Assembly: GCF_009725995.1 (NCBI RefSeq) | Contig: NZ_RCNS01000003.1 | Location: 1,123,130 to 1,187,129, forward strand | Length of the DNA: 64,000 nucleotides | Direction: 5' to 3' | DNA from: Zobellia laminariae | GTDB lineage: Bacteria > Bacteroidota > Bacteroidia > Flavobacteriales > Flavobacteriaceae | Shown here: positions 1-64,000 of the stretch, one piece after another | Layout: the number at the start of each line of letters is the position of its first letter | How positions within the stretch are numbered: the stretch's first letter is position 1 | Notes under the pieces: model-generated | Told to the model about the DNA's origin: nothing | Databases searched by the model: none | Seen by the model: only the letters and a program-made list of their open reading frames with translations | Program-made: the position numbers and the translations under genes

Positions 1-190
1 ACACATAATAATTCTTACTCTTATCAAGCTTTTCTATCTCGTTCAAGAAATCTTGTCCAAGATAAAAATCTATATTAGTAGAATTAGGAATATAACCTTC
101 TTCTATTTCTTGTGGAGTTCTAACATCTAGGATAAGTGCATTGTCATCTTTTGCCAATTGCTCTTCCCACTCTTCTTGTGATAAATTCAT
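1..190 (-). CDS. Rhodanese-like domain protein (3' part cut by window edge)
   Basis: The minus strand from the ATG at 190 reads MNLSQEEWEEQL and then LILDVRTPQEIEEGYIPNS, a typical start of a small single-domain rhodanese (sulfurtransferase fold). The DVRTPxE motif leads into the first half of the domain; the catalytic cysteine loop would lie beyond base 1 and cannot be checked. There is no signal peptide, so it is probably cytoplasmic. A TAnnTTTG-type box lies on the minus strand at 232-239. It is divergent from marR. Whether it is an active sulfurtransferase or a cysteine-less relative is not visible here. Confidence 0.85.
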   Translation of the reverse strand, partial: MNLSQEEWEEQLAKDDNALILDVRTPQEIEEGYIPNSTNIDFYLGQDFLNEIEKLDKSKNYYV

Positions 191-320
191 AACGTTATTT
201 TTTATCGCTACCGCGGATATCAATTAAAATTCAAAATTACGGATTTTGACGCAAAGGCTTTTCCTAAATATTTAACAAAAAATTACCGCTTCAATATTTC
301 TTCACATCAAACAATCAACT

Positions 321-346
321 TACATTTGTATATACAATAGTTGTAT
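321..346 (+). promoter_or_regulatory. marR promoter -7 box with overlapping nested palindromes (putative MarR operator)
   Basis: TACATTTG at 321-328 matches the Bacteroidota -7 consensus TAnnTTTG; no clear -33 TTG is seen. A perfect 12-base palindrome TTGTATATACAA covers 326-337, and a second inverted repeat ATACAA-TAG-TTGTAT covers 332-346, so three TTGTAT half-sites alternate in orientation across the expected transcription start. The marR ATG is at 351. Autoregulation by the MarR protein is inference from position and symmetry. Confidence 0.6.
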
Positions 347-350
347 TGAC

Positions 351-800
351 ATGAATGTTGAAGATATTTTAAAGACCGAAAAAGAAATTCCTCTAAAAAG
401 CCGAACGCTGATTCACTTTTTATTGGTTAATAATACAATTACGGAAGCGCTAAGTGCTGCTTTAAAACCTTATGGCGTTTCATTACAACAGTTTAATGTA
501 CTACGTATATTAAGAGGTCAAAATAAAAAGCCTGCAAGCTTGGCCACACTTAATGAACGTATGGTTACTAAAATGAGCAATACCACGCGCTTGGTAGATA
601 AACTATTGTTAAAAGGATATGTAGAAAGAAAGGTTTGCCCTTCGAACCGACGAAAGGTTGAAATACGTATAACTAAAGAGGGACTTCTAGCTTTGAAGAG
701 AATGGATGCCTCAATGTCAGAAGCTGAAGATAATGTGCTTCAAAATCTATCTGATAAAGAAATGGAACAACTGAACATATTGTTCAACAAATTTGAATAG
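351..800 (+). CDS. MarR family winged-helix transcriptional regulator
   Basis: The 149-residue length is typical of MarR proteins. Helices at about residues 15-55 fit the dimer region, the recognition helix is near 74-88 (KMSNTTRLVDKLLLKGYVER), and the wing with basic residues lies around 96-108 (CPSNRRKVEIRIT). Cys96 sits at the start of the wing, but redox sensing is only a possibility. The gene lies 35 bases upstream of yceI on the same strand, so the two are probably co-transcribed; the palindromes at 326-346 suggest it represses its own operon. The ligand is unknown. Confidence 0.9.
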   Translation: MNVEDILKTEKEIPLKSRTLIHFLLVNNTITEALSAALKPYGVSLQQFNVLRILRGQNKKPASLATLNERMVTKMSNTTRLVDKLLLKGYVERKVCPSNRRKVEIRITKEGLLALKRMDASMSEAEDNVLQNLSDKEMEQLNILFNKFE

Positions 801-835
801 AAACACTAATTATTAATTAAATTTTACAATCAATT

Positions 836-1411
836 ATGAAAAAAGGAGTATTTAGTTTAGCCCTAGCCTTGGTATTTGGAGTTGCAACTGCAACAGAGCC
901 TGTGGCAGAAGATAAAAAAGAAGTAAAAACAGAGACAAGTACAATTACTTGGAAAGCATATAAAGTAACTGGTTCACATACTGGTACCGTAAACTTAAAA
1001 TCGGGTACTTTGGCTTTTGATGGAGACAAACTTACCGGTGGTGAATTTGTAGTAGACATGACTACTCTTGTAGCTACTGACCTTGAAGGTGAGTCTAAAG
1101 GAAAACTAGAAGGCCATTTAAAATCTGAAGATTTCTTTTCAACCGAGAAGAACACAGAAGCTACATTGGTTTTCACTAGTGTTGAAGCTAAAGGTAAAAA
1201 TGCTTACGAAGTTACTGGTGACCTAACTATTAAAGGTATTACTAAACCTGTAACGTTTGATGTATCTGTTTATGGTAGCAAAGCAACTGCTTCTGTAAAA
1301 GTAGATAGAACTGCCTATGACATTAAATATGGTTCTGGGAATTTCTTTGAAAACTTAGGTGACAAGACCATTTATGATGAGTTTGATCTTGTGGTAGATT
1401 TAGAATTCTAA
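836..1411 (+). CDS. YceI family periplasmic lipid-binding-like protein
   Basis: Residues 1-19 form a signal peptide (MKKGVFSLALALVFGVATA), followed by a YceI beta-barrel domain from about 38 to 190. Family features visible are WKAYKVTGSHTGTV, GHLKSEDFF and GDLTIKGITKPV, ending in the antiparallel strands of the lipocalin-like barrel. YceI proteins bind polyisoprenoid or amphiphilic molecules in the periplasm; the physiological role is unknown. It is the second gene after marR and is closed by a strong terminator at 1433-1473, so marR-yceI is a two-gene unit. Length (191 aa) is normal for the family. Confidence 0.9.
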   Translation: MKKGVFSLALALVFGVATATEPVAEDKKEVKTETSTITWKAYKVTGSHTGTVNLKSGTLAFDGDKLTGGEFVVDMTTLVATDLEGESKGKLEGHLKSEDFFSTEKNTEATLVFTSVEAKGKNAYEVTGDLTIKGITKPVTFDVSVYGSKATASVKVDRTAYDIKYGSGNFFENLGDKTIYDEFDLVVDLEF

Positions 1412-1432
1412 ATCACTTTAAGAACTAAAACC

Positions 1433-1473
1433 AAAGCCCTGCATTTAACACGATTGCAGGGTTTTGTTTTTTT
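1433..1473 (+). terminator. Rho-independent terminator of marR-yceI
   Basis: The stem 1433-1443 pairs with 1455-1465 (core CCCTGCA/TGCAGGG, one G-T wobble) around an 11-base loop and runs into TTTTGTTTTTTT. It lies 21 bases after the yceI stop and insulates the trp promoter that begins at 1485. Confidence 0.85.
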
Positions 1474-1484
1474 CAAACAATCGG

Positions 1485-1515
1485 TTTGTGGTTTTAAAAA
1501 TGATTTCTATATTTG
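1485..1515 (+). promoter_or_regulatory. trp operon promoter (TTTG-19-TATATTTG)
   Basis: TTTG at 1485-1488 and TATATTTG at 1508-1515 are separated by 19 bases, an excellent match to the Bacteroidota -33/-7 consensus (TTTG and TAnnTTTG). Only five bases separate the -7 box from the leader peptide ATG at 1521, so transcription probably starts at or within a few bases of that ATG. Confidence 0.7.
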
Positions 1516-1520
1516 AACCA

Positions 1521-1577
1521 ATGAACAGAAATAACGCAAATACTTGGTGGTGGAACAACTCTCGACAGATATCGTGA
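1521..1577 (+). CDS. trpL: trp operon leader peptide with three Trp codons
   Basis: A short frame ATG...TGA encodes MNRNNANTWWWNNSRQIS (18 aa), with TGG TGG TGG at 1545-1553. Tryptophan is the rarest residue, so three in a row just upstream of trpE is the hallmark of a transcription attenuator leader. The stop codon lies inside the arm (1572-1584) that would form the antiterminator. No Shine-Dalgarno sequence is visible and the promoter places the ATG at or next to the transcript 5' end, so it may be read as a leaderless message. Function is inferred from sequence and placement; the peptide itself probably has no role. Confidence 0.82.
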   Translation: MNRNNANTWWWNNSRQIS

Positions 1578-1633
1578 GCTAAGCATCATTGTAGTAAAAC
1601 TATATAAAGGCTTGTCTTCACGACAAGCCTTTT
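1572..1633 (+). promoter_or_regulatory. trp attenuator: antiterminator and terminator hairpins
   Basis: Terminator: 1606-1616 pairs perfectly (11 bp) with 1622-1632 around the loop TTCAC. Antiterminator: 1572-1584 (TCGTGAGCTAAGC) pairs with 1610-1623 through about 12 pairs with one bulge (1617) and one mismatch, using the left arm and loop of the terminator. The two cannot coexist. A ribosome stalled at 1545-1553 would leave 1572-1584 free; one ending at 1575-1577 would cover it. The U-tract is weak (TTTTGC), so the hairpin may instead, or also, act by shielding the trpE start 20 bases downstream. Confidence 0.78.
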
Positions 1634-1652
1634 GCATTTGAATACTATCAAC

Positions 1653-3050
1653 ATGAAGTACAAATTAAAATCTTATCACAAAAAAATTCTAGCAGATACT
1701 ATTACTCCGGTAAGCGTCTATCTAAAAATTAGAGATCGTTTCCCGAACAGTATTTTGTTAGAAAGTAGCGACTACCATGCGGCGGACAATAGTTTTTCGT
1801 ATATCTGTTGCAACCCTATTGCCTCTATAAAAATAGAGAACGAAACAATCGTTGAAAACTTTCCTGATCAGACTTCCAATGAAACGGAAATCAATTCAGA
1901 TACAGATGTTGTAAAAGTCCTTCATGATTTTAGCAAAAAATTTGAAGCCGAGGAGAGCGATTTTAAATTCATAAACAACGGTATTTTTGGCTACATGGCC
2001 TACGACGCAGTCCGTTACTATGAAGATGTCAAAATCAGCAAAAAAGACAATTCTGTTTCCATTCCTGACATTTATTACGCGGTTTACCAGAATATAATTG
2101 CCATAGACCACCAAAAAAATGAAGCTTATATTTTTGCACATTGCTTCAACACAGAAGAAAACACCACGGAAATTGCGCATATTTTAGATGTACGCACTTT
2201 TGCTTCCTATAAATTTTCTTTAGACGGTGAAGCTACTTCTAACTTAGAAGATGAAGAATATAGAGAACATGTACGATTAGCTAAAAAACACTGCCAACGC
2301 GGCGATGTTTTTCAATTGGTACTATCTCGCCGTTTTTCTCAAGGTTTTAAAGGAGATGAATTTAATGTATACCGAGCGCTACGTTCTGTAAATCCATCAC
2401 CTTATTTATTTTACTTTGATTATGGCGATTTTAAAATTTTTGGAAGCTCTCCTGAAGCACAGCTTATTGTAAAAGATGGTAATGCAGAAATTCATCCTAT
2501 TGCCGGAACTTTTAAACGTACCGGAAATGATGAACAAGATGCCATCTTAGCCAAAGAACTTACGGAAGACGATAAAGAGAATAGCGAGCATGTTATGTTA
2601 GTTGACTTAGCTCGTAACGACTTAAGCCGAAACGGTAGTATGGTGGAGGTCACCAACTACAGGGAGGTGCAGTTCTTCTCTCATGTTATTCATTTGGTAT
2701 CAAAAGTAATGGGCAAAAAGAAAAAGGATATTCCTACCATGAAAGTGGTGGCAGATACTTTTCCTGCAGGTACTTTGAGCGGCGCACCAAAACACATGGC
2801 CATGCAGCTTATTGAAAAGTATGAAAAGACCAGTCGTGGCTACTACGGTGGCGCCATTGGCTTTATGGATTTTGACGGTAATTTTAACCATGCCATTATG
2901 ATACGTACTTTTTTAAGTAAAAATCACCAACTACATTACCAAGCAGGTGCAGGTATTGTTGCCGCATCTGACCCAGAAGACGAACTTCAAGAAACATATA
3001 ATAAATTGGGCGCACTTACCAAAGCTTTGAAAATTGCTGAAACCATATAA
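1653..3050 (+). CDS. trpE: Anthranilate synthase component I
   Basis: Makes anthranilate from chorismate with ammonia supplied by TrpG, the first committed step to tryptophan. The protein is 465 aa from the ATG at 1653; an upstream TTG at 1632 in the same frame lies inside the attenuator stem and is rejected. LLESS at residues 35-39 is the conserved element of the tryptophan feedback site. Catalytic-domain motifs include GDVFQLVLSRRF, GSSPEAQL, PIAGTFKRTG, ELTEDDKENSEHVMLVDLAR and FPAGTLSGAPK. It is the first gene of a seven-gene trp operon and is followed after two bases by trpG. Expected regulation is attenuation plus Trp feedback. Confidence 0.96.
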   Translation: MKYKLKSYHKKILADTITPVSVYLKIRDRFPNSILLESSDYHAADNSFSYICCNPIASIKIENETIVENFPDQTSNETEINSDTDVVKVLHDFSKKFEAEESDFKFINNGIFGYMAYDAVRYYEDVKISKKDNSVSIPDIYYAVYQNIIAIDHQKNEAYIFAHCFNTEENTTEIAHILDVRTFASYKFSLDGEATSNLEDEEYREHVRLAKKHCQRGDVFQLVLSRRFSQGFKGDEFNVYRALRSVNPSPYLFYFDYGDFKIFGSSPEAQLIVKDGNAEIHPIAGTFKRTGNDEQDAILAKELTEDDKENSEHVMLVDLARNDLSRNGSMVEVTNYREVQFFSHVIHLVSKVMGKKKKDIPTMKVVADTFPAGTLSGAPKHMAMQLIEKYEKTSRGYYGGAIGFMDFDGNFNHAIMIRTFLSKNHQLHYQAGAGIVAASDPEDELQETYNKLGALTKALKIAETI

Positions 3051-3052
3051 CC

Positions 3053-3616
3053 ATGAAGAAGATTTTAGTAATAGACAACTACGATAGCTTTACTTATAAT
3101 TTGGTTCATTATTTAGAGGACTTAGATTGTGAGGTTATTGTAAAACGTAACGACCAATTAACCTTGGAAGAGGTTGATGCTTTTGATAAGATTGTTCTTT
3201 CGCCAGGCCCTGGCATCCCAGATGAAGCAGGACTTCTAAAAGAAATCATTGCAAAATACGCTCCTACAAAAAGTATTTTTGGCGTTTGTTTAGGACAACA
3301 GGCCATTTGTGAAGTTTTTGGTGGTTCGCTTATCAATCTAGAAGAAGTTTATCACGGTATTGCTACCGAAATAACAATAACTAAAGACGACCCTAATTTT
3401 GAAGGTTTACCTAAAAAATTACTTGTTGGCCGCTATCATTCATGGGTCGTAGACCCAAATCTACCGGAAAGCTTAGAAGCCACCTCAGTAGATGAAAACG
3501 GTCAAATTATGTCGCTTCGTCATAAAATATATGATGTTTCTGCAGTGCAATTTCATCCGGAATCGGTTTTGACTCCTGAAGGCAAAAAAATTCTTGCCAA
3601 CTGGGTAAAAAACTAA
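3053..3616 (+). CDS. trpG: Anthranilate synthase component II (glutamine amidotransferase)
   Basis: Class I glutamine amidotransferase that hydrolyses glutamine and channels ammonia to TrpE. The 187-aa protein shows the oxyanion strand PGPG (51-54), nucleophile Cys79 in FGVCLGQQA, and the His168/Glu170 pair in QFHPES. It starts two bases after the trpE stop, which suggests translational coupling and a 1:1 subunit ratio. Stand-alone TrpG (not fused to TrpD) is usual in flavobacteria. The close homologue PabA cannot be excluded by sequence alone, but the location in the trp operon makes TrpG the natural call. Confidence 0.95.
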   Translation: MKKILVIDNYDSFTYNLVHYLEDLDCEVIVKRNDQLTLEEVDAFDKIVLSPGPGIPDEAGLLKEIIAKYAPTKSIFGVCLGQQAICEVFGGSLINLEEVYHGIATEITITKDDPNFEGLPKKLLVGRYHSWVVDPNLPESLEATSVDENGQIMSLRHKIYDVSAVQFHPESVLTPEGKKILANWVKN

Positions 3617-3673
3617 ATTAAGAAATCGCACAAAATACACTAAGTAGTATCCCATAGTAGTAAGAACAGTATC

Positions 3674-4669
3674 ATGAAAGAAACATTAAATAAGCTCATC
3701 AACCACGATATTCTTCCAAAAGGAGAAGCAAAACAAGTGTTGGTGAACATTGCAAAAGGAGATTATAATACAAGTCAGATTGCCGCATTTCTAACGGTTT
3801 ATATGATGCGTAGCATTACTATAGATGAATTAGAAGGTTTTCGTGACGCGCTTTTAGAATTATGTTTGGCCGTTGACCTTTCTGAATACGACCCTATTGA
3901 CCTTTGTGGAACTGGTGGTGACGGAAAAGACACGTTCAACATCTCTACCTTAGCCTCATTTGTAACGGCTGGTGCCGGTGTAAATGTTACCAAACATGGT
4001 AATTACGGAGTTTCTTCTAAATGTGGAAGTAGTAATGTGATGGAATTTCTAGGGATTAAGTTCAGTAATGAAGCCGACTTTCTTAGAAAATCTATTGATC
4101 AAGCTGGTATTTGTGTTTTACACGCTCCATTGTTTCACCCAGCTATGAAAAATGTAGGTCCAATTAGAAAAGAACTGGCCGTGAAAACATTTTTCAACAT
4201 GTTGGGGCCAATGGTAAACCCTGCTTTTCCAAAAAACCAAATAGTAGGTGTTTTCAATCTTGAACTTGCCAGAATGTACGGTTACCTTTATCAAAATACA
4301 GATAAGAAATTTACCGTGCTTCATGCATTGGATGGATATGATGAAATATCATTAACAGGAAATACAAAAACTATTTCTAACCATTCAGAAAGTATGCTGA
4401 AACCAGAAGATTTTGGCGTGCAGAAAATAAAACAGTCACAAATTGTTGGAGGTGATTCCATTGAAGACTCGGCACAGATATTCTTGAACGTACTGCAAGG
4501 CCGCGGTACGGAGGCTCAAAACAACGTAGTTTGTGCTAATGCAGGTATTGCTATTGCAACCGTTCAAAACCTAAGTCCAATAGAAGGTTTTGAAAAGGCC
4601 AAAGAATCTTTGTTGGCCGGAAAAGGTTTAAATGCTTTGAGAAAATTACAAGAATTGAGTAAAAACTAA
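3674..4669 (+). CDS. trpD: Anthranilate phosphoribosyltransferase
   Basis: Transfers the phosphoribosyl group of PRPP to anthranilate. The 331-aa protein has the family PRPP-binding loop GTGGDGKDTFN starting at residue 79, then the conserved KHGNYGVSSKCGSSNV stretch and a second conserved element GPIRKELAVKTFFNMLGP. Length is typical. It follows trpG by 57 bases on the same strand and precedes trpC by 22 bases. Nothing odd is seen in the active-site motifs. Confidence 0.96.
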   Translation: MKETLNKLINHDILPKGEAKQVLVNIAKGDYNTSQIAAFLTVYMMRSITIDELEGFRDALLELCLAVDLSEYDPIDLCGTGGDGKDTFNISTLASFVTAGAGVNVTKHGNYGVSSKCGSSNVMEFLGIKFSNEADFLRKSIDQAGICVLHAPLFHPAMKNVGPIRKELAVKTFFNMLGPMVNPAFPKNQIVGVFNLELARMYGYLYQNTDKKFTVLHALDGYDEISLTGNTKTISNHSESMLKPEDFGVQKIKQSQIVGGDSIEDSAQIFLNVLQGRGTEAQNNVVCANAGIAIATVQNLSPIEGFEKAKESLLAGKGLNALRKLQELSKN

Positions 4670-4691
4670 AAGTACTTTCAAAGAAGGAAAC

Positions 4692-5474
4692 ATGAACATT
4701 CTAGATAAAATAGTAGGGGACAAACGCAAAGAAGTAGACTTAAAAAAGTCTCTTATTCCGGTTTCACAATTAGAAAACTCGGTCTTGTTCTCACGTCAAA
4801 CGGTTTCTTTGAGCAATGCGCTTCGCAATAGTAGTTCTGGCATCATTGCGGAACACAAGCGTCGCTCACCATCAAAATCAGAAATTAACCAAGGTCTGAA
4901 TGTTCAAGATGTAGCCTCAGGATATGAAAATGCAGGAGTTTGTGGTATGTCCGTTTTAACTGACGGTAAATATTTTGGTGGTTCTTTAGACGATTTCCTA
5001 TTGGCTCGTGCAGCAGTGCAAATGCCTTTATTACGAAAAGAATTTATTATAGATGAATATCAGCTTCTTGAGGCAAAAGCCCATGGTGCAGATGTTATTC
5101 TTTTAATAGCGGCCATTTTATCCAAAGAACAAATTAAAACGTTTTCAGAATTGGCAAAAAGTCTTGGCTTAGATGTATTATTAGAAGTGCACAATGAGGC
5201 CGAACTATATAAAAGTATTATGCCTAGCCTAGATATGTTGGGTGTAAACAATAGAAATCTAAAAACTTTTGAAGTTAGCTTAGAGACGAGCAAATCGCTT
5301 TCTCAACTAATTCCAGATGAGTTTGTAAAGGTTTCAGAAAGCGGTATCAGCTCAATAGAGGCTATTAAAGATTTGAAGCCTTATGGTTACCAAGGTTTCT
5401 TAATTGGTGAAAATTTTATGAAGACCGATAATCCCGGTGAAAACGCCAAGAAATTTATAAATCAATTGTCGTAA
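4692..5474 (+). CDS. trpC: Indole-3-glycerol phosphate synthase
   Basis: Catalyses ring closure of CdRP to indole-3-glycerol phosphate with loss of CO2. The 260-aa TIM barrel contains IIAEHKRRSPSKSEI with the catalytic lysine at about residue 56, then LLRKEFIIDEYQ, LEVHNE, GVNNRNLKTFEV and VSESGI, all in the usual strand order. It is a stand-alone TrpC, not the TrpCF fusion of E. coli; trpF follows as a separate gene 16 bases later. Confidence 0.96.
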   Translation: MNILDKIVGDKRKEVDLKKSLIPVSQLENSVLFSRQTVSLSNALRNSSSGIIAEHKRRSPSKSEINQGLNVQDVASGYENAGVCGMSVLTDGKYFGGSLDDFLLARAAVQMPLLRKEFIIDEYQLLEAKAHGADVILLIAAILSKEQIKTFSELAKSLGLDVLLEVHNEAELYKSIMPSLDMLGVNNRNLKTFEVSLETSKSLSQLIPDEFVKVSESGISSIEAIKDLKPYGYQGFLIGENFMKTDNPGENAKKFINQLS

Positions 5475-5490
5475 TTGCGACCCAATAGCG

Positions 5491-6183
5491 ATGACTAAAA
5501 TGGACTATCAATACACGACTAAAAAAGAAGGGCCTTCTACCATAGAAAATGCTCCGATTAAATTGAAGGTCTGTGGCATGAAAAAAAATACGGCAGAAAT
5601 TGCCGGCCTAAAACCTGATTACCTGGGATTTATTTTTTGGGACAAATCAAAAAGGCACTTTTCGGGTCCAATGAAACCGATTCCACATACCATCAAGAAA
5701 GTTGGTGTGTTTGTGAATGCCAGTATTGAAACCGTCATTGCTCGTATTCAAGATTATGAGCTTTTACTAGTACAACTGCATGGCTCCGAAAGCCCTGAAT
5801 ATTGTACTGAGCTTAAGCAAAAAGCAAAGCAAGTAAAAATCATTAAAGTATTCTCCATCAAAAATGATTTTAATTTTGATGTTTTGAAACCTTATGAATC
5901 CATATGTGATTTCTATCTTTTTGACACTAAAGGAGAATTACCCGGCGGAAACGGTTACGCTTTTGATTGGGGAGTTTTAAAGGATTACCCGTCTACCAAA
6001 CCCTATTTTCTAAGTGGTGGAATTGGTTTGAATGAAGTTAGCTCCTTAAAGGAGTTCATGAAAAGACCAGAAGCCAAATACTGTCACGCCATTGATGTGA
6101 ACAGTAAGTTTGAAATAGAGCCTGGTCTTAAAGATGCCGAGAAATTAAAGGAGTTTAAAAAAGAAGTTGGCCTAAAACAATAA
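5491..6183 (+). CDS. trpF: Phosphoribosylanthranilate isomerase
   Basis: Amadori rearrangement of PRA to CdRP, the step before TrpC. TIM-barrel motifs are KVCGM (catalytic cysteine), [37 protein letters not shown] and AIDVNS (catalytic Asp). The protein is 230 aa, with roughly 23 extra residues before the first strand compared with compact TrpF proteins; the start could be the ATG at 5491 or at 5500, and both keep most of the extension. Located between trpC and trpB as expected for this order. Confidence 0.95.
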
Positions 6184-6214
6184 TTTATCTGTTGATGCCA
6201 TTTACCTAATACGA

Positions 6215-7405
6215 ATGAATATGAAAACGTATCAAGCGGACGAAAAAGGATATTATGGAGAGTTTGGGGGTGCTTTTATTCCTGAAATGCTCTACCCAAA
6301 CACAGAAGAGCTTAGGCAAAACTATATTCGCATTATGCAAGAACCTTCTTTTAAAGAAGAGTTTGACCAATTGCTAAAAGATTATGTAGGCCGCCCTACT
6401 CCACTCTACTTTGCTGATAGACTCTCAAAAAAATACAATACAAAAATATACCTAAAACGGGAAGACCTTTGTCATACCGGAGCTCACAAGGTGAATAACA
6501 CCATAGGGCAGATTCTTATGGCCAAGAAATTAGGCAAAAACAGAATTATAGCCGAAACGGGTGCTGGCCAACACGGGGTAGCTACGGCAACCGTTTGTGC
6601 ACTTATGGGTATTGAATGTATTGTATACATGGGTGAGATAGATATTGCCAGACAAGCTCCTAACGTAGCCCGCATGAAAATGTTAGGCGCAGAAGTTAGA
6701 CCGGCTCTTTCTGGTAGTAGAACCTTAAAAGATGCCACAAATGAAGCTATTCGCGATTGGATTAATAACCCCGTAGATACACATTATATTATTGGTAGTG
6801 TTGTTGGGCCACATCCTTATCCTGATATGGTAGCGCGGTTTCAATCGGTTATTTCCGAGGAGATCAAATGGCAATTAAAAGAAAAAGAAGGTCGTGAAAA
6901 TCCTGACTATGTAGTAGCGTGTGTAGGTGGTGGAAGTAATGCTGCAGGGGCATATTATCACTATTTAGACAATCCAGATGTTGGTATTATAGCTGTTGAA
7001 GCTGCCGGAAAAGGAATAGATACTGGCGAAAGTGCAGCAACATCTGCCCTAGGTAAAGTGGGTATCATTCACGGTAGCAAAACCTTATTAATGCAGACGG
7101 GTGACGGACAAATTACAGAGCCTTATTCTATTTCTGCAGGATTGGATTATCCTGGTGTTGGTCCTATGCATGCCAATTTATTTACTTCTGGTAGAGGTGA
7201 ATTTATATCTATTACAGATGATGATGCCATGAATGCAGGTTTACTCTTATCTAAAATGGAAGGTATTATTCCTGCTATAGAATCTTCGCATGCACTTGCA
7301 ATTCTTGAGTGCCGAAAATTCAAGCCTGAAGACATTGTGGTCATCAACCTATCTGGTCGTGGTGATAAAGACCTCAACAATTATATTGAATACTTTAATC
7401 TATAA
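6215..7405 (+). CDS. trpB: Tryptophan synthase beta chain
   Basis: PLP enzyme condensing indole with serine. The 396-aa protein carries the PLP lysine at residue 92 in HTGAHKVNN, the phosphate-binding loop [10 protein letters not shown], and the C-terminal SGRGDKD. It is the TrpB1 type that pairs with TrpA. An alternative start is the ATG at 6221 (MKTYQ). Unlike the other junctions of the operon, a 93-base gap separates it from trpA; the gap holds a small non-Trp reading frame (7411-7455) that I do not call a gene. Confidence 0.97.
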
Positions 7406-7498
7406 AATATATGGGGGAAAGTTTCATGAACATGATAATATATGTTCGTAACTAACTTACTCCATCCTATTAAAAAAGGAAAAAACTGATTTGAAACT

Positions 7499-8263
7499 AT
7501 GGCAAATAGAATCAACACAAAATTGAAAGAAGATGGAAAATTGCTTTCTATCTATTTTACGGCAGGATACCCAAAATTGGCTGACACCGTAGAAATCATT
7601 CAACAATTAGAGAAAAACGGAGTAGATATGATTGAAATAGGCCTTCCGTTCAGTGACCCACTGGCAGATGGCCCAACTATTCAAAAAAGCTCTACAGCAG
7701 CGCTTAAAAATGGTATGACTACCGAAATTCTTTTCAATCAATTGAAAGATATTCGGAAATCGGTTTCCATTCCACTTATTATCATGGGATATTTTAATCC
7801 TATGTTTCAATATGGTGTTGAAGCGTTTTGCAAAAAGTGCCAAGAAATTGGTATAGACGGACTTATTATACCCGATTTACCGGTAGATGTTTATCATGAA
7901 GAATATCAAGAGATGTTCGAAAAATACGGACTCATTAACGTATTCTTAATTACACCGCAGACTTCTGACGAACGTATTCGTTTTATAGATTCGGTTTCAA
8001 ACGGATTCATCTATATGGTAAGCTCGGCAAGTGTTACAGGAGCCCAGTCTGGTTTTGGTGACGAACAGCAAACCTATTTTCAACGAATTGCTGACATGAA
8101 GCTAGATAATCCTCAAATAGTTGGTTTTGGCATAAGCAACTCCGAGACTTTTGAGCAAGCAACAAAATCGGCAAAGGGTGCCATCATAGGATCTGCCTTT
8201 ATCAAACATTTAAATGGTCATGGCGTAGACGGAATTTCTGCGTTTACAAAAACTATTAGATAA
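7499..8263 (+). CDS. trpA: Tryptophan synthase alpha chain
   Basis: Cleaves indole-3-glycerol phosphate to indole and glyceraldehyde-3-phosphate and passes indole to TrpB. The 254-aa barrel has the catalytic pair Glu47 and Asp57 in EIGLPFSDPLADGPT, the family stretch IPDLP, and the phosphate-binding ends GFGIS and GAIIGSAFI. Length is slightly shorter than E. coli TrpA but normal for Bacteroidota. It is the last biosynthetic gene of the operon. Confidence 0.96.
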   Translation: MANRINTKLKEDGKLLSIYFTAGYPKLADTVEIIQQLEKNGVDMIEIGLPFSDPLADGPTIQKSSTAALKNGMTTEILFNQLKDIRKSVSIPLIIMGYFNPMFQYGVEAFCKKCQEIGIDGLIIPDLPVDVYHEEYQEMFEKYGLINVFLITPQTSDERIRFIDSVSNGFIYMVSSASVTGAQSGFGDEQQTYFQRIADMKLDNPQIVGFGISNSETFEQATKSAKGAIIGSAFIKHLNGHGVDGISAFTKTIR

Positions 8264-8287
8264 TAGGCTTTAATTAAATACGTGTTA

Positions 8288-8515
8288 ATGAAAGACCTTA
8301 TTAACAACTGGAAGATTGTAATACTGCTATGCCTCACTATTGGCCTAGCCCCCTTTTTTCCTGAACCTCATATTTGGGGGAAAGTAAAATGGATAATGGG
8401 TGGTGCTGTCAATATGCAATTCAAAGATTGGTTTGATGTGGCTTTTCATGGGTTTCCCTTTTTCTTATTACTTCGGCTTTTAATACTGAAAATCAGTAAA
8501 TCCCGTTCTCAATAA
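8288..8515 (+). CDS. Small hydrophobic membrane protein at the end of the trp operon
   Basis: About 75 aa, starting at the ATG 8288 (or the GTG at 8282), 24 bases after trpA. Two probable membrane segments are seen: WKIVILLCLTIGLAPFF near the N-terminus and FPFFLLLRLLILKI near the C-terminus, joined by a loop with several Trp residues (HIWGKVKWIMGG). I do not recognise a characterised family. Its distance and strand suggest read-through from trpA, but a role in tryptophan metabolism is unproven. Confidence 0.7.
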   Translation: MKDLINNWKIVILLCLTIGLAPFFPEPHIWGKVKWIMGGAVNMQFKDWFDVAFHGFPFFLLLRLLILKISKSRSQ

Positions 8516-8562
8516 AGTACACGCCCTTATTGGGAATTTCTCTGTACAAAATTGTTAACGCC

Positions 8563-9534
8563 ATGAAACGATACATACTAGTTCTTTTCTTTCTCGCCGC
8601 CTGCTATGTCAATGCGCAAGAGATTAAAATCATAGACACCAATGACCGTTCTCCCATTTCTTTTGCTACAATATCATTTGGCGATGGGCTAGGTACTTTT
8701 GCTGACGAAGAAGGCCTTTTCATTTTTTCTAAAAAGAAATATCCAGATATAGATACACTTTATATTTCTGCACTAGGATATAGAGAAAAAATGATAACTA
8801 TAGCTGATGAGATTAATGCAGCTACCAACATTGTTTCTCTAGACCCAGAAGTTTCACAACTTGGAGAAGTCATAGTTTCCGCCCCAAAACAAGGAAAATT
8901 TAAGTTTCGAAAACAAAAGGCAGAAACCCATAAAGACATTTTTGCTTGTTGGCTACCTACGGTGGAGAGTGAAGTGGCCGTACTGTTTAATAGATATGAA
9001 GATAACGTATCGCAAATTTCTAAACTGTATCTCCCGGTCAATGCAGAATCGGAATACAAGTCTAAGGGGAAAGGAAAATTCGCTACTATTTTTAGAGTGC
9101 AATTCTATGAAAATAATAATGGGACTCCAGGAGCAGGCATACCCTACGAGAATGTAGTTTTTGCCATGGATGAAAAAGCCGATAAGGTTTTTGAGCTGGA
9201 TTTACTATCCAAATCTATTTTCATACCCGAGTCTGGCATTTTTGTTTCTATCCAAGTGTTAGGATATGCCAATACCGATGGAAAACTAGTTGAGACAAAA
9301 AAATACAGAGAAATAAAAACGGCCCGAGGTATTCAGAAAATATCCACCTCCTTCCGTCCGCTATTGCCTTTCGTAAAAGGCGAAGCCATGCAACGGACCT
9401 TTGTACGGCGCATTTTCTTCAACGATAAAAAATGGCAAGTCTTTGACCGCAATTATAATCCCAACTCAAAACTACTTCAAACCGGACATCGCAACTACGG
9501 TATGGGTGCTGAGTTTAAAGTTTATGAGGATTAA
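8563..9534 (+). CDS. Secreted protein with N-terminal CarboxypepD_reg-like domain
   Basis: Starting at the ATG 8563 gives 323 aa with a clear signal peptide (MKRYILVLFFLAACYVNAQ). An upstream in-frame ATG would bury this signal and is rejected. Residues 20-100 resemble the beta-sandwich carboxypeptidase-regulatory-like domain found at the start of TonB-dependent receptors (FATISFGDGLGTFADEEGLF, DTLYISALGYRE), but no plug or barrel follows. The remaining 220 residues are a conserved-looking beta-rich region (NNGTPG, ESGIFVSIQVLGY) common to uncharacterised flavobacterial envelope proteins. Function unknown. It ends at a bidirectional terminator shared with ppc. Confidence 0.75.
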   Translation: MKRYILVLFFLAACYVNAQEIKIIDTNDRSPISFATISFGDGLGTFADEEGLFIFSKKKYPDIDTLYISALGYREKMITIADEINAATNIVSLDPEVSQLGEVIVSAPKQGKFKFRKQKAETHKDIFACWLPTVESEVAVLFNRYEDNVSQISKLYLPVNAESEYKSKGKGKFATIFRVQFYENNNGTPGAGIPYENVVFAMDEKADKVFELDLLSKSIFIPESGIFVSIQVLGYANTDGKLVETKKYREIKTARGIQKISTSFRPLLPFVKGEAMQRTFVRRIFFNDKKWQVFDRNYNPNSKLLQTGHRNYGMGAEFKVYED

Positions 9535-9564
9535 GAAAGCAAAATCACTTTACACTAAAACAAA

Positions 9565-9591
9565 AAGCCCTTACTTTAAAAGTAAGGGCTT
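9565..9591. terminator. Bidirectional terminator between convergent genes
   Basis: The 13-base arm 9565-9577 (AAGCCCTTACTTT) is perfectly complementary to 9579-9591, with T-rich sequence after it on the plus strand (TCATTTTTAT) and T-rich sequence (TTTTTG) after it on the minus strand. It lies between the stop of the upstream secreted protein and the stop of ppc and can serve both. Confidence 0.88.
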
Positions 9592-9596
9592 CATTT

Positions 9597-12143
9597 TTAT
9601 GCTGAGTTTCTACTGGCGTTAATATTACCATAGAGCGAGCGAGTAACGATTTTTTCATACTCGTCCTTGAACCCTTTATCTTGTCCTATTTTCTGTAAAG
9701 CAAACTGCTGAATCACCAATAACGGAAGAACAATGTTTTCACGTATTCTGATAGACTCACGAGAAATAGCCTCATTTTCCATCAAAATTTTACTTCCAGA
9801 AATCAGAAGCAACATTTTCTTAGACAATAGATATTCTTCATGAAGAATATTCCAAAAAGCACCATACTCTTCATCTTTCTGCATATAGCTAGTAAGCTCA
9901 AAATAGCATTTAGAAAGAGACATCATACTATTGCTCATCAACGCTTTAAAGAAAGGAACTTCTTTGTACAGTTTCTTAAGCTCTGACAGTCTGCCTTCAT
10001 CCTTAATAGTTTGAATAGCTGTACCCAATCCAAAGTAACCCGGAACGTTCTGTTTCAACTGGCTCCAAGAACCTACAAAAGATATTGCTCTTAAATCAGA
10101 AAGCTCTAATTTTTTCTTATTACCTCTCTTACCTGGTCTACTACCAATATTCGCTTTCTGGTAGTATTTTAAAGTACTACGGTTTTCTAGGTATGGCATG
10201 AATTTATCATGCTGTTTAAGGGCATCATACTTACTAAAGCTCAACTCAGAAAGTTGTTCAATTAGTTTTCTGTGCTCTTTAGAAATTACATTCTCTTTAC
10301 CAAAAAGGTTGTTTGAAAGTCCCGCTGTCAACAATTGCTCACTGTTGTGAATAAATTGCTCCTTGGTACCGTATGTACTTGTAATAGTTTGCCCTTGTAT
10401 AGTTAACTGAATTTCATGATTAGCAACAGTCTTAGTCTGCGCAGCATAAAAACGATGCGTTTTACCACCACCACGTGCCGGTGGGCCACCGCGCCCATCA
10501 AAGAATATAGCGCTGAAACCATTTTTATCGCAAACTTTGGAAAGTGTTTCCTTAGTCTTGAAAATAGCCCAGTTGGCTTTTAAATAACCGCCGTCCTTGG
10601 TTCCATCAGAAAAACCAAGCATAATAGTCTGCTTTTTATTTCTTCTTTCTAAGTGTGCATTATATTCAGGTAAATCAAAAAGCGTCTGCATAGTATTCTC
10701 TGCACCATCCATACCAATCATAGTTTCGAACAAAGGCACAATATCAAAACTGATATCTTCTTTCTTCCAACCACACCATCTGAACAAGCCAAAAACGAAC
10801 AATACAGAAAAAATATCCTCAGAGTTACTTATTATATAACGATTACAGCCATCTTCGCCATTAGAATCCTGAATACCTTTTAATTGCTGAATGTTGTTTA
10901 TGGTATCCTTAACAATATCCTCAGAATAATCACTAGCATTAATCGTAATGTTTTTATTGATCAGAATATCAATCAATTCGTCTTGCGAAAGCTCATTGAT
11001 ATCTTCCTTAATCAACTTATTCTTTTTCAAAATAGTCTCTACGGCCAATAAATGCTTGCTATGATCTTGTCTTACATCTAGCGTAGCAAAGTGAATCTTG
11101 AATATCTTTACCTTATCAATAAAATTCTCCAACTCCTTTAGGTAAAGGCTATGGTATTTATTAATCAATAGCTCCTTTGTATCAAGAAGTGGTTGTAAAA
11201 TATCATCATATCCTACTGTTTTCTTAGAATCGAACATAGCCGCATACAAGTTACTTCTAAGCTTTTGTAACGGTTCTTGTACATCTTTAAAAGTCAACTT
11301 CTCCTGAATGATTTTTAAATCATTGTAGTAACACTTCATTAAGTTTATACGAAGTTCGTCTGCAACATCTTTAGTAATATCTGCAGTTACGAATGGGTTA
11401 CCGTCACGGTCTCCACCAGGCCAAAAGCCTAGTTTCATAATGTTATGGTTCTCAAAATCGGCTTTATTAATATTCTCTTTTATATAAGCGTATAAGTCAC
11501 CTACCGCATTGTAATAGACATGGCGCAAGAAATAAATAATATTCTTTGCCTCATCTAAAGGAGTTGGTTTTTTAGAATTGATCAAAGAAGTAAGACCTAA
11601 TTGTTGTAAAACAATATCAATATCATCTATCTTATCCTCTAATATAAGAGAACGTAATTTTTCAATAATATCTAAGACCGCAGGCGTGTAGAACTGCGTG
11701 GGGTGAGCTGTAAGCACTAAACGAGCACTAAATGTTGATAGCTTTTTAGAGACCTTATCCCAACTTTTATTTTTGTCTACTAGTTGAAAATAGTCTTTTA
11801 TAGATAGTGATTTTGTGTGCTCTTGTAATTTAGGAAAAGCAGCATCTTCAACACTATCATACAAAACCACCTGTCTTTCAACATATTGAATGATTTTGAA
11901 CATAAAATCGATTTGGTCTTTCTCTGATTTTATTTCCACATAATTCGCGAAAAAACCTTCAAGAATTTCTTGAGGATTAAGACCTGAACTCAAGCCTTTT
12001 TGGCATTGATCCAACAATAAAGGAATAAGCATACCCACATTCTCAATATCGCGATACGGCAAATTTAAGAACAGGCTATTATAAACATTAAACTTATTGT
12101 TGACCGATTTTTTAAACTCAACCAATCTTTCTGAATGCGCCAT
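9597..12143 (-). CDS. ppc: Phosphoenolpyruvate carboxylase
   Basis: Forms oxaloacetate from PEP and bicarbonate. The 848-aa protein shows the catalytic His147 in LTAHPTQ, then PGGDRDGNPFVTADIT, MLGFSDGTKDGG, and the mobile loop FFDGRGGPPARGGGKTHR. It is shorter than E. coli Ppc (883 aa). The C-terminus reads RNSA, whereas most PEP carboxylases end in QNTG; this is probably a clade feature but could alter catalysis or allostery. It is a single gene in its own unit, with the shared terminator downstream at 9565-9591. A second anaplerotic enzyme, pyruvate carboxylase, lies about 1 kb away. Confidence 0.95.
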   Translation of the reverse strand: MAHSERLVEFKKSVNNKFNVYNSLFLNLPYRDIENVGMLIPLLLDQCQKGLSSGLNPQEILEGFFANYVEIKSEKDQIDFMFKIIQYVERQVVLYDSVEDAAFPKLQEHTKSLSIKDYFQLVDKNKSWDKVSKKLSTFSARLVLTAHPTQFYTPAVLDIIEKLRSLILEDKIDDIDIVLQQLGLTSLINSKKPTPLDEAKNIIYFLRHVYYNAVGDLYAYIKENINKADFENHNIMKLGFWPGGDRDGNPFVTADITKDVADELRINLMKCYYNDLKIIQEKLTFKDVQEPLQKLRSNLYAAMFDSKKTVGYDDILQPLLDTKELLINKYHSLYLKELENFIDKVKIFKIHFATLDVRQDHSKHLLAVETILKKNKLIKEDINELSQDELIDILINKNITINASDYSEDIVKDTINNIQQLKGIQDSNGEDGCNRYIISNSEDIFSVLFVFGLFRWCGWKKEDISFDIVPLFETMIGMDGAENTMQTLFDLPEYNAHLERRNKKQTIMLGFSDGTKDGGYLKANWAIFKTKETLSKVCDKNGFSAIFFDGRGGPPARGGGKTHRFYAAQTKTVANHEIQLTIQGQTITSTYGTKEQFIHNSEQLLTAGLSNNLFGKENVISKEHRKLIEQLSELSFSKYDALKQHDKFMPYLENRSTLKYYQKANIGSRPGKRGNKKKLELSDLRAISFVGSWSQLKQNVPGYFGLGTAIQTIKDEGRLSELKKLYKEVPFFKALMSNSMMSLSKCYFELTSYMQKDEEYGAFWNILHEEYLLSKKMLLLISGSKILMENEAISRESIRIRENIVLPLLVIQQFALQKIGQDKGFKDEYEKIVTRSLYGNINASRNSA

Positions 12144-12371
12144 AGGCTATTTTAAAATTTTAAGACAATTATATATCGATTTCGATTCGTAAATATCGGT
12201 AATAATCCACGACTATTACCACTCCAATACTTCTTATAACAAAAATACAGTGCTACACCACAAAAACAACAACCTTGACAACAATAATTACCCAGAAGGG
12301 GAACAAGGCAGTACATTTACCATGTAATTAATACCGAATCAAAATTTTTCATTTTCATATAGTGTTCTCGT

Positions 12372-12405
12372 AAAAGAGTCTTGTCGTAACCGATGAGACT
12401 CTTTT
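12372..12405. terminator. Orphan terminator-like hairpin
   Basis: AAAAGAGTCT (12372-12381) is perfectly complementary to AGACTCTTTT (12396-12405), with a 14-base loop that can form an inner TCG/CGA pairing, followed by TAGTTT. On both strands the stem ends in a T-rich run. It is not adjacent to the end of any recognised gene: ppc starts 229 bases away and UDG ends 144 bases away. Confidence 0.6.
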
Positions 12406-12466
12406 TAGTTTATGACAATTTGATTGGTATTTTTTGAAGAGGAATAAGATAGATATCTTAGAAAGT

Positions 12467-12540
12467 AAATTACTTCGGGGCAAGCCCACGAGGCATCAAA
12501 AGGAATACACATTGATTTTGAGGTAAGCCTCGAAGCATTT
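12467..12540. repeat. Inverted-repeat intergenic element
   Basis: The left arm 12467-12481 (AAATTACTTCGGGGC) and right arm 12527-12540 (GCCTCGAAGCATTT) pair over nine bases with one G-T wobble, plus outer AAAT/ATTT. A second local pairing, CGAGGC (12489-12494) with GCCTCG (12527-12532), competes with it. It looks like an interspersed palindromic element, but only one copy is in this window. Confidence 0.4.
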
Positions 12541-12548
12541 AATCTCGA

Positions 12549-13214
12549 TTATCGAGTGAAAAAATCACGGTACTGCATAACCCGAAAATCCAATGTATTG
12601 AAATTGGCATCTGCAGCCTTCATCTGTTTATAAGAATCCAAACTCCCTACTGCCCTATTTGCCGCACCTGATGGCGCCGTTAGAGAAACGGTACGTATTT
12701 TCCGTTTGGACTTAGGAAGTTGTAGTTCATATATGCGAGGCACTTGATCAGAAATAGTTTTCATCTTCAAACCTAAAGGTTTCAAGAGTCTTCTAAAAAA
12801 GTATTCCGGCCCATTTTTACTGTTACCGCCCATGAAAAGGATAGTTTTCAGGTTCGGATAAACTTCTAAGTAATGAACTAAATCTCTTAACTGTACATTT
12901 TGCATTCCCAAATCTGAAGCATCTACTTTATCCCGCTCCGCTGCTTGAACAATATCGCAAACCCCAATTTTATTTGAGAGCAAGAAGTTCTTACGTTGTT
13001 CTATGGCTAAATGGGTATTTTCATACACTAAACCCAGCTCAAAAATACGATCAAGTATAGGCCAAAGCATACCATTTTTACTACCGTAGCAAAAATCTAC
13101 ATCATCTACCTTTAAATCGCCAGTCGTAAATCTAGGTGGTGGCAATGTGCCAACAATCAGTTTTTCTGCTTGCTCAAAAATAAAAGGCTCATAAGGGTGC
13201 GTGTGTGAGAACAT
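12549..13214 (-). CDS. Uracil-DNA glycosylase superfamily protein
   Basis: The 221-aa protein resembles the Mug/UDG-like fold family that includes deoxyinosine or uracil glycosylases. The water-activating/phosphate motif is LIVGTLPPP near residue 20, followed by YGSKNGMLWPIL, like the FYGHPRNxFWPLL element of family 6 enzymes, and LFMGGNSKNG in the later half. Which damaged base is removed cannot be told from sequence. It lies 16 bases downstream of pyc on the same strand, so it is probably the second gene of a pyc-udg transcript; no metabolic link is obvious. Confidence 0.7.
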   Translation of the reverse strand: MFSHTHPYEPFIFEQAEKLIVGTLPPPRFTTGDLKVDDVDFCYGSKNGMLWPILDRIFELGLVYENTHLAIEQRKNFLLSNKIGVCDIVQAAERDKVDASDLGMQNVQLRDLVHYLEVYPNLKTILFMGGNSKNGPEYFFRRLLKPLGLKMKTISDQVPRIYELQLPKSKRKIRTVSLTAPSGAANRAVGSLDSYKQMKAADANFNTLDFRVMQYRDFFTR

Positions 13215-13230
13215 AGATACAAAAGTATAC

Positions 13231-16200
13231 CTATTTAAGGGTCAGCACCAAATCATCTGAATTAACCAAAGAGCCACCTTTCAATTGAACTTTTGCAACA
13301 ATACCTTCTTCTGTGGCGGTTACCGTAGTTTCCATTTTCATGGCCTCGATTACAAACAAAGGTTGATTTCTTTTGACTTCCTGTCCTGTTTTAACCAGTA
13401 CATTAGATAATAAACCTTGCAACGGTGCTCCAACTTGTTTTGGGTCAGCAGAATCTGCTTTTACGTTTTCTTGCTTTTCTACTTTTACAGACGTATCCTT
13501 TATTAAAACATTTCTAAGCTGTCCGTTAATTTTAAAGAAAATACTAACGTTTCCAGCTTCATCTGGCTCACCCTTAAGCATTAAAGAAATTAGAACGTTC
13601 TTACCGCCTTCAAGCTCCACCATAATTTCTTCGCCCACATCCATACCATAAAAGAAATTTTTAGTAGGTATGTTCACCACGTTGCCATATTTTACATGGT
13701 TGTTATATGCATCCGTAAACACCTTTGGGTACAATTGGTACGAAAGTAAATCGGTCATTTCAAGTGGTCTACCCATTCCTTTATTGAACTTTCTTTTGAA
13801 AGCTTTGAACTCCTTATCAAAATCAATTGGTTCTAGATGAGCATTAGGTCTATTGGTATATGGTTTTTCGTCCTTTAAAACAATCTTCTGTAATTTTTTA
13901 GGAAATCCACCAACAGGCTGTCCAAGGTCTCCCCTGAAAAAGCTTTTTACAGATTCTGGAAAGGAAATATCCTGACCTCTTTCCATTACGTCTGCTACAG
14001 TAAGGTTATTACTAACCATATATTGAGCCATATCGCCTACTACCTTGGAACTAGGCGTAACTTTTACAATATCACCAAACATCTGGTTAACCTCAGCATA
14101 CATTTTGGTCACATCCGTAAACTTGGTTTCAAGACCCAAAGCAATAGCTTGACCTTTTAAATTGGAATATTGTCCACCAGGAATTTCATGATGATACACA
14201 TCTCCCGTACCTGACTTCAATCCAGATTCAAAAGTGTAATAGTAATTTCTTACACCTTCCCAGTAATCAGAATACTCAGCTAACTTATCTGTATTCATTT
14301 TATTCTCTCGCTCATTAAAGCGCAACATCTCTACAACCGAATTAAAATTAGGTTGTGAGGTAAGTCCAGAAAGACCTCCTAAAGCCACATCCACAACATC
14401 TACGCCAGCTTCAATAGCTTTTAAATAAGTAGCCGTTTGCACCGAAGATGTATCATGCGTATGCAAATGAATAGGAATGTTTATTTCTGACTTTAATGCC
14501 GAAATTAGCTCAAAAGCGGCATTTGGCTTCAAAAGTCCAGCCATATCTTTTACTCCAAGAATATGGGCTCCGGCATTCTCTATATCCTTAGCCAGCTGTA
14601 TGTAATATTTTAAGTCGTATTTTGTTTTGGAAGGGTCTAAAATATCACCTGTATAACAGATGGAACCTTCTGCTAGACCTCCCGTTCGTTTTCGCACATG
14701 TTCAATGCATGGTGCAAGGGATTTCATCCAGTTTAATGAATCAAAAATTCTAAAGACATCTACTCCAGTATTCCAAGATTCCTCTACAAACTTTTCGATC
14801 AGGTTATCTGGGTAAGCAGTATACCCTACTCCATTTGAACCACGAATAAGCATTTGCAACAGTACATTTGGCATTGCTTTTCGAAGAAGAGCTAAACGCT
14901 CCCAAGGGTTTTCGTGTAAAAACCGCAAGCAAACATCAAAAGTGGCACCGCCCCATACCTCCATAGAAAATATCTCTGGATGGTTTTTAGCATAACCTTC
15001 GGCTACTTTCATCATATCTACCGTTCGCATACGGGTCGCCAATAAACTTTGGTGGGCGTCACGCATGGTGGTATCCGTAAAGTGTACTTTTTTCTCCGCT
15101 TTTAACCATTGGGAAAACTTCTCTGGTCCCATCTCCGTCAACAAATCTTTTGTTCCCTTAGGATAGCTGTCCGTTTTTAAAAACGAAGGAACTTTCGGTT
15201 TTGTGAATTTACGGTTAGGGTCGTAATTTTTAACGTCCGAGTTTCCGTTTACAATAGTTTCCCCTATAAATGTAATAAGCTTATTAGCTCTATTTCTAGG
15301 CTCTACAAACTCAAAAAGTTTAGGTTCATTTTTAATGAAATTTACCGTTACTTTTCCTTCACGGAAAGTATCATGTTTTAGAATATTATCCAGAAAAGCC
15401 ATGTTCGTATTCACACCCCGAATACGGAACTCAGCCAAGGCACGTCTCATTTTTCTACAACAACCGTCTAACGTTCGGCTACGTGCAGATACCTTTACTA
15501 GCATTGAATCGAAAAAAGGAGAAATAACCACACCTTGATAAATACTTCCTGCATCTAAACGAATACCAAAACCAGAAGCACTTCTATACGTAGTTACTAC
15601 GCCATAATCTGGCTTAAAGTCATTAGACGGGTCTTCTGTTGTAATTCTACACTGCAGTGCAATACCATTTACCTGAACAGATTCTTGATTAGGTATTTTA
15701 ATTTGGGTATCGGAAAGTTTATATCCACCGGCGATGAACAGCTGTGCCTTTACCAAATCTATATTGGTTATCATTTCTGTAACCGTATGCTCTACCTGTA
15801 TACGAGGGTTAACTTCAATAAAATAGATACTACCATCATCATCTACCAGAAATTCTACTGTACCAATATTATTGTAATTAACCGCCTTACAAATATCTAT
15901 TGCATATTTATACAGACTATCTTTTGTTTCTTGAGGAAGCCCTATGGAAGGAGCGAATTCTATAACTTTCTGATACCTTCTTTGCACCGAACAATCCCGT
16001 TCAAAAAGGTGTACTATATTACCATGTGTATCAGCAACAATTTGTACTTCTATATGCTTTGGATTCTCAACAAACTTTTCCAAGAAAACCGTATCATCGC
16101 CAAAGGCGTTCAATGATTCTCTTTTAGCTTCTGGAAAACCTTTTTCTAATTCTTCTTGTGTTCTAATAACCCGCATTCCGCGACCACCACCACCAGAAGC

Positions 16201-16683
16201 TGCTTTCAACATTAAAGGGTAACCAATTCTTTTGGCTTCTGTAATGGCTGTTTTTACATCTTTTAAATCTTTATCACTACTTTGAATAACAGGAATATTA
16301 TTCGCTACCGCCACTTCTTTAGCAGTAATTTTATCGCCTAAAGCTTTTAAAACTGATACTTTAGGACCAACGAAAACAATACCGTTATCCTCGCATTTCT
16401 GAGCAAATTTGGCATTTTCAGATAGAAATCCGTAACCTGGGTGAATGGCATCTACATTGTTCTCTTTGGCCACCTTTATAATGGCGTCAATGTCTAAATA
16501 TGGTTTTAGCGGTTCGTTGTCCTCTCCAATTTGATAGGATTCATCAGCTTTATAGCGGTGTAAAGAATACCGGTCTTCATAGGTATAAATACCCACTGTA
16601 CGAACTCCAATTTCAACACAGGCCCTGAAAATACGTATAGCAATCTCTCCTCTATTCGCTACTAAAACCTTCTCTATTTTCAT
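13231..16683 (-). CDS. pyc: Pyruvate carboxylase
   Basis: Biotin-dependent carboxylation of pyruvate to oxaloacetate. From the ATG at 16683 (MKIEKVLVANRGEIAIRIF) the protein is 1150 aa. A longer start at 16722 would sit at the predicted transcription start and adds a non-conserved 13-residue tail, so I prefer the internal Met. Domains in order: biotin carboxylase with the ATP-grasp loop GGGGRGMR (about 1-450), carboxyltransferase TIM barrel starting near FTDTTMRDAHQS (about 520-800), allosteric/linker region, and a C-terminal biotinyl domain with FVIEAMKMET. All catalytic motifs look intact. BirA at 26970-27701 would biotinylate it. Confidence 0.95.
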   Translation of the reverse strand: MKIEKVLVANRGEIAIRIFRACVEIGVRTVGIYTYEDRYSLHRYKADESYQIGEDNEPLKPYLDIDAIIKVAKENNVDAIHPGYGFLSENAKFAQKCEDNGIVFVGPKVSVLKALGDKITAKEVAVANNIPVIQSSDKDLKDVKTAITEAKRIGYPLMLKAASGGGGRGMRVIRTQEELEKGFPEAKRESLNAFGDDTVFLEKFVENPKHIEVQIVADTHGNIVHLFERDCSVQRRYQKVIEFAPSIGLPQETKDSLYKYAIDICKAVNYNNIGTVEFLVDDDGSIYFIEVNPRIQVEHTVTEMITNIDLVKAQLFIAGGYKLSDTQIKIPNQESVQVNGIALQCRITTEDPSNDFKPDYGVVTTYRSASGFGIRLDAGSIYQGVVISPFFDSMLVKVSARSRTLDGCCRKMRRALAEFRIRGVNTNMAFLDNILKHDTFREGKVTVNFIKNEPKLFEFVEPRNRANKLITFIGETIVNGNSDVKNYDPNRKFTKPKVPSFLKTDSYPKGTKDLLTEMGPEKFSQWLKAEKKVHFTDTTMRDAHQSLLATRMRTVDMMKVAEGYAKNHPEIFSMEVWGGATFDVCLRFLHENPWERLALLRKAMPNVLLQMLIRGSNGVGYTAYPDNLIEKFVEESWNTGVDVFRIFDSLNWMKSLAPCIEHVRKRTGGLAEGSICYTGDILDPSKTKYDLKYYIQLAKDIENAGAHILGVKDMAGLLKPNAAFELISALKSEINIPIHLHTHDTSSVQTATYLKAIEAGVDVVDVALGGLSGLTSQPNFNSVVEMLRFNERENKMNTDKLAEYSDYWEGVRNYYYTFESGLKSGTGDVYHHEIPGGQYSNLKGQAIALGLETKFTDVTKMYAEVNQMFGDIVKVTPSSKVVGDMAQYMVSNNLTVADVMERGQDISFPESVKSFFRGDLGQPVGGFPKKLQKIVLKDEKPYTNRPNAHLEPIDFDKEFKAFKRKFNKGMGRPLEMTDLLSYQLYPKVFTDAYNNHVKYGNVVNIPTKNFFYGMDVGEEIMVELEGGKNVLISLMLKGEPDEAGNVSIFFKINGQLRNVLIKDTSVKVEKQENVKADSADPKQVGAPLQGLLSNVLVKTGQEVKRNQPLFVIEAMKMETTVTATEEGIVAKVQLKGGSLVNSDDLVLTLK

Positions 16684-16723
16684 TTCTGCGTTGTTTAAAT
16701 TCGTATTTAAAAACCGATTCAAA

Positions 16724-16754
16724 CAAACTTAACTTTTTTGACTTACTATAGCAA
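16724..16754 (-). promoter_or_regulatory. pyc promoter (TTG-20-TAAGTTTG)
   Basis: On the minus strand TAAGTTTG (16731-16724) is preceded at 20 bases by TTG (16754-16752), matching the Bacteroidota consensus. Transcription would begin near 16718, about 35 bases before the preferred pyc start at 16683 and too late for the longer start at 16722. Confidence 0.6.
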
Positions 16755-16876
16755 TATCAAAAGCCTATTAATTAAAGGAAAATTGTGAAGTTTCTCAGAC
16801 AAATAAAGTGGTTTCTAGACACTTCATTTGAAGATGTAAATCTAAAACTGTATATTAAAACAAAGAATAGAAAGAT

Positions 16877-17005
16877 ATGGGACGAGGAGATATAAAAACG
16901 AGAAGAGGTAAAATTGCAAATCGCTCTTTTGGGGCAAGGCGACCAAGAAAAATCAAGAGACGCCCTACCGTGGAAGAAAAAATTGATATTAAAAAAAAGA
17001 AATAA
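16877..17005 (+). CDS. 30S ribosomal protein bTHX (Thx family)
   Basis: A 42-residue, highly basic reading frame begins MGRGDIKTRRGKIANRSFG and continues ARRPRKIKRRPT to a lysine-rich tail. The GxGDIKTRRGKI start is the signature of bTHX, first known from the Thermus 30S subunit head and common in Bacteroidota. More than 40 percent of residues are Lys or Arg, consistent with rRNA binding. Its TAA ends at 17005, directly abutting the stop of the convergent yaaA at 17006. It is short enough to be missed by default gene callers. Confidence 0.88.
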   Translation: MGRGDIKTRRGKIANRSFGARRPRKIKRRPTVEEKIDIKKKK

Positions 17006-17767
17006 TTATCTAATGAAAACGGGTTCGTTTTCTTTGACGGTGTGTGCTTCACTAAATTCATACTCGTCATAATTGAACCCCTTAAGTTCATCTAGCGTGT
17101 TTACATCTTTATCAATAATGTAACGAACCATGGAACCTCGTGCTTTTTTAGCATAGAAACTGATAATCTTTAGCTTGTCATTCTTCCAGTCTTTAAAAAC
17201 AGGACTTATTACAGGAACTTTTAATTCCTTTTTATCTATTGCACTAAAATATTCGTTGCTCGCTAAGTTGATAAAAAGTTCATCATCTTTCAGTTCTGAA
17301 TTTAATTCATCAGTTAAAGTCTTTTTCCAAAATTCGTAGAGGTTTTTCTTTCTACCTACTTTTAACTGCGTACCCATTTCCAAACGATAGGGTTGCATTA
17401 AATCTAAAGGGCGTAAAATACCATAGAGGCCAGAAAGAATACGTAGTTTTTCTTGTAGCTTCTCTACATTGCGAGCAGGCATGCTATAAGCATCTAAACC
17501 TTGGTAAACATCCCCGTTGAAAGCATAAATAGCAGGACGCGCATTCTTCAATGTAAAAGGCACCTCAAAACTTTGATTCCTTTCATAATTAAGCTGTGCC
17601 AATTTATCTGAAATGCCCATCAGTGCGGATAGGTCTTTCGGGTTTTTCTTGGCTAAAACTTTGTTCAGTTTTAAAGCTTCATCTAAAAATTGAGGCTGTG
17701 TTTCCCTAAATCTGGGATAATCTTTATCAAAATCTAATGATTTTGCAGGTGAGATAACAATTTTCAT
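17006..17767 (-). CDS. yaaA: YaaA family peroxide stress protein (DUF328)
   Basis: The 253-aa protein from the ATG at 17767 starts [14 protein letters not shown], the conserved opening of the YaaA/DUF328 family; an upstream Met at 17785 adds six non-conserved residues. Other family features are [41 protein letters not shown] and [13 protein letters not shown]. In E. coli YaaA limits damage by lowering free iron during peroxide stress; the same role here is inferred. It is convergent and zero-gap with the bTHX gene, and stands alone on its strand upstream of rluD. Confidence 0.92.
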
Positions 17768-17874
17768 ACTAGTGTCTATTTTCAAAAACTTAAGGTAAAA
17801 ATACTGATGATAATCAACGTGACCTATGGCTAAAGAAAAGAGTTATTGATACGGGTATCAATGTTATTTATAAG

Positions 17875-18900
17875 TTAACTGCTGTGATTTGAGTAATGTC
17901 TCCATTTTTCAATACACTCTACCATGTCTTGCGGAATCTCAGAATCAAATCGCATAGTTTCTCCAGTTACGGGATGCACAAAACCTAGCGTTTTAGCATG
18001 TAATGCCTGACGTGGTAAAATTTTAAAAGCGTTATCTACAAACTGTTTGTATTTAGTAAATGTGGTTCCTTTTAAAATTTTATCACCTCCATAGCGCTCA
18101 TCGTTAAAAAGCGTATGGCCAATATATTTCATATGCACCCTTATCTGATGCGTACGACCTGTTTCTAACTTACACGACACCAAGGTAACATAACCTAACC
18201 TTTCTATTACGGAATAGTGAGTTACCGCTTCTTTGCCTTCATCCCCATCAGGAAAAACATGCATCTGAAGACGGTTCTTAGGGTTTCTTGCAACATTTCC
18301 TTCTATAGTACCCTCATCATCTTGAACATTACCCCATACCAAGGCAACATATTCCCTTTCAGAAGTTTTATCAAAGAATTGTTTAGCCAAATGTGTCATG
18401 GCGGCTTCCGTTTTGGCAACAACCAAAAGTCCTGAAGTATCCTTATCTATACGATGTACAAGACCAGGGCGTTCATTACTATTTGAAGGTAAATCTTTAA
18501 CATGGTGCAAAAGTGCATTTATAAGTGTCCCAGAATAATTTCCATGACCAGGATGCACTACCATACCTGCAGGTTTATTCACCACCAAAAGAACATCATC
18601 TTCATAGACAACATCTATAGGAATATCCTCTGGAATTAAAAGGAACTCATGAGGCGGATGTTCAAATAACACCTTTACCTCATCATTTGGTTTTACCTTA
18701 TAATTTTGTTTTACGATAGTCCCATTAACCCAAATATGTCCGTTTTTAGCAGATTGTTGAATTTTATTTCGGGTAGCGTATTCAATAAAGTTCATTAAGA
18801 ATTTATCTACTCTTAACGGCTCTTGCCCCTTAGAGGCTATGACACGGTGATGCTCAAAAAGGTCATCATCGTTTGGTTCTTGATTTTCTGGTGTTTGCAT
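17875..18900 (-). CDS. rluD: RluA/RluD family 23S rRNA pseudouridine synthase
   Basis: 341 aa with an N-terminal S4 RNA-binding domain (about 24-85, LRVDKFLMNFIEYATRNKI) and a catalytic RluA domain containing HRIDKDTSGLLVVAKT with the catalytic Asp, plus the TGRTHQIRVHM element and a C-terminal LGFVHPVTGE. RluD modifies helix 69 of 23S rRNA in E. coli; RluD is the best subfamily call because of the S4 domain, but substrate is inferred. It starts three bases after the PASTA gene stop, so the two are co-transcribed, an order common in Bacteroidota. Confidence 0.9.
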   Translation of the reverse strand: MQTPENQEPNDDDLFEHHRVIASKGQEPLRVDKFLMNFIEYATRNKIQQSAKNGHIWVNGTIVKQNYKVKPNDEVKVLFEHPPHEFLLIPEDIPIDVVYEDDVLLVVNKPAGMVVHPGHGNYSGTLINALLHHVKDLPSNSNERPGLVHRIDKDTSGLLVVAKTEAAMTHLAKQFFDKTSEREYVALVWGNVQDDEGTIEGNVARNPKNRLQMHVFPDGDEGKEAVTHYSVIERLGYVTLVSCKLETGRTHQIRVHMKYIGHTLFNDERYGGDKILKGTTFTKYKQFVDNAFKILPRQALHAKTLGFVHPVTGETMRFDSEIPQDMVECIEKWRHYSNHSS

Positions 18901-18903
18901 GTA

Positions 18904-19491
18904 TTATTCTGAATCTGCTTGAACCCTTGCTTTCTCGGTTATAGAACCGTTGCCACAAACCAATTCTACTTTTGAAGTTTTAGGTAGTTTATCACCAGGC
19001 TTAATCTGTTTTCCTTTATACTTTATATAGTATACCATGTCTTTACCCAATTGGTCTATATATGTAACACGTTGTACATCTAAACCAACGGCGCGAAGCA
19101 TAGATTCTGCATTACGTTGTGTAACCTGTATTATATTAGGTACAGAAACCTTTTTATAACCAGATGGATTTACAGTAAAGTATATTTTACGATTTTCTTT
19201 TACCTTATTACCTGCGGGAGGTGTTTGCTCTATAATAGAGAATCTTGGATAATCTGGATTGAAATTAGCAGAATCCAAGACCTCATATCTTAATTTTGCC
19301 TCCTCTGCAGCTTTACGCATATCCGGTACGGACATTTTACCAAAGTCAGGTACTTCAACAAATTCACCATGGTTTGTGGTTGAACTTAACCAACGTAACG
19401 TAAAAAAAACACAGAATATCAAAACCAATATGGCTAGACCTATTTGAATAAAAAATACCTTACTTTTTAAAAAATTGAAAAAATTACGCAT
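18904..19491 (-). CDS. Membrane-anchored PASTA domain protein
   Basis: 195 aa. One transmembrane helix (about residues 12-33, FIQIGLAILVLIFCVFF) is followed by two extracytoplasmic PASTA domains at about 43-111 (FVEVPDFGKMSVPDMRKA) and 113-185 (KKVSVPNIIQVTQRNAESML). PASTA domains bind peptidoglycan fragments in Ser/Thr kinases and class A/B PBPs, but here there is no kinase or penicillin-binding domain, so it is a stand-alone module. It is divergent from ddl, which supports a cell-wall role; the exact function is unknown. Confidence 0.9.
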   Translation of the reverse strand: MRNFFNFLKSKVFFIQIGLAILVLIFCVFFTLRWLSSTTNHGEFVEVPDFGKMSVPDMRKAAEEAKLRYEVLDSANFNPDYPRFSIIEQTPPAGNKVKENRKIYFTVNPSGYKKVSVPNIIQVTQRNAESMLRAVGLDVQRVTYIDQLGKDMVYYIKYKGKQIKPGDKLPKTSKVELVCGNGSITEKARVQADSE

Positions 19492-19510
19492 CGGGTTCCT
19501 TTTAACGCAA

Positions 19511-19518
19511 CAAATATA
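19511..19518 (-). promoter_or_regulatory. -7 box for the PASTA-rluD unit
   Basis: TATATTTG on the minus strand (19518-19511) lies 19 bases before the PASTA start at 19491 and matches TAnnTTTG. No clear -33 TTG is present at the right distance. Confidence 0.45.
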
Positions 19519-19585
19519 GTGAACTCGTGTTGCTTTTTTTGTTTAATTTCGGTTTCGTTTTATTGAGTAAATTTTAAACGGTCGT

Positions 19586-20569
19586 ATGAAGAAAAATATT
19601 GCCATTATTATGGGTGGTTACAGTAGCGAATATAAAATTTCGCTAAAAAGTGGAAATGTGGTGCATACCTACATTAATAAGGAAAGGTTCAATACTTACC
19701 CTATCCATATTTTTAAGGATAGATGGGTCTATGTTGATGAGAATGAAAAAGAGCACTCCATAAATAAGAATGACTTTACCGTAAACCTAGGAAATGAAAC
19801 CCTCAGTTTTGATTGTGTTTTTAACGCAATTCATGGCACACCAGGAGAAGACGGACTTATGCAAGCTTATTTTGAACTGCTGGGTATGCCACAAACTTCT
19901 TGCGACTATTACCAATCTGCACTTACTTTTAACAAAAGAGACCTTTTAAGTGTTTTAAAACCTTACGGAATTAACGCTGCGCCATCCTATTATTTAAACT
20001 TAGGTGATAAAATAGATGAAGAGGCGATAATCGAAAAAGTAGGTTTACCCTGTTTTGTAAAAGCAAATAAGGCCGGAAGCAGTTTTGGTATTTCTAAAGT
20101 TCATGAAAAGGAGAGTCTAAAGAGTGCCATAGAAAATGCCTACAAAGAAGATGATGAAATTATCATTGAATCTTTTCTAGACGGTACGGAAGTTTCCGTT
20201 GGTGTTATAACCTATAAAGGCAAAACGAAAGTTTTACCTATTACGGAGATAGTAACAGAAAACGACTTTTTTGATTACGAGGCAAAGTACGAAGGAAAAT
20301 CTCAAGAAATTACTCCAGCTCGTATTTCCAAAATACAGCAGGAAAAGGTTGAAGAACTTGCCAAACGTGCATACGAGGTATTAAAAATGAAAGGCTATTC
20401 CAGAAGTGAGTTTATTTTCATTGGAGACGAACCCTACATGTTAGAGATGAACACCACTCCTGGTCTCACTACTGAAAGCATTTTGCCACAGCAGGCAGAA
20501 AAGGCCGGTATTACTCTTGAAGAATTGTTTACCAGTGCCGTAGATGAAGCTTTAAGTAAAAAAGGATAA
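19586..20569 (+). CDS. ddl: D-alanine--D-alanine ligase
   Basis: ATP-grasp enzyme joining two D-alanines for peptidoglycan. The 327-aa protein starts KKNIAIIMGGYSSEYKISL, contains HGTPGEDG in the N-terminal substrate region, the ATP-grasp glycine loop KANKAGSSFGISKV, and the metal-binding EMNTTPGLT near the end. Length is normal. It is divergent from the PASTA gene and followed 46 bases later by coaD on the same strand. A single ddl copy is seen here. Confidence 0.95.
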   Translation: MKKNIAIIMGGYSSEYKISLKSGNVVHTYINKERFNTYPIHIFKDRWVYVDENEKEHSINKNDFTVNLGNETLSFDCVFNAIHGTPGEDGLMQAYFELLGMPQTSCDYYQSALTFNKRDLLSVLKPYGINAAPSYYLNLGDKIDEEAIIEKVGLPCFVKANKAGSSFGISKVHEKESLKSAIENAYKEDDEIIIESFLDGTEVSVGVITYKGKTKVLPITEIVTENDFFDYEAKYEGKSQEITPARISKIQQEKVEELAKRAYEVLKMKGYSRSEFIFIGDEPYMLEMNTTPGLTTESILPQQAEKAGITLEELFTSAVDEALSKKG

Positions 20570-20615
20570 CTTTATAAGAACGGGCAAAACCAGCTCCAAA
20601 ATTTCTGTAGAACAT

Positions 20616-21071
20616 ATGAGACGTGCTATATTCCCAGGTTCCTTTGACCCACTTACCTTAGGTCATTCTGATATAATTCAAAGAGGCATCACTCTTTTTG
20701 ATGAGATTATAATAGCCATTGGTGTAAATGCCGATAAAAAATATATGTTCTCACTAGAGGAGCGTATGAAATTTATTGTAACCGCTTTTAAAGATGAACC
20801 TAAAATTAAAGTTCTTACATACGAGGGTCTTACAGTAGATTTCTGTAAGAAAGTAGATGCCGATTTTATTTTAAGAGGCTTACGAAACCCCGGAGATTTT
20901 GAATTTGAAAAAGCTATTGCGCATACAAACAGAAAATTATCTGAGATAGAAACGGTTTTTTTACTTACAAGTTCAGGAAAATCTTACATCAGTTCTTCTA
21001 TTGTCAGAGATGTAATTCGTAATGGTGGCGACTATACCAGTCTTGTGCCTGATACTGTGCGTATATCCTAA
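20616..21071 (+). CDS. coaD: Pantetheine-phosphate adenylyltransferase
   Basis: Fourth step of coenzyme A synthesis, transferring AMP to 4'-phosphopantetheine. The 151-aa protein has the nucleotidyltransferase start FPGSFDPLTLGHSDII, with the HxGH-type site present as TLGH as is normal for CoaD, the RGLRNPGDFEFE substrate element, and ISSSIVRDV matching the ISSTxVR motif. It probably shares the ddl transcript. No terminator hairpin was found in the 204 bases before the next gene. Confidence 0.95.
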   Translation: MRRAIFPGSFDPLTLGHSDIIQRGITLFDEIIIAIGVNADKKYMFSLEERMKFIVTAFKDEPKIKVLTYEGLTVDFCKKVDADFILRGLRNPGDFEFEKAIAHTNRKLSEIETVFLLTSSGKSYISSSIVRDVIRNGGDYTSLVPDTVRIS

Positions 21072-21275
21072 ATTTTTAAATTTATTTCTGAATATGATAT
21101 TTCAAGGGATGGTATTGTTGTAATTTATTTGTATTTTGTAAGTAAATACAACACAAATGGTTTTTTAACTAAGCCAAACATCCTATTATCCTAGCAACAC
21201 AACGAGTTTGATACTATTCACAACAAAGGTTTAATTATCACACCAAATGCACCTAGTTTAGTAAGAAATTACCAC

Positions 21276-23129
21276 ATGACCTTGAACGGAACCAAAACCA
21301 TACGAAATAACCCTCTTGTAAAACAGCTGCCAACGGCCACTGTTTTCACGAACAAAAAGTTCGAGGTTATTTATGCGTCCGACAAGTTTATGAGTAACTT
21401 TTCTTTTGATGCTAAAAATACTTTTGGCAAACCAATTAATGAACTTTTTACAACCCTTAGCAACAATTGGGAGAAAAAACTCTACAATTACCTTACGGAT
21501 GAGTCTCATGATGCCAATCTAAATTACACGCTAAAAAGTGCTGCCGGTTCAAAATGGTATAAATGGGCATGTACAGCATGGCAAAACGATACTGGTGAAA
21601 CCATTGGCCTTATTATTCACTTTGAAGATATTACCGCAAATAAACTTAGAGATGAAGAAGGAGATAGACTTCAATCACTTTTGGACGCTATGTGCGAGAT
21701 TAGTCAGATTGGAGTTTGGGATTACGATATTTTAAATGACAAACTTGTGTGTTGCGATGTGATTCGCAAAATATATGATGTTGACCAAGATTACGAATTT
21801 ACCTTTGATGCTGCCATTTCTTCCTATAAAGATGGATATAGCAGAAATACCGTATCTATGTTAGTTCATGAAACCATGAGCAAGGGTACCAAATGGAACG
21901 AAAAGTTACAGTTTAGAACTTCCAAAGGAAAAGAAATTTGGGTTCAGATAGCCGGTATGCCTACCTATTTAGATGGCAAAATAGTAGGCGTTAAAGGAAC
22001 TTTACAAAATATTGAAAAAGAGGTACAATCAGAAACCAAGACCAAAGAAAATGAACTCTTGCTCCGTACGCTTATTGACAATTTGCCATTAAACGTATTT
22101 ATAAAAGATACTGAATCAAGAAAAATTCTGGTTAACAAATCAGAATGCGACTATATGGGTGTTGACAGTGCCGATAAATTATTGGGGAAAAGTGATTTTG
22201 AGCTTTTCAATGAGGACGTTGCATCACTTTCTAGAGCTGAGGACCTGCAGGTAATGGAAACTCTTATTCCTATATTAAGTAGGGAGACTATAAACGAAAC
22301 TAAAGACGGTAGAATAGCTACTTTCCTTACTTCAAAAATACCTTTGTTAGGGAATAATGGCAAAGCTCAGGGTCTAGTAGGCATCAGTATGGATATCTCG
22401 GACATCAAGCAAAAAGAACAAGAATTACGTGACCTTATTAACGTTACTTCACAACAAAACAGGAAACTGGTAAACTTTGCTCACATTGTTTCTCACAACC
22501 TGCGTTCACATACCGCTAACTTCTCCATGTTATTGGATTTTCTTACGAACGAAAAAAACGAAGAAGAGAAGACCCACATTGTAAAAATGCTTACACATGC
22601 ATCGGATAATTTATTGGAGACATTAGAAAATCTGAACGAGGTAGTGGCGATTAATACGAACATCAATCTTGAACGAAAACCTATTCGATTAAATCAGCGC
22701 ATAGTTTCCGTAAAACGAAATCTAAAAGAGTTTTTAGTCAACAATAATGCTAAAATAATAAATGCGATATCTGAACATACGGCCATAAAAGTTATTCCTT
22801 CATATATAGACAGTATCCTAATGAACTTCATTACAAATGCTGTAAAATATAAACACCCAGATAGACCACCATTGATTACGTTGAGTGCAATAAGCGAAAA
22901 CGGATTTATAGTTCTATCTATTGAAGATAACGGCTTAGGTATTGATCTTAAAAAATACGGCGACAAATTATTTGGAATGTACAAGACCTTTCACGATCAT
23001 AGTGACTCCAGAGGCATTGGTCTTTACATTACCAAAAACCAAATAGAGGCAATGAACGGCAAAGTGACAGTTGCTAGTGAGGTAGGCGTAGGTACTACCT
23101 TCAAAATATATTTTAATGAACAAAATTGA
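21276..23129 (+). CDS. Cytoplasmic PAS-domain sensor histidine kinase
   Basis: 617 aa with no signal peptide or membrane helix. Three PAS-like domains are visible at about residues 10-125, 140-250 (GVWDYDIL...) and 263-385 (NLPLNVFIKDTESRKILVN), then a HisKA-like dimerisation domain with His407 in IVSHNLRSH and a HATPase domain with NFITNAVKY (N box), IEDNGLGID (G1) and SRGIGLYIT (G2). The final 14 bases overlap the response regulator start, so kinase and regulator are translationally coupled. The signal is unknown; the lack of membrane segments implies an intracellular cue. Confidence 0.92.
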   Translation: MTLNGTKTIRNNPLVKQLPTATVFTNKKFEVIYASDKFMSNFSFDAKNTFGKPINELFTTLSNNWEKKLYNYLTDESHDANLNYTLKSAAGSKWYKWACTAWQNDTGETIGLIIHFEDITANKLRDEEGDRLQSLLDAMCEISQIGVWDYDILNDKLVCCDVIRKIYDVDQDYEFTFDAAISSYKDGYSRNTVSMLVHETMSKGTKWNEKLQFRTSKGKEIWVQIAGMPTYLDGKIVGVKGTLQNIEKEVQSETKTKENELLLRTLIDNLPLNVFIKDTESRKILVNKSECDYMGVDSADKLLGKSDFELFNEDVASLSRAEDLQVMETLIPILSRETINETKDGRIATFLTSKIPLLGNNGKAQGLVGISMDISDIKQKEQELRDLINVTSQQNRKLVNFAHIVSHNLRSHTANFSMLLDFLTNEKNEEEKTHIVKMLTHASDNLLETLENLNEVVAINTNINLERKPIRLNQRIVSVKRNLKEFLVNNNAKIINAISEHTAIKVIPSYIDSILMNFITNAVKYKHPDRPPLITLSAISENGFIVLSIEDNGLGIDLKKYGDKLFGMYKTFHDHSDSRGIGLYITKNQIEAMNGKVTVASEVGVGTTFKIYFNEQN

Positions 23130-23520
23130 AAGCATTTGCATTATTGACGATGACCCTATTACGGTTTTTGGCATTCAAAAGATGTTGAGTCTTGTGGTTG
23201 ATTGTAATGACATTACGGTATACCGTAATGGAAAATTTGCAATAGAAGGAATTAAAAAGAGAATTGAGGAAAATAAAAAAACGCCTCAGGTAATTTTCTT
23301 GGACATCAATATGCCCATTATGGACGGGTGGCAATTCTTAGATGAATTTATAACCCTAAACCTAACAGATAAGGTAAGAGTAAACATAATTACCTCTTCT
23401 ATTGACACCCTAGATTTGCAAAATTGGGAGGATTTCAAGAAAAAAACTGCCCATACCATTACCTTCAACAACAAACCCATCCGTAAAGAACACGTTGCCG
23501 AGATTACCAAAATTGCATAG
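23116..23520 (+). CDS. Single-domain response regulator
   Basis: 134 aa forming one receiver domain: acidic pocket D11-D13, phospho-acceptor Asp63 in FLDINMP, switch residues in ITSS, and Lys in NKPI. There is no output domain, so it is a CheY-like protein that acts through protein contacts or as a phosphate shuttle. It begins inside the last codons of the upstream kinase (14-base overlap), so it is the cognate partner. Targets cannot be inferred. Confidence 0.93.
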   Translation: MNKIESICIIDDDPITVFGIQKMLSLVVDCNDITVYRNGKFAIEGIKKRIEENKKTPQVIFLDINMPIMDGWQFLDEFITLNLTDKVRVNIITSSIDTLDLQNWEDFKKKTAHTITFNNKPIRKEHVAEITKIA

Positions 23521-23542
23521 TATAAGCTTACCTGTTTTTGCT

Positions 23543-23550
23543 TATTTTTG
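23543..23550 (+). promoter_or_regulatory. -7 box immediately before the M14 peptidase start
   Basis: TATTTTTG at 23543-23550 matches TAnnTTTG and ends four bases before the ATG at 23555, so transcription would start at or near the start codon. No -33 TTG at the correct spacing is seen. Confidence 0.4.
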
Positions 23551-23554
23551 ATAT

Positions 23555-25330
23555 ATGCGACGAATATCTACGAGTATCAACCCCTTCTTATTTACCATTC
23601 TTTTGGTAGTCGTACTGGTTTGTTTTTCATGCGAAACAGAACAGCAAGACAAGACAGCAGATCATAAAACTCATTTTGAACTTAGTGATGGCAATGAAAC
23701 TGCCACATATCTAGAAACAATTGATTTTTATATTCATTTAGCCAAGGAGTTTCCTGAAATAAACATGCAGACTATTGGTGATACAGACAGTGGGCACCCA
23801 CTACATATAATTACCTACAACCCTGACGGGGACTTCAACTTTCAAAAAATAAGCGACAAGAAAACCATCCTTTTCATTAATAACGGCATACACCCTGGCG
23901 AGAGTGATGGCATTGACGCAACAATGATGCTGTATAGAGATTTTGCCACTGGTAAATTAAATGCCCCAAAAAATACCGTGTTGGTTACCATACCCATCTA
24001 CAATGTTGGTGGAGCACTGAACAGGAACAGCTCAACCAGAGCAAATCAAAACGGACCTAAATCATACGGTTTTCGCGGCAATACACTTAACTACGACCTC
24101 AATAGAGACTTTATTAAGGCAGACACAAAAAATGCGCAAACATTTTTTGAAATATTCCATATGGTTAAACCTGATATTTTTATAGATAACCATGTAAGCA
24201 ATGGAGCGGATTACCAATACACGCTGACACACCTCTTTACCCAACACGACAAATTAGGTGGCGAATTGGGCAAATACGTTAACAATAAGATGATGCCTTC
24301 CTTAGAAAAATCATTGCAGGACGCGGAATGGGATATTACTCCCTATGTAAATGTTTTTAACCAAGTACCGGAAAAAGGGTTTTCTCAATTTATGGATTAC
24401 CCTAGATACTCTACAGGTTATACCACACTATGGAATACGTTTGGCATGATGGTAGAAACTCACATGCTTAAACCTTACAAACAAAGAGTAGACGGCACTT
24501 ATACTCTAATGACCAAAATGATTGATTTAGCAGAGACAGATTTTAAACAAATAAAACAACTTAGAGCAGAAGCAAAACACAGACATAAAGATTGGACCCA
24601 CTACCCTACCAAATGGCAGGTAGATACTACAAAAACTACAATTTTAGATTTTAAGGGATATGAAGGAGACACACTTACCAGTGAAGTCACTGGACTATCA
24701 AGACTAAAATATGACAGAACCAAGCCCTTTACCAAAAAAGTAGCCTATCAAAATTTTTACAAAGCTGTTGATTCCGTAATAATTCCCGAAGCTTACATTT
24801 TAAAAAAGGGATGGCGTAAAGCCCTTTCGTTATTAGAACTTAACAAAATAGACTACAACACTATAAAGAAAGATACCATACTCACTGTACAATCGTATAA
24901 AATAGCCAGCTACAAGACCTTAGACTACCCATACGAGGGCCATTACCCACACTATGATACCGAGATAACAAAGTCCACTAAAAAACTAAAGTTTCAACAA
25001 GGAGATATCATAATTCCTACCAAACAAGAAGGTATTAGGTATATTTTAGAAACCCTTGAGCCAGAAACAAAAGATTCTTTCTTTAATTGGAATTTTTTCG
25101 ATTCGGTTTTACAACAAAAAGAAGGTTTCTCTCCGTACGTATTTGAAGATGAAGCAGCAAAATTACTAGAAGAAAATCAAATATTGAGAGACAGTTTTCT
25201 TTCAAAGAAAGCCAACGACTCAACATTTAACACTAATTGGTATGCGCAACTAGATTGGCTTTACAAACAATCTGACCATTATGAAGCGGCCCATTTACAA
25301 TATCCGGTGTACAGAATTATGAAAGATTAA
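23555..25330 (+). CDS. M14 family zinc carboxypeptidase lipoprotein
   Basis: 591 aa. An N-terminal hydrophobic segment ends in VCFSC, a lipobox with Cys at about residue 26, so it is probably a lipoprotein. The peptidase domain has the zinc pair in NNGIHPGESDG (His113 and Glu116), the third ligand in DIFIDNHVSNG, substrate-binding RGNTLNYDLNRD, and the probable catalytic Glu in MMVETHMLKPY. The C-terminal 250 residues are a less conserved beta-rich region. It is likely a periplasmic or outer-membrane peptidase of unknown substrate. Convergent with the Nudix gene with only two bases between stops. Confidence 0.88.
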   Translation: MRRISTSINPFLFTILLVVVLVCFSCETEQQDKTADHKTHFELSDGNETATYLETIDFYIHLAKEFPEINMQTIGDTDSGHPLHIITYNPDGDFNFQKISDKKTILFINNGIHPGESDGIDATMMLYRDFATGKLNAPKNTVLVTIPIYNVGGALNRNSSTRANQNGPKSYGFRGNTLNYDLNRDFIKADTKNAQTFFEIFHMVKPDIFIDNHVSNGADYQYTLTHLFTQHDKLGGELGKYVNNKMMPSLEKSLQDAEWDITPYVNVFNQVPEKGFSQFMDYPRYSTGYTTLWNTFGMMVETHMLKPYKQRVDGTYTLMTKMIDLAETDFKQIKQLRAEAKHRHKDWTHYPTKWQVDTTKTTILDFKGYEGDTLTSEVTGLSRLKYDRTKPFTKKVAYQNFYKAVDSVIIPEAYILKKGWRKALSLLELNKIDYNTIKKDTILTVQSYKIASYKTLDYPYEGHYPHYDTEITKSTKKLKFQQGDIIIPTKQEGIRYILETLEPETKDSFFNWNFFDSVLQQKEGFSPYVFEDEAAKLLEENQILRDSFLSKKANDSTFNTNWYAQLDWLYKQSDHYEAAHLQYPVYRIMKD

Positions 25331-25332
25331 GG

Positions 25333-25920
25333 TTATGCCCCAAAAAGAATTTTAATGTTGTTGTAAGAATTTAAAAGCGCTTCTTGGATTTTTTTTGGAC
25401 CTTTCCACTTTGCTTTAATTATTCCTTCCTTTTTTTCTGGCTTAAGTTTCCCCATGAAACTAGTTCTCATTGCATACCAATGTACCTCTTTTAAAGTATA
25501 CACCCCGTTATTGCTGAATATATGATAGGTAATTCTAAGGAAGTTCTCTATCCGTAAATCTTTTACACCAGTTTCTTCCATAACTTCCCTTATGGCACAA
25601 GCCTCTATAGACTCACCTTTATCCAATTTTCCCTTTGGCAAATCCCATTTATCATTTCTATAGATAAATAGCACCTCTCCCAAGTCATTCGTAACCACTC
25701 CGCCCGCTGCAACTACTAGTGGAATTTTATGAGTAAACTTCTTAAGAATATCCTCATGATTAGGGTGATATATGTAAGCTTCGGTCAATTTTTTCTTCCT
25801 TAACGCCTTTATAGCTTCTTGAATAGAAGCTTCGTTTAGCAAAAAATATTCACCACCTCCGGTTTCCGAGAGTTTATTTGTTAGGATCAAAGGCAATTCG
25901 TTCACAAAAACTTTATACAT
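25333..25920 (-). CDS. Nudix hydrolase
   Basis: 195 aa from the ATG at 25920 (MYKVFVNELPLIL). A Nudix box is present in the middle: GKLDKGESIEACAIREVMEE followed by TG, with all catalytic Glu and Arg residues. An N-terminal region of about 60 residues precedes the Nudix domain; this arrangement is usual for a flavobacterial group of unknown substrate. The longer start at 25953 would overlap pyrE on the other strand by 26 bases and is unlikely. It is divergent from pyrE with only seven bases between the two start codons. Confidence 0.88.
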   Translation of the reverse strand: MYKVFVNELPLILTNKLSETGGGEYFLLNEASIQEAIKALRKKKLTEAYIYHPNHEDILKKFTHKIPLVVAAGGVVTNDLGEVLFIYRNDKWDLPKGKLDKGESIEACAIREVMEETGVKDLRIENFLRITYHIFSNNGVYTLKEVHWYAMRTSFMGKLKPEKKEGIIKAKWKGPKKIQEALLNSYNNIKILFGA

Positions 25921-25923
25921 TTG
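25916..25923 (+). promoter_or_regulatory. pyrE -7 box overlapping the Nudix start codon
   Basis: TACATTTG at 25916-25923 matches TAnnTTTG and ends four bases before the pyrE ATG at 25928. The box itself contains the complement of the Nudix ATG (25918-25920), so the two genes compete for the same bases. A -33 TTG is not clear. Confidence 0.45.
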
Positions 25924-25927
25924 CGTC

Positions 25928-26569
25928 ATGGTTTTAGACAAAAATACCGCCAAGAAAACGGCCGAACTTCTATTGCAAATTAATGCAATTAAGTTGAAAC
26001 CGGAAAATCCTTTCTCATGGGCTTCCGGATGGAAATCTCCAATCTATTGTGATAATAGAATAATACTCTCCTATCCTGTCATTAGAAACTTCGTTAGAGA
26101 AGAAATGGCAAAGCAGGTAGAAGCACTTTATGGCAAACCGGATATTATTGCCGGAGTAGCCACTGGCGCTATAGGAATTGGGGCTTTAGTTGCAGATTTC
26201 TTAGGACTTCCGTTCATTTACGTAAGACCTGAGCCAAAATCTCACGGAAGAAAAAACCAGATTGAGGGACAATTAGAACCCAATCAAACAGTAGTAGTTA
26301 TTGAAGATTTAATTAGTACTGGAAAAAGTAGTTTGAACGCTGTAGACGCTTTAACGGAGGCTGGCGCCAATGTTAAGGGCATGTTAGCCATTTTTACTTA
26401 CGGTTTTGATGTTGCGCAAAGTAATTTTGAAGAAAAAAATGTTTCTTTAAACACACTAAGCGACTATGAACATCTTATTGAGCAAGCTTCAGACACTAAA
26501 TTTATTAAAGAAGATCAGTTAAATACCTTATTAGAATGGAGAAAAAATCCATCTAAATGGCAACAATAA
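25928..26569 (+). CDS. pyrE: Orotate phosphoribosyltransferase
   Basis: Joins orotate to PRPP to make OMP in pyrimidine synthesis. The 213-aa protein has the PRPP-binding loop VVVIEDLISTGKSS, the flexible loop with RPEPKSHGRKNQIEG, and an N-terminal FSWASGWKSPIYCDNR. It is followed after seven bases by an SRPBCC-domain gene on the same strand. The start codon is probably at or near the transcription start. Confidence 0.95.
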   Translation: MVLDKNTAKKTAELLLQINAIKLKPENPFSWASGWKSPIYCDNRIILSYPVIRNFVREEMAKQVEALYGKPDIIAGVATGAIGIGALVADFLGLPFIYVRPEPKSHGRKNQIEGQLEPNQTVVVIEDLISTGKSSLNAVDALTEAGANVKGMLAIFTYGFDVAQSNFEEKNVSLNTLSDYEHLIEQASDTKFIKEDQLNTLLEWRKNPSKWQQ

Positions 26570-26576
26570 TTTTACT

Positions 26577-26969
26577 ATGCACATAGAAACACCTCAAAAA
26601 GATATTTCAAAGGGAGATAAAGAAGTCTATGATTTCTTGACAGACCTAAAGAATTTTGAAAAATTGATGCCGGATAATATCGATAAGTTTGAAGTAATAA
26701 ACGAAGATCGATTTCTTTTTGCACTAAAAGGCATGCCTCAAATTGTATTGGAACGCCAAACCCAGACTCCTAACAGTCAAATTATTTTAGGTGCAGCAAG
26801 CGATAAATTACCATTTACCTTAACTGCAGATATTATTGCCATAAGCGATACAGAAAGTAAAGTGTCTTTAAGTTTTGAAGGTAAGTTTAACGCTATGATG
26901 GCTATGATGATTAAGCATCCCATAACAAATTTTATGGGCACTTTATCCGATAACTTAACGAAGATTTAA
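26577..26969 (+). CDS. SRPBCC (START-like) fold protein
   Basis: 130 aa without signal peptide or membrane segment. The pattern (an N-terminal strand-helix with VYDFLTDLKNFEKLMPDN, then a beta-meander ending in a long C-terminal helix ATG-rich in Met, MMAMMIKHPITNFMG) fits the SRPBCC hydrophobic-ligand-binding fold. It sits directly downstream of pyrE and ends one base before the stop of birA on the opposite strand. Ligand and role are unknown. Confidence 0.8.
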   Translation: MHIETPQKDISKGDKEVYDFLTDLKNFEKLMPDNIDKFEVINEDRFLFALKGMPQIVLERQTQTPNSQIILGAASDKLPFTLTADIIAISDTESKVSLSFEGKFNAMMAMMIKHPITNFMGTLSDNLTKI

Positions 26970-27701
26970 TTAATAGAGCAATTTCACCTCTTTAATATCA
27001 AATTCTTTTAGCACATTGTCCTCAAGCATTATTTGAAGTTTCCCTGTTGGGGAAACTCCACGAATAAAGCCCATAAACAATTCATTTTGTTTATTCTCGA
27101 AAGTTGAGGGTTTATCTTTTCTAAAGAGAACATTCTCGTAAGCTTTCCAGAGATTTTCCGTGCTATTCGTAGTTGATTCTAAAAAGATTGATTTTAGGTT
27201 TTCTACAATTTCATGTAGCAACTCATCTAAGTCAAAATTGCTCCCCAATATCAGTTTTAAAGACGACGCATTTTCCAGTTCACCAAAGAAGGTTTGGTTC
27301 ACATTAAGCCCAATTCCTATAATAGCGGTATTTATTAAATTTCCAGAAAGAATATTTTCAATAAGAATACCACAAATTTTTGAAGTACCTGACAGAATGT
27401 CGTTGGGCCACTTTACACTTAAATCTGGTACTTGGTGCGCCTTTAAGGTTTTATAAACGGCCAACGAAACACAAATATTTAAAACAAAATAATTAGCAAC
27501 ACTTAAACCCAAACCCTGCCTCAACACACTAAACGTAAGGTTTTTACCAGAATCAGACTCCCATTTAGCGCCCATCTGACCTTTACCTTTCAGCTGTTTT
27601 TTTGCGGTAATTACTGTAAAATCAGCCCCTAAACCATCAGACAACAAACGCTTTAAATATGCGTTTGTAGAGTCCGTGGCATCAAGTTTGATTATGTTCA
27701 T
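26970..27701 (-). CDS. birA: Biotin--[acetyl-CoA-carboxylase] ligase
   Basis: 243 aa, only the catalytic and C-terminal domains; there is no N-terminal HTH, so unlike E. coli BirA it should not be a repressor. The start has DSTNAYLKRLL, the biotin/ATP loop is KGKGQMGAKWESDSGKNL (equivalent of GRGRRGR), and VKWPNDIL and GIGLNVNQT follow. Pyruvate carboxylase encoded at 13231-16683 is a likely substrate. Convergent and zero-gap with the SRPBCC gene; divergent from rsfS. Confidence 0.93.
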   Translation of the reverse strand: MNIIKLDATDSTNAYLKRLLSDGLGADFTVITAKKQLKGKGQMGAKWESDSGKNLTFSVLRQGLGLSVANYFVLNICVSLAVYKTLKAHQVPDLSVKWPNDILSGTSKICGILIENILSGNLINTAIIGIGLNVNQTFFGELENASSLKLILGSNFDLDELLHEIVENLKSIFLESTTNSTENLWKAYENVLFRKDKPSTFENKQNELFMGFIRGVSPTGKLQIMLEDNVLKEFDIKEVKLLY

Positions 27702-27767
27702 GCTAGGCTTATTTAGAATATATTGTATCTATTATAAAAAACTAGGTCTAAAAGAACAAAAAAATAA

Positions 27768-27775
27768 TAACTTTG
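27768..27775 (+). promoter_or_regulatory. -7 box for the rsfS-ftsH operon
   Basis: TAACTTTG at 27768-27775 matches TAnnTTTG and ends 19 bases before the rsfS ATG. No -33 TTG at the right spacing. Confidence 0.45.
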
Positions 27776-27794
27776 TACAAACTAAAATTTTTGA

Positions 27795-28178
27795 ATGCAA
27801 AAAAGCAAAGCCAGTGCAGATGAACTAATTGCATTGATATTACAGGGAATAGAAGAAGTTAAGGGTCATGATATTTATTTACTTGATCTTAGAGATATAG
27901 AAAACACAGTTTGTGACTACTTTATAATTAGTAACGGTACTTCAAACACACACGTAAACGCCATAGTAGGATCAGTTCGTAAAATCGTTAGTAAAGCAAT
28001 CCAAGATAAACCTTGGCATGTAGAAGGCGAAGACAATGCGGAATGGGTACTAATGGACTACGTAAACGTTGTTGTACATGTTTTCCAGAAACATATTCGG
28101 GAGTATTATGATATTGAGGGCCTTTGGGGAGACGCTAAAGTAACCAAGATAGAAAGTAGTAGCAGTTTGAATCAGTAA
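27795..28178 (+). CDS. rsfS: Ribosome silencing factor
   Basis: RsfS/YbeB/Iojap family protein that binds ribosomal protein uL14 and blocks subunit joining during starvation. The 127-aa sequence shows VKGHDIYLLDLRDI, CDYFIISNGTSNTHVNAI and GEDNAEWVLMDYVNVVVHVF, the family core in order. It is the first gene of a tight unit leading to ftsH, with a ten-base gap. Divergent from birA. Confidence 0.93.
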   Translation: MQKSKASADELIALILQGIEEVKGHDIYLLDLRDIENTVCDYFIISNGTSNTHVNAIVGSVRKIVSKAIQDKPWHVEGEDNAEWVLMDYVNVVVHVFQKHIREYYDIEGLWGDAKVTKIESSSSLNQ

Positions 28179-28188
28179 AAAAAAAATA

Positions 28189-30192
28189 ATGGCTAAAGAT
28201 AACAACACGAATACAAAGAAACCGAAGTTCAGCTCATGGTGGATTTATGGATTGATCGCAATACTTTTAATTGGTTTTCAATTTATAGGTAGTGGCAACT
28301 TAGCCAGTACCAAAAAGACAACAACTTCAGAGTTGCAAGAATACCTTAGAAATGGTGATGTCAAAGAAATTATGATCATTACCAATACGCGTCAGGCAAA
28401 AGTCTTCCTTACAGACGAAGCCATGGCAAAGGATGTTCATAAAGATGTAGCGGAAAAGCCATTACTTCCTTCAACAGGTGTTGTACCTCAGTATGTGTTG
28501 GATTATGGTGATTTACAGAACTTTGAGAATGAAATCAAGAACATAAAAAAAGAAAATAACCTAGATACTATTGTCGATTACGATACAGACAATAACTATC
28601 TAATGGACCTTCTTTTAGGCATATTACCTTTTATTTTAATAATTGGTATATGGATTTATTTGATGCGTAGAATGTCTGGCGGCGGCGGCGGCGGTGCTGG
28701 TGGTCAACTCTTTAACATTGGAAAATCTAAAGCAAAGCTTTTTGACGAAAAGACAGACACCAGAACATCCTTTAAAGATGTTGCCGGTCTAGAAGGCGCA
28801 AAAGAAGAAGTTGAAGAAATTGTTGAATTTCTTAGAAATCCGGACAAGTATACTTCTCTTGGAGGAAAGATACCTAAAGGAGCCCTCCTTGTAGGCCCTC
28901 CGGGAACAGGTAAGACCCTTTTAGCGAAAGCTGTAGCAGGAGAAGCTAAAGTACCTTTCTTCTCTCTGTCTGGTTCTGATTTCGTAGAAATGTTTGTTGG
29001 TGTTGGTGCCTCAAGAGTACGTGACCTTTTCAAACAAGCTAAAGACAAATCACCTGCCATTATATTTATTGATGAGATAGATGCTATTGGCCGTGCACGT
29101 GGTAAAAATAACTTTACCGGCTCTAATGATGAACGCGAAAACACACTCAACCAGTTACTTACTGAGATGGACGGTTTTGGAACAAACACTAATGTTATTG
29201 TATTAGCTGCTACCAACCGTGCAGATGTATTGGATAAAGCATTAATGCGTGCGGGACGTTTTGACAGACAGATATATGTAGATTTACCGGATATTAGGGA
29301 GCGTGAAGAAATTTTTGAAGTTCACCTAAGACCTATTAAAACTGCCGAAGCTTTAGATACAGAATTTTTAGCGAGACAAACACCTGGTTTCTCTGGTGCG
29401 GACATTGCCAATGTATGTAATGAAGCTGCATTGATCGCTGCCCGAAAAGAGAAAAAGGCTGTTTCTAAACAAGATTTCTTAGATGCCGTTGACAGAATTG
29501 TTGGTGGATTAGAGAAAAAGAACAAAATAATAACACCTGGCGAAAAGGAAACTATTGCTTACCATGAAGCTGGTCATGCTACTACAAGCTGGATGCTTGA
29601 GCATGCTGCTCCGTTAGTAAAAGTTACTATTGTTCCAAGAGGGCAATCCTTAGGTGCTGCATGGTATTTACCAGAAGAGCGTCTTATTGTTCGTCCAGAG
29701 CAAATGCTAGATGAAATGTGTGCCACTATGGGTGGTAGAGCTGCTGAAAAAGTTATTTTCAACAAGATTTCTACTGGAGCTTTAAGCGATTTGGAAAAAG
29801 TAACCAAACAAGCTAGAGCAATGGTAACCATCTATGGTCTTAATGAGGAGATTGGTAATGTTACCTTTTATGATTCTTCAGGACAAGATTCATACGGCTT
29901 CTCTAAACCTTACAGTGAGGATACTGCCAGAAAAATTGACAAAGAGATTTCTAAAATTATTGAAGAGCAGTACCAAAGAGCTATTCAAGTATTGACCGAT
30001 AATAAAGACAAGCTTACTATTCTAGCTGAAAGATTGCTAGAAAAAGAAGTTATCTTTAAAGAAGACTTAGAGAAGATTTTCGGCAAAAGAGATTTCGGTG
30101 AAACATTCGATAAAAAAGGACAAGAAAAACTTTCTGCCAACAAATCGTCCGCCGAGGATACTGTAGCAGAAGAAGATGAAGAAAATAAATAA
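28189..30192 (+). CDS. ftsH: ATP-dependent zinc metalloprotease FtsH
   Basis: Membrane-anchored AAA+ protease. 667 aa: membrane helix at about 17-34, a periplasmic domain, second helix at about 139-158, a glycine-rich stretch, the AAA domain with GPPGTGKT near 235-242, Walker [10 protein letters not shown] and second region of homology [19 protein letters not shown], then the M41 peptidase with HEAGH near 459. The C-terminus is acidic. FtsH degrades misfolded membrane proteins and, in E. coli, LpxC. Located between rsfS and a LUD-domain gene, the standard flavobacterial order. Confidence 0.97.
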
Positions 30193-30250
30193 GAATATTT
30201 AGCGTTTTCTTTAACTAGAGGAGAACACGCATTGAGTTTTATAAGAGCAA

Positions 30251-30865
30251 ATGGGGCTATTTGACAAATTATTCGGCGGTGGTAAGCAAAAGAAGGTTTC
30301 CAAAGAAACAGCGGAAACCAGAGGTGCGCATATGCCCGACCTGAACATTCCTGTAGACGAGAAATTTACCATACATTTTAAACAAAATGGTGGTAAATTT
30401 CTTTACTGCGATTCATTTTCTGAAATTTCTCAGGCGGTTAAGAACATCGTAAATGAGAATAGCTGGCAGGAACACCCTTTCTATGTCATGAACCCAAAGC
30501 TCAAAGAAAAATTTGCAAAAGAAAACATCAGCTTTACAAATACTAGTAGAGATAGTGAAGTCTTTTTCACCACTTGCGAGCATTTAATTGCTCAAAATGG
30601 ATCCATATTGGTTTGTTCTAATCAATTAATGGATAAAAAACTTAACGAGCTACCTTATAATGTAATCGTATTTGCCACTACTAGTCAGCTAGTAGAATCT
30701 ATAGGCGAAGGTTTAAAAACGATTAAGAAAAAATACGGTCATAACATTCCAGCAAACATAACTACACTAAAGCACTTTCAGGCAAACGAAGGAAATTCAG
30801 ATGATTTCCTAACTTACGGAAGCAGTTCTAAAAATCTGTACCTTTTACTTTTGGAAGACCTATAA
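30251..30865 (+). CDS. LUD domain (LutC-like) protein
   Basis: 204 aa with a short N-terminal linker (MGLFDKLFGGGKQ) and an LUD domain from about 65 to 203: PFYVMNPKLKEKF, FFTTCEHLIAQNGSILV and VIVFATTSQLVESIGEGL match the NagB-like fold used in lactate utilisation proteins. The partners LutA and LutB are not nearby, so a role in lactate oxidation is not supported here. It sits between ftsH and cdsA and starts 58 bases after ftsH; role unknown. Confidence 0.8.
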   Translation: MGLFDKLFGGGKQKKVSKETAETRGAHMPDLNIPVDEKFTIHFKQNGGKFLYCDSFSEISQAVKNIVNENSWQEHPFYVMNPKLKEKFAKENISFTNTSRDSEVFFTTCEHLIAQNGSILVCSNQLMDKKLNELPYNVIVFATTSQLVESIGEGLKTIKKKYGHNIPANITTLKHFQANEGNSDDFLTYGSSSKNLYLLLLEDL

Positions 30866-30869
30866 TAGT

Positions 30870-31673
30870 ATGAAGGAAATTTTAAGGCGGTCGATTACTG
30901 GAGTTGTTTACATCCTTTTATTATTGTCCGTGGTCTTTTTAAGTTCAGATGCTTTCGACTTTTTATTTATGATATTTGGACTTGCCTGTCTAAATGAATA
31001 TAAAAAACTTGTTGACTTAAAAGGGCTCCATATTTATGGTGCCTATTTAATACTATGGTGGGCCTATATATATTTTGTAAGCGATATGTATGTGGTTTAC
31101 GTTCTTTTAGGCTGTACTCTAGTTGTTAACTTCATGCTTCTGTTTTTCCTTTTTTCCAAAAGGACTAAACTTTTCAATACAATTCAAAAATTTCTTATCG
31201 GCTTATTCTATGTAGGAGGTGGTTGCATTTTCCTTACAATGATTCCATATACCAATAATGACTTTGCCAAGTTTCTAATTATAGGTATTTTTATCTTAAT
31301 TTGGGTAAATGATTCGTTTGCTTACATTGTTGGTCGTAGCTTTGGGCGAACAAAGTTGTTCTCTGCGGTATCACCAAAGAAAACAGTTGAAGGTGCACTT
31401 GGCGGTTTAGTTTTCGCCGTTGGAACGGCTTATTTTATGGCTAAGTACGAGCCCATCTTAAATCCCCTACAATGGGTTATGTTGGCTATTGTAATTGTAG
31501 TTACGGGTAACTTAGGTGATTTAATTGAGTCAAAATTTAAAAGAACGGCAGGCGTAAAAGATAGTGGTGCTATTTTACCTGGCCATGGCGGCATGTTGGA
31601 TCGCCTAGATAGTTTAATATTTGCTGCACCTTTTGCATACTTAACTTTAAAAATTTTCGCACATGTTTCATAG
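30870..31673 (+). CDS. cdsA: Phosphatidate cytidylyltransferase
   Basis: Integral membrane enzyme making CDP-diacylglycerol from phosphatidate and CTP. 267 aa with about seven hydrophobic segments and the diagnostic signature SKFKRTAGVKDSGAILPGHG followed by GMLDRLDS near the C-terminus, including the metal-binding Asp residues. Begins four bases after the LUD gene and overlaps psd by 11 bases, so it is tightly coupled to the next phospholipid step. Confidence 0.95.
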   Translation: MKEILRRSITGVVYILLLLSVVFLSSDAFDFLFMIFGLACLNEYKKLVDLKGLHIYGAYLILWWAYIYFVSDMYVVYVLLGCTLVVNFMLLFFLFSKRTKLFNTIQKFLIGLFYVGGGCIFLTMIPYTNNDFAKFLIIGIFILIWVNDSFAYIVGRSFGRTKLFSAVSPKKTVEGALGGLVFAVGTAYFMAKYEPILNPLQWVMLAIVIVVTGNLGDLIESKFKRTAGVKDSGAILPGHGGMLDRLDSLIFAAPFAYLTLKIFAHVS

Positions 31674-32346
31674 AGAGGGTCAAAAAATTATCCTGATCAC
31701 CTTTTTTATTGTGGCTTTAGTTGTACTTGGCTCTCAATACGCTATTGATATTCCATGGCTTCGCTTAGGAATTCAATTAATTGCACTTGTGTTTTTAATT
31801 TTGATTTTGCAATTCTTTAGAAACCCTACACGTAGAGCAGCAAAAAACTTTGATGACATCTTGGCGCCCGTAGATGGAAAAGTAGTTGTTATTGAAGAGG
31901 TTGAAGAAACCGAATACTTTAAAGACAAGCGCATACAGGTTTCTATTTTTATGTCTCCCACAAATGTGCATGTAACTAGGTATCCCGTAAGCGGAAGTGT
32001 AAAATACTCAAAATATCATCCGGGTAAATATTTGGTAGCTTGGCATCCTAAGTCCAGCACAGAGAACGAACGAACAACCGTAGTTATACGTACACCTAAA
32101 TTTGGAGATATCCTTTACAGACAGATTGCTGGTGCCTTAGCGAGGCGTATTGTTAATTATGCAGAGGAAGGTGACAACGTTCAACAAGGTGAAGATGCAG
32201 GTTTTATTAAATTTGGGTCAAGAGTCGACTTGTTTTTGCCACTAGACTGTGCAATTACCGTTAAGCTAAACCAAAAAGTAATCGGTGCAGAAACTTGTGT
32301 TGCCGCAGTTCTAAAAAAGAATGAAGAAGGAGAAATTACATATTGA
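31663..32346 (+). CDS. psd: Phosphatidylserine decarboxylase (short type)
   Basis: Decarboxylates phosphatidylserine to phosphatidylethanolamine. 227 aa with two N-terminal membrane segments (ILITFFIVALVVLGSQY, LGIQLIALVFLILIL), the conserved FMSPTNVHVTRYPVSG, and the self-cleavage site FIKFGSRVDLFLP, where Gly-Ser is processed to give the pyruvoyl group. This is the PSD-B-like short family. Overlaps cdsA by 11 bases and the next gene by 26 bases. Phosphatidylserine synthase is not in the window. Confidence 0.94.
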   Translation: MFHREGQKIILITFFIVALVVLGSQYAIDIPWLRLGIQLIALVFLILILQFFRNPTRRAAKNFDDILAPVDGKVVVIEEVEETEYFKDKRIQVSIFMSPTNVHVTRYPVSGSVKYSKYHPGKYLVAWHPKSSTENERTTVVIRTPKFGDILYRQIAGALARRIVNYAEEGDNVQQGEDAGFIKFGSRVDLFLPLDCAITVKLNQKVIGAETCVAAVLKKNEEGEITY

Positions 32347-32587
32347 TTTCGACAAGGCCGTAGAGTTTATGAACGGCTTTACAGAACCCTTACCGGCCGA
32401 TCTACTATTAAAACTCTATGCCTATTATAAAATAGCCAATAGAAATTATAGTAATCCGGGTAGTAGCACTCCCCTTATCAACGCTTTTAAAGCTAATGCC
32501 CTTATTCAGGCTAAAAACATTAAGCGAGATGATGCCATGAAGGCATATATTAAACTTGTTAAAGTTGAAGTTAAAAAGAAAAAATAA
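32321..32587 (+). CDS. Acyl-CoA-binding protein
   Basis: 88 aa with the ACBP four-helix pattern: FDKAVEFMNGF, LLLKLYAYYKIAN (the YxxYK ligand motif of the family) and a lysine-rich end. It starts inside the last 26 bases of psd in another frame, an unusually long overlap that implies translational coupling. Bacterial ACBPs are uncommon outside Bacteroidota and a few other groups; location after cdsA-psd suggests delivery or buffering of acyl-CoA for lipid synthesis, which is inference. Confidence 0.88.
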   Translation: MKKEKLHIDFDKAVEFMNGFTEPLPADLLLKLYAYYKIANRNYSNPGSSTPLINAFKANALIQAKNIKRDDAMKAYIKLVKVEVKKKK

Positions 32588-32617
32588 TCGCTCTTTTCAA
32601 CTTTTGCCCGTCCTATT

Positions 32618-33379
32618 TTATTCGTAAAGATCTCCAGTATCTGCTTGACAGAGTTCGTAGATAAAATGACCCATTTTCCGGGTTACATCTTTAAAGAACC
32701 GCTCCCCTTTTTCTTTTGTAGATTTATGTGGGTTACCAACACCGGTATCTTTACTTATTTTTGACCACTCTCTTTCGGCCCAGGCCCAACCTTCAGAAAA
32801 AGACTTTATTTTATATTTTTTGGAAGCTCCGTCCCCCCATTTTTCTCTTGGCAACACCAAATCTGGTCGTAAATGAAGCATTAGACTAGTTTCCATTTCA
32901 TCTGCATGATCTCCTTTTTCATCAAAATACAAATCCTTGTCCAACACTCCTGGAAAGAAGCAAAAACTGATGAACATTTTAGGAAATTTATATCCCAGCT
33001 CACGGACTAAAGGCTTAAAATTATTACCTCCATGACCATTAAAAATCAATAATTTGTAAATCCCTTGCCTATTAAGCACTTCTACTATATCGGTCAAAAT
33101 AGCAAGTTGCGTACTCGGGTTTAAATTGATATCCAAATAAACATCAGACTGCCCTGTATTTACCCCAAACGGAAGTGTAGGTAAAACAATAGGCTTCCCT
33201 CCTTTCTCCCATGCTACTCGAGCGGATTCTGCAGTCATATGGTCTGCTTGATAATTATCCGTAGCATAGGGCAAATGGTAGTTGTGGGCTTCGGTTGCGC
33301 CCCAAGGTAATATGGCTAAATCAAATTTTTCATCCTTTAAAGCTTCCCAATTTGTTTCTGCTAAAATATAAGGTCTCAT
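32618..33379 (-). CDS. Creatininase family protein
   Basis: 253 aa. Metal-binding motifs of the creatininase/amidohydrolase-like family are present: LPWGATEAHNYHLPYATD (family PxGSxEQHGPHLP), NGHGGN at the middle, and DHADEMETS further on. Members include creatinine amidohydrolase and enzymes of riboflavin or mycofactocin metabolism; the substrate here is not evident. It is convergent with the ACBP gene at a 30-base distance and is followed upstream by a separate unknown secreted protein. Confidence 0.88.
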   Translation of the reverse strand: MRPYILAETNWEALKDEKFDLAILPWGATEAHNYHLPYATDNYQADHMTAESARVAWEKGGKPIVLPTLPFGVNTGQSDVYLDINLNPSTQLAILTDIVEVLNRQGIYKLLIFNGHGGNNFKPLVRELGYKFPKMFISFCFFPGVLDKDLYFDEKGDHADEMETSLMLHLRPDLVLPREKWGDGASKKYKIKSFSEGWAWAEREWSKISKDTGVGNPHKSTKEKGERFFKDVTRKMGHFIYELCQADTGDLYE

Positions 33380-33481
33380 AACTTAAAAATTGTTTGATAA
33401 ATTCAGTAGAATTAACTCAATATCATACCTGAACACTATTAAAATTAGTGAACCTCAACATTATCGTTCTTACTTAGAAAA

Positions 33482-34075
33482 TTAATTAAAAGGACCTACC
33501 ATGATATGTGCACGAAAAGTACCTGGATCCATCAACCATGGCATTCCCTTTTCATGAGGTTTTGATGGTAATCCAGTAGATTCTGTTGTAGCAAATGGTG
33601 TGTAAATCACGTAACGATATTGACCGTCACCCAACTCACCAGATTTCTTATCATATGCCTCGTCACTACCATAATAAATATATAGCATACTTGGCACAAT
33701 AGGCATTTGCCATTTACCAGATGCTACCTCTGCACCTTGAATCTCTCTCTTTTCTTTTGTATTCTTCCCTTCTGCGGTTAGTTCTCTACCTCTTTTCATG
33801 AAAGGTTCCAATGTTTTGGAATAACATGCCACGCTCACTCCTTCTTTAGTTGGATCATCACCAATACATATCAAATTATTGGTTCCCTCTCTTAATACCG
33901 TCAAATTCCCAGAACTATCATATCCATAGACCATGGCAGCATCTTTATCTGCCTCCGGGGCTGGCAAAACCGCAGTTCTAATTTGAATTTCAGGTGACAA
34001 AATTTCGGTCTTAGTTTCTTGTGAAGTCACAAAACAAACCGATAAAAGAGCTGCTATAAATGTTATCTTTTTCAT
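33482..34075 (-). CDS. Unknown secreted protein
   Basis: 197 aa with a signal peptide (MKKITFIAALLSVCFVTSQ). The mature part contains ILSPEIQIRTAVLPAP, LREGTNNLICIGDDP and VACYSKTLEPFMKRGREL, then SMLYIYYGSDEAYD and a tail GMPWLMDPGTFRAHIM. Two cysteines near CIGDDP and VACYS could pair. I recognise no named domain or catalytic motif. It is alone on its transcript, with 463 bases upstream to the valS terminator and 102 bases before creatininase, which is on the same strand downstream. Function unknown. Confidence 0.75.
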   Translation of the reverse strand: MKKITFIAALLSVCFVTSQETKTEILSPEIQIRTAVLPAPEADKDAAMVYGYDSSGNLTVLREGTNNLICIGDDPTKEGVSVACYSKTLEPFMKRGRELTAEGKNTKEKREIQGAEVASGKWQMPIVPSMLYIYYGSDEAYDKKSGELGDGQYRYVIYTPFATTESTGLPSKPHEKGMPWLMDPGTFRAHIMVGPFN

Positions 34076-34539
34076 GTTATGCTGGTTTTACATAAATATA
34101 AACATGAAAAATTAATAATGAAGATATACTGACTAAAAATTACTAGTCACACAAAAAAGAAGGACCCCGAAGTCATACAATGGGGGAACATTTAAAATCA
34201 TGACAATTGGGGCCTCCAATGACTTAAGCAGATCAGACTAATCTTAAAAAAACATGTATCCAAGTAAGAATATGGAGCTATACAAACTAATTTTAGATGT
34301 CATTAAAGTCTCAAGACATAACAATATACGGTCATAAATGAATTTCAGTTCATTTAGTAGTTTGTAATTCAAAATTCAATCACACAAGACCAATGAATAG
34401 AATGAAAATGATCAAAATCAATAGTATACTTTTTATATCACTCTAAACGAAAAGTAATTAAATAGCTCATTAAAGAACCAAAACAGCCGGGTATTCTAAT
34501 TAAAGAATACCCGGCTGTTTTAAATTGTAAGAAAAAAGC
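34076..34539. other. Intergenic region upstream of the secreted protein
   Basis: About 464 bases without a convincing gene. It holds the valS terminator at 34481-34520 and, at 34162-34214, an imperfect long hairpin (GGACCCCGAAGTCAT against ATGACAATTGGGGCC). The rest is AT-rich with no clear TAnnTTTG box for the minus-strand gene. Confidence 0.55.
34481..34520 (-). terminator. valS terminator with a perfect 17-bp stem
   Basis: AAACAGCCGGGTATTCT (34481-34497) is perfectly complementary to 34504-34520 around the loop AATTAA. It lies 19 bases after the valS stop. The stem ends in TTT on the minus strand (GCTGTTTTGG), a short U-run compensated by a very stable stem; on the plus strand TTTTAAATTG follows. 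Confidence 0.85.
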
Positions 34540-37170
34540 TTACTTCAAACTTGCCAAACTTTTCTCTAGCGTTTCTATTTTAGCCTCAGCATCTGCTTGC
34601 TTTTGGCGTTCCATAGTTATAACCTTTTCTGGAGCATTGCTCACAAATCGCTCATTAGAAAGTTTCTTCTGAACAGATTTTAAAAAGCCATTGGTATACT
34701 TCAATTCTTCTTCAATCTTTTTAATTTCGGCTTCAACATCAATTGCGCCACTCATCGGCACAAAGTACTCGTTACTTTTTACACGAAAAGACAAAGCACC
34801 TTCTACCGTTGCATCAACATAAGCAACTTCACCAACATTGGTCAGTTTTTCTATAACCACATCCCAAGTTTTAGCAAAATTTCCTTCGTTGAGAACCATA
34901 AGCTCCAAGCTTTCTTTCATTGGAATATTCTTTTCTTTTCGAATATTCCGAACACCAGATACTACTTCTGCAGCCACATCAAAACTTTCTATTAGCTCCT
35001 CATCAACCTTTTCTATCTTTGGCCATTGCGCGACTACTAGAGCCTCTTCCGGCGTACGCTCTGTTATATGCTGCCAAACCTCTTCTGTTAAGAATGGCAT
35101 AAACGGATGTAACAGTTTCAAATTCTGTTCAAACAAAACAATTACTGCTTCATAAGTAGTTCTATCTATAGGTTTCTGATAGTCTGGCTTAATAATTTCC
35201 AATAACCATGAACTATAATCGTCCCAAACCAACTTATAAATTGCCATTAACGCATCTGAAATACGATACTTGCTAAAATGGTCTTCAATCTCTACTAAGG
35301 TCTTATTGAATTTAGCTCTATACCATTCAATACCTAATCTTGATGCTTCAGGTTGTGGTAAATCTGCTATCTCCCACCCTTTTAATAAACGGAAACCATT
35401 CCATATTTTATTCGCAAAGTTTTTACCTTGCTGGCATAAATCTTCATCGAACATTAGGTCGTTACCCGCAGCAGAGCTTAGTAAAAGTCCAACACGAACA
35501 CCATCTGCCCCATAGTCTTCTATCAATTTAAGCGCATCAGGAGAATTCCCCAACGACTTAGACATTTTTCTACGTTGCTTATCACGTACCAATCCTGTGA
35601 AGTATACATTTTTAAAAGGACGCTCATCACGGTATTCATAGCCAGAAATAATCATTCTAGCTACCCAGAAGAAAATAATATCCGGACCGGTCACCAAATC
35701 ATTAGTTGGATAATAGTAATTTATCTCTTTATTATCCGGCTCTAAAATGCCGTTAAAGACACTAATAGGCCATAACCAAGAAGAAAACCAAGTATCTAAG
35801 GCGTCTTCATCTTGTCTTAAGTCCGCCTCTGTCAAATTGGCATTTCCTGATTTCTCTTGAGCCAATTTTAAAGCTTCAACTGCAGTTTCTGCTACTACAA
35901 AATCTTCTTGTCCATCACCAAAATAAAAAGCGGGAATCTGCTGTCCCCACCACAATTGGCGCGAAATATTCCAGTCACGAATGTTCTCCATCCAGTGACG
36001 ATAGGTATTCTCGAACTTTTTAGGGAAGAATTTCACTTCTTCAGTTTCAAGTACCGCTGTGATGGCAGGCTTTACCAAATCTTCCATTTTTAAGAACCAC
36101 TGATCACTTAAGCGAGGCTCAATAACAGCTTTAGTACGTTCTGAAGTACCTACTTTATTAACGTAGTTCTCCTTTTTAACCAAAAATCCTTTTTCTTCAA
36201 GTTCCTTGGTAATTTCTTTTCGAACTACAAAACGGTCTTTTCCCTCATAATGCAATCCAAAAGAATTTAGAGTTGCATCTGCATTAAAGATATCTATAGT
36301 TTCAAGGCCGTGCTTTTCACCTAAGGCCTTATCATTAATATCGTGGGCTGGTGTTATTTTCAAACATCCTGTACCAAATTCAATATCTACATACTCATCT
36401 TCTATGATAGGTATCACCCTACCAGATATAGGAACAATTACTTTTTTTCCTTGTAAATGACGGTAACGTTCATCATTAGGATTAATACAAATAGCCGTAT
36501 CTCCTAATATAGTCTCAGGTCTTGTTGTGGCAATGGTTACACGTTCATCAGAACCTTCAATTGGGTATGACAAGTAATACAAAAGACCCTGCTTTTCCTC
36601 ATAAATTACTTCTTCATCAGAAAGGGTAGTCTGCGCTTCCGGATCCCAATTTACCATACGGTGACCTCTGTAAATCAATCCTTTATTGAATAAATCAACA
36701 AAAACCTTGATGACCGATTTATACATATCATCATCCATAGTAAATTTGGTACGTTCCCAATCACAAGAAGCACCCAATTTTTTAAGTTGACCAAGAATAA
36801 CTCCTCCATATTCATCTGTCCAATCCCATGCGTGTTTCAGAAACTCCTCACGAGTTAAATCTGCTTTATCTATACCTTGAGATTTCAATTTTGCCACAAC
36901 TTTAGCTTCAGTAGCAATAGAAGCGTGGTCCATTCCCGGAACCCAACATGCATTCTTACCCATTAAACGGGCCCTTCTGGTTAATACATCCTGAATAGTG
37001 ACATTCAGCATATGTCCCATATGGAGCACTCCAGTTACGTTTGGAGGAGGAATTACAATAGTATAAGGCTCTCTTTCATCTGGGGTGGATGAAAAATAAT
37101 CGTGCTCCATCCAGTAATCATACCAGTGGTTCTCAGCTTTTAGGGGATCATATTTAGAAGGGATATCCAT
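34540..37170 (-). CDS. valS: Valyl-tRNA synthetase
   Basis: Class Ia synthetase charging tRNA-Val. The 876-aa protein has the HIGH-type motif at 50-53 in [16 protein letters not shown], the editing domain in the middle ([14 protein letters not shown]), the KMSKS motif in [11 protein letters not shown], the anticodon-binding region, and a C-terminal coiled-coil arm (about 805-876) with leucine- and lysine-rich heptads. Length and domain order are standard. The gene has a leader of roughly 105 bases with a hairpin at 37201-37223 and a minus-strand promoter at 37282-37311. Confidence 0.97.
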
Positions 37171-37200
37171 ATTTTTGGAACGGTTTTTGTCTAAGTAATA

Positions 37201-37223
37201 ACGGTCTTAACAATAAAGACCGT
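37201..37223 (-). promoter_or_regulatory. Hairpin in the valS 5' leader
   Basis: ACGGTCTT (37201-37208) pairs with AAGACCGT (37216-37223) around a seven-base loop, 31 bases before the valS ATG on the minus strand. No Val-rich leader peptide is seen, so it is not an obvious ribosome-mediated attenuator. It lacks a T-run and may affect message stability. Confidence 0.4.
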
Positions 37224-37281
37224 AATTTGAAGTTACGTTATATATAATTTATGGCAATTTTGCCTAATTTTAAATACGAAA

Positions 37282-37311
37282 CAAAAATAAGTAACGTTAA
37301 CAGATAACAAA
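37282..37311 (-). promoter_or_regulatory. valS promoter (TTTG-18-TATTTTTG)
   Basis: On the minus strand TTTG (37311-37308) and TATTTTTG (37289-37282) are spaced by 18 bases, within the Bacteroidota -33/-7 range. The start would lie near 37275. It lies back to back with the DUF1573 promoter at 37317-37348. Confidence 0.6.
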
Positions 37312-37316
37312 AGAAT

Positions 37317-37348
37317 TTTGGAGGTTCATCTGAAAAGATTTATTTTTG
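37317..37348 (+). promoter_or_regulatory. DUF1573 gene promoter (TTTG-20-TATTTTTG)
   Basis: TTTG at 37317-37320 and TATTTTTG at 37341-37348 are separated by 20 bases, a very good match to the Bacteroidota consensus. The ATG at 37370 follows 21 bases after the -7 box, and an upstream in-frame start at 37346 would overlap the box. Confidence 0.65.
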
Positions 37349-37369
37349 AGATTCCCTAAATTTAACAAA

Positions 37370-37756
37370 ATGAAAAAAATAGTACTCGTATTATTTATTG
37401 GCCTAATGGGATTATCCCTAACCGCACAGGACAAGGCCGCTAAAATCGAATTCAAATCTGAAACCGTAGATTACGGTGAAATTCAAAAAGGAGCTGATGG
37501 CGTCCGCGTTTTTGAATTTACAAATACAGGCCAAGCGCCGTTAATTATTAGTAAGGTAAGTTCTAGTTGTGGTTGTACCATTCCTAAAAAACCTGAAGAT
37601 CCAATTTTACCAGGTAAAACAGGTGAGATTTCTGTAAAATATGATACTAACCGTGTAGGTCCTATTAGAAAAGCGATTACCGTTATTTCTAATGCAGAGA
37701 CACCTACTAAGGTTCTTAAAATTAAAGGTGAAGTTAAAGCCGCTGACGGTAAATAA
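37370..37756 (+). CDS. DUF1573 domain secreted protein
   Basis: 128 aa from the ATG at 37370. Signal peptide MKKIVLVLFIGLMGLSLTAQ is followed by a single DUF1573 Ig-like domain (about 28-125): VDYGEIQKGADGVRVFEFTN, then PLIISKVSSSCGCTIPKKP and KTGEISVKYDTNRVGPIRK. The SCGCT cysteines are a hallmark of this family. DUF1573 proteins are abundant, secreted and of unknown function in Bacteroidota. Own promoter and strong terminator make it a monocistronic unit. Confidence 0.88.
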   Translation: MKKIVLVLFIGLMGLSLTAQDKAAKIEFKSETVDYGEIQKGADGVRVFEFTNTGQAPLIISKVSSSCGCTIPKKPEDPILPGKTGEISVKYDTNRVGPIRKAITVISNAETPTKVLKIKGEVKAADGK

Positions 37757-37778
37757 CATTATCTTAAAATTTATAATG

Positions 37779-37806
37779 AACCCCAATCGAAAGATTGGGG
37801 TTTTTT
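37779..37806 (+). terminator. Terminator of the DUF1573 gene
   Basis: AACCCCAATC (37779-37788) pairs perfectly with GATTGGGGTT (37793-37802) around the tetraloop GAAA, followed by a TTTTTT run. It ends at the stop codon of the convergent PDZ protein, so it lies against the end of that reading frame. Confidence 0.92.
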
Positions 37807-39133
37807 ATTTGAGCATGTTTTTAAGAACAAAGGAAAAGAGCAAATCAGAATTATAGCGTTCAATAAGTAATTTAACACGTTTACCTTCCTTTTCATTAAT
37901 CATCTCCAGAATGTCTTGCAGTTTATAACGATGAATCTTTTTACCGTTTACCGCTAAGATAATATCTCCCTCTTTCAGGCCAGCTTCATGTGCGGGACTT
38001 CCTGCTCTAATGGCAGACACAATAATTTCCGGAGCAACACTAAGTCTAGTCTGACCCTCAAAAAGCAACTGCACATTACCAAAATCGCTTTTATCATTAT
38101 ATACCACCCCTCTATCGTCGGCAATACTTTCCGCTATATAACGAATACCATCATGTTGGAGATCCAATCCAGATAAGTTGTATCTAAAAGGTTTACCGAA
38201 ATTAGAATTTTTGCTAAGCGTAATACGATTTCGTTGGTAATCAAAGACCACATTAAAACGCTTTAAGACACAACCACCAATACTACCATTACGCCCCGTC
38301 AGATTTTTTAATTCCCGCATAGATTCTTTATCGGGAAAAGCAGCTTTTGCATCATTTAACACAAAACGGCCAATACGTAGGCCATCTACCTTGGTTCTTT
38401 TTCCATAAATATTGCCGTTGAGCCCTTTACCTAAAAAATCATCATAATGCTTATCGGGTACATTTATAGAATCATTTTTAAAAAGCCAGAGGGCATCGCT
38501 ACTTCCTGTATCCAACAAAAGCCTTACCGGAAATTCTTTTCTATCTTTTAAATAAAGTCCCGTATTTAGATACGCCTTTTTAGCTCTGATAGATAGTGGT
38601 AAAACCTGCTTTTTTTTATTTTTTGAATACACATAACTTTCAGAATCTCGGAACTTAATAGTTTTACGTACATAGTTAATGTCAACCACAAAATCCCTAA
38701 AAAGGTCATATCCTATAATGCCATGCACTGGAATACCCATAGAGGTTGAAAAATTAATGCTTTTATCCATCACAACGAACAGCTTTTGGTCTTCATTCGT
38801 TATATTTTTTAGTCGGAATTGGTTTCCATTTGAAACCAGCGCCTTTATAGGAACATCACCTCCAAAGCCTTTTATGGTGATTTCTGAAACATTATTTATT
38901 TGTATAGAATCTTTCTCCGATATATTGAACAATATGGGAGTACTCACCCCTGAATCTAATAAAAAGGATAATTCAGTGCCATTTACTTCAATGGGCACTA
39001 CAATTAGATTATTTATCAGTTGAAACTTTAATTTTTCAATTTTTTGACCTTTAGGCAAGTTGAAGCCCTGCGCTGTCACCAAAGAAGATAGCAACATTAA
39101 AAAAAAGATGATATGTGGTTGTAGCTTTTTCAA
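37805..39133 (-). CDS. Secreted aspartyl-protease-like protein with two pepsin-type lobes and a PDZ domain
   Basis: 442 aa with an N-terminal signal peptide (MKKLQPHIIFFLMLLSSLVTAQ). Two retropepsin-like segments are visible: the first with FLLDSGVSTPILFN (DSG), the second with RLLLDTGSSDALWLF (DTG). A C-terminal PDZ domain follows at about 350-440 (AIRAGSPAHEAGLKEGDIILAVNGKK). Both lobes keep the catalytic Asp. The pairing of DSG and DTG in one chain recalls two-lobed pepsins, while most bacterial relatives have a single lobe. Probably an envelope protease; substrate unknown. Convergent with DUF1573, sharing its terminator region. Confidence 0.82.
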   Translation of the reverse strand: MKKLQPHIIFFLMLLSSLVTAQGFNLPKGQKIEKLKFQLINNLIVVPIEVNGTELSFLLDSGVSTPILFNISEKDSIQINNVSEITIKGFGGDVPIKALVSNGNQFRLKNITNEDQKLFVVMDKSINFSTSMGIPVHGIIGYDLFRDFVVDINYVRKTIKFRDSESYVYSKNKKKQVLPLSIRAKKAYLNTGLYLKDRKEFPVRLLLDTGSSDALWLFKNDSINVPDKHYDDFLGKGLNGNIYGKRTKVDGLRIGRFVLNDAKAAFPDKESMRELKNLTGRNGSIGGCVLKRFNVVFDYQRNRITLSKNSNFGKPFRYNLSGLDLQHDGIRYIAESIADDRGVVYNDKSDFGNVQLLFEGQTRLSVAPEIIVSAIRAGSPAHEAGLKEGDIILAVNGKKIHRYKLQDILEMINEKEGKRVKLLIERYNSDLLFSFVLKNMLK

Positions 39134-39274
39134 CTTTTCTCATGTTTTCCTCTTTAATTTACGATATTTATAGATACATCCCTCCTTTTTTAACTAATTG
39201 CCAATAAACGATTTTCCAATCTGGCATGGTTTTCTCATTTGGTTTTCTCACTTTTGCAGCTAAATTGAACCTAT

Positions 39275-40465
39275 ATGCCATCAGTATCACATAAAGGGCT
39301 TTCTATGCCCGAATCTCCTATTAGAAAATTGGTTCCCTATGCGGAAGAAGCTAAGAAAAAAGGGGCTAAAGTAATTCACCTTAATATTGGCCAACCAGAT
39401 ATAAAAACGCCACAGGTAGCTCTAGATGCGGTAAAGAACAATACACTAGAAGTTATTGCTTATAGCCGTACAGAAGGGTCTGAAGAATATCGTGAAAAAC
39501 TTGCGGCTTACTATGCCAAAAATAATATTCACGTAACTGCTAAAGATATTATAGTAACCACTGGTGGGTCAGAAGCTTTGGCTTTTACTATGGGGAGTAT
39601 TGCGGATAATGATGATGAGATTATCATTCCGGAACCTTTTTATGCCAATTATAACGGTTTTGCAACCGCAACAGGCGTCAAAGTTGTTCCTGTGACATCT
39701 CATATCGATTCTAATTTTGCCCTTCCGGCCATTGAAGAGTTCGAAAAACTAATTACCCCTAAGACTAAAGCTATCCTTATATGTAACCCTGGTAACCCTA
39801 CAGGATATTTATATACTAGAGAGGAAATTAAAAAACTAGCTGCAATTGTTAAAAAACATGATTTGTTTTTGATTGCGGACGAAGTATACAGAGAGTTTAC
39901 CTACGACGGAAAAGAGCATTACTCAATTTTACAGGAAGAAGGGTTAGAAGAACATGCCATTATTGTAGACTCCGTAAGTAAAAGATATAGCATGTGCGGC
40001 GCACGTATCGGCTGTTTGGTTACTAAAAATAAGAGCGTTATTAAGACGGCCTTGAAATTTGCACAAGCAAGGTTATCGCCACCAACTTATGCCCAAATTG
40101 CAAGTGAAGCTGCTTTGGAAACACCACAAAGTTATTTTGATGATGTAAAGGAAGAGTACGTAGGCCGGAGAAATTTACTTATTGAAGAACTGGAAAAAAT
40201 TGAGGGTATAAAAGTAGGTAGACCTCAAGGTGCTTTTTATTGTATTGCTGAATTGCCCATTACAGATGCCGATGATTTTGCCCAATGGTTGTTAGAAGAT
40301 TTTAGATTAAATAATGAAACGGTAATGGTTGCACCTGCAGCAGGCTTTTATGCCTCAGAAGGACATGGCAAGAACCAAATTAGGATTGCATACGTCTTAG
40401 ATAAAGACAACTTAAAGAGAGCTGTTCATATACTAAAGGAGGCGTTAAAAAGTTATATAGCCTAA
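39275..40465 (+). CDS. PLP-dependent aminotransferase (class I, AspAT-like)
   Basis: 396 aa, fold type I aminotransferase. The PLP lysine is in DSVSKRYSMCGARIG, with NPGNPTG, ADEVYREF and the N-terminal NIGQPDIKTP as in AspC-type enzymes. It is most like aspartate/aromatic aminotransferases of the Ib/Igamma group; substrate cannot be fixed by sequence. The stop codon TAA overlaps by one base the ATG of murB (40465), so the two are coupled although their functions look unrelated. Confidence 0.88.
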   Translation: MPSVSHKGLSMPESPIRKLVPYAEEAKKKGAKVIHLNIGQPDIKTPQVALDAVKNNTLEVIAYSRTEGSEEYREKLAAYYAKNNIHVTAKDIIVTTGGSEALAFTMGSIADNDDEIIIPEPFYANYNGFATATGVKVVPVTSHIDSNFALPAIEEFEKLITPKTKAILICNPGNPTGYLYTREEIKKLAAIVKKHDLFLIADEVYREFTYDGKEHYSILQEEGLEEHAIIVDSVSKRYSMCGARIGCLVTKNKSVIKTALKFAQARLSPPTYAQIASEAALETPQSYFDDVKEEYVGRRNLLIEELEKIEGIKVGRPQGAFYCIAELPITDADDFAQWLLEDFRLNNETVMVAPAAGFYASEGHGKNQIRIAYVLDKDNLKRAVHILKEALKSYIA

Positions 40466-41481
40466 TGGAGGTTACCAAAGACATATCCCTTAAGCCTTAT
40501 AATACTTTTGGAATTGATGCCAAGGCACGGTTCTTTATTGAAATCAATAACTTAGAAGACCTAAAAACGGCCCTTCAACTTAAAGGCTACCCTAATAAAT
40601 TTGTTCTTAGTGGTGGAAGTAATATGTTAATTACCAATGATATTGATGCACTGGTAATGCACATTAACCTTAAGGGAAAAGAGGTCATTGAAGAAAATGA
40701 CAACACGGTACTTCTAAAAGTCATGGCTGGCGAAAATTGGCATCAAATGGTGTTATGGACGTTAGATAATGGCTACGGTGGGCTAGAAAACATGTCTCTC
40801 ATTCCTGGGAACACAGGAACTGCGCCAATTCAAAATATAGGAGCTTATGGAGTTGAACTAAAGGACAATTTCGTTTCCTGTGAAGCAATGCATACTGAAA
40901 CACAAAGCCTGAAAACCTTTTCAAAAGAAGATTGTCAATTTGGTTATCGCGATTCCTTTTTTAAAAACGAAGGAAAGGGAAGGTATATTATTACTTCGGT
41001 TACGCTTCAATTAAGTAAAAATAATCATAAGAAAAACACATCTTACGGAGCCATTGAAACGGAACTTGAAAACATGGGTATTTCAGACCCTACAATAAAA
41101 GACATCTCAAATGCGGTAATAGCCATTAGACAGAGTAAATTACCAGACCCGGCTGTTTTAGGTAATAGTGGTAGTTTTTTCAAAAATCCCGTAATAAATA
41201 TTGAGGATTACACTAAATTCATTGCACAGCACCCTGAGGCTCCATCCTATAAAATAACGGATGAAAGTTATAAAATACCCGCAGGTTGGCTAATTGAACA
41301 ATGTGGCTTTAAGGGCAAGAGATATGGTGATGCCGGTATTCACAAAAATCAGGCATTGGTTCTGGTTAATCATGGAAACGCAACAGGCCAAGAAATATTA
41401 GACTTGGCGTTTAAAATAATTGCGGAAGTAAAGAAAAAATTCGGGATTAATATATCGCCGGAAGTAAACATCATAAAATAA
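40465..41481 (+). CDS. murB: UDP-N-acetylenolpyruvoylglucosamine reductase
   Basis: FAD enzyme of peptidoglycan precursor synthesis. 338 aa: FAD-binding start LKPYNTFGIDAKARF, LSGGSNMLI, IPGNTGTAPIQNIGAYG, then FGYRDSFFK, GNSGSFFKNPV with the catalytic Ser, and the C-terminal SPEVNII with the catalytic Glu. Length and the GYRxSxFK element identify the type I (E. coli) form. Begins one base inside the aminotransferase stop codon. Confidence 0.95.
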   Translation: MEVTKDISLKPYNTFGIDAKARFFIEINNLEDLKTALQLKGYPNKFVLSGGSNMLITNDIDALVMHINLKGKEVIEENDNTVLLKVMAGENWHQMVLWTLDNGYGGLENMSLIPGNTGTAPIQNIGAYGVELKDNFVSCEAMHTETQSLKTFSKEDCQFGYRDSFFKNEGKGRYIITSVTLQLSKNNHKKNTSYGAIETELENMGISDPTIKDISNAVIAIRQSKLPDPAVLGNSGSFFKNPVINIEDYTKFIAQHPEAPSYKITDESYKIPAGWLIEQCGFKGKRYGDAGIHKNQALVLVNHGNATGQEILDLAFKIIAEVKKKFGINISPEVNIIK

Positions 41482-41485
41482 ATAA

Positions 41486-41510
41486 CCCCCAAAGAAAAAT
41501 CTTGGGGGCT
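41486..41510 (+). terminator. Weak terminator-like hairpin after murB
   Basis: CCCCCAA (41486-41492) pairs with TTGGGGG (41502-41508) around a nine-base loop, but no T-run follows on the plus strand. It may act weakly or depend on Rho. Confidence 0.4.
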
Positions 41511-41690
41511 ATACCAAACCAAACTAACCAAAAATTAAATGTGCAGTTACCAAGTGCACATTTATATTATTAATATTTTTGAAACGCCTATATAAAAATC
41601 AATTTTATAAATTAGCGTTTAAACATATACGGTACTATCAATTGAATTGGATGCCCAAACATCCATTTTTTTTGCTTCCGCCACTAAAAT

Positions 41691-42257
41691 ATGAGTACAC
41701 TACTTGAAAAACATATTGTAGAACTACTTCAGGAAAGAGATGAAAAAGCCATTTCCCTCTTGTATGAACATTATGGCGATACACTTTTGGGGGTAGCCAA
41801 CAAAGTTGTTCGCAATGAAGAATTAGCACAGGATGTATTACAGGAAAGTTTTATAAAAATCTGGAAAAAATCCGATTCGTACGATGCCTCTAAAGCTAAA
41901 CTTTTTACATGGTTATTTCGTATAACACGTAATACGGCAATAGATAAATTAAGAAGTGTCAATACAAAAAGCGATAAGGAAATCCAAATTGATGTTTCTG
42001 ACGTATATAATTTAGGCGTCAACAGCATAAGACCAGAGTTTATGGACGTCCGTGAAAATCTAGACAAGATAGAGACCAAATACCAAATTGTGTTAGATGC
42101 TTTATTTTTTGAAGGTATGACACAACAGGAAGCAAGCGATGAGCTTAATATTCCGTTGGGAACTATTAAATCTAGACTAAAGATCGGACTGAGGGAACTC
42201 AAGAAAATTTACGGCCCAACAATGCTGTTGTTGTTATCAATGAACCTGATATCCTAA
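41691..42257 (+). CDS. ECF RNA polymerase sigma factor
   Basis: 188 aa: region 2 with ELAQDVLQESFIKIWKKSDSYD and LFTWLFRITRNTAIDKLR, region 4 with MTQQEASDELNIPLGTIKSRLKIGLREL. The last 14 residues (GPTMLLLLSMNLIS) are unusually hydrophobic for a sigma factor. It lies four bases upstream of a membrane anti-sigma gene, so the pair is a standard sigma/anti-sigma module; the inducing signal is unknown. Preceded by a 209-base region with no clear promoter of the TAnnTTTG type, as expected if it drives its own expression. Confidence 0.93.
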   Translation: MSTLLEKHIVELLQERDEKAISLLYEHYGDTLLGVANKVVRNEELAQDVLQESFIKIWKKSDSYDASKAKLFTWLFRITRNTAIDKLRSVNTKSDKEIQIDVSDVYNLGVNSIRPEFMDVRENLDKIETKYQIVLDALFFEGMTQQEASDELNIPLGTIKSRLKIGLRELKKIYGPTMLLLLSMNLIS

Positions 42258-42261
42258 TACC

Positions 42262-43020
42262 ATGAAAGAAAAAATAAAATTATTCCTAGACTCCGATTTA
42301 CTGGAAAGCTATCTTTTAGGTGCCACAACAACTGAGGAAACATTACAAGTAGAACGCTACTTATCTATGTACCCAGAAGTTCGTAAAACTTATGAAGAGT
42401 TGCAAGACAACTTAGAAACGTATGCAAAAATGCATGCTGTTAAAGCTCCAGAAGCCCTTAAAGAAAGAATACTTTCAAGTATCAACAAAGAATCTAACTT
42501 TAAAAGAAACTTCTACCGCATGGCAGTTGCTGCTAGTTTTGCCGTATTAATTTCTGCAGGTTCTTCATATTTCTTCTGGGATCAGAATCAAAGCTTACAA
42601 TCAGAAAATTCTATCGTTAATAATAAAATTGACGATTTAGAAGAAACAATGCGTGCTCAGTTAGAAGATGTAAGAAACCAGTTTATTGTACTTCAAAATC
42701 CAGAAACTAAAAAGTATACGGTTAAAGGAAATAGGAAAGCGCAAGAACTTAAGGCGGTTGCTTACATAAACCCTGTTAAGAGACTTTCTTACCTTAACGT
42801 TAGTAAGCTTCCACATCTACCAAAAGACCAATGTTACCAAATGTGGACAGAGGTAAACGGTGAAATGTTGAACCTAGGAATTATCAAAGAGGCTGACAGT
42901 CAAGAAAAATTATTGGCACTACCTTATGCGGAAGATGCCGTAAGTTATATTACTATTGAGCCTAAGGGAGGAAATCAAAGTCCATCTGTAGAAAATATAG
43001 TAGCGAATATCGCATACTAA
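42262..43020 (+). CDS. Membrane anti-sigma factor (RskA-like)
   Basis: 252 aa with an N-terminal cytoplasmic sigma-binding part (about 1-90, LLESYLLGATTTEETLQVERYLSM), one membrane helix near 92-110 (MAVAASFAVLISAGSSYFFW), a coiled-coil stretch (EETMRAQLEDVRNQF), and a C-terminal periplasmic domain of the anti-sigma-K type. Regulated proteolysis of such proteins releases the sigma factor; the ligand is unknown. Followed by a strong terminator, so the sigma/anti-sigma pair is a two-gene operon. Confidence 0.85.
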   Translation: MKEKIKLFLDSDLLESYLLGATTTEETLQVERYLSMYPEVRKTYEELQDNLETYAKMHAVKAPEALKERILSSINKESNFKRNFYRMAVAASFAVLISAGSSYFFWDQNQSLQSENSIVNNKIDDLEETMRAQLEDVRNQFIVLQNPETKKYTVKGNRKAQELKAVAYINPVKRLSYLNVSKLPHLPKDQCYQMWTEVNGEMLNLGIIKEADSQEKLLALPYAEDAVSYITIEPKGGNQSPSVENIVANIAY

Positions 43021-43044
43021 GCAATCATCTTATTTAAGATATCA

Positions 43045-43079
43045 TTAAGCCCCGAAACTTCCGTTTCGGGGCTTAATTT
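43045..43079 (+). terminator. Terminator of the sigma/anti-sigma operon
   Basis: TTAAGCCCCGAAAC (43045-43058) is perfectly complementary to 43063-43076 around the loop TTCC, with TTTTA after it. It begins 25 bases after the anti-sigma stop. Confidence 0.92.
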
Positions 43080-43081
43080 TA

Positions 43082-43089
43082 TATCTTTG
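43082..43089 (+). promoter_or_regulatory. -7 box for the small Cys-containing membrane protein
   Basis: TATCTTTG at 43082-43089 matches TAnnTTTG and ends 17 bases before the ATG at 43107. It lies immediately after the terminator stem, so upstream transcription ends just before this promoter. No consensus -33 was found. Confidence 0.45.
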
Positions 43090-43106
43090 TCCCAAAATTC
43101 ATCTAT

Positions 43107-43325
43107 ATGAAACTCATATTATTGACAATTGGTTTATTGGCATTAGCCTTTGCAGGAATAGCCATTAAAATTTGGGCGAAAAAAGACGGTAAATTTGCAG
43201 GCACCTGTGCTAGTCAAAGTCCTTTTTTGAATCAAGATGGGCAAGCTTGTGGAATGTGCGGTAAACTACCGAGCGAGCAAGATTGTAAAAATGAAGATAA
43301 CATAAACCTTCAATCTTCAATTTAA
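43107..43325 (+). CDS. Small membrane or secreted protein with conserved Cys pattern
   Basis: 72 aa with one hydrophobic segment (LILLTIGLLALAFAGIAIKIW) followed by KKDGKFAGTCASQSPF and QACGMCGKLPSEQDC. Four cysteines in C-x-x-C-type spacing (CGMC plus flanking Cys) suggest metal binding or a disulfide unit just outside the membrane. I know similar small proteins in flavobacteria but no function. Its own -7 box and its position between two unrelated units suggest a monocistronic message; the following sigma factor is 26 bases downstream. Confidence 0.78.
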   Translation: MKLILLTIGLLALAFAGIAIKIWAKKDGKFAGTCASQSPFLNQDGQACGMCGKLPSEQDCKNEDNINLQSSI

Positions 43326-43351
43326 AATTCTCATTTTCAAACTAACTACTC

Positions 43352-43906
43352 TTGGCAAAAGCCGATGACAATATTCAGATTACCATAAAAAAGGCCCTTG
43401 CGGGCAGTCAAATTGCTTACAGTACACTTTTAGATACTTTTTGGAACGGCGTTTATGGCTTTCAGCTAAAACGTACTGAAAATGAAAGCGATGCAGAAGA
43501 TATTACTGTTCAGACTTTTTCAAAGGCATTTGATAAATTAAGCACTTATAATTCCGATTACGAGTTTAATACTTGGCTTATTACCATTTCAAAGAACATA
43601 CACGTAGACCTAATTCGGAAGCGTAAAAAAAATCTTGAAACCAGTGGAAATCAAGATGCGGTTAAAAAGGTTCTAGACGATGCGCCATCTGGAGAAGATC
43701 AATTAATTAGAGAGCAGAACTTGGCTACCCTTTTAATGCACATTAAAAAACTGAAGCCACATTATCAAGAAGTCATCAACCTGAGGTATTTTAAAGAATT
43801 GAGCTATGCAGATATAGCGCTAGAACTTAATGAACCTATTAACAACGTTAAGGTTAAACTATTAAGGGCCAAAAAGCTTCTAGCCGAAGTCATTCAGAAA
43901 AAATAG
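43352..43906 (+). CDS. ECF sigma factor with TTG start, no adjacent anti-sigma
   Basis: 184 aa reading from TTG at 43352; no in-frame ATG occurs until well inside the protein, and the TTG places the start at the usual distance from region 2. Region 2 (DAEDITVQTFSKAFDKL, FNTWLITISKNIHVDLIRK) and region 4 (ELSYADIALELNEPINNVKVKLLRAKKLL) are clear. No anti-sigma or regulated membrane gene follows: the next gene is lipA, with its own promoter. It may belong to a group regulated without a neighbouring anti-sigma. Confidence 0.88.
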   Translation: MAKADDNIQITIKKALAGSQIAYSTLLDTFWNGVYGFQLKRTENESDAEDITVQTFSKAFDKLSTYNSDYEFNTWLITISKNIHVDLIRKRKKNLETSGNQDAVKKVLDDAPSGEDQLIREQNLATLLMHIKKLKPHYQEVINLRYFKELSYADIALELNEPINNVKVKLLRAKKLLAEVIQKK

Positions 43907-44033
43907 AACTCTCCCAATCTCAAACAAATATCATATTCTGTTTGAATTTGATATTATCTTAAATCTCACAAAAAGTACTTTTTAGGTAAAAGCAAAAACC
44001 ATCCATTAGCATCGGTGCTGCAACGCTAAATCG

Positions 44034-44041
44034 TATATTTG
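44034..44041 (+). promoter_or_regulatory. -7 box of lipA
   Basis: TATATTTG at 44034-44041 matches TAnnTTTG and ends 19 bases before the lipA ATG at 44061. No matching -33 TTG is seen. Confidence 0.45.
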
Positions 44042-44060
44042 TATAAAATTGCATTAAACT

Positions 44061-44936
44061 ATGAGCACAGATACTATAGGTAACGTTATTCCTCCCAAAG
44101 GCAAACCAAAATGGCTAAGAGTTAAGCTTCCTACAGGTAAAAAGTATACTCAACTTAGAAGTTTAGTAGATAAATACGACCTTCACACCATCTGTACGTC
44201 AGGTAGTTGCCCAAATATGGGTGAATGCTGGGGAGAAGGTACAGCTACGTTTATGATTCTAGGAAATGTTTGCACTAGATCATGTGGTTTTTGTGGTGTT
44301 CAGACCGGTCGTCCAGATACAGTAGATTGGGCGGAACCAGAAAAAGTAGCACGTTCTATTAAAATAATGGGCATCAAACATGCCGTTATTACTTCTGTAG
44401 ATAGAGATGATTTAAAAGATATGGGCTCTATCATTTGGGCGGAAACCGTAAAGGCCATTCGTAGAATGAATCCCGAAACTACTCTAGAAACATTGATTCC
44501 CGATTTTCAAGGAATAGAAAGACATTTAGATCGTATTATAGAAGTAGGTCCCGAGGTTGTTTCCCATAACATGGAAACCGTTAAAAGACTTACTCGAGAA
44601 GTTCGTATACAAGCAAAATATGAGCGCAGTCTTGAGGCTTTGAGGTATTTACGTGCTAATGGCGTGAACCGTACCAAATCTGGTATTATGCTAGGTTTAG
44701 GGGAACTTGAGGAAGAGGTCATAGAGACCATGAGAGATTTGCGCGATGCCGATGTAGATGTGGTCACTATTGGTCAATACCTTCAACCTTCCAAAAAACA
44801 TTTGCCCGTAAAAGAATTTATTCTTCCGGAGCAATTCAAAAAATATGAAGAAATAGGTCTAGAAATGGGCTTTAGACATGTTGAAAGTGGTGCTTTAGTG
44901 AGATCTTCTTACAAGGCCCACAAACATATACACTAA
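44061..44936 (+). CDS. lipA: Lipoyl synthase
   Basis: Radical SAM enzyme inserting two sulfurs into octanoylated lipoyl domains. The 291-aa protein has the auxiliary cluster cysteines C45, C50 and C56 in [13 protein letters not shown] and the radical SAM cluster C71, C75 and C78 in CTRSCGFC, followed by [10 protein letters not shown] and the C-terminal [12 protein letters not shown]. All catalytic motifs are intact. lipB is not nearby. Probably monocistronic, ending in a bulged hairpin. Confidence 0.96.
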
Positions 44937-44980
44937 TTGTTTTTATAACTGAGAATTTCTAATCAGTTAAAACAATTTTA
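44935..44980 (+). terminator. Candidate terminator overlapping the lipA stop
   Basis: AATTGTTTT (44935-44943) plus AACTGA (44947-44952) pair with TCAGTT (44963-44968) and AAAACAATT (44969-44977), giving about 15 pairs interrupted by a 3-base bulge. It starts within the lipA stop codon and is followed by TTAC. AT-rich stem, so moderate confidence only. Confidence 0.5.
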
Positions 44981-45034
44981 CTATCAAATGAAAAATAGCT
45001 TTAGATATTTTATTCTTTAGCCACCACCTTTTTT

Positions 45035-46045
45035 ATGAAGAAGACCAATATAGGCATTAACGGATTTGGCCGGATAGGTCGAACCCTTTTTAGGCTTTTA
45101 GACGCACACCCCGATTTAAATGTAGTAGCCATAAACGATTTGGCAGATGCCCGAACACTATCACATTTATTAAAATACGATAGTATTCACGGGGTTTTCA
45201 ATCACCAGGTTACCTATAAAGAAAATACAATTCTTGTAGACGATAAATCCGTAGCTTTAACCAACCACAAAACTCCTAACGACATTAGATGGTCTGATTA
45301 CGATGTAGACATTGTGGTTGAATGTTCTGGGAAATTCAAAACCAAAGAAAGTCTTGAACCACATTTGGCAAACGGGGCTAAAAAAGTGATCTTATCAGCT
45401 CCACCTGCAGATGACGATATAAAAATGATTGTATTGGGCATTAATGAGGCTACCATAACTGCGGATGATGATATCATTTCAAACGCATCTTGTACAACCA
45501 ACAATGCAGCACCAATGATCAAAATAATTGATGATTTGTGCGGCATAGAACAGGCTTATATTACCACAATACACTCATATACCTCTGACCAAAGCCTTCA
45601 TGATCAACCACATCATGATCTTAGAAGGGCTCGCGCGGCTTCGCAATCTATTGTTCCCACCACCACGGGAGCGGCAAAAGCGCTTACCAAAATTTTCCCT
45701 CATTTGGCAGACGTAATTGGTGGATGCGGAATTCGTGTACCAGTGCCGAATGGATCTCTAACAGATATTACCTTTAATGTTAAAAAGGAAACATCCATAG
45801 AAGAAATAAACACTGTTTTTAAGGAAAAAGCAGATAAAGAGCTTAAAAACATACTTTTATATACAGAAGACCCAATAGTATCAATAGACATAAACAATAG
45901 TTATTACTCTTGTACGTTTGACTCTATGATGACTTCGGTTATTGGTAGAATGGTCAAAATTATTGGTTGGTACGATAACGAAACCGGCTACAGTAGTAGA
46001 CTTATAGACCTTATTTTAGTATTGAAAGGAAATAAATACGTTTGA
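45035..46045 (+). CDS. gap: Type I glyceraldehyde-3-phosphate dehydrogenase
   Basis: 336 aa. NAD-binding GFGRIGR at about 10-16 and IND at 33-35, catalytic Cys153 in SNASCTTNNAAP, the conserved SYTSDQSLHD and RRARAASQSIVPTTTGAA, and WYDNETGYS near the end. Length is normal. Its TGA overlaps the TTG start of the next histidine kinase by four bases. The genome may have other gap copies; this one is in a non-glycolytic context. Confidence 0.94.
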   Translation: MKKTNIGINGFGRIGRTLFRLLDAHPDLNVVAINDLADARTLSHLLKYDSIHGVFNHQVTYKENTILVDDKSVALTNHKTPNDIRWSDYDVDIVVECSGKFKTKESLEPHLANGAKKVILSAPPADDDIKMIVLGINEATITADDDIISNASCTTNNAAPMIKIIDDLCGIEQAYITTIHSYTSDQSLHDQPHHDLRRARAASQSIVPTTTGAAKALTKIFPHLADVIGGCGIRVPVPNGSLTDITFNVKKETSIEEINTVFKEKADKELKNILLYTEDPIVSIDINNSYYSCTFDSMMTSVIGRMVKIIGWYDNETGYSSRLIDLILVLKGNKYV

Positions 46046-48270
46046 ATCTAGATTTTCTACATATCGGCTTAAAAAGAATCTTATCAATATTCATATTGAT
46101 TTGGGTTGTGCAAAATGCGCAAGCCCAAGATAGTCTTGTTGTGGAAAACAGTGATGTTCGTATCTACTTTGAAGAAGCGAGAGCTTTCCGTAATAGAGAC
46201 CAAACCGATTTAGCTCTTGAAGCTCTTGAAAAGGCTTCAAAGGTTGCTGAGAAAAATGAAGATGTAAAAGCACTTATAGATTGCTATCACAAATTTGCTC
46301 TAGTATACCTAAAATTAAAAAAAGAAGAGACTACCTACTTCTATTGGGACAGAGCCAAGGCATTGCTAAAGGATATAGAATATCCTTATGGTAACGCTAT
46401 GCAAAAGTACATTGAAGCTATTTTACTCTTCCATGACGAGAAAAACTTTCAGGCTATTTTCATGCTTAATGAAGCAAAACAGCTGAATAACGATCGTAAT
46501 TTCTTCAATAATATATTACTAGCGGAAGGCAACATCTATCTGAAACTAGAAAAGTACGATAGTGCCACAAAAAATTTCAACTCTCTTATTATCAATACGG
46601 ATATTTACGAAAGTGATTATCTAGCCACTAGAGCCTATTTAGGTTTAGCCAAACTAAATCTAGCTACCGAAAAATTTGAGCAGAGTGCAGAAAATGGAGA
46701 AAATGCACTAAAACTGGCGAAAAAGAATAAGTTTTTTAAAGAAATATGGGAAGCCAATGAAATGCTCACCACTGTTTACGAAAGACTTGGCAAGTATGAC
46801 AAATCATTAGCCAACAACAAAGACCTTTTGCAAATACGGGATTCGCTCTTCAACATTGCAAGAATGAAGACCGAGGCAAAAACAGCGGAAAAGATTCAAT
46901 TCGATTTTATGAGCGATGAAATAAAGCGCCAAGAACAAAAAATTGAAGAACTGAACGAATCCAAGAACAAGTCTGATATTACTATAATATTGACTTCTGC
47001 CCTATTGATAATCATTACGCTTTTGGCCGTTTCATTATTTAGGAACAACCAAATAAAATTAAAAACTAACGATTTACTTCAGACTAAAAATAACGAACTA
47101 AAGGCTGCCAGAGATGCTGCGGTAAACGCTATGGAAGCTAAGACAAATTTCTTGTCTACGGTTAGCCACGAGTTAAGAACACCGCTCTATGCGGTAACAG
47201 GCCTTACGCATTTACTCTTAGAGGAGAATCCAAGTAAAGGGCAGAAGGAACATTTAAAAGCCTTAAAATTCTCAGGAGATTATCTTTTGAATTTCATAAA
47301 CGACATCCTTCAAATTAATAAAATTGATGCCGACAAACTAGAACCTCTTAATGTAGAATTCAACCTTAAAAAGGTACTTCAAGAAGTTATTGATTCTCTT
47401 AAGCAAGGCGCACAGACCAATAACACCACGTTAATTTTAGATTACGATACAAAAATACCTTACCACTTGATGAGTGACCCGTTAAAGCTCTCTCAGATTT
47501 TCCTGAATTTGGTTGGTAACGCTTTAAAATTCACCAAAGGTGGCGAAGTCAAAGTAACTGCCAAACTCATGAAGAAGGATGACGAGGATGTTACACTTTA
47601 TTTTGAGGTAAAAGACAACGGTATAGGTATTGCTAAAGAGCAACAACAGAATATTTTTGATGGTTTTGAACAAGGTTCAATACAAATAAATAGAGAATAC
47701 GGAGGAACTGGTCTTGGACTTACTATAGTTAAGAGCTTGCTAGGACTTTTTGAAAGTAAAATAGAACTAGAAAGTGAATTGGGTGTTGGAAGTACATTCT
47801 TCTTTCAAATAGAAATGAAGGGCAAGGATAGTATTGTAGATGATATTCCGTTTGAAGTAACTCCACAAGATTTCAAATTTAAAGGCTTGAATATTTTAAT
47901 TGTTGAAGACAATAAAATAAATCAAGTCATCACCAAGAAAATGCTTACCAAAAAAGAGATTACGAGCGACATTGCCAATGACGGTGGCGAAGCAATAGAT
48001 ATGGCTCGTGAAAACTATTATGACGCTATTTTAATGGATATTCACATGCCAGGTATTGGTGGTGAAGAAGCCACTATTGAAATTAGAAAGTTTGATATTG
48101 TCACCCCTATTATAGCCCTTACCGCTATTTCTCTAGACGATAGTTTAGAAAGTTTTTATGCTGCTGGCTGTAATGATGTAGTTACCAAACCATTTAAACC
48201 TGAGGTCTTTTATCAGAAGATTGGTGAAAATATTTTCAACAGAAAAGAACTTAAGAATACTACTTCATAA
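46042..48270 (+). CDS. TPR-containing hybrid sensor histidine kinase
   Basis: 742 aa from a TTG start at 46042 that overlaps the gap stop (TTGA). Signal-like N-terminus (RILSIFILIWVVQNAQAQ), tetratricopeptide-type repeats at about 35-270, one membrane helix at about 313-336, HisKA with His376 in STVSHELRTPLYAVTG, HATPase with NLVGNALKFT, VKDNGIGI and GGTGLGLTIV, then a receiver domain with phospho-acceptor near Asp665 in ILMDIHMPG and TKPFKPE. Periplasmic TPR kinases of this form are typical of Bacteroidota. The last 11 bases overlap convergent lpxK. Confidence 0.9.
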   Translation: MNLDFLHIGLKRILSIFILIWVVQNAQAQDSLVVENSDVRIYFEEARAFRNRDQTDLALEALEKASKVAEKNEDVKALIDCYHKFALVYLKLKKEETTYFYWDRAKALLKDIEYPYGNAMQKYIEAILLFHDEKNFQAIFMLNEAKQLNNDRNFFNNILLAEGNIYLKLEKYDSATKNFNSLIINTDIYESDYLATRAYLGLAKLNLATEKFEQSAENGENALKLAKKNKFFKEIWEANEMLTTVYERLGKYDKSLANNKDLLQIRDSLFNIARMKTEAKTAEKIQFDFMSDEIKRQEQKIEELNESKNKSDITIILTSALLIIITLLAVSLFRNNQIKLKTNDLLQTKNNELKAARDAAVNAMEAKTNFLSTVSHELRTPLYAVTGLTHLLLEENPSKGQKEHLKALKFSGDYLLNFINDILQINKIDADKLEPLNVEFNLKKVLQEVIDSLKQGAQTNNTTLILDYDTKIPYHLMSDPLKLSQIFLNLVGNALKFTKGGEVKVTAKLMKKDDEDVTLYFEVKDNGIGIAKEQQQNIFDGFEQGSIQINREYGGTGLGLTIVKSLLGLFESKIELESELGVGSTFFFQIEMKGKDSIVDDIPFEVTPQDFKFKGLNILIVEDNKINQVITKKMLTKKEITSDIANDGGEAIDMARENYYDAILMDIHMPGIGGEEATIEIRKFDIVTPIIALTAISLDDSLESFYAAGCNDVVTKPFKPEVFYQKIGENIFNRKELKNTTS

Positions 48271-49258
48271 ATTCTTGCAATCTTCCTTTTAACACAGATT
48301 CCCCATCATCAAAAAATCGATGCTTTACAGGAATAAAATAAAGATTATCTACCTTGTCCTTTAAGCGTACAAAATCTTTTTCCGTAGTTAATATACATTG
48401 CTTTTCTCGTAGAACAGATAATTCCGAATCACTGAAATCATGATGATCTTTGAATTTTAGGTGATCAAATCTCAATCCTTTAGACTTCAAATAATCTAAT
48501 AATGGCTGTGGATTTGCAATACCAGTAACTAGAGTAACCTCCTTGGTCCTTAACTCCTCTAACAAAATAGAATCATCAACAGCCTTAATGGTATCATCAT
48601 AATCTAGGTAGGAGAATAATACTTTTTGACGGGGTTCTGGTTTCAGCCTTACCATTATTGCGTTCCGAGAATCCACACTTAAATCACTGGGACATTTGGT
48701 CACCACTATAATCGCCGCCCTACTTGCTTCCTTTTTACTATCCCTCAAATTTCCTGTTGGCAAATACCAATCATCCACATAAAGATTACCAAAAGATGTC
48801 AGGAGTATAGAAAATCCACAGGAAACCTTACGGTGTTGGTAGGCATCATCCAATAAGATAACGTCCGGCTGAATACGTTTTTCTAGAATTTCTATTCCGT
48901 TTCTTCTATCTGCATCAACCGCTAAGGTGATATCCGAAAATTTAGAAAATATTTGAAAAGGTTCATCTCCCAAGGTTTTCACCGTAGCTTCATTATCAGC
49001 CAAAACAAATCCTTTTGACTTCCTGCGATACCCCCTACTCAACACGGCCACTTTAAAATTGTCCTTCAACAAGGCAATCAACAGCTCCACCATAGGAGTT
49101 TTACCTGTGCCACCGGCACTTAGATTCCCTATACATACAGTGGGTGTTTCAAAACTTTTGGAACTAAAAAGTCCCTTATCGTAGAAATAATTCCGTAGAT
49201 AAACCGCCAACGCATAAACCAATGATACGGGAAATAATATTTTTCTGAGTAGTTGCAC
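48260..49258 (-). CDS. lpxK: Tetraacyldisaccharide 4'-kinase
   Basis: Phosphorylates the 4' position of the lipid A precursor. 332 aa from a GTG start at 49258, with an N-terminal membrane-associated helix (LLRKILFPVSLVYALAVYLRN), the Walker A SAGGTGKTPMVE near 49-60, and the catalytic region LSRGYRRKSKG and DDAYQHRKV. Unlike most lpxK genes it is not next to an MsbA-type transporter. Convergent with the hybrid kinase (11-base overlap) and divergent from the NIF3 gene. Confidence 0.94.
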   Translation of the reverse strand: MQLLRKILFPVSLVYALAVYLRNYFYDKGLFSSKSFETPTVCIGNLSAGGTGKTPMVELLIALLKDNFKVAVLSRGYRRKSKGFVLADNEATVKTLGDEPFQIFSKFSDITLAVDADRRNGIEILEKRIQPDVILLDDAYQHRKVSCGFSILLTSFGNLYVDDWYLPTGNLRDSKKEASRAAIIVVTKCPSDLSVDSRNAIMVRLKPEPRQKVLFSYLDYDDTIKAVDDSILLEELRTKEVTLVTGIANPQPLLDYLKSKGLRFDHLKFKDHHDFSDSELSVLREKQCILTTEKDFVRLKDKVDNLYFIPVKHRFFDDGESVLKGRLQEFMK

Positions 49259-49305
49259 AAAGGCGAAATTATAATATTTTATCTTTAGACCTCATAAAAA
49301 TAGCA

Positions 49306-50400
49306 ATGACCGTAAAAGAAGTTACAGATATTCTTGAAGATTTAGCTCCCTTACCCTATGCAGAAGGCTTTGATAATGTTGGTTTATTGGTTGGTGATGC
49401 CAATGCAACAGTTTCGGGAATTCTTGTTACCCTAGATACTTTAGAGAATGTTGTTGACGAAGCAATCGCCACTAAATGTAATCTAATTGTCAGCTTTCAT
49501 CCTATCATTTTTGGGGGATTGAAAAAGCTTACCGGAAAATCCTATGTAGAACGTGTTGTTATTAAAGCTATCAAAAATGATATTGCCATCTACAGCATGC
49601 ATACCGCACTAGATAATGTACCTGAAGGAGTAAACGCTAAAATCTGTGAAGTTCTTGGGATAAATAATCCTAAAATATTAATTCCACAGAAAGAAACCAT
49701 TAAGAAACTAACCACATACGCCCCTGTAAAGGACGCTGAGAAACTCAGAGAAGCACTTTTTGATGCAGGAGCAGGAAATATAGGTAATTATAGCCATTGC
49801 AGTTTTAACGCTAACGGACAGGGTAGTTATAAGGCTGGAGAAAAGGCTAATCCTACAGTTGGTGAAATAGGAAAAATCCATTATGAGGAAGAGACCCAAT
49901 TAAACGTTACCTTTTCCAAAGCAAACCAAGGAAAAATAATGAAAGCCCTATTTACTTCCCACCCCTATGAAGAAGTGGCTTACGAGGTCATTACCTTAGA
50001 AAACACCAACCAGAATATTGGTATAGGAATGGTAGGCGAACTTGAAATCCCTATTGAGGATATGGCTTTTCTAAAAATAGTAAAGCAAAAAATGGGAGCT
50101 GAAGGTATTCGTCATTCAGCATTATTGAATAAAAAAATACAAAAAGTTGCCGTGCTAGGTGGCAGTGGCGCTTTTGCTATTGAAGCTGCTAAGGCCTCTG
50201 GAGCCGATATTTTGATTACAGCAGACATTAAATACCATGAATTTTACAAAGCGGAAGGCAAAATGATAATTGCGGATATCGGACACTTTGAAAGCGAGCA
50301 GTTTACAAAAAACCTTTTAGTTGACTATCTTACGAAAAAAATCCCTAATTTTGCAATCCGTTTATCGGAAAGTAAAACCAATCCTATCAAGTATTTATAA
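49306..50400 (+). CDS. NIF3-like dinuclear metal centre protein (long YqfO type)
   Basis: 364 aa. The NIF3 core is split by an inserted domain (about 120-225, TTYAPVKDAEKLREALFDAGAGNIG) that resembles the CutA/PII-like insert of the Bacillus YqfO type. Metal-binding His and Glu residues are in SFHPIIFGGLKK, MHTALDN and IADIGHFESEQ. The family is assigned to GTP cyclohydrolase I type 2 in many databases, but its true function is uncertain. It is followed five bases later by the zinc-ribbon-family gene, a standing pair in Bacteroidota. Confidence 0.9.
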   Translation: MTVKEVTDILEDLAPLPYAEGFDNVGLLVGDANATVSGILVTLDTLENVVDEAIATKCNLIVSFHPIIFGGLKKLTGKSYVERVVIKAIKNDIAIYSMHTALDNVPEGVNAKICEVLGINNPKILIPQKETIKKLTTYAPVKDAEKLREALFDAGAGNIGNYSHCSFNANGQGSYKAGEKANPTVGEIGKIHYEEETQLNVTFSKANQGKIMKALFTSHPYEEVAYEVITLENTNQNIGIGMVGELEIPIEDMAFLKIVKQKMGAEGIRHSALLNKKIQKVAVLGGSGAFAIEAAKASGADILITADIKYHEFYKAEGKMIIADIGHFESEQFTKNLLVDYLTKKIPNFAIRLSESKTNPIKYL

Positions 50401-50405
50401 AGTAT

Positions 50406-51185
50406 ATGGCAAAAAAATCAGAAGCAACGGTAGAGGAAAAGTTAAGGGCATTGTACGACTTGCAATTGATTGATTCAAGAATCGACGAAATACGTAACGT
50501 ACGAGGTGAACTTCCTTTAGAAGTAGAAGATTTAGAAGATGACGTTCTTGGTCTTAAAACTAGATTGGATAAGTTGAAAACAGATGTTGAGACTATCAAT
50601 TTTGAGATTGGTGCCAAGAAGAACCTTATTGATGAGGCTAAAGCACTTATAAAAAAATATACTGAGCAACAGAAGAATGTTCGTAACAGTAGAGAATTCA
50701 ACTCTATCAGTAAAGAATTAGAATTTCAAGAACTTGAAATTCAATTGGCTGATAAGAACATCAAAGAATTCAAGGCACAAATTGATCAGAAAAAATCAGT
50801 TATTTCCGAAACGAAAGAACGTTTATCTGAACGTGAAACACATTTGAAGCATAAGAAAAGTGAACTTGATGCTATTTTGGCTGAAACCGAAAAAGAAGAA
50901 AAAGCACTTTTAACGCAATCTGAAAAATATCAAGGTGATATTGAGGAACGTCTTGTTAAGGCATACACCCGTATCCGTAACAACGTGAAAAACGGTTTAG
51001 CAGTTGTTCCAATTGAAAGAGGAGCTTCAGGTGGATCTTTCTTTACTATTCCTCCACAGGTACAAGTTGAGATTGCTTCTCGTAAAAAAATCATTACTGA
51101 TGAGCATAGTGGCAGAATTTTGGTTGATCCTGTACTAGCTGAAGAAGAGCAAGTAAAAATGGGTAAAATGTTTACTAAAATGTAG
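50406..51185 (+). CDS. Zinc-ribbon family coiled-coil protein lacking the zinc-binding cysteines
   Basis: 259 aa. About 1-200 form a long coiled-coil hairpin with alternating charges (ELPLEVEDLEDDVLGLKTRL). The C-terminal part aligns with the C4-type zinc-ribbon domain, but where the family has CxxC pairs this protein has RGASGGSFFTIPPQ and TDEHSGRILVDP, so all four cysteines are replaced by Arg/Ala/Ser/Gly/Thr/His and no zinc can be bound in the usual way. The surrounding fold residues (IPPQ, GRIL) remain. The gene pairs with the NIF3 gene upstream, and a terminator follows. Confidence 0.85.
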   Translation: MAKKSEATVEEKLRALYDLQLIDSRIDEIRNVRGELPLEVEDLEDDVLGLKTRLDKLKTDVETINFEIGAKKNLIDEAKALIKKYTEQQKNVRNSREFNSISKELEFQELEIQLADKNIKEFKAQIDQKKSVISETKERLSERETHLKHKKSELDAILAETEKEEKALLTQSEKYQGDIEERLVKAYTRIRNNVKNGLAVVPIERGASGGSFFTIPPQVQVEIASRKKIITDEHSGRILVDPVLAEEEQVKMGKMFTKM

Positions 51186-51207
51186 TCACCCATTTTTCTA
51201 TAAAAAC

Positions 51208-51242
51208 AAAAGCCATTCTCTTTTTAAGAGGATGGCTTTTTT
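51208..51242 (+). terminator. Terminator of the NIF3/zinc-ribbon unit
   Basis: AAAAGCCATTCTCTT (51208-51222) pairs with AAGAGGATGGCTTTT (51226-51240) with one T-G wobble, closed by TTT and followed by a T-run. It lies 22 bases after the stop and before the DUF4174 gene. Confidence 0.9.
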
Positions 51243-51272
51243 AGTATATTATGTTCTGAAAGATAGTCACTT

Positions 51273-51707
51273 ATGCAATTCCTTAAATTCTTCATTGTAA
51301 CCATAGCGCTAATGGCAAATTCCCAATTGTTTGGACAAGGTTTAGAGAGCTATAAATGGAAGAATCGTATTCTACTCTTTGTTGCCCATGACACTAATGA
51401 TGATGCTTTGAACACAAACTTAACTGCATTTACAAATGGGCAAAAGAAACTTACTGATCGTGACCTTGTGCTTTTTTTAATGAGCCCTGAAAAGGTATAT
51501 GACCAAGATAGAAGCAAATTAAACCTGAATGCAAAATTGATTTACAAGCGGCTAGAACTATCGCACGACTTTGAAGGTGTTTTGTTAATAGGGAAAGATG
51601 GCGGCATTAAGCTAACACAAGCTTTTCTACTAACACCAGAGGCCGTATTCGATAAAATAGATGGTATGCCAATGTGGCAATCGGAAATGCGCAGTAGAAA
51701 GGATTAA
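51273..51707 (+). CDS. DUF4174 domain secreted protein
   Basis: 144 aa with a signal peptide (MQFLKFFIVTIALMANSQLFGQ). The mature domain contains LESYKWKNRILLFVA, RDLVLFLMSP and VLLIGKDGGIKLTQ, the core of the DUF4174 thioredoxin-like fold; no redox CxxC is present, so redox activity is unlikely. Function unknown. Its stop overlaps the convergent kmo stop by four bases. Confidence 0.85.
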   Translation: MQFLKFFIVTIALMANSQLFGQGLESYKWKNRILLFVAHDTNDDALNTNLTAFTNGQKKLTDRDLVLFLMSPEKVYDQDRSKLNLNAKLIYKRLELSHDFEGVLLIGKDGGIKLTQAFLLTPEAVFDKIDGMPMWQSEMRSRKD

Positions 51708-53044
51708 ATTAAGTCTAAGATTTTCTGTTCTACTTCTTTACTATCCCATTTTTCTTCAATATTAGGTATTTGCATTACTTCTTGCATAATTTCTTCTTGA
51801 GCGTCACCCATAGCTAGCGCTTCTGAATAAGGCCTGTTTGAAAAAGTAACCCTTGAATATGCCGGAACCCATTTATCTGGGTGCAAATTAGCAAAGTGCT
51901 TTTCAATTTTTTTCTGTAATAAAAACTTTGGATCAGCGGTTTTACTACTCATCTCAATAAAGTTACGATAGCTAAGTTCCGCTATTGCATCAGCATCGGG
52001 TTTTCTATCTTCTTGATACTCCTTAAAAATAGCTTCCCAGTCATCGCCATGCTTTTCAATTTTTTGCTTTAACACAAAAATATCTTCAAAACCAGCATTC
52101 ATACCTTGACCATAAAATGGAACAATAGCATGGGCAGAATCACCTACAAGAGCAACTTTGTCCCAATACGTCCAAGGATAACATTTCATGGTTACCATAG
52201 CACTTGTTGGGTTCTTAAAGAAATCTTCCGTTAGATTCTCTATTTCTTTTCTAACATTAGGAAAATATGCCTTGAAGAAAGACTTTGCCTGTTCTTTGGT
52301 CTGTATACTATCAAAAGACGTTTCGCCTTCAAAAGGCATAAACAAAGTACACGTAAAACTACCATCTAAATTAGGCATGGCAATTAACATGAACTTGCCA
52401 CGAGGCCAAATATGAAAAGAATTTTTATCTAACTTATGGGTACCATCTTCATTGGCAGGTATAGAAAGCTCTTTATAACCAACATCTATAAAATTCTGAG
52501 AATAATCAAAACGGCTACGACGCTGCATTTTATGACGTACACGAGAAAATGCGCCATCACAACCAAAAACAATATCGTAATTGTATTCTTTCCATTCGCC
52601 CTTCTCGGTGTCTCCCGTAAACAAAGTAGCTTCGGGCAAATCAACATTCCAGACCTTCTCATCAAAACGAAACTCAACTCCAGCTTCTTCCGCTAAGTCA
52701 ATCATTTTTTTATTCAACACTCCCCTAGAAATAGACCATATGGCCTCACCTTCTTTTCCGTATTTCTGAAAATAAATAGGCTTATCAATTACGTGCATAG
52801 CACGTTTATCTAATGGAATTGCAATTTTCTTTATTTCCTCTTCTATGCCAACTTCCGCTAACGACTGCCAGCCTCTATTGCTCATCGCCAAGTTTATAGA
52901 ACGTCCAGAGAATTTTATATTTCTAATATCTGGTCTCCTATCAAAAACGGTAATGGTGTGTCCCATTTTTTTGAGATAAATGGCCAATAACGACCCGACA
53001 AGACCTGAACCTATTATGGCAATATTCTTGGAAATTTGTTTCAT
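51704..53044 (-). CDS. kmo: Kynurenine 3-monooxygenase
   Basis: FAD- and NADPH-dependent hydroxylation of kynurenine to 3-hydroxykynurenine. 446 aa with the FAD-binding GSGLVGSLLA (12-21), GRSINLAMSNRG, the middle GCDGAFSRVRHKM and ALVGDSAHAIVPFYGQGMN, the second FAD motif. The C-terminal 50 residues lack an obvious membrane helix, unlike eukaryotic Kmo. Kynureninase (60883-62154) is the next pathway enzyme and lies 8 kb away; tryptophan dioxygenase is not in the window. Confidence 0.94.
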   Translation of the reverse strand: MKQISKNIAIIGSGLVGSLLAIYLKKMGHTITVFDRRPDIRNIKFSGRSINLAMSNRGWQSLAEVGIEEEIKKIAIPLDKRAMHVIDKPIYFQKYGKEGEAIWSISRGVLNKKMIDLAEEAGVEFRFDEKVWNVDLPEATLFTGDTEKGEWKEYNYDIVFGCDGAFSRVRHKMQRRSRFDYSQNFIDVGYKELSIPANEDGTHKLDKNSFHIWPRGKFMLIAMPNLDGSFTCTLFMPFEGETSFDSIQTKEQAKSFFKAYFPNVRKEIENLTEDFFKNPTSAMVTMKCYPWTYWDKVALVGDSAHAIVPFYGQGMNAGFEDIFVLKQKIEKHGDDWEAIFKEYQEDRKPDADAIAELSYRNFIEMSSKTADPKFLLQKKIEKHFANLHPDKWVPAYSRVTFSNRPYSEALAMGDAQEEIMQEVMQIPNIEEKWDSKEVEQKILDLI

Positions 53045-53210
53045 AGTAATTTCAAATGATGAGAAAAACGTAGATTGTAAATGTACTAAATTCTACCACA
53101 GTCTCTACATACAGGGTAATAGACTACAGAAACAGCTTACTTTGTTATGCAAGTGCAATACATAAACCAGAGTGATGAAAATTCTGCGAGAGCATCTATA
53201 TACATGCAAA

Positions 53211-53247
53211 AAAGTCCTTCATAATTTCTAAATTACGAAGGACTTTT
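53211..53247. terminator. Terminator of clpP, bidirectional
   Basis: AAAGTCCTTCATAATTT (53211-53227) pairs with 53231-53247 over 17 bases with a single A-C mismatch, loop CTA. On the minus strand the stem is followed by TTTTTTGC, so it terminates clpP, whose stop lies 22 bases upstream. Confidence 0.85.
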
Positions 53248-53269
53248 TAATTTTCTAAAGCTGCAGTTA

Positions 53270-53818
53270 CTATTCTAGAATACCGTCTACGATGCCATAA
53301 GCAATCGATTCTTCGGCGTTCATCCAATAATCTCTATCAAAATCTTTCAATACCTTTTCATAATCTTGACCACAATTGTCTGCTAAAATACGAGCACTCA
53401 ATTCTTTGGTCTTAATAATTTCTTTGGCCTGAATTTCAATATTTGAAGCTTGACCTCTTGCACCACCACTAGGCTGATGAATCATAACCTGTGCATGTGG
53501 TTGAATAAATCTTCTACCTTTCTTTCCAACAGAAAGCAAAATAGACCCCATAGAAGCAGCAAGACCAGTACAAATTGTAGAAACCGGACTTTTTAGCGAT
53601 TTTATGATATCATACATTGCAAAACCAGAAGTAACATAACCACCTGGGCTATTAATGTACAACTGTATTTCTTTATTATTCTGCATATCTAAATACAACA
53701 AACGATCAATTACGTGCTTAGCAGAATCATCATCTACCATGCCCCATAAGAAGACTTTTCTTTCTTCTAACAATTTTTCGTCTATCGCTTCTTGAACTTT
53801 TCCTTTTTTAGAACTCAT
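53270..53818 (-). CDS. ATP-dependent Clp protease proteolytic subunit (ClpP family)
   Basis: 182 aa ClpP-fold protease. Catalytic triad: Ser89 in CTGLAASMGS, His114 in VMIHQPS, Asp163 in DRDYWMNAEE. It starts MSSKKGKVQEAIDEK, shorter than a typical ClpP N-terminus, and has no ClpX or tig gene beside it, so it may be the second ClpP paralogue present in many flavobacteria rather than the housekeeping one. It lies between kmo and the type IX cargo gene, alone on its strand. Confidence 0.88.
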   Translation of the reverse strand: MSSKKGKVQEAIDEKLLEERKVFLWGMVDDDSAKHVIDRLLYLDMQNNKEIQLYINSPGGYVTSGFAMYDIIKSLKSPVSTICTGLAASMGSILLSVGKKGRRFIQPHAQVMIHQPSGGARGQASNIEIQAKEIIKTKELSARILADNCGQDYEKVLKDFDRDYWMNAEESIAYGIVDGILE

Positions 53819-54205
53819 TTCCTATTGTTTATACATATCAAAATTAAACAATTTATCTGTACCAAAACAGTGTATATCTAATATCGATACAATTACCTTT
53901 TATCGTTTTTTTTAACGGTCTATCCATAACGATCAAAATATGCTAATCGATATAATCGCGCAACTCGTCTATAGATAAATGCTACTGGCGAAAATAAGAA
54001 CCGTTCATCGGATAGTGTGCGTGTTAACAGTACTTTAAGTGAACTTTACATATAACAAAGAAAATTTATGCTATAAAAATACAGCACTTTTTTATCCCAA
54101 ATAACCTAGTTGCTACAAATTGAACTTGACCTTAATTACACCATTACAAAACTATACAGGTAAAGACCGTATTGTAGCTTCTGATTATATGTCAACCAAT
54201 GAGGA
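53819..54205. other. Intergenic region between clpP and the type IX cargo gene
   Basis: About 387 bases with no gene. It holds the clpP promoter (53839-53865) at its left end. The rest, 53870-54200, is AT-rich with several short TATC-containing runs and no clear TAnnTTTG box or terminator. I could not identify the promoter of the type IX cargo gene. Confidence 0.55.
53839..53865 (-). promoter_or_regulatory. clpP promoter (TTG-16-TAATTTTG)
   Basis: On the minus strand TAATTTTG (53846-53839) is preceded by TTG (53865-53863) at 16 bases, close to the Bacteroidota range. The start codon at 53818 follows 20 bases after the box. Confidence 0.5.
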
Positions 54206-54226
54206 TTGTTAGACAAACCTATAATT

Positions 54227-56659
54227 ATGAAGAAAATTTTACTTTCCAAAAAAACATTACGAACTGCTGGACTATTTATGCTCCTATTAGCTTTTAATTC
54301 AGCTAATGCGCAGCTTCAGAAGGGGTTTACCCCTCGGTATTCAGAAACTATAACTGGTGATTTCACCATGATTGCCAACAATGTACTTTCCAGACATGCA
54401 ACAAATGCATATAACGGTAACGGCAGTAATCATGACTTCTCAGACAATGTTTTTGTAGATATTGATAGTGACCCTACTACTTTTAATTCTAGTAGCGCCA
54501 ACTTGGTCAATCCATCTCCGGGAAGTTCATGTATGACAATAGAACGTGTTTTTCTTTATTGGGCAGCAGCCGATAAGGAATATGAAGTAAATGGCTCTGG
54601 AACAATCATTGCCGGTACTGGAGGCGTTGAACCTTCTTGGAATTATAATGATATAAAATTAATGCTACCGGGATCTAGCACCTATGAACCAACAATAACG
54701 GCAGACGAGGTAATCTACCGTGGTAGAGATGACCATTTTGTAAATGACCCTTATATCTGTGTTAAAGATATTACTAGTTGGGTACAAGATTTAAGTGATC
54801 CTTTTGGAACATACCAAGTAGCGAACGTTAAAGCAACAGAAGGACAATTACTTTCTCACGGTGGAGGAAGAACAGGTACTTCCGGTGGATGGCAAATTGT
54901 TGTGGTTTGGCAAAGTCCTCTTATGCCACAGAAACACATTACTCTTTTTGACGGTTATGCACATATTACCAGTACCGAAAATAATTTTGATATCACATTT
55001 GATGGCTTTCAGACCGTACCTAACGGTGATGTAAAGGCTAATATGGTAATAGGATCTCTTGAAGGAGATAGAGGCATTTCTCGTGATCAATTATTAATAC
55101 TGAATACCTCTAACAGATGGGAACCATTATCAACTCCTATTAGACAATCTAATAATTTTTTCAATAGTTCTATTACCACCCATGGTAGTGATTTCTTGGA
55201 CAGAATACCAGCCAGTTCCAATACGCTAGGGTATGACGCCAGTCTATTTGATTTAGATAACAAAAACAACTCTCTTATAACCAATAATCAAACCTCAGCT
55301 ACGGTAAGGATGACATCGGATCAAGAGGTGTATGGCCTCTACCTTTTAGGAATGGCCGTAGAAGTATACGAACCTTCTTTACATTCTTTAGACTTGTATG
55401 CAACCCCATCTGATGAAAACCCACGTACGGGAGAAATCGTTCAAATCTATTTGGATGTTGCGAATACAGGAAATGATAATATTAGAGATTTGTCATTTAC
55501 GACTACTGTTCCAGAAGAGATGGATTTTATAAGTGTAGAACCTTTACCTGGTGAAATTACTTATGATTTTAACACCACAACGCGTGTACTTACATTTAAT
55601 GTAGCAGATGGGTTAACAGATGTTACAAGCGCTCCATACACCATTCAATATTCGGTACGGGTTAAAGATGATGCGTATTTTTCTAGCATTCCAGCCTGTA
55701 AATTTAACTCTGAATCGCAGACCTTGGCTACATATATGGGTGAAATTAATATGACCCAACAAGTATCTAATAGCTCTTTTACTTTTGACGACTGTGGTAT
55801 TGGTAACGGAGATCCAACTAATATCGTAATTCACATTACAGATGTACAAGCTCCCGTGTTTGCAGAAAACTTACCAGGTGACATTACGGTACCATGTAAC
55901 GGTGTTCCAGACGCGGCTACATTAACTGCAATTGATTATTGTGACCCTAACCCTACTACTACATTTACAGAAACGGCCACTAATGACCGAAGTTGTGAAA
56001 CTGGATATGAAATTACTAGAACGTGGACAGCTACAGACAACGCTAACAATACCTTTACTCACACGCAAATAATCACTGTAATCGCTGATGAATGCATCAT
56101 GGACGAAGAAGCGCCAACTTTTGTTGAGGAACTTCCTGAAGATATGACTGTAGATTGTGACTCTATTCCCGATGCAGTACAATTGACGGCAATAGATAAT
56201 TGCGATACTGACCCAGAAGTAACTTTTACAGAAACTGCTACTAACGATAGGGATTGTACAACAGGTTACGAAATTACCAGAACGTGGATTGCTGTTGACA
56301 ACAACGGTAACGAAACGGTTCATACCCAACTTATTATTGTTGAGGCAGATTTACCTTGTGATATTGAAAATCTAATCATATCTAAAACTATTACAGCCAA
56401 TGGAGATGGTATTAATGACATCTTTGAAATTACCGGATTAGAAGGATGTGATTACACCTATCACTTGAAAGTTTTTAATCGTTGGGGCAATATTGTCTAT
56501 GACAATAACGATTATACTAATGATTGGAACGGAATAGCACCAAGTAATGCTTTGGGTAACTCAGGCATGCTTTCGTCAGGAACGTACTATTATATTATCG
56601 GTTTTGGTAATAACGAAATGAAACCAGTAAACGGATATATTTATATCGGTTCAAACTAA
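54227..56659 (+). CDS. Type IX secretion cargo with HYR-like repeats and gliding-type C-terminal domain
   Basis: 810 aa from the ATG at 54227 (MKKILLSKKTLRTAGLFMLL signal peptide, cleavage near NAQ). The N-terminal 400 residues are a beta-rich region with VFLYWAAADKEYEVNG and VVVWQSP. A DUF11/CARDB-like Ig domain spans about 398-480. Two near-identical HYR-type Ig repeats begin near residues 541 (APVFAENLPGDITVPC) and 628 (APTFVEELPEDMTVDC). A gliding-motility/CHU_C-type sorting domain occupies about 717-808 (TANGDGINDIFEITG, FNRWGNIVYDN, GTYYYII). This is a type B cargo signal, so the protein should be exported by the type IX system and may be a surface adhesin. PorP follows 10 bases later. 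Confidence 0.88.
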   Translation: MKKILLSKKTLRTAGLFMLLLAFNSANAQLQKGFTPRYSETITGDFTMIANNVLSRHATNAYNGNGSNHDFSDNVFVDIDSDPTTFNSSSANLVNPSPGSSCMTIERVFLYWAAADKEYEVNGSGTIIAGTGGVEPSWNYNDIKLMLPGSSTYEPTITADEVIYRGRDDHFVNDPYICVKDITSWVQDLSDPFGTYQVANVKATEGQLLSHGGGRTGTSGGWQIVVVWQSPLMPQKHITLFDGYAHITSTENNFDITFDGFQTVPNGDVKANMVIGSLEGDRGISRDQLLILNTSNRWEPLSTPIRQSNNFFNSSITTHGSDFLDRIPASSNTLGYDASLFDLDNKNNSLITNNQTSATVRMTSDQEVYGLYLLGMAVEVYEPSLHSLDLYATPSDENPRTGEIVQIYLDVANTGNDNIRDLSFTTTVPEEMDFISVEPLPGEITYDFNTTTRVLTFNVADGLTDVTSAPYTIQYSVRVKDDAYFSSIPACKFNSESQTLATYMGEINMTQQVSNSSFTFDDCGIGNGDPTNIVIHITDVQAPVFAENLPGDITVPCNGVPDAATLTAIDYCDPNPTTTFTETATNDRSCETGYEITRTWTATDNANNTFTHTQIITVIADECIMDEEAPTFVEELPEDMTVDCDSIPDAVQLTAIDNCDTDPEVTFTETATNDRDCTTGYEITRTWIAVDNNGNETVHTQLIIVEADLPCDIENLIISKTITANGDGINDIFEITGLEGCDYTYHLKVFNRWGNIVYDNNDYTNDWNGIAPSNALGNSGMLSSGTYYYIIGFGNNEMKPVNGYIYIGSN

Positions 56660-56669
56660 AAAGGCAACC

Positions 56670-57575
56670 ATGACAGCACTTAGAAATTACCTAGCAATTT
56701 TGGCGGTAAGCTGTGCCTTTTTTTCAAATGCACAACAGCTTCCACAGTTTACCCAATACGTTTATAATACCATGTCTATAAATCCGGCATATGCGGGCAG
56801 CAGACAAACATTAAATGCTACCGCTTTGCACAGGAACCAATGGGCCGGCATAGAGGGGAACCCAACAACAAGTACACTATCTGTACACACACCTATACGC
56901 TTTAGTAATATAGGGGTTGGTCTCTCATACATAAATGACCAATTAGGTTTTGAGAAAACAAACTACATCTACGCAGATGTTTCATACACCGTTCCATTAA
57001 GCAGCGATGTAAATATGGCCCTTGGACTAAAAGGTGGTGTTACTAATTATAAATTAGGAACACCGGACGAAGGTGACCCTTTCTTTTTTGATGGCTTCTC
57101 TAAATGGAATCCTAATATGGGTGCCGGTATTTATGTTAGTTCAGACAAATGGTACCTAGGTGCATCAGCTCCTAGAATATTAAATACAGATTTAAACAAT
57201 GGCGAATTTGTAGCCCTTGAACGCAACAGTTATTATGCTATTGGTGGTTATGTTTTTGATATTGGACAAACTACAAAATTCAAACCAACGGCCATATTAA
57301 AATATACTAACGGTGCACCAGCGTCTTATGATGTTACAGCAAATTTTCTTTTCTATGAGAAATTCTGGATTGGAGCTTCATACCGTTTTAATGATTCCGA
57401 TAGTTTTGGTGTGTTGATGGATTATGCCATTTCCGATTCTTTTAGAATTGGGTATGCTTACGACTTGCCTACCTCAAGCTTTAGACCTTATTCAGGAGGA
57501 ACACATGAGGTTATTCTTATCTATGAATTATTTAATAGAGGATTAAAGGCCATGAAATCTCCCCGTTATTTCTAA
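56670..57575 (+). CDS. PorP/SprF family type IX secretion membrane protein
   Basis: 301 aa with a signal peptide (about 1-21, FFSNAQ) and the PorP/SprF outer-membrane beta-barrel pattern: QFTQYVYNTMSINPAYAGS, LHRNQWAGIEGNPTTSTLSV, a series of amphipathic strands, and the end FDLPTSS region YAYDLPTSSFRPYSGGTHEV. SprF-type proteins are needed to deliver a neighbouring type B-sorted cargo such as SprB to the surface. The placement ten bases after a CHU_C-tailed gene makes this a cargo/partner pair. Confidence 0.92.
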   Translation: MTALRNYLAILAVSCAFFSNAQQLPQFTQYVYNTMSINPAYAGSRQTLNATALHRNQWAGIEGNPTTSTLSVHTPIRFSNIGVGLSYINDQLGFEKTNYIYADVSYTVPLSSDVNMALGLKGGVTNYKLGTPDEGDPFFFDGFSKWNPNMGAGIYVSSDKWYLGASAPRILNTDLNNGEFVALERNSYYAIGGYVFDIGQTTKFKPTAILKYTNGAPASYDVTANFLFYEKFWIGASYRFNDSDSFGVLMDYAISDSFRIGYAYDLPTSSFRPYSGGTHEVILIYELFNRGLKAMKSPRYF

Positions 57576-57617
57576 AAGGTATTCTTCATTTTTCAGTAAT
57601 GATTTTTAGCCAAGTGC

Positions 57618-57645
57618 TTGCTTTGATCAAAAGCATTTATCTTTG
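57618..57645 (+). promoter_or_regulatory. Promoter of the frameshifted lipoprotein gene (TTG-17-TATCTTTG)
   Basis: TTG at 57618-57620 and TATCTTTG at 57638-57645 are 17 bases apart, matching the Bacteroidota consensus. The ATG at 57661 follows 15 bases after the -7 box. The promoter looks intact despite the frameshift in the gene. Confidence 0.6.
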
Positions 57646-57660
57646 AGAAAAAATTACGAT

Positions 57661-58340
57661 ATGGCAAAGTACTTTTCCGCATGTATTCTTTTTACAATTC
57701 TTTTTATTAGCTGTAAAGAGACAAAAAAAACAGAAGCACCTCAACCCGAAAAAGAGCTAACTATTTTAGAAAAAATAGCTTATGTCAACGGCTATGAAAA
57801 CTGGAATAAAGTTGAAGAACTAAAATTCACTTTTAATGTAGACCGAGATACTTCTCACTTTGAGCGTACGTGGATTTGGAAACCAAAAACGAATCAGGTA
57901 ACTGCCATATCCACAGAAGACACCTTAATCTATAACAGAAAGGATATGGACAGTACGGCCTACAAAACTAACGGCGGGTTCATTACTGATAAGTATTGGC
58001 TGATAGCACCCATCAATATTCTTTGGGATAAAGACGGAAGTACAAACGAACTTACACCAAGTGCCGAAGCCCCTTTAGCAAAACATCCATGCAGAAACTA
58101 ACGGTTGTTTACAAACAAGATGGCGGCTACACACCTGGTGATGCCTATGATTTTTATTTTGGCGATGATTATCTCATAAAAGAATGGGTATTTAGAAAAG
58201 GGAATCAGGCAGAACCTTCTATGAGCACTACTTGGGAAGATTATACTGATGTTGGCGGACTTAAAGTAGCCAAAATGCATCAAAATGAAGATGGTAGTTT
58301 TAAACTTTACTTTACCAATCTTGAAGTAAAAACAAATTAA
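57661..58340 (+). pseudogene. Lipoprotein gene interrupted by a frameshift (DUF6503-like)
   Basis: Frame 1 from the ATG at 57661 gives MAKYFSACILFTILFISC, a lipobox signal, and continues to APLAKHPCRN then stop at 58101. From 58089 the -1 frame reads MQKLTVVYKQDGGYTPGDAY and continues in frame to 58340 with the same amino-acid style. One missing A in the AAAA run at 58079-58082 would join them as PLAK-TS-MQKL into one roughly 226-residue protein with a lipobox. It overlaps convergent MFS by four bases. It resembles uncharacterised secreted lipoproteins of flavobacteria, with a DUF6503-like assignment. Real mutation and sequencing error cannot be told apart here. Confidence 0.7.
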
Positions 58341-59497
58341 TCATTAGGCTTTTTTCCATTTCGATTCAATTTAAAAGTTGCTGCCAATACTAAAAGGGCA
58401 CAAGCAAATAGTACCACAAAGCAAGTTTTTAGTGAAGAGCTATCGGCAATGAACCCCAAAATTGGAGGGGCCACTAAAAAACCGGTATAGCCAGTACCCG
58501 CTATAAATGACACACTTTGTGAAGAATCTACACCCTTTACTTTACCTCCTATACGAAATACCTCTGGTACCATAACTGAAAATCCTAGTCCGCTTAAAGC
58601 AAAACCGGAAATGGCCATATACGTTTCCGTACTCAAGACCATTACATATCCCAATAACACCAAGACAGTGGCAAACGTTACCATTTTCACCGATCCTATT
58701 TTTTCGCTGATACCATCCCCAAGAAAACGTCCTAAAGTCATAGTAACTTGAAAACCTAAGAATCCGGCTCCCCAAAGGACTTCGGGTGCTAAACTTATTT
58801 CTTTTAAATAAAGTCCGCTCCAGTCTACGATGGCACCTTCGCTTCCCATGGCTACGAATGAAATCAACCCTAAAAACAACATCGGCTTAAAGAGTTTTAA
58901 ACTAAATGCTTCTTTTTCCTCAACCGCAGCTACTATATTTTTATACTTTCCATGGAAAATAAAATTGACACCCAAAACTAATAGAACAGCAATTAGCATG
59001 TGTAATGGCGGATTACCCAATGGTCCTATAAGAAAACTCCCTAGTCCGGCCAACACGCCTCCCAAACTGAAAAATCCATGGGAAGCACTCATAAAACTTG
59101 TTCTATCTTCTTTTTCTAGTTCAGTCACCAAGGTATTCATAGAAATATCTGTAAAACCATTAGCTGCACCAAAAAGAAATAACGCCGCAATAAGCGTATA
59201 ATAGTTAGGAGACAATAAAGGTAAAAGTGCTGCTACGCTACTTAATACCACTCCGTACCAAGTAGCCCTCCCTACTCCTATTCTATTAATGATCGAAGAG
59301 GCCATGGGAAAAACCGTGAACACCCCAAGGGAAAGAAAAAATATAGCAAGCCCCAACTGAGACTTATCTATTTGAAGCTGTTCTTTTACCGCTGGTATGT
59401 AAATGGCCCATGTACCAAAAAGGATGTTAATACTCGCAAACACCCATGCTGCGCCAAAATAGCGTGAATTTGTCAGAATAAGACGAAGAGATTTCAT
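58337..59497 (-). CDS. MFS transporter (12 membrane helices)
   Basis: 386 aa from the ATG at 59497 (MKSLRLILTNSRYFGAAWVF); the 20 residues of the longer start have no conserved features. Twelve hydrophobic helices are visible, with the loop 2-3 motif GVGRATWYG and the second half beginning near KLFKPMLFLGLISFVAMGSEG. It resembles the fucose permease/small-sugar porter branch, but the substrate is unknown. Convergent with the broken lipoprotein gene with four bases of overlap; the next gene upstream on the same strand is the astacin, with a terminator between them. Confidence 0.85.
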   Translation of the reverse strand: MKSLRLILTNSRYFGAAWVFASINILFGTWAIYIPAVKEQLQIDKSQLGLAIFFLSLGVFTVFPMASSIINRIGVGRATWYGVVLSSVAALLPLLSPNYYTLIAALFLFGAANGFTDISMNTLVTELEKEDRTSFMSASHGFFSLGGVLAGLGSFLIGPLGNPPLHMLIAVLLVLGVNFIFHGKYKNIVAAVEEKEAFSLKLFKPMLFLGLISFVAMGSEGAIVDWSGLYLKEISLAPEVLWGAGFLGFQVTMTLGRFLGDGISEKIGSVKMVTFATVLVLLGYVMVLSTETYMAISGFALSGLGFSVMVPEVFRIGGKVKGVDSSQSVSFIAGTGYTGFLVAPPILGFIADSSSLKTCFVVLFACALLVLAATFKLNRNGKKPND

Positions 59498-59548
59498 ATT
59501 GGGTATTTGATACGAAGATAATTGAAATACTAGTGTCCAAAAACGAAA

Positions 59549-59575
59549 AAAGACCACCTTTTAAAGGTGGTCTTT
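59549..59575. terminator. Terminator of the astacin gene
   Basis: AAAGACCACCTTT (59549-59561) pairs perfectly with AAAGGTGGTCTTT (59563-59575), leaving a loop of about five bases once the central T/A positions open. On the minus strand it is followed by TTTTTTCG. It lies 51 bases after the astacin stop and 52 bases before the MFS start. Confidence 0.85.
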
Positions 59576-59625
59576 ATTTTTATGTAACGGATAAAAATTT
59601 ATCCTATTTTAGCCCCTGGTTGGTA

Positions 59626-60699
59626 TTAATTACAACTTTTTATGTAATTCCAACGTGTATAATCTCTTTGGTATACCCTTCCATAATACAATACATAATC
59701 ACCTACGCTGTATGCTTTGTTTGAAGCATAAGTAGATGCAGTATTGCATAAATCTTCTTCTTTAGGTGCAGGATTATCTCCTCCACCATCTGTAGACGGA
59801 TAAGCAGCATTCATTCCTTGTATATCCAATGATGATAAACGGGCTTGTCTTTGAGGCAATGTATTCCCACTACGATCAGTAATGGTTGGCTGTCCGTTTT
59901 TACTAAACGTATAGCTACCGTACATCATAATTGAATTCACATCAAAAGAACCCGTAAGAAAAGTTGCCGAAGTACTCTTATAAAACTGGTCTTGGGCATT
60001 AGATTGGATATTCTCTGTTTTAATGATAATATGATTATCTCTATCTGACCTATTCTGTTCGTGAATATACCCTAATGTATGACCAAGTTCATGAATAATA
60101 ACCACTGCTGTAGCACGAGTACCTAATTGAATATAGCCACCAGAATTGTACATCCCTAAGGTTGCAACTCCAGAATTACTATTAGACCCCGAAGAAGAGA
60201 TGGTTACATAATTAGATTGGTTGGTGCGTTCTTTAAAAACAACATTGGTCTTGCTAGACCATTCATCAAAAGACTTTTGCAACTCACTTTTTACGCTAGA
60301 GCTTAAGCCATTAATTACATAATAGACAGTATTATTTGTCCATTTTCTAATTCCACCAGCCAACGCCAGACCTGAAAGCTCTTCGCCCGGAACAGGATTA
60401 GGGTTATAGGTATCAGGAGAATCTGCGAGTTGATCTTCAAATAATCGCGCATCGGAACCAGCTAAACTGTAGGTGCCATCATCTTCTAAAGATACTTGCA
60501 CGGCATCACCCATGAAATATTTAGTGATAAATTCTGCATCTTGAATATCTTGATTTGCCGGAACTTCCGTTTGGGGAACTAGAGAAGTTTCGGCATCAAG
60601 TTCAGTAGTATCATCGGAACAGGAAATTACTGCCAATGTACTTACTGCCATTAAAAGCATAAGACGAGTAGGAAACGTTTTGTTTTTCATTTTTTTCAT
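59626..60699 (-). CDS. Astacin-family (M12A) zinc metallopeptidase lipoprotein with C-terminal carbohydrate-binding-like module
   Basis: 357 aa. The N-terminus is a lipoprotein signal (LAVISC, Cys27). The peptidase contains the full astacin signature at about 203-220: HELGHTLGYIHEQNRSDR, with the three His ligands and the Glu, and the Met-turn SIMMYGS near 260. A Gly/Pro/Asp-rich linker follows, then a C-terminal module (about 318-357) with Cys pairs and YSVGDYVLYYGRVYQRDYTRW, like a CBM5/12-type chitin/cellulose-binding fold. Start could be 60699 or 60690. Substrate is unknown; the module suggests a polysaccharide-linked substrate. Confidence 0.9.
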   Translation of the reverse strand: MKKMKNKTFPTRLMLLMAVSTLAVISCSDDTTELDAETSLVPQTEVPANQDIQDAEFITKYFMGDAVQVSLEDDGTYSLAGSDARLFEDQLADSPDTYNPNPVPGEELSGLALAGGIRKWTNNTVYYVINGLSSSVKSELQKSFDEWSSKTNVVFKERTNQSNYVTISSSGSNSNSGVATLGMYNSGGYIQLGTRATAVVIIHELGHTLGYIHEQNRSDRDNHIIIKTENIQSNAQDQFYKSTSATFLTGSFDVNSIMMYGSYTFSKNGQPTITDRSGNTLPQRQARLSSLDIQGMNAAYPSTDGGGDNPAPKEEDLCNTASTYASNKAYSVGDYVLYYGRVYQRDYTRWNYIKSCN

Positions 60700-60882
60700 T
60701 TAGTGTTCATTTTAAGTTTTGGGGCCAAAACTCACATTTTATGTACGGAAATAACCACCAATACGGTCGACGAATGGTAATTATTATCGATGAAATGCAC
60801 TAATTAAAAATTTCAAAAAATGAAATACTACCCCTACCCCCAATAGAATCGGGAGAAAGTTAAGTGTTCAAATAAATAGGAA

Positions 60883-62154
60883 TTAAACCGTTTTAATACC
60901 TTCTTTTAAGATTTGACCAAAACGGTACATGTCTTCAAATGAACAATAAAAAGGTGCCGGAGCTAAACGAATCACATTGGGTTCACGCCAGTCCGTAATG
61001 ACGCCATTTTTCATTAAGTAGTCAAAAAGTGGCTTTCCTTGCCCGTGAAGAAAAACGGACAACTGTGTACCTCTATTTTTAGGCGTAATAATTTCGAAAG
61101 AAGTCCCATCCATTTCCGCATCTATTTCTTGAAGAACAAACTCTAGATAAGCTACAATACGGTCTCTTTTATCAATTAAAGCGTCCATACCTACCTCTTC
61201 AAACATCTCCAAAGAAGCTAAATAAGGAGCCACAGATAATACAGGAGGATTACTCAACTGCCAAGCATCGGCATTTGCCATGGGCTCAAATTCCGGTTTC
61301 ATCAAGAAACGAGTTTCCTTTTTGGTTCCCCACCAGCCTTCAAATCTTGGAATATCTTTTTTATTCAGATGACGTTCATGAATGTATACACCAGAAGCAT
61401 TACCGGGACCACTATTCATATATTTATAGCTGCACCATGCAGCAAAATCTGCATCCCAATCGTGCAATTTCAATTCAATATTACCTGCACCATGAGCCAA
61501 ATCCCAACCTACATTGGCACCAACAGCCTTACCTGCTTTGGTTATCGTTTCCATGTCAAAAACTTGACCGTTGTAATAATTTACTCCACCAATAAGCACT
61601 AGAGCTAGCTCATCACCTATCTCATTTATGTTTTCAATAACATCTTCGGTACGCCAGAAGTTTTCGCCTTCTCTTTTCTTTACCTCAACCAAAGTATCCT
61701 CTGGATCAAGACCATGATGCCTCACCTGGCTTTGTAACATATATTGGTCCGAAGGAAATGCTTTTTCTTCACAAAGAATCTTGTAACGTTTGCTTGTTGG
61801 CCTGTAGAAGGTAACCATCAATAGATGTAAGTTCACCGTAAGCGTATTCATAACTGAAACCTCTTCCGTCTTTGCTCCCACCACTTTTGCCAATGGGGCT
61901 GCTAACCGCTCATGATAATCCCACCAAGGCTTTTCTGAATGAAAATGACCTTCCACAGCAAGATTTTCCCAATCTGTCATGACATCATCAACAAATTTCT
62001 TAGTCCGTTTAGGTTGTAATCCGAGAGAATTTCCTGTAAAATAAATAACCTGTTTTCCGTTCACTTTTGGAAAGTAAAATTCATCACGATAGCTTCGTAA
62101 TTTATCTTCGCCATCTAGTTTTTGGGCAAACTCTAAGGTGTTCTCGAATTTCAT
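60883..62154 (-). CDS. kynU: Kynureninase
   Basis: PLP enzyme cleaving kynurenine or 3-hydroxykynurenine to anthranilate or 3-hydroxyanthranilate and alanine. 423 aa with YFTGNSLGLQPKRTKKFV, NVGWDLAHGAGN, the PLP lysine in CSYKYMNSGPG, and RGTQLSVFLHG. Together with Kmo it fits breakdown of tryptophan toward NAD or degradation. Anthranilate released by this enzyme could in principle feed TrpD. A TAnnTTTG box lies at 62169-62176. Confidence 0.95.
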   Translation of the reverse strand: MKFENTLEFAQKLDGEDKLRSYRDEFYFPKVNGKQVIYFTGNSLGLQPKRTKKFVDDVMTDWENLAVEGHFHSEKPWWDYHERLAAPLAKVVGAKTEEVSVMNTLTVNLHLLMVTFYRPTSKRYKILCEEKAFPSDQYMLQSQVRHHGLDPEDTLVEVKKREGENFWRTEDVIENINEIGDELALVLIGGVNYYNGQVFDMETITKAGKAVGANVGWDLAHGAGNIELKLHDWDADFAAWCSYKYMNSGPGNASGVYIHERHLNKKDIPRFEGWWGTKKETRFLMKPEFEPMANADAWQLSNPPVLSVAPYLASLEMFEEVGMDALIDKRDRIVAYLEFVLQEIDAEMDGTSFEIITPKNRGTQLSVFLHGQGKPLFDYLMKNGVITDWREPNVIRLAPAPFYCSFEDMYRFGQILKEGIKTV

Positions 62155-62168
62155 AAGACAGTTTTTAT

Positions 62169-62176
62169 CAAAAATA
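62169..62176 (-). promoter_or_regulatory. -7 box of kynU
   Basis: TATTTTTG on the minus strand (62176-62169) ends 14 bases before the kynU ATG at 62154. No -33 TTG at a good distance was found. Confidence 0.45.
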
Positions 62177-62210
62177 CAATTTAGGAAAGGAAATTTGAAC
62201 TATTGAAGCG

Positions 62211-62678
62211 CTACTTTGGGTTAACAATTCTCATCTCAACAATGTGCGCTTTAAAACCTACTTTTTCGTAAGCTCTAATAGCACCTGCATTATCATCATA
62301 GACGGTAAGGCGTATTTCAGAAATACCTTTTGATTTAGACCAATCCTTTAAGGCTTCTACTACCTTTTTATTTAATCCTTGGCCTCTAAAACTAGCATCG
62401 GTATACATAAAACCTAGATAGCTATATAGTTCATGATCAAGATATGGCTTGCCTTTCTTTATTTGCGCATAGCCGGAAGCAACGAGTTGCCCTTCGTGTT
62501 CAATTACCACAACCTCTGCCTCATTACTTTTAATCAACTCACCCAAATCATAGTAACTGATAGGGTCTTCTTTTAGAGTTGGGTCAAAAGGTCTTTCAAA
62601 AGCAATGATGCCTTGTTCAAATTCTAGTAAAGTATCTAAATCACTCAATACTGCGCTTCGCGTAATAAATTTACTCAT
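62211..62678 (-). CDS. GNAT family N-acetyltransferase
   Basis: 155 aa with the GNAT pattern: the beta-alpha start ITRSAVLSDLDTLLEFEQG, motif A GFMYTDASFRGQGLNKKVVEAL (acetyl-CoA loop RGQGLN), and C-terminal IRLTVYDDNAGAIRAYEKVGF. Substrate unknown. It lies 56 bases upstream of kynU on the same strand and divergent from the O-methyltransferase. Cytoplasmic. Confidence 0.9.
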   Translation of the reverse strand: MSKFITRSAVLSDLDTLLEFEQGIIAFERPFDPTLKEDPISYYDLGELIKSNEAEVVVIEHEGQLVASGYAQIKKGKPYLDHELYSYLGFMYTDASFRGQGLNKKVVEALKDWSKSKGISEIRLTVYDDNAGAIRAYEKVGFKAHIVEMRIVNPK

Positions 62679-62723
62679 AGTTTCTACAGGTCTATTCTAC
62701 GGTTAAGAAGTTCTAAAATACTA

Positions 62724-62731
62724 TATATTTG
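62724..62731 (+). promoter_or_regulatory. -7 box of the O-methyltransferase gene
   Basis: TATATTTG at 62724-62731 matches TAnnTTTG and ends 15 bases before the ATG at 62747, which also argues against the longer start at 62729 that would overlap the box. Confidence 0.5.
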
Positions 62732-62746
62732 CACAAATTACAGGTC

Positions 62747-63388
62747 ATGCATTTCTTATCTTCAGATTTAGAGGATTACATTCAAAATCACTCAGAGAAC
62801 GAACCCAAATTGCTTCAAGAACTTACTAGGGAAACACATCTTAAAGTAGTGCGCCCACGTATGCTTACAGGTCATTTTCAAGGAAGGGTACTTAGTGTGT
62901 TATCAAAAATAATCTATCCTAAAAATATTCTTGAAATAGGTACTTATACAGGCTACTCTGCCCTTTGCCTTGCAGAAGGAATGCAAAAAGATGGTGAGTT
63001 ACACACCATAGATATTAACGAAGAGCTACAAGATATTCAAGAACGCTATTTTTCCCGTAGTGCATACAAGAATCAAATCGTACAACATATTGGTGATGCC
63101 AAAAATATCATACCAAAACTTGAAACTACCTTTGACCTTGTTTTTATTGATGCTGAAAAAAAGGATTACCCTGATTATTTTGAACTGGTCATGCAAAAGA
63201 CTCGGCCAGGTAGTGTTATACTATCTGATAATGTATTATGGTCCGGTAAAGTAGTTGAGCCTGTAGATAAAAAAGATAAGGTGACACCTATTCTGCTGGA
63301 CTTCAACAAAAAATTAAAAGAAGACCCACGGATAGAAACAGTATTACTACCTATTAGGGATGGCTTAACCCTAAGTAGGGTGCGATAA
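62747..63388 (+). CDS. Class I SAM-dependent O-methyltransferase (catechol-type)
   Basis: 213 aa from the ATG at 62747 (MHFLSSDLEDYI). Motif I LEIGTYTGYSALCLAE binds SAM, then DINEEL, FDLVFIDAEKKDYPDY (metal-binding Asp) and SDNVLWSG as in the cation-dependent O-methyltransferase family 3. Such enzymes methylate catechols or caffeoyl-CoA; substrate here is unknown. The last 35 bases overlap convergent PAP2, an unusually long overlap. Confidence 0.9.
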   Translation: MHFLSSDLEDYIQNHSENEPKLLQELTRETHLKVVRPRMLTGHFQGRVLSVLSKIIYPKNILEIGTYTGYSALCLAEGMQKDGELHTIDINEELQDIQERYFSRSAYKNQIVQHIGDAKNIIPKLETTFDLVFIDAEKKDYPDYFELVMQKTRPGSVILSDNVLWSGKVVEPVDKKDKVTPILLDFNKKLKEDPRIETVLLPIRDGLTLSRVR

Positions 63389-63926
63389 GGCGAACGTAGA
63401 GCATATAGAAAAGCCACGCCGAGAAAACACCTACTGATGATCCCACAATAATATCTATTGGAAAATGTACGCCAACAAAAATACGGCTAGACACAAATAA
63501 TATTGGCCAAATATAGAATAGCCAGCACCATTTAAAACGTCTTCTTAAAAACAGCACTACAATAGTAGTTACCGAAAAAGAACTGGAAGAATGACCAGAA
63601 AAGAAACTAAAGGTTGAAGAAGGTTTAAGAATACGAATCAACGTATTTATATTCTCGTTATTATTGGGCCTTGTACGTGCCACGACCTCTTTGGTCAGAT
63701 CCGTTATAGTTGAAACAAAAAACAACATTAACAAAATAGTGATGACCACAAAGACAGCTTCTTTCTTTGGGTATTTTAAAAAAATTAAAACGAGAAATAA
63801 AATAAAAAGGGGAATCCAAGTGGAGAAATGGGTAACTATAATCCAAAATTGATCATAGTCTTCAATGCCTAAATTATTGAGGTAAATAAAGGTTTCCCTA
63901 TCCCATTCTAAAATACGATCAAGCAA
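63354..63926 (-). CDS. PAP2 family phosphatase
   Basis: 190 aa with four to six membrane helices and the acid-phosphatase motifs: KEVVARTRP, SFFSGHSSSS (PSGH position reads FSGH), and SRIFVGVHFPIDIIVG with the catalytic His. Family members dephosphorylate phosphatidate, undecaprenyl pyrophosphate or lipid A; substrate not clear. It lies two bases downstream of a partial gene on the same strand and converges with the O-methyltransferase, overlapping it by 35 bases. Confidence 0.9.
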   Translation of the reverse strand: MLDRILEWDRETFIYLNNLGIEDYDQFWIIVTHFSTWIPLFILFLVLIFLKYPKKEAVFVVITILLMLFFVSTITDLTKEVVARTRPNNNENINTLIRILKPSSTFSFFSGHSSSSFSVTTIVVLFLRRRFKWCWLFYIWPILFVSSRIFVGVHFPIDIIVGSSVGVFSAWLFYMLYVRLIAPYLGLSHP

Positions 63927-63928
63927 AC

Positions 63929-64000
63929 CTAACTTCTTTTGATGCTTCCAGTAACATCATCAACGCTTTTCTTAACGTCGCTTACTCCTTTTTTAAGGTC
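63929..64000 (-). CDS. C-terminal tail of an unknown gene, possibly TatA/TatE
   Basis: Reading the minus strand, 23 codons (DLKKGVSDVKKSVDDVTGSIKR plus Ser) end in TAG at 63929, two bases before the PAP2 start. The amphipathic, Lys- and Asp-rich repeat is compatible with the cytoplasmic tail of a twin-arginine translocase TatA/E subunit, and tatA is frequently beside a PAP2 gene in flavobacteria. The rest of the gene is beyond the window edge, so this assignment is tentative. Confidence 0.45.
   Translation of the reverse strand, partial: DLKKGVSDVKKSVDDVTGSIKRS

Follow-up and report, generated by a model that had tools for sequence, protein, structure and literature searches.

A Bacteroid-trp attenuator ahead of trpEGDCFBA in Zobellia laminariae, with a Trp-codon leader that probably begins at or next to the RNA 5' end

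We analysed a 64,000-nucleotide stretch of the Zobellia laminariae genome (the window, whose coordinates are used throughout) and found that the region upstream of its trp operon holds a member of the catalogued RNA family RF01692 (Bacteroid-trp) and not a new kind of element. The element very likely controls trpEGDCFBA as a transcription attenuator, with the leader AUG probably at or next to the RNA 5' end. An earlier note, made from the letters of this DNA, had proposed a ribosome-mediated trp attenuator here, and that proposal is backed by the Rfam match, by the retention of Trp codons in relatives and by covariation between antiterminator and terminator.

The trp leader and its place in the RF01692 family

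The seven proteins encoded by the genes at 1653–8263 all belong to the Pfam families expected of TrpE, G, D, C, F, B and A, and TrpE shares 99% identity with its counterpart in a Zobellia barbeyronii record. The nearest of the genomes compared has 38% of sampled 31-letter words in common with the window. Upstream of the trp leader lie a MarR-family gene and a YceI-like gene (Pfam). The latter is followed by a hairpin and T-run, an arrangement consistent with a separate promoter for the trp leader; this hairpin is also present in a sub-threshold Rfam alignment, and is absent from the output of a pattern scan for terminators. A plasmid search returned nothing for the leader, and its one weak match falls inside trpE. 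The features of the region are as follows.

1437–1473, + strand: hairpin and T-run 3' of the YceI-like gene (CCCTGCA at 1437–1443, TGCAGGG at 1455–1461), seen in the sequence
1485–1515, + strand: Bacteroidota-type housekeeping promoter (−33 TTTG at 1485–1488, 19-nt spacer, −7 box TATATTTG at 1508–1515)
1520–1521, + strand: predicted transcription start, one base before or at the A of the leader AUG, from the rule described for F. johnsoniae
1521–1577, + strand: leader peptide ORF, ATG at 1521, MNRNNANTWWWNNSRQIS, 18 codons, TGA at 1575–1577, read directly
1541–1596, + strand: 1:2 hairpin, in which 1541–1552 pairs with 1584–1596, with an inner helix 1559–1565/1572–1578
1545–1553, + strand: three Trp codons (TGG TGG TGG), the putative sensor, read directly
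1572–1584, + strand: segment 2, the 5' strand of the antiterminator, which overlaps the stop codon of the leader and pairs with 1610–1623
1606–1633, + strand: predicted intrinsic terminator, stem 1606–1616/1622–1632 and a short U-tract
1610–1623, + strand: antiterminator 3' strand, within the terminator 5' arm and loop and pairing with 1572–1584
1653–3050, + strand: trpE, first gene of trpEGDCFBA (1653–8263), by Pfam

Direct reading of the sequence agrees with the positions given in the earlier note for the leader, the TGG codons, the terminator and the antiterminator. The terminator stem consists of 11 perfect pairs, and 1604–1640 folds at −16.0 kcal/mol (z −5.5), a stability reached by 0 of 200 shuffles. 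The antiterminator has 12 pairs, and the fold of 1566–1626, at −16.4 kcal/mol (z −3.4), was likewise equalled in none of 200 shuffles. The U-tract is short, as had been remarked, with five T in the eight bases after GCCT. At least six T are found in these eight bases in 80 of 88 dereplicated relatives, and the window's U-tract is among the eight shortest of the 88. A generic terminator scan called nothing on the + strand; its only call was the same hairpin on the − strand. An in-frame ATG at 1500 would give a longer leader (MISIFEP...), which we rejected because this ATG precedes the −7 box.

The trp attenuator of Escherichia coli comprises Trp codons (two adjacent), a 1:2 pairing, an antiterminator 2:3 and a terminator 3:4. 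The leader region of the window appears to follow the same logic, with a probable 1:2 pairing, and differs in its three adjacent Trp codons, in a stop codon that lies within the antiterminator strand and in the probable lack of a 5' UTR. We envisage that RNA polymerase starts at 1520 or 1521 and that the leader AUG, at or beside the 5' end, would be loaded as on a leaderless mRNA. If Trp-tRNA is plentiful, a ribosome would get to the stop codon and cover 1572–1584, whereupon the terminator helix at 1606–1632 would form and transcription would end before trpE. With Trp-tRNA scarce, a ribosome stalled at 1545–1553 would open the 1:2 hairpin and leave 1572–1584 free to pair with 1610–1623, so that the terminator is blocked and the operon is read. 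If no ribosome loads, the 1:2 hairpin would sequester segment 2 and the terminator would be expected to form.

The earlier note had described a compact, three-segment form of this logic. Single-sequence folds and the Rfam consensus favour four segments instead, with the Trp-codon region pairing with the antiterminator region, and in the window the 1:2 hairpin encloses the antiterminator 5' strand. The fold of 1521–1605 (−14.0 kcal/mol) is unexceptional, with a z of −0.8 and 42 of 200 shuffles as stable. Leader folds of 88 relatives have a median z of −2.2, and in 84 of the 88 at least four of the nine TGG-codon bases pair downstream in single-sequence folds. On the alignment A1 described below, 66.4% of cells in the 1:2 helix are paired, against 63.4% when it is slid by three columns, a count that does not tell the two apart, the alignment being gappy there. 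We take the 1:2 helix as probably real, mainly on the strength of the hairpin that the Rfam consensus shows at this place; it is less secure than the other two helices, and the device is probably of the four-segment form.

The assignment to RF01692 comes from cmscan, which matched window positions 1501–1616 to model positions 1–131 with 52.8 bits, against a gathering cut-off of 49. A score over the cut-off and a position upstream of trp biosynthesis genes are what mark a member of this family, and the element has both. The element in the window and the model share the Trp leader peptide, a hairpin predicted over the Trp codons, the conserved AAAGGCUUGUC and an origin in the Bacteroidota. They differ at both ends. 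The model stops at 1616, in the terminator 5' arm, which is drawn unpaired, and so includes neither terminator nor antiterminator; both were therefore tested separately in the present analysis. At its other end, the first 20 model positions (window 1501–1520) fall on the −7 box region in the Zobellia clade, where the 5' boundary of the family is probably set too far upstream and would cover promoter DNA that is probably not transcribed. At E-values up to 0.001, RF01692 was found in 70 of 149 relatives and in 42 of 395 genomes sampled across the phylum. Other Rfam matches in the window (trpB motif, rnk and others) were discarded as lying under their own cut-offs; several of them fall on the terminator of the preceding gene.

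The earlier note regarded ribosome-mediated attenuation as less documented in this phylum, which understates the record. Bacteroid-trp is listed with its Rfam number in Table 1 of a 2010 screen (PMC2864571), it has been placed upstream of the trp operon of F. psychrophilum (PMC6414381), and a study of that species speaks of strong clues for leader-peptide attenuation before amino-acid operons (PMC9723704).

Conservation and covariation of the attenuator

A leader with two or three adjacent Trp codons and a hairpin downstream is present at all 80 named trpE loci, which are the best 80 of 348 TrpE relatives and so lean towards close kin. The same arrangement was found at 67 of 70 RF01692 loci, the exceptions being L011, L021 and L170, and at 30 of 38 trpE loci without an RF01692 match. 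This amounts to 177 of 188 loci overall, in three groups that overlap in species and with some weak hairpin picks; the automated pick is wrong or weak at L146, L195, L205, L213, L070 and L073. L211 has no leader, and by eye its trpE comes after the end of a trpB-like gene.

The leader itself is strongly constrained. At 84 dereplicated loci with short spacing between −7 box and leader AUG (4–9 nt, see below), it has exactly 18 codons in 73, a run of three TGG in 79 and a run of two in the other 5, and CGTGA occurs at the stop codon in 76. Leader bases 28–30 are invariant, and bases 25–27 and 31–33 at least 90% conserved, in 84 aligned relatives that were all chosen for at least two adjacent TGG.

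Compensatory changes in the helices of relatives, which the earlier note had named among the evidence to seek, were looked for by alignment and by a swap test. Alignment A1 holds 84 of 88 dereplicated loci, L024, L184, L190 and L195 having been omitted by hand. On A1, 97.6% of terminator cells are paired, compared with 17–60% when the helix is slid by one to three columns. Its two-sided changes number seven cells (0 of 500 shuffles) and are limited to two pairs (114 of 500 shuffles). For the antiterminator the paired share is 82.5%, compared with 22–50% when slid, and three of its pairs have two-sided changes (0 of 500 shuffles); its covariation score was matched by 15 of 500 shuffles, and its two-sided cells number four, against up to five in slid versions.

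Because the core is near-invariant in close kin, distant loci give a stronger test. We therefore exchanged segment 2 and terminator among 15 loci hand-picked for divergence, two of which (L197 and L201) are related. Native combinations averaged −13.5 kcal/mol and swapped ones −9.1 kcal/mol, and the native total was reached by 0 of 200,000 permutations. Column ranks were poor for L178 (11th), L150 (9th) and L181 (8th), and the window ranked 4th of 15. The changes can be read directly from the pairs: UCGUGA/UCACGA in most of the 84 loci is replaced by UCGCAA/UUGCGA in L155, by GGAUUCAG/CUGAAUCC in L187 and by GAGAAGC/GCUUCUC in L198. Taken one by one, 116 of 159 loci pair better than they do with a shuffled segment 2, by a margin of over two standard deviations, a comparison in which the weak hairpin picks at L070 and L073 distort two rows. 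We conclude that the mutually exclusive antiterminator and terminator covary, in both the swap test and the pair counts, as is looked for in an attenuator.

The hairpin might instead act on translation of trpE, hiding or freeing its start region with no ending of transcription. This would suit the window, in which the hairpin ends 20 nt upstream of the trpE ATG and the U-tract is short, and mRNA structure is reported to tune initiation in F. johnsoniae (PMC6847099). However, the hairpin does not overlap the trpE start codon, and the six or more T after GCCT in the 80 relatives counted above also weigh against this reading. Measured up to where the TrpE match begins, the start codon itself being unproven, the distance from the end of the hairpin is 19–81 nt in 71 of 78 measured loci and 383–469 nt in 7. 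So variable a distance makes a role in trpE initiation unlikely as a general mode, and the suggestion in the earlier note that the hairpin may also act on translation is, as such, improbable over a range of 19–469 nt. We regard control of translation in place of termination as very improbable, and retain transcription attenuation.

Of the seven loci with the longer distance, the two that were checked by Pfam carry a small ORF with a GIY-YIG domain between attenuator and trpE (L070, 2175–2459; L091, 1535–1945). The gaps of similar size (383–469 nt) in the other five, L033, L080, L081, L084 and L096, look alike by eye.

Hairpins that were kept while the Trp codons were lost would, according to the earlier note, speak against attenuation, and such cases exist in five genomes, each roughly 0.6 Mb in size, that belong to the same order (L204, L209, L212, L215 and L217). 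They have no Trp-codon leader, and retain the promoter box and a terminator-like hairpin. In L204, L212 and L215 the box is followed directly by ATG ATG TAA; L209 has a 10-codon ORF without Trp after the box, and L217 has neither of these. The hairpins of the five are bulged and range from −6.7 to −11.5 kcal/mol, compared with a median of −14.0 in 88 relatives, for which slightly different bounds were used. From their size we infer that the five genomes are those of insect endosymbionts, and we read the persistence of a hairpin after loss of the Trp codons as decay in genomes that have been reduced. A five-codon frame, MVFFN or MVFLN, recurs nearby in at least four of the five.

These genomes indicate that a hairpin can outlast its Trp codons, as would be expected if the leader were a relic whose structure is inherited and whose tryptophan control of the operon has been lost. 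Against this, most of the relatives examined keep the Trp codons, the stop position and both helices, even as the spacer of the promoter and the remaining peptide residues drift. We therefore consider a relic extremely improbable in the window, and a working attenuator the preferred reading.

The promoter and the predicted 5' end of the leader RNA

The Bacteroidota promoter consensus is given as TTTG/TAHHTTTG, and transcription in F. johnsoniae as starting 4 or 5 nt downstream of the −7 box TAHHTTTG (PMC6847099). In the window the leader AUG lies 5 nt past the −7 box. From the box at 1508–1515 and the start rule, which comes from another genus, the 5' end is predicted at 1520 or 1521, and the leader ORF is probably leaderless. 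A sigma-70 promoter scan is uninformative for this phylum.

Short spacing is widespread among the relatives. Across 141 loci with a canonical terminator, the distance from box to AUG is 4–9 nt in 89, 10–12 nt in 9, 14–21 nt in 39 and 30 nt in one, the other three having a relaxed box only. When 133 dereplicated loci are taken and relaxed boxes are counted, the corresponding numbers are 84 (one of them relaxed), 9, 39 and 1. When the 80 named loci are placed on a TrpE tree, 62 count as short (4–9 nt; one via a relaxed box), 16 as long and 2 are unassigned, and two changes of state suffice. The 4–9 nt spacers comprise 54 different sequences. Among the 84 dereplicated short-spacing loci, a TTTG lies 18–22 nt upstream of the −7 box in 58, and 73 have no other in-frame ATG, GTG or TTG ahead of the Trp codons.

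How unusual such spacing is was assessed in the window and in the relatives. A strict box lies 4–8 nt upstream of 7 of the 2252 ATGs in the window, the leader ATG included. The window has 16 ORFs of 120 aa or more for which a strict box lies no farther than 110 nt away; in four of them the box is 4–9 nt before the first ATG (the starts being unrefined), so short spacing is not rare enough to serve as proof. Another 52 ORFs with a strict box were examined at 62 named loci, and in none of them was it closer than 14 nt; these 52 lie mostly at one spacing and are probably one orthologous gene.

Transcription of the attenuator might also begin upstream of the predicted site and yield an ordinary 5' UTR. 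In favour of this, the trp leader of other lineages is mostly 14–21 nt past the box. Leaderless mRNAs are rare in the family, at 5.5% in F. psychrophilum according to one study (PMC9723704), and of the F. johnsoniae transcripts for which a promoter is probable, 87% are reported to have leaders of more than 10 nt (PMC6847099). The short-spacing clade has one exception: at L045 (Pareuzebyella sediminis) the leader AUG (position 2370) lies 30 nt past the −7 box. What weighs against a 5' UTR is that the window's −7 box is perfect and its −33 spacing correct, that a second strict box within 110 nt upstream occurs in just 5 of 84 loci, and that the spacer varies in sequence while its length holds at 4–9 nt. 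We believe an upstream start to be unlikely, and favour one at or beside the leader AUG.

Other amino-acid leaders and leaderless precedents

His-, Ile/Leu/Val- and Phe/Tyr-rich leaders are present in most of 16 Flavobacteriaceae genomes, ahead of hisG (L219–L234), ilvD (L235–L249) and the prephenate dehydratase gene (L251–L266), and many have a terminator-like hairpin before the gene, for example CCCGTTTGAG...CAAACGGG for his. The 16 genomes were hand-picked from 149, 12 with short and 4 with long trp spacing, for comparison of the his, ilv and Phe leaders.

The His-rich leader starts 7–8 nt past a box-like sequence in all 12 short-type genomes and 17–19 nt past it in all four of the long type. 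The his box is perfect in one of the 12 (G064) and matches five of six bases in the others, and a second five-of-six match lies 14 nt before the his-leader ATG in 7 of the 12. Since the his boxes are imperfect and not unique, the his start is uncertain. The Ile/Leu/Val-rich leader starts 4–5 nt past a five-of-six box in 9 of 12 short-type genomes; it is absent in G088 and not clearly readable in G058 and G064. Among the nine, the distances for G026 and G083 come from reading by eye, and a pair of adjacent ATGs gives 2 or 5 nt in G006 and G009. In both long-type genomes where this leader was found, the distance is 10–11 nt. The Phe/Tyr-rich leader starts 18–19 nt past a five-of-six box in all 11 short-type genomes where it was found, which rules out the idea that every amino-acid leader of the short-spacing clade is leaderless.

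A narrower generalization can be put forward tentatively. In the clade, a large group of marine Flavobacteriaceae (Zobellia, Maribacter, Arenibacter, Cellulophaga, Flagellimonas, Eudoraea and Robiginitalea), no more than about 4 nt of RNA, or none, may precede at least the trp, his and ilv sensor ORFs, as against about 5–17 nt in other lineages. The second his matches and the control on window ORFs make this clade-wide reading less probable, and we hold it as a possibility about which we are somewhat doubtful.

Leaderless attenuator peptides have precedents with stated 5' ends, whereas the start in the window is a prediction from the 5-nt spacing between box and AUG. For trpL (rnTrpL) of Sinorhizobium meliloti, the leader AUG is stated, from earlier work, to be the 5' end of the transcript (PMC7298713). 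The two systems are alike in a leaderless trp-attenuator ORF, and differ in phylum and in the 14-aa peptide of S. meliloti, which has functions in trans (PMC7298713). In Streptomyces lividans, trpL1 is described as an 18-aa WWW leader that is leaderless before trpE, and ilvL as leaderless too (PMC8079986). The 18-aa WWW leader is like that of the window; the phylum and promoter are different, and the start is known from RNA-seq (PMC8079986). Among the open-licence papers that our searches listed, we found no report of a leaderless attenuator leader from the Bacteroidota.

The attenuator adds a well-supported member to a catalogued family. If the leaderless reading is true, the Bacteroidota would join the Alphaproteobacteria and Actinobacteria in having leaderless attenuator peptides, as described for those groups (PMC7298713, PMC8079986). 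If the clade-wide reading is true as well, leaderless loading would be a shared attenuation design in bacteria that do not use Shine–Dalgarno sites. The ribosome would engage once the AUG emerges, which would set a race with RNA polymerase over about 110 nt. Two sets of related species would then offer a natural comparison of the same switch, one set having a 5' UTR and the other lacking it, perhaps in several operons, and the Phe leader, with its UTR retained in the same genomes, would be a built-in contrast.
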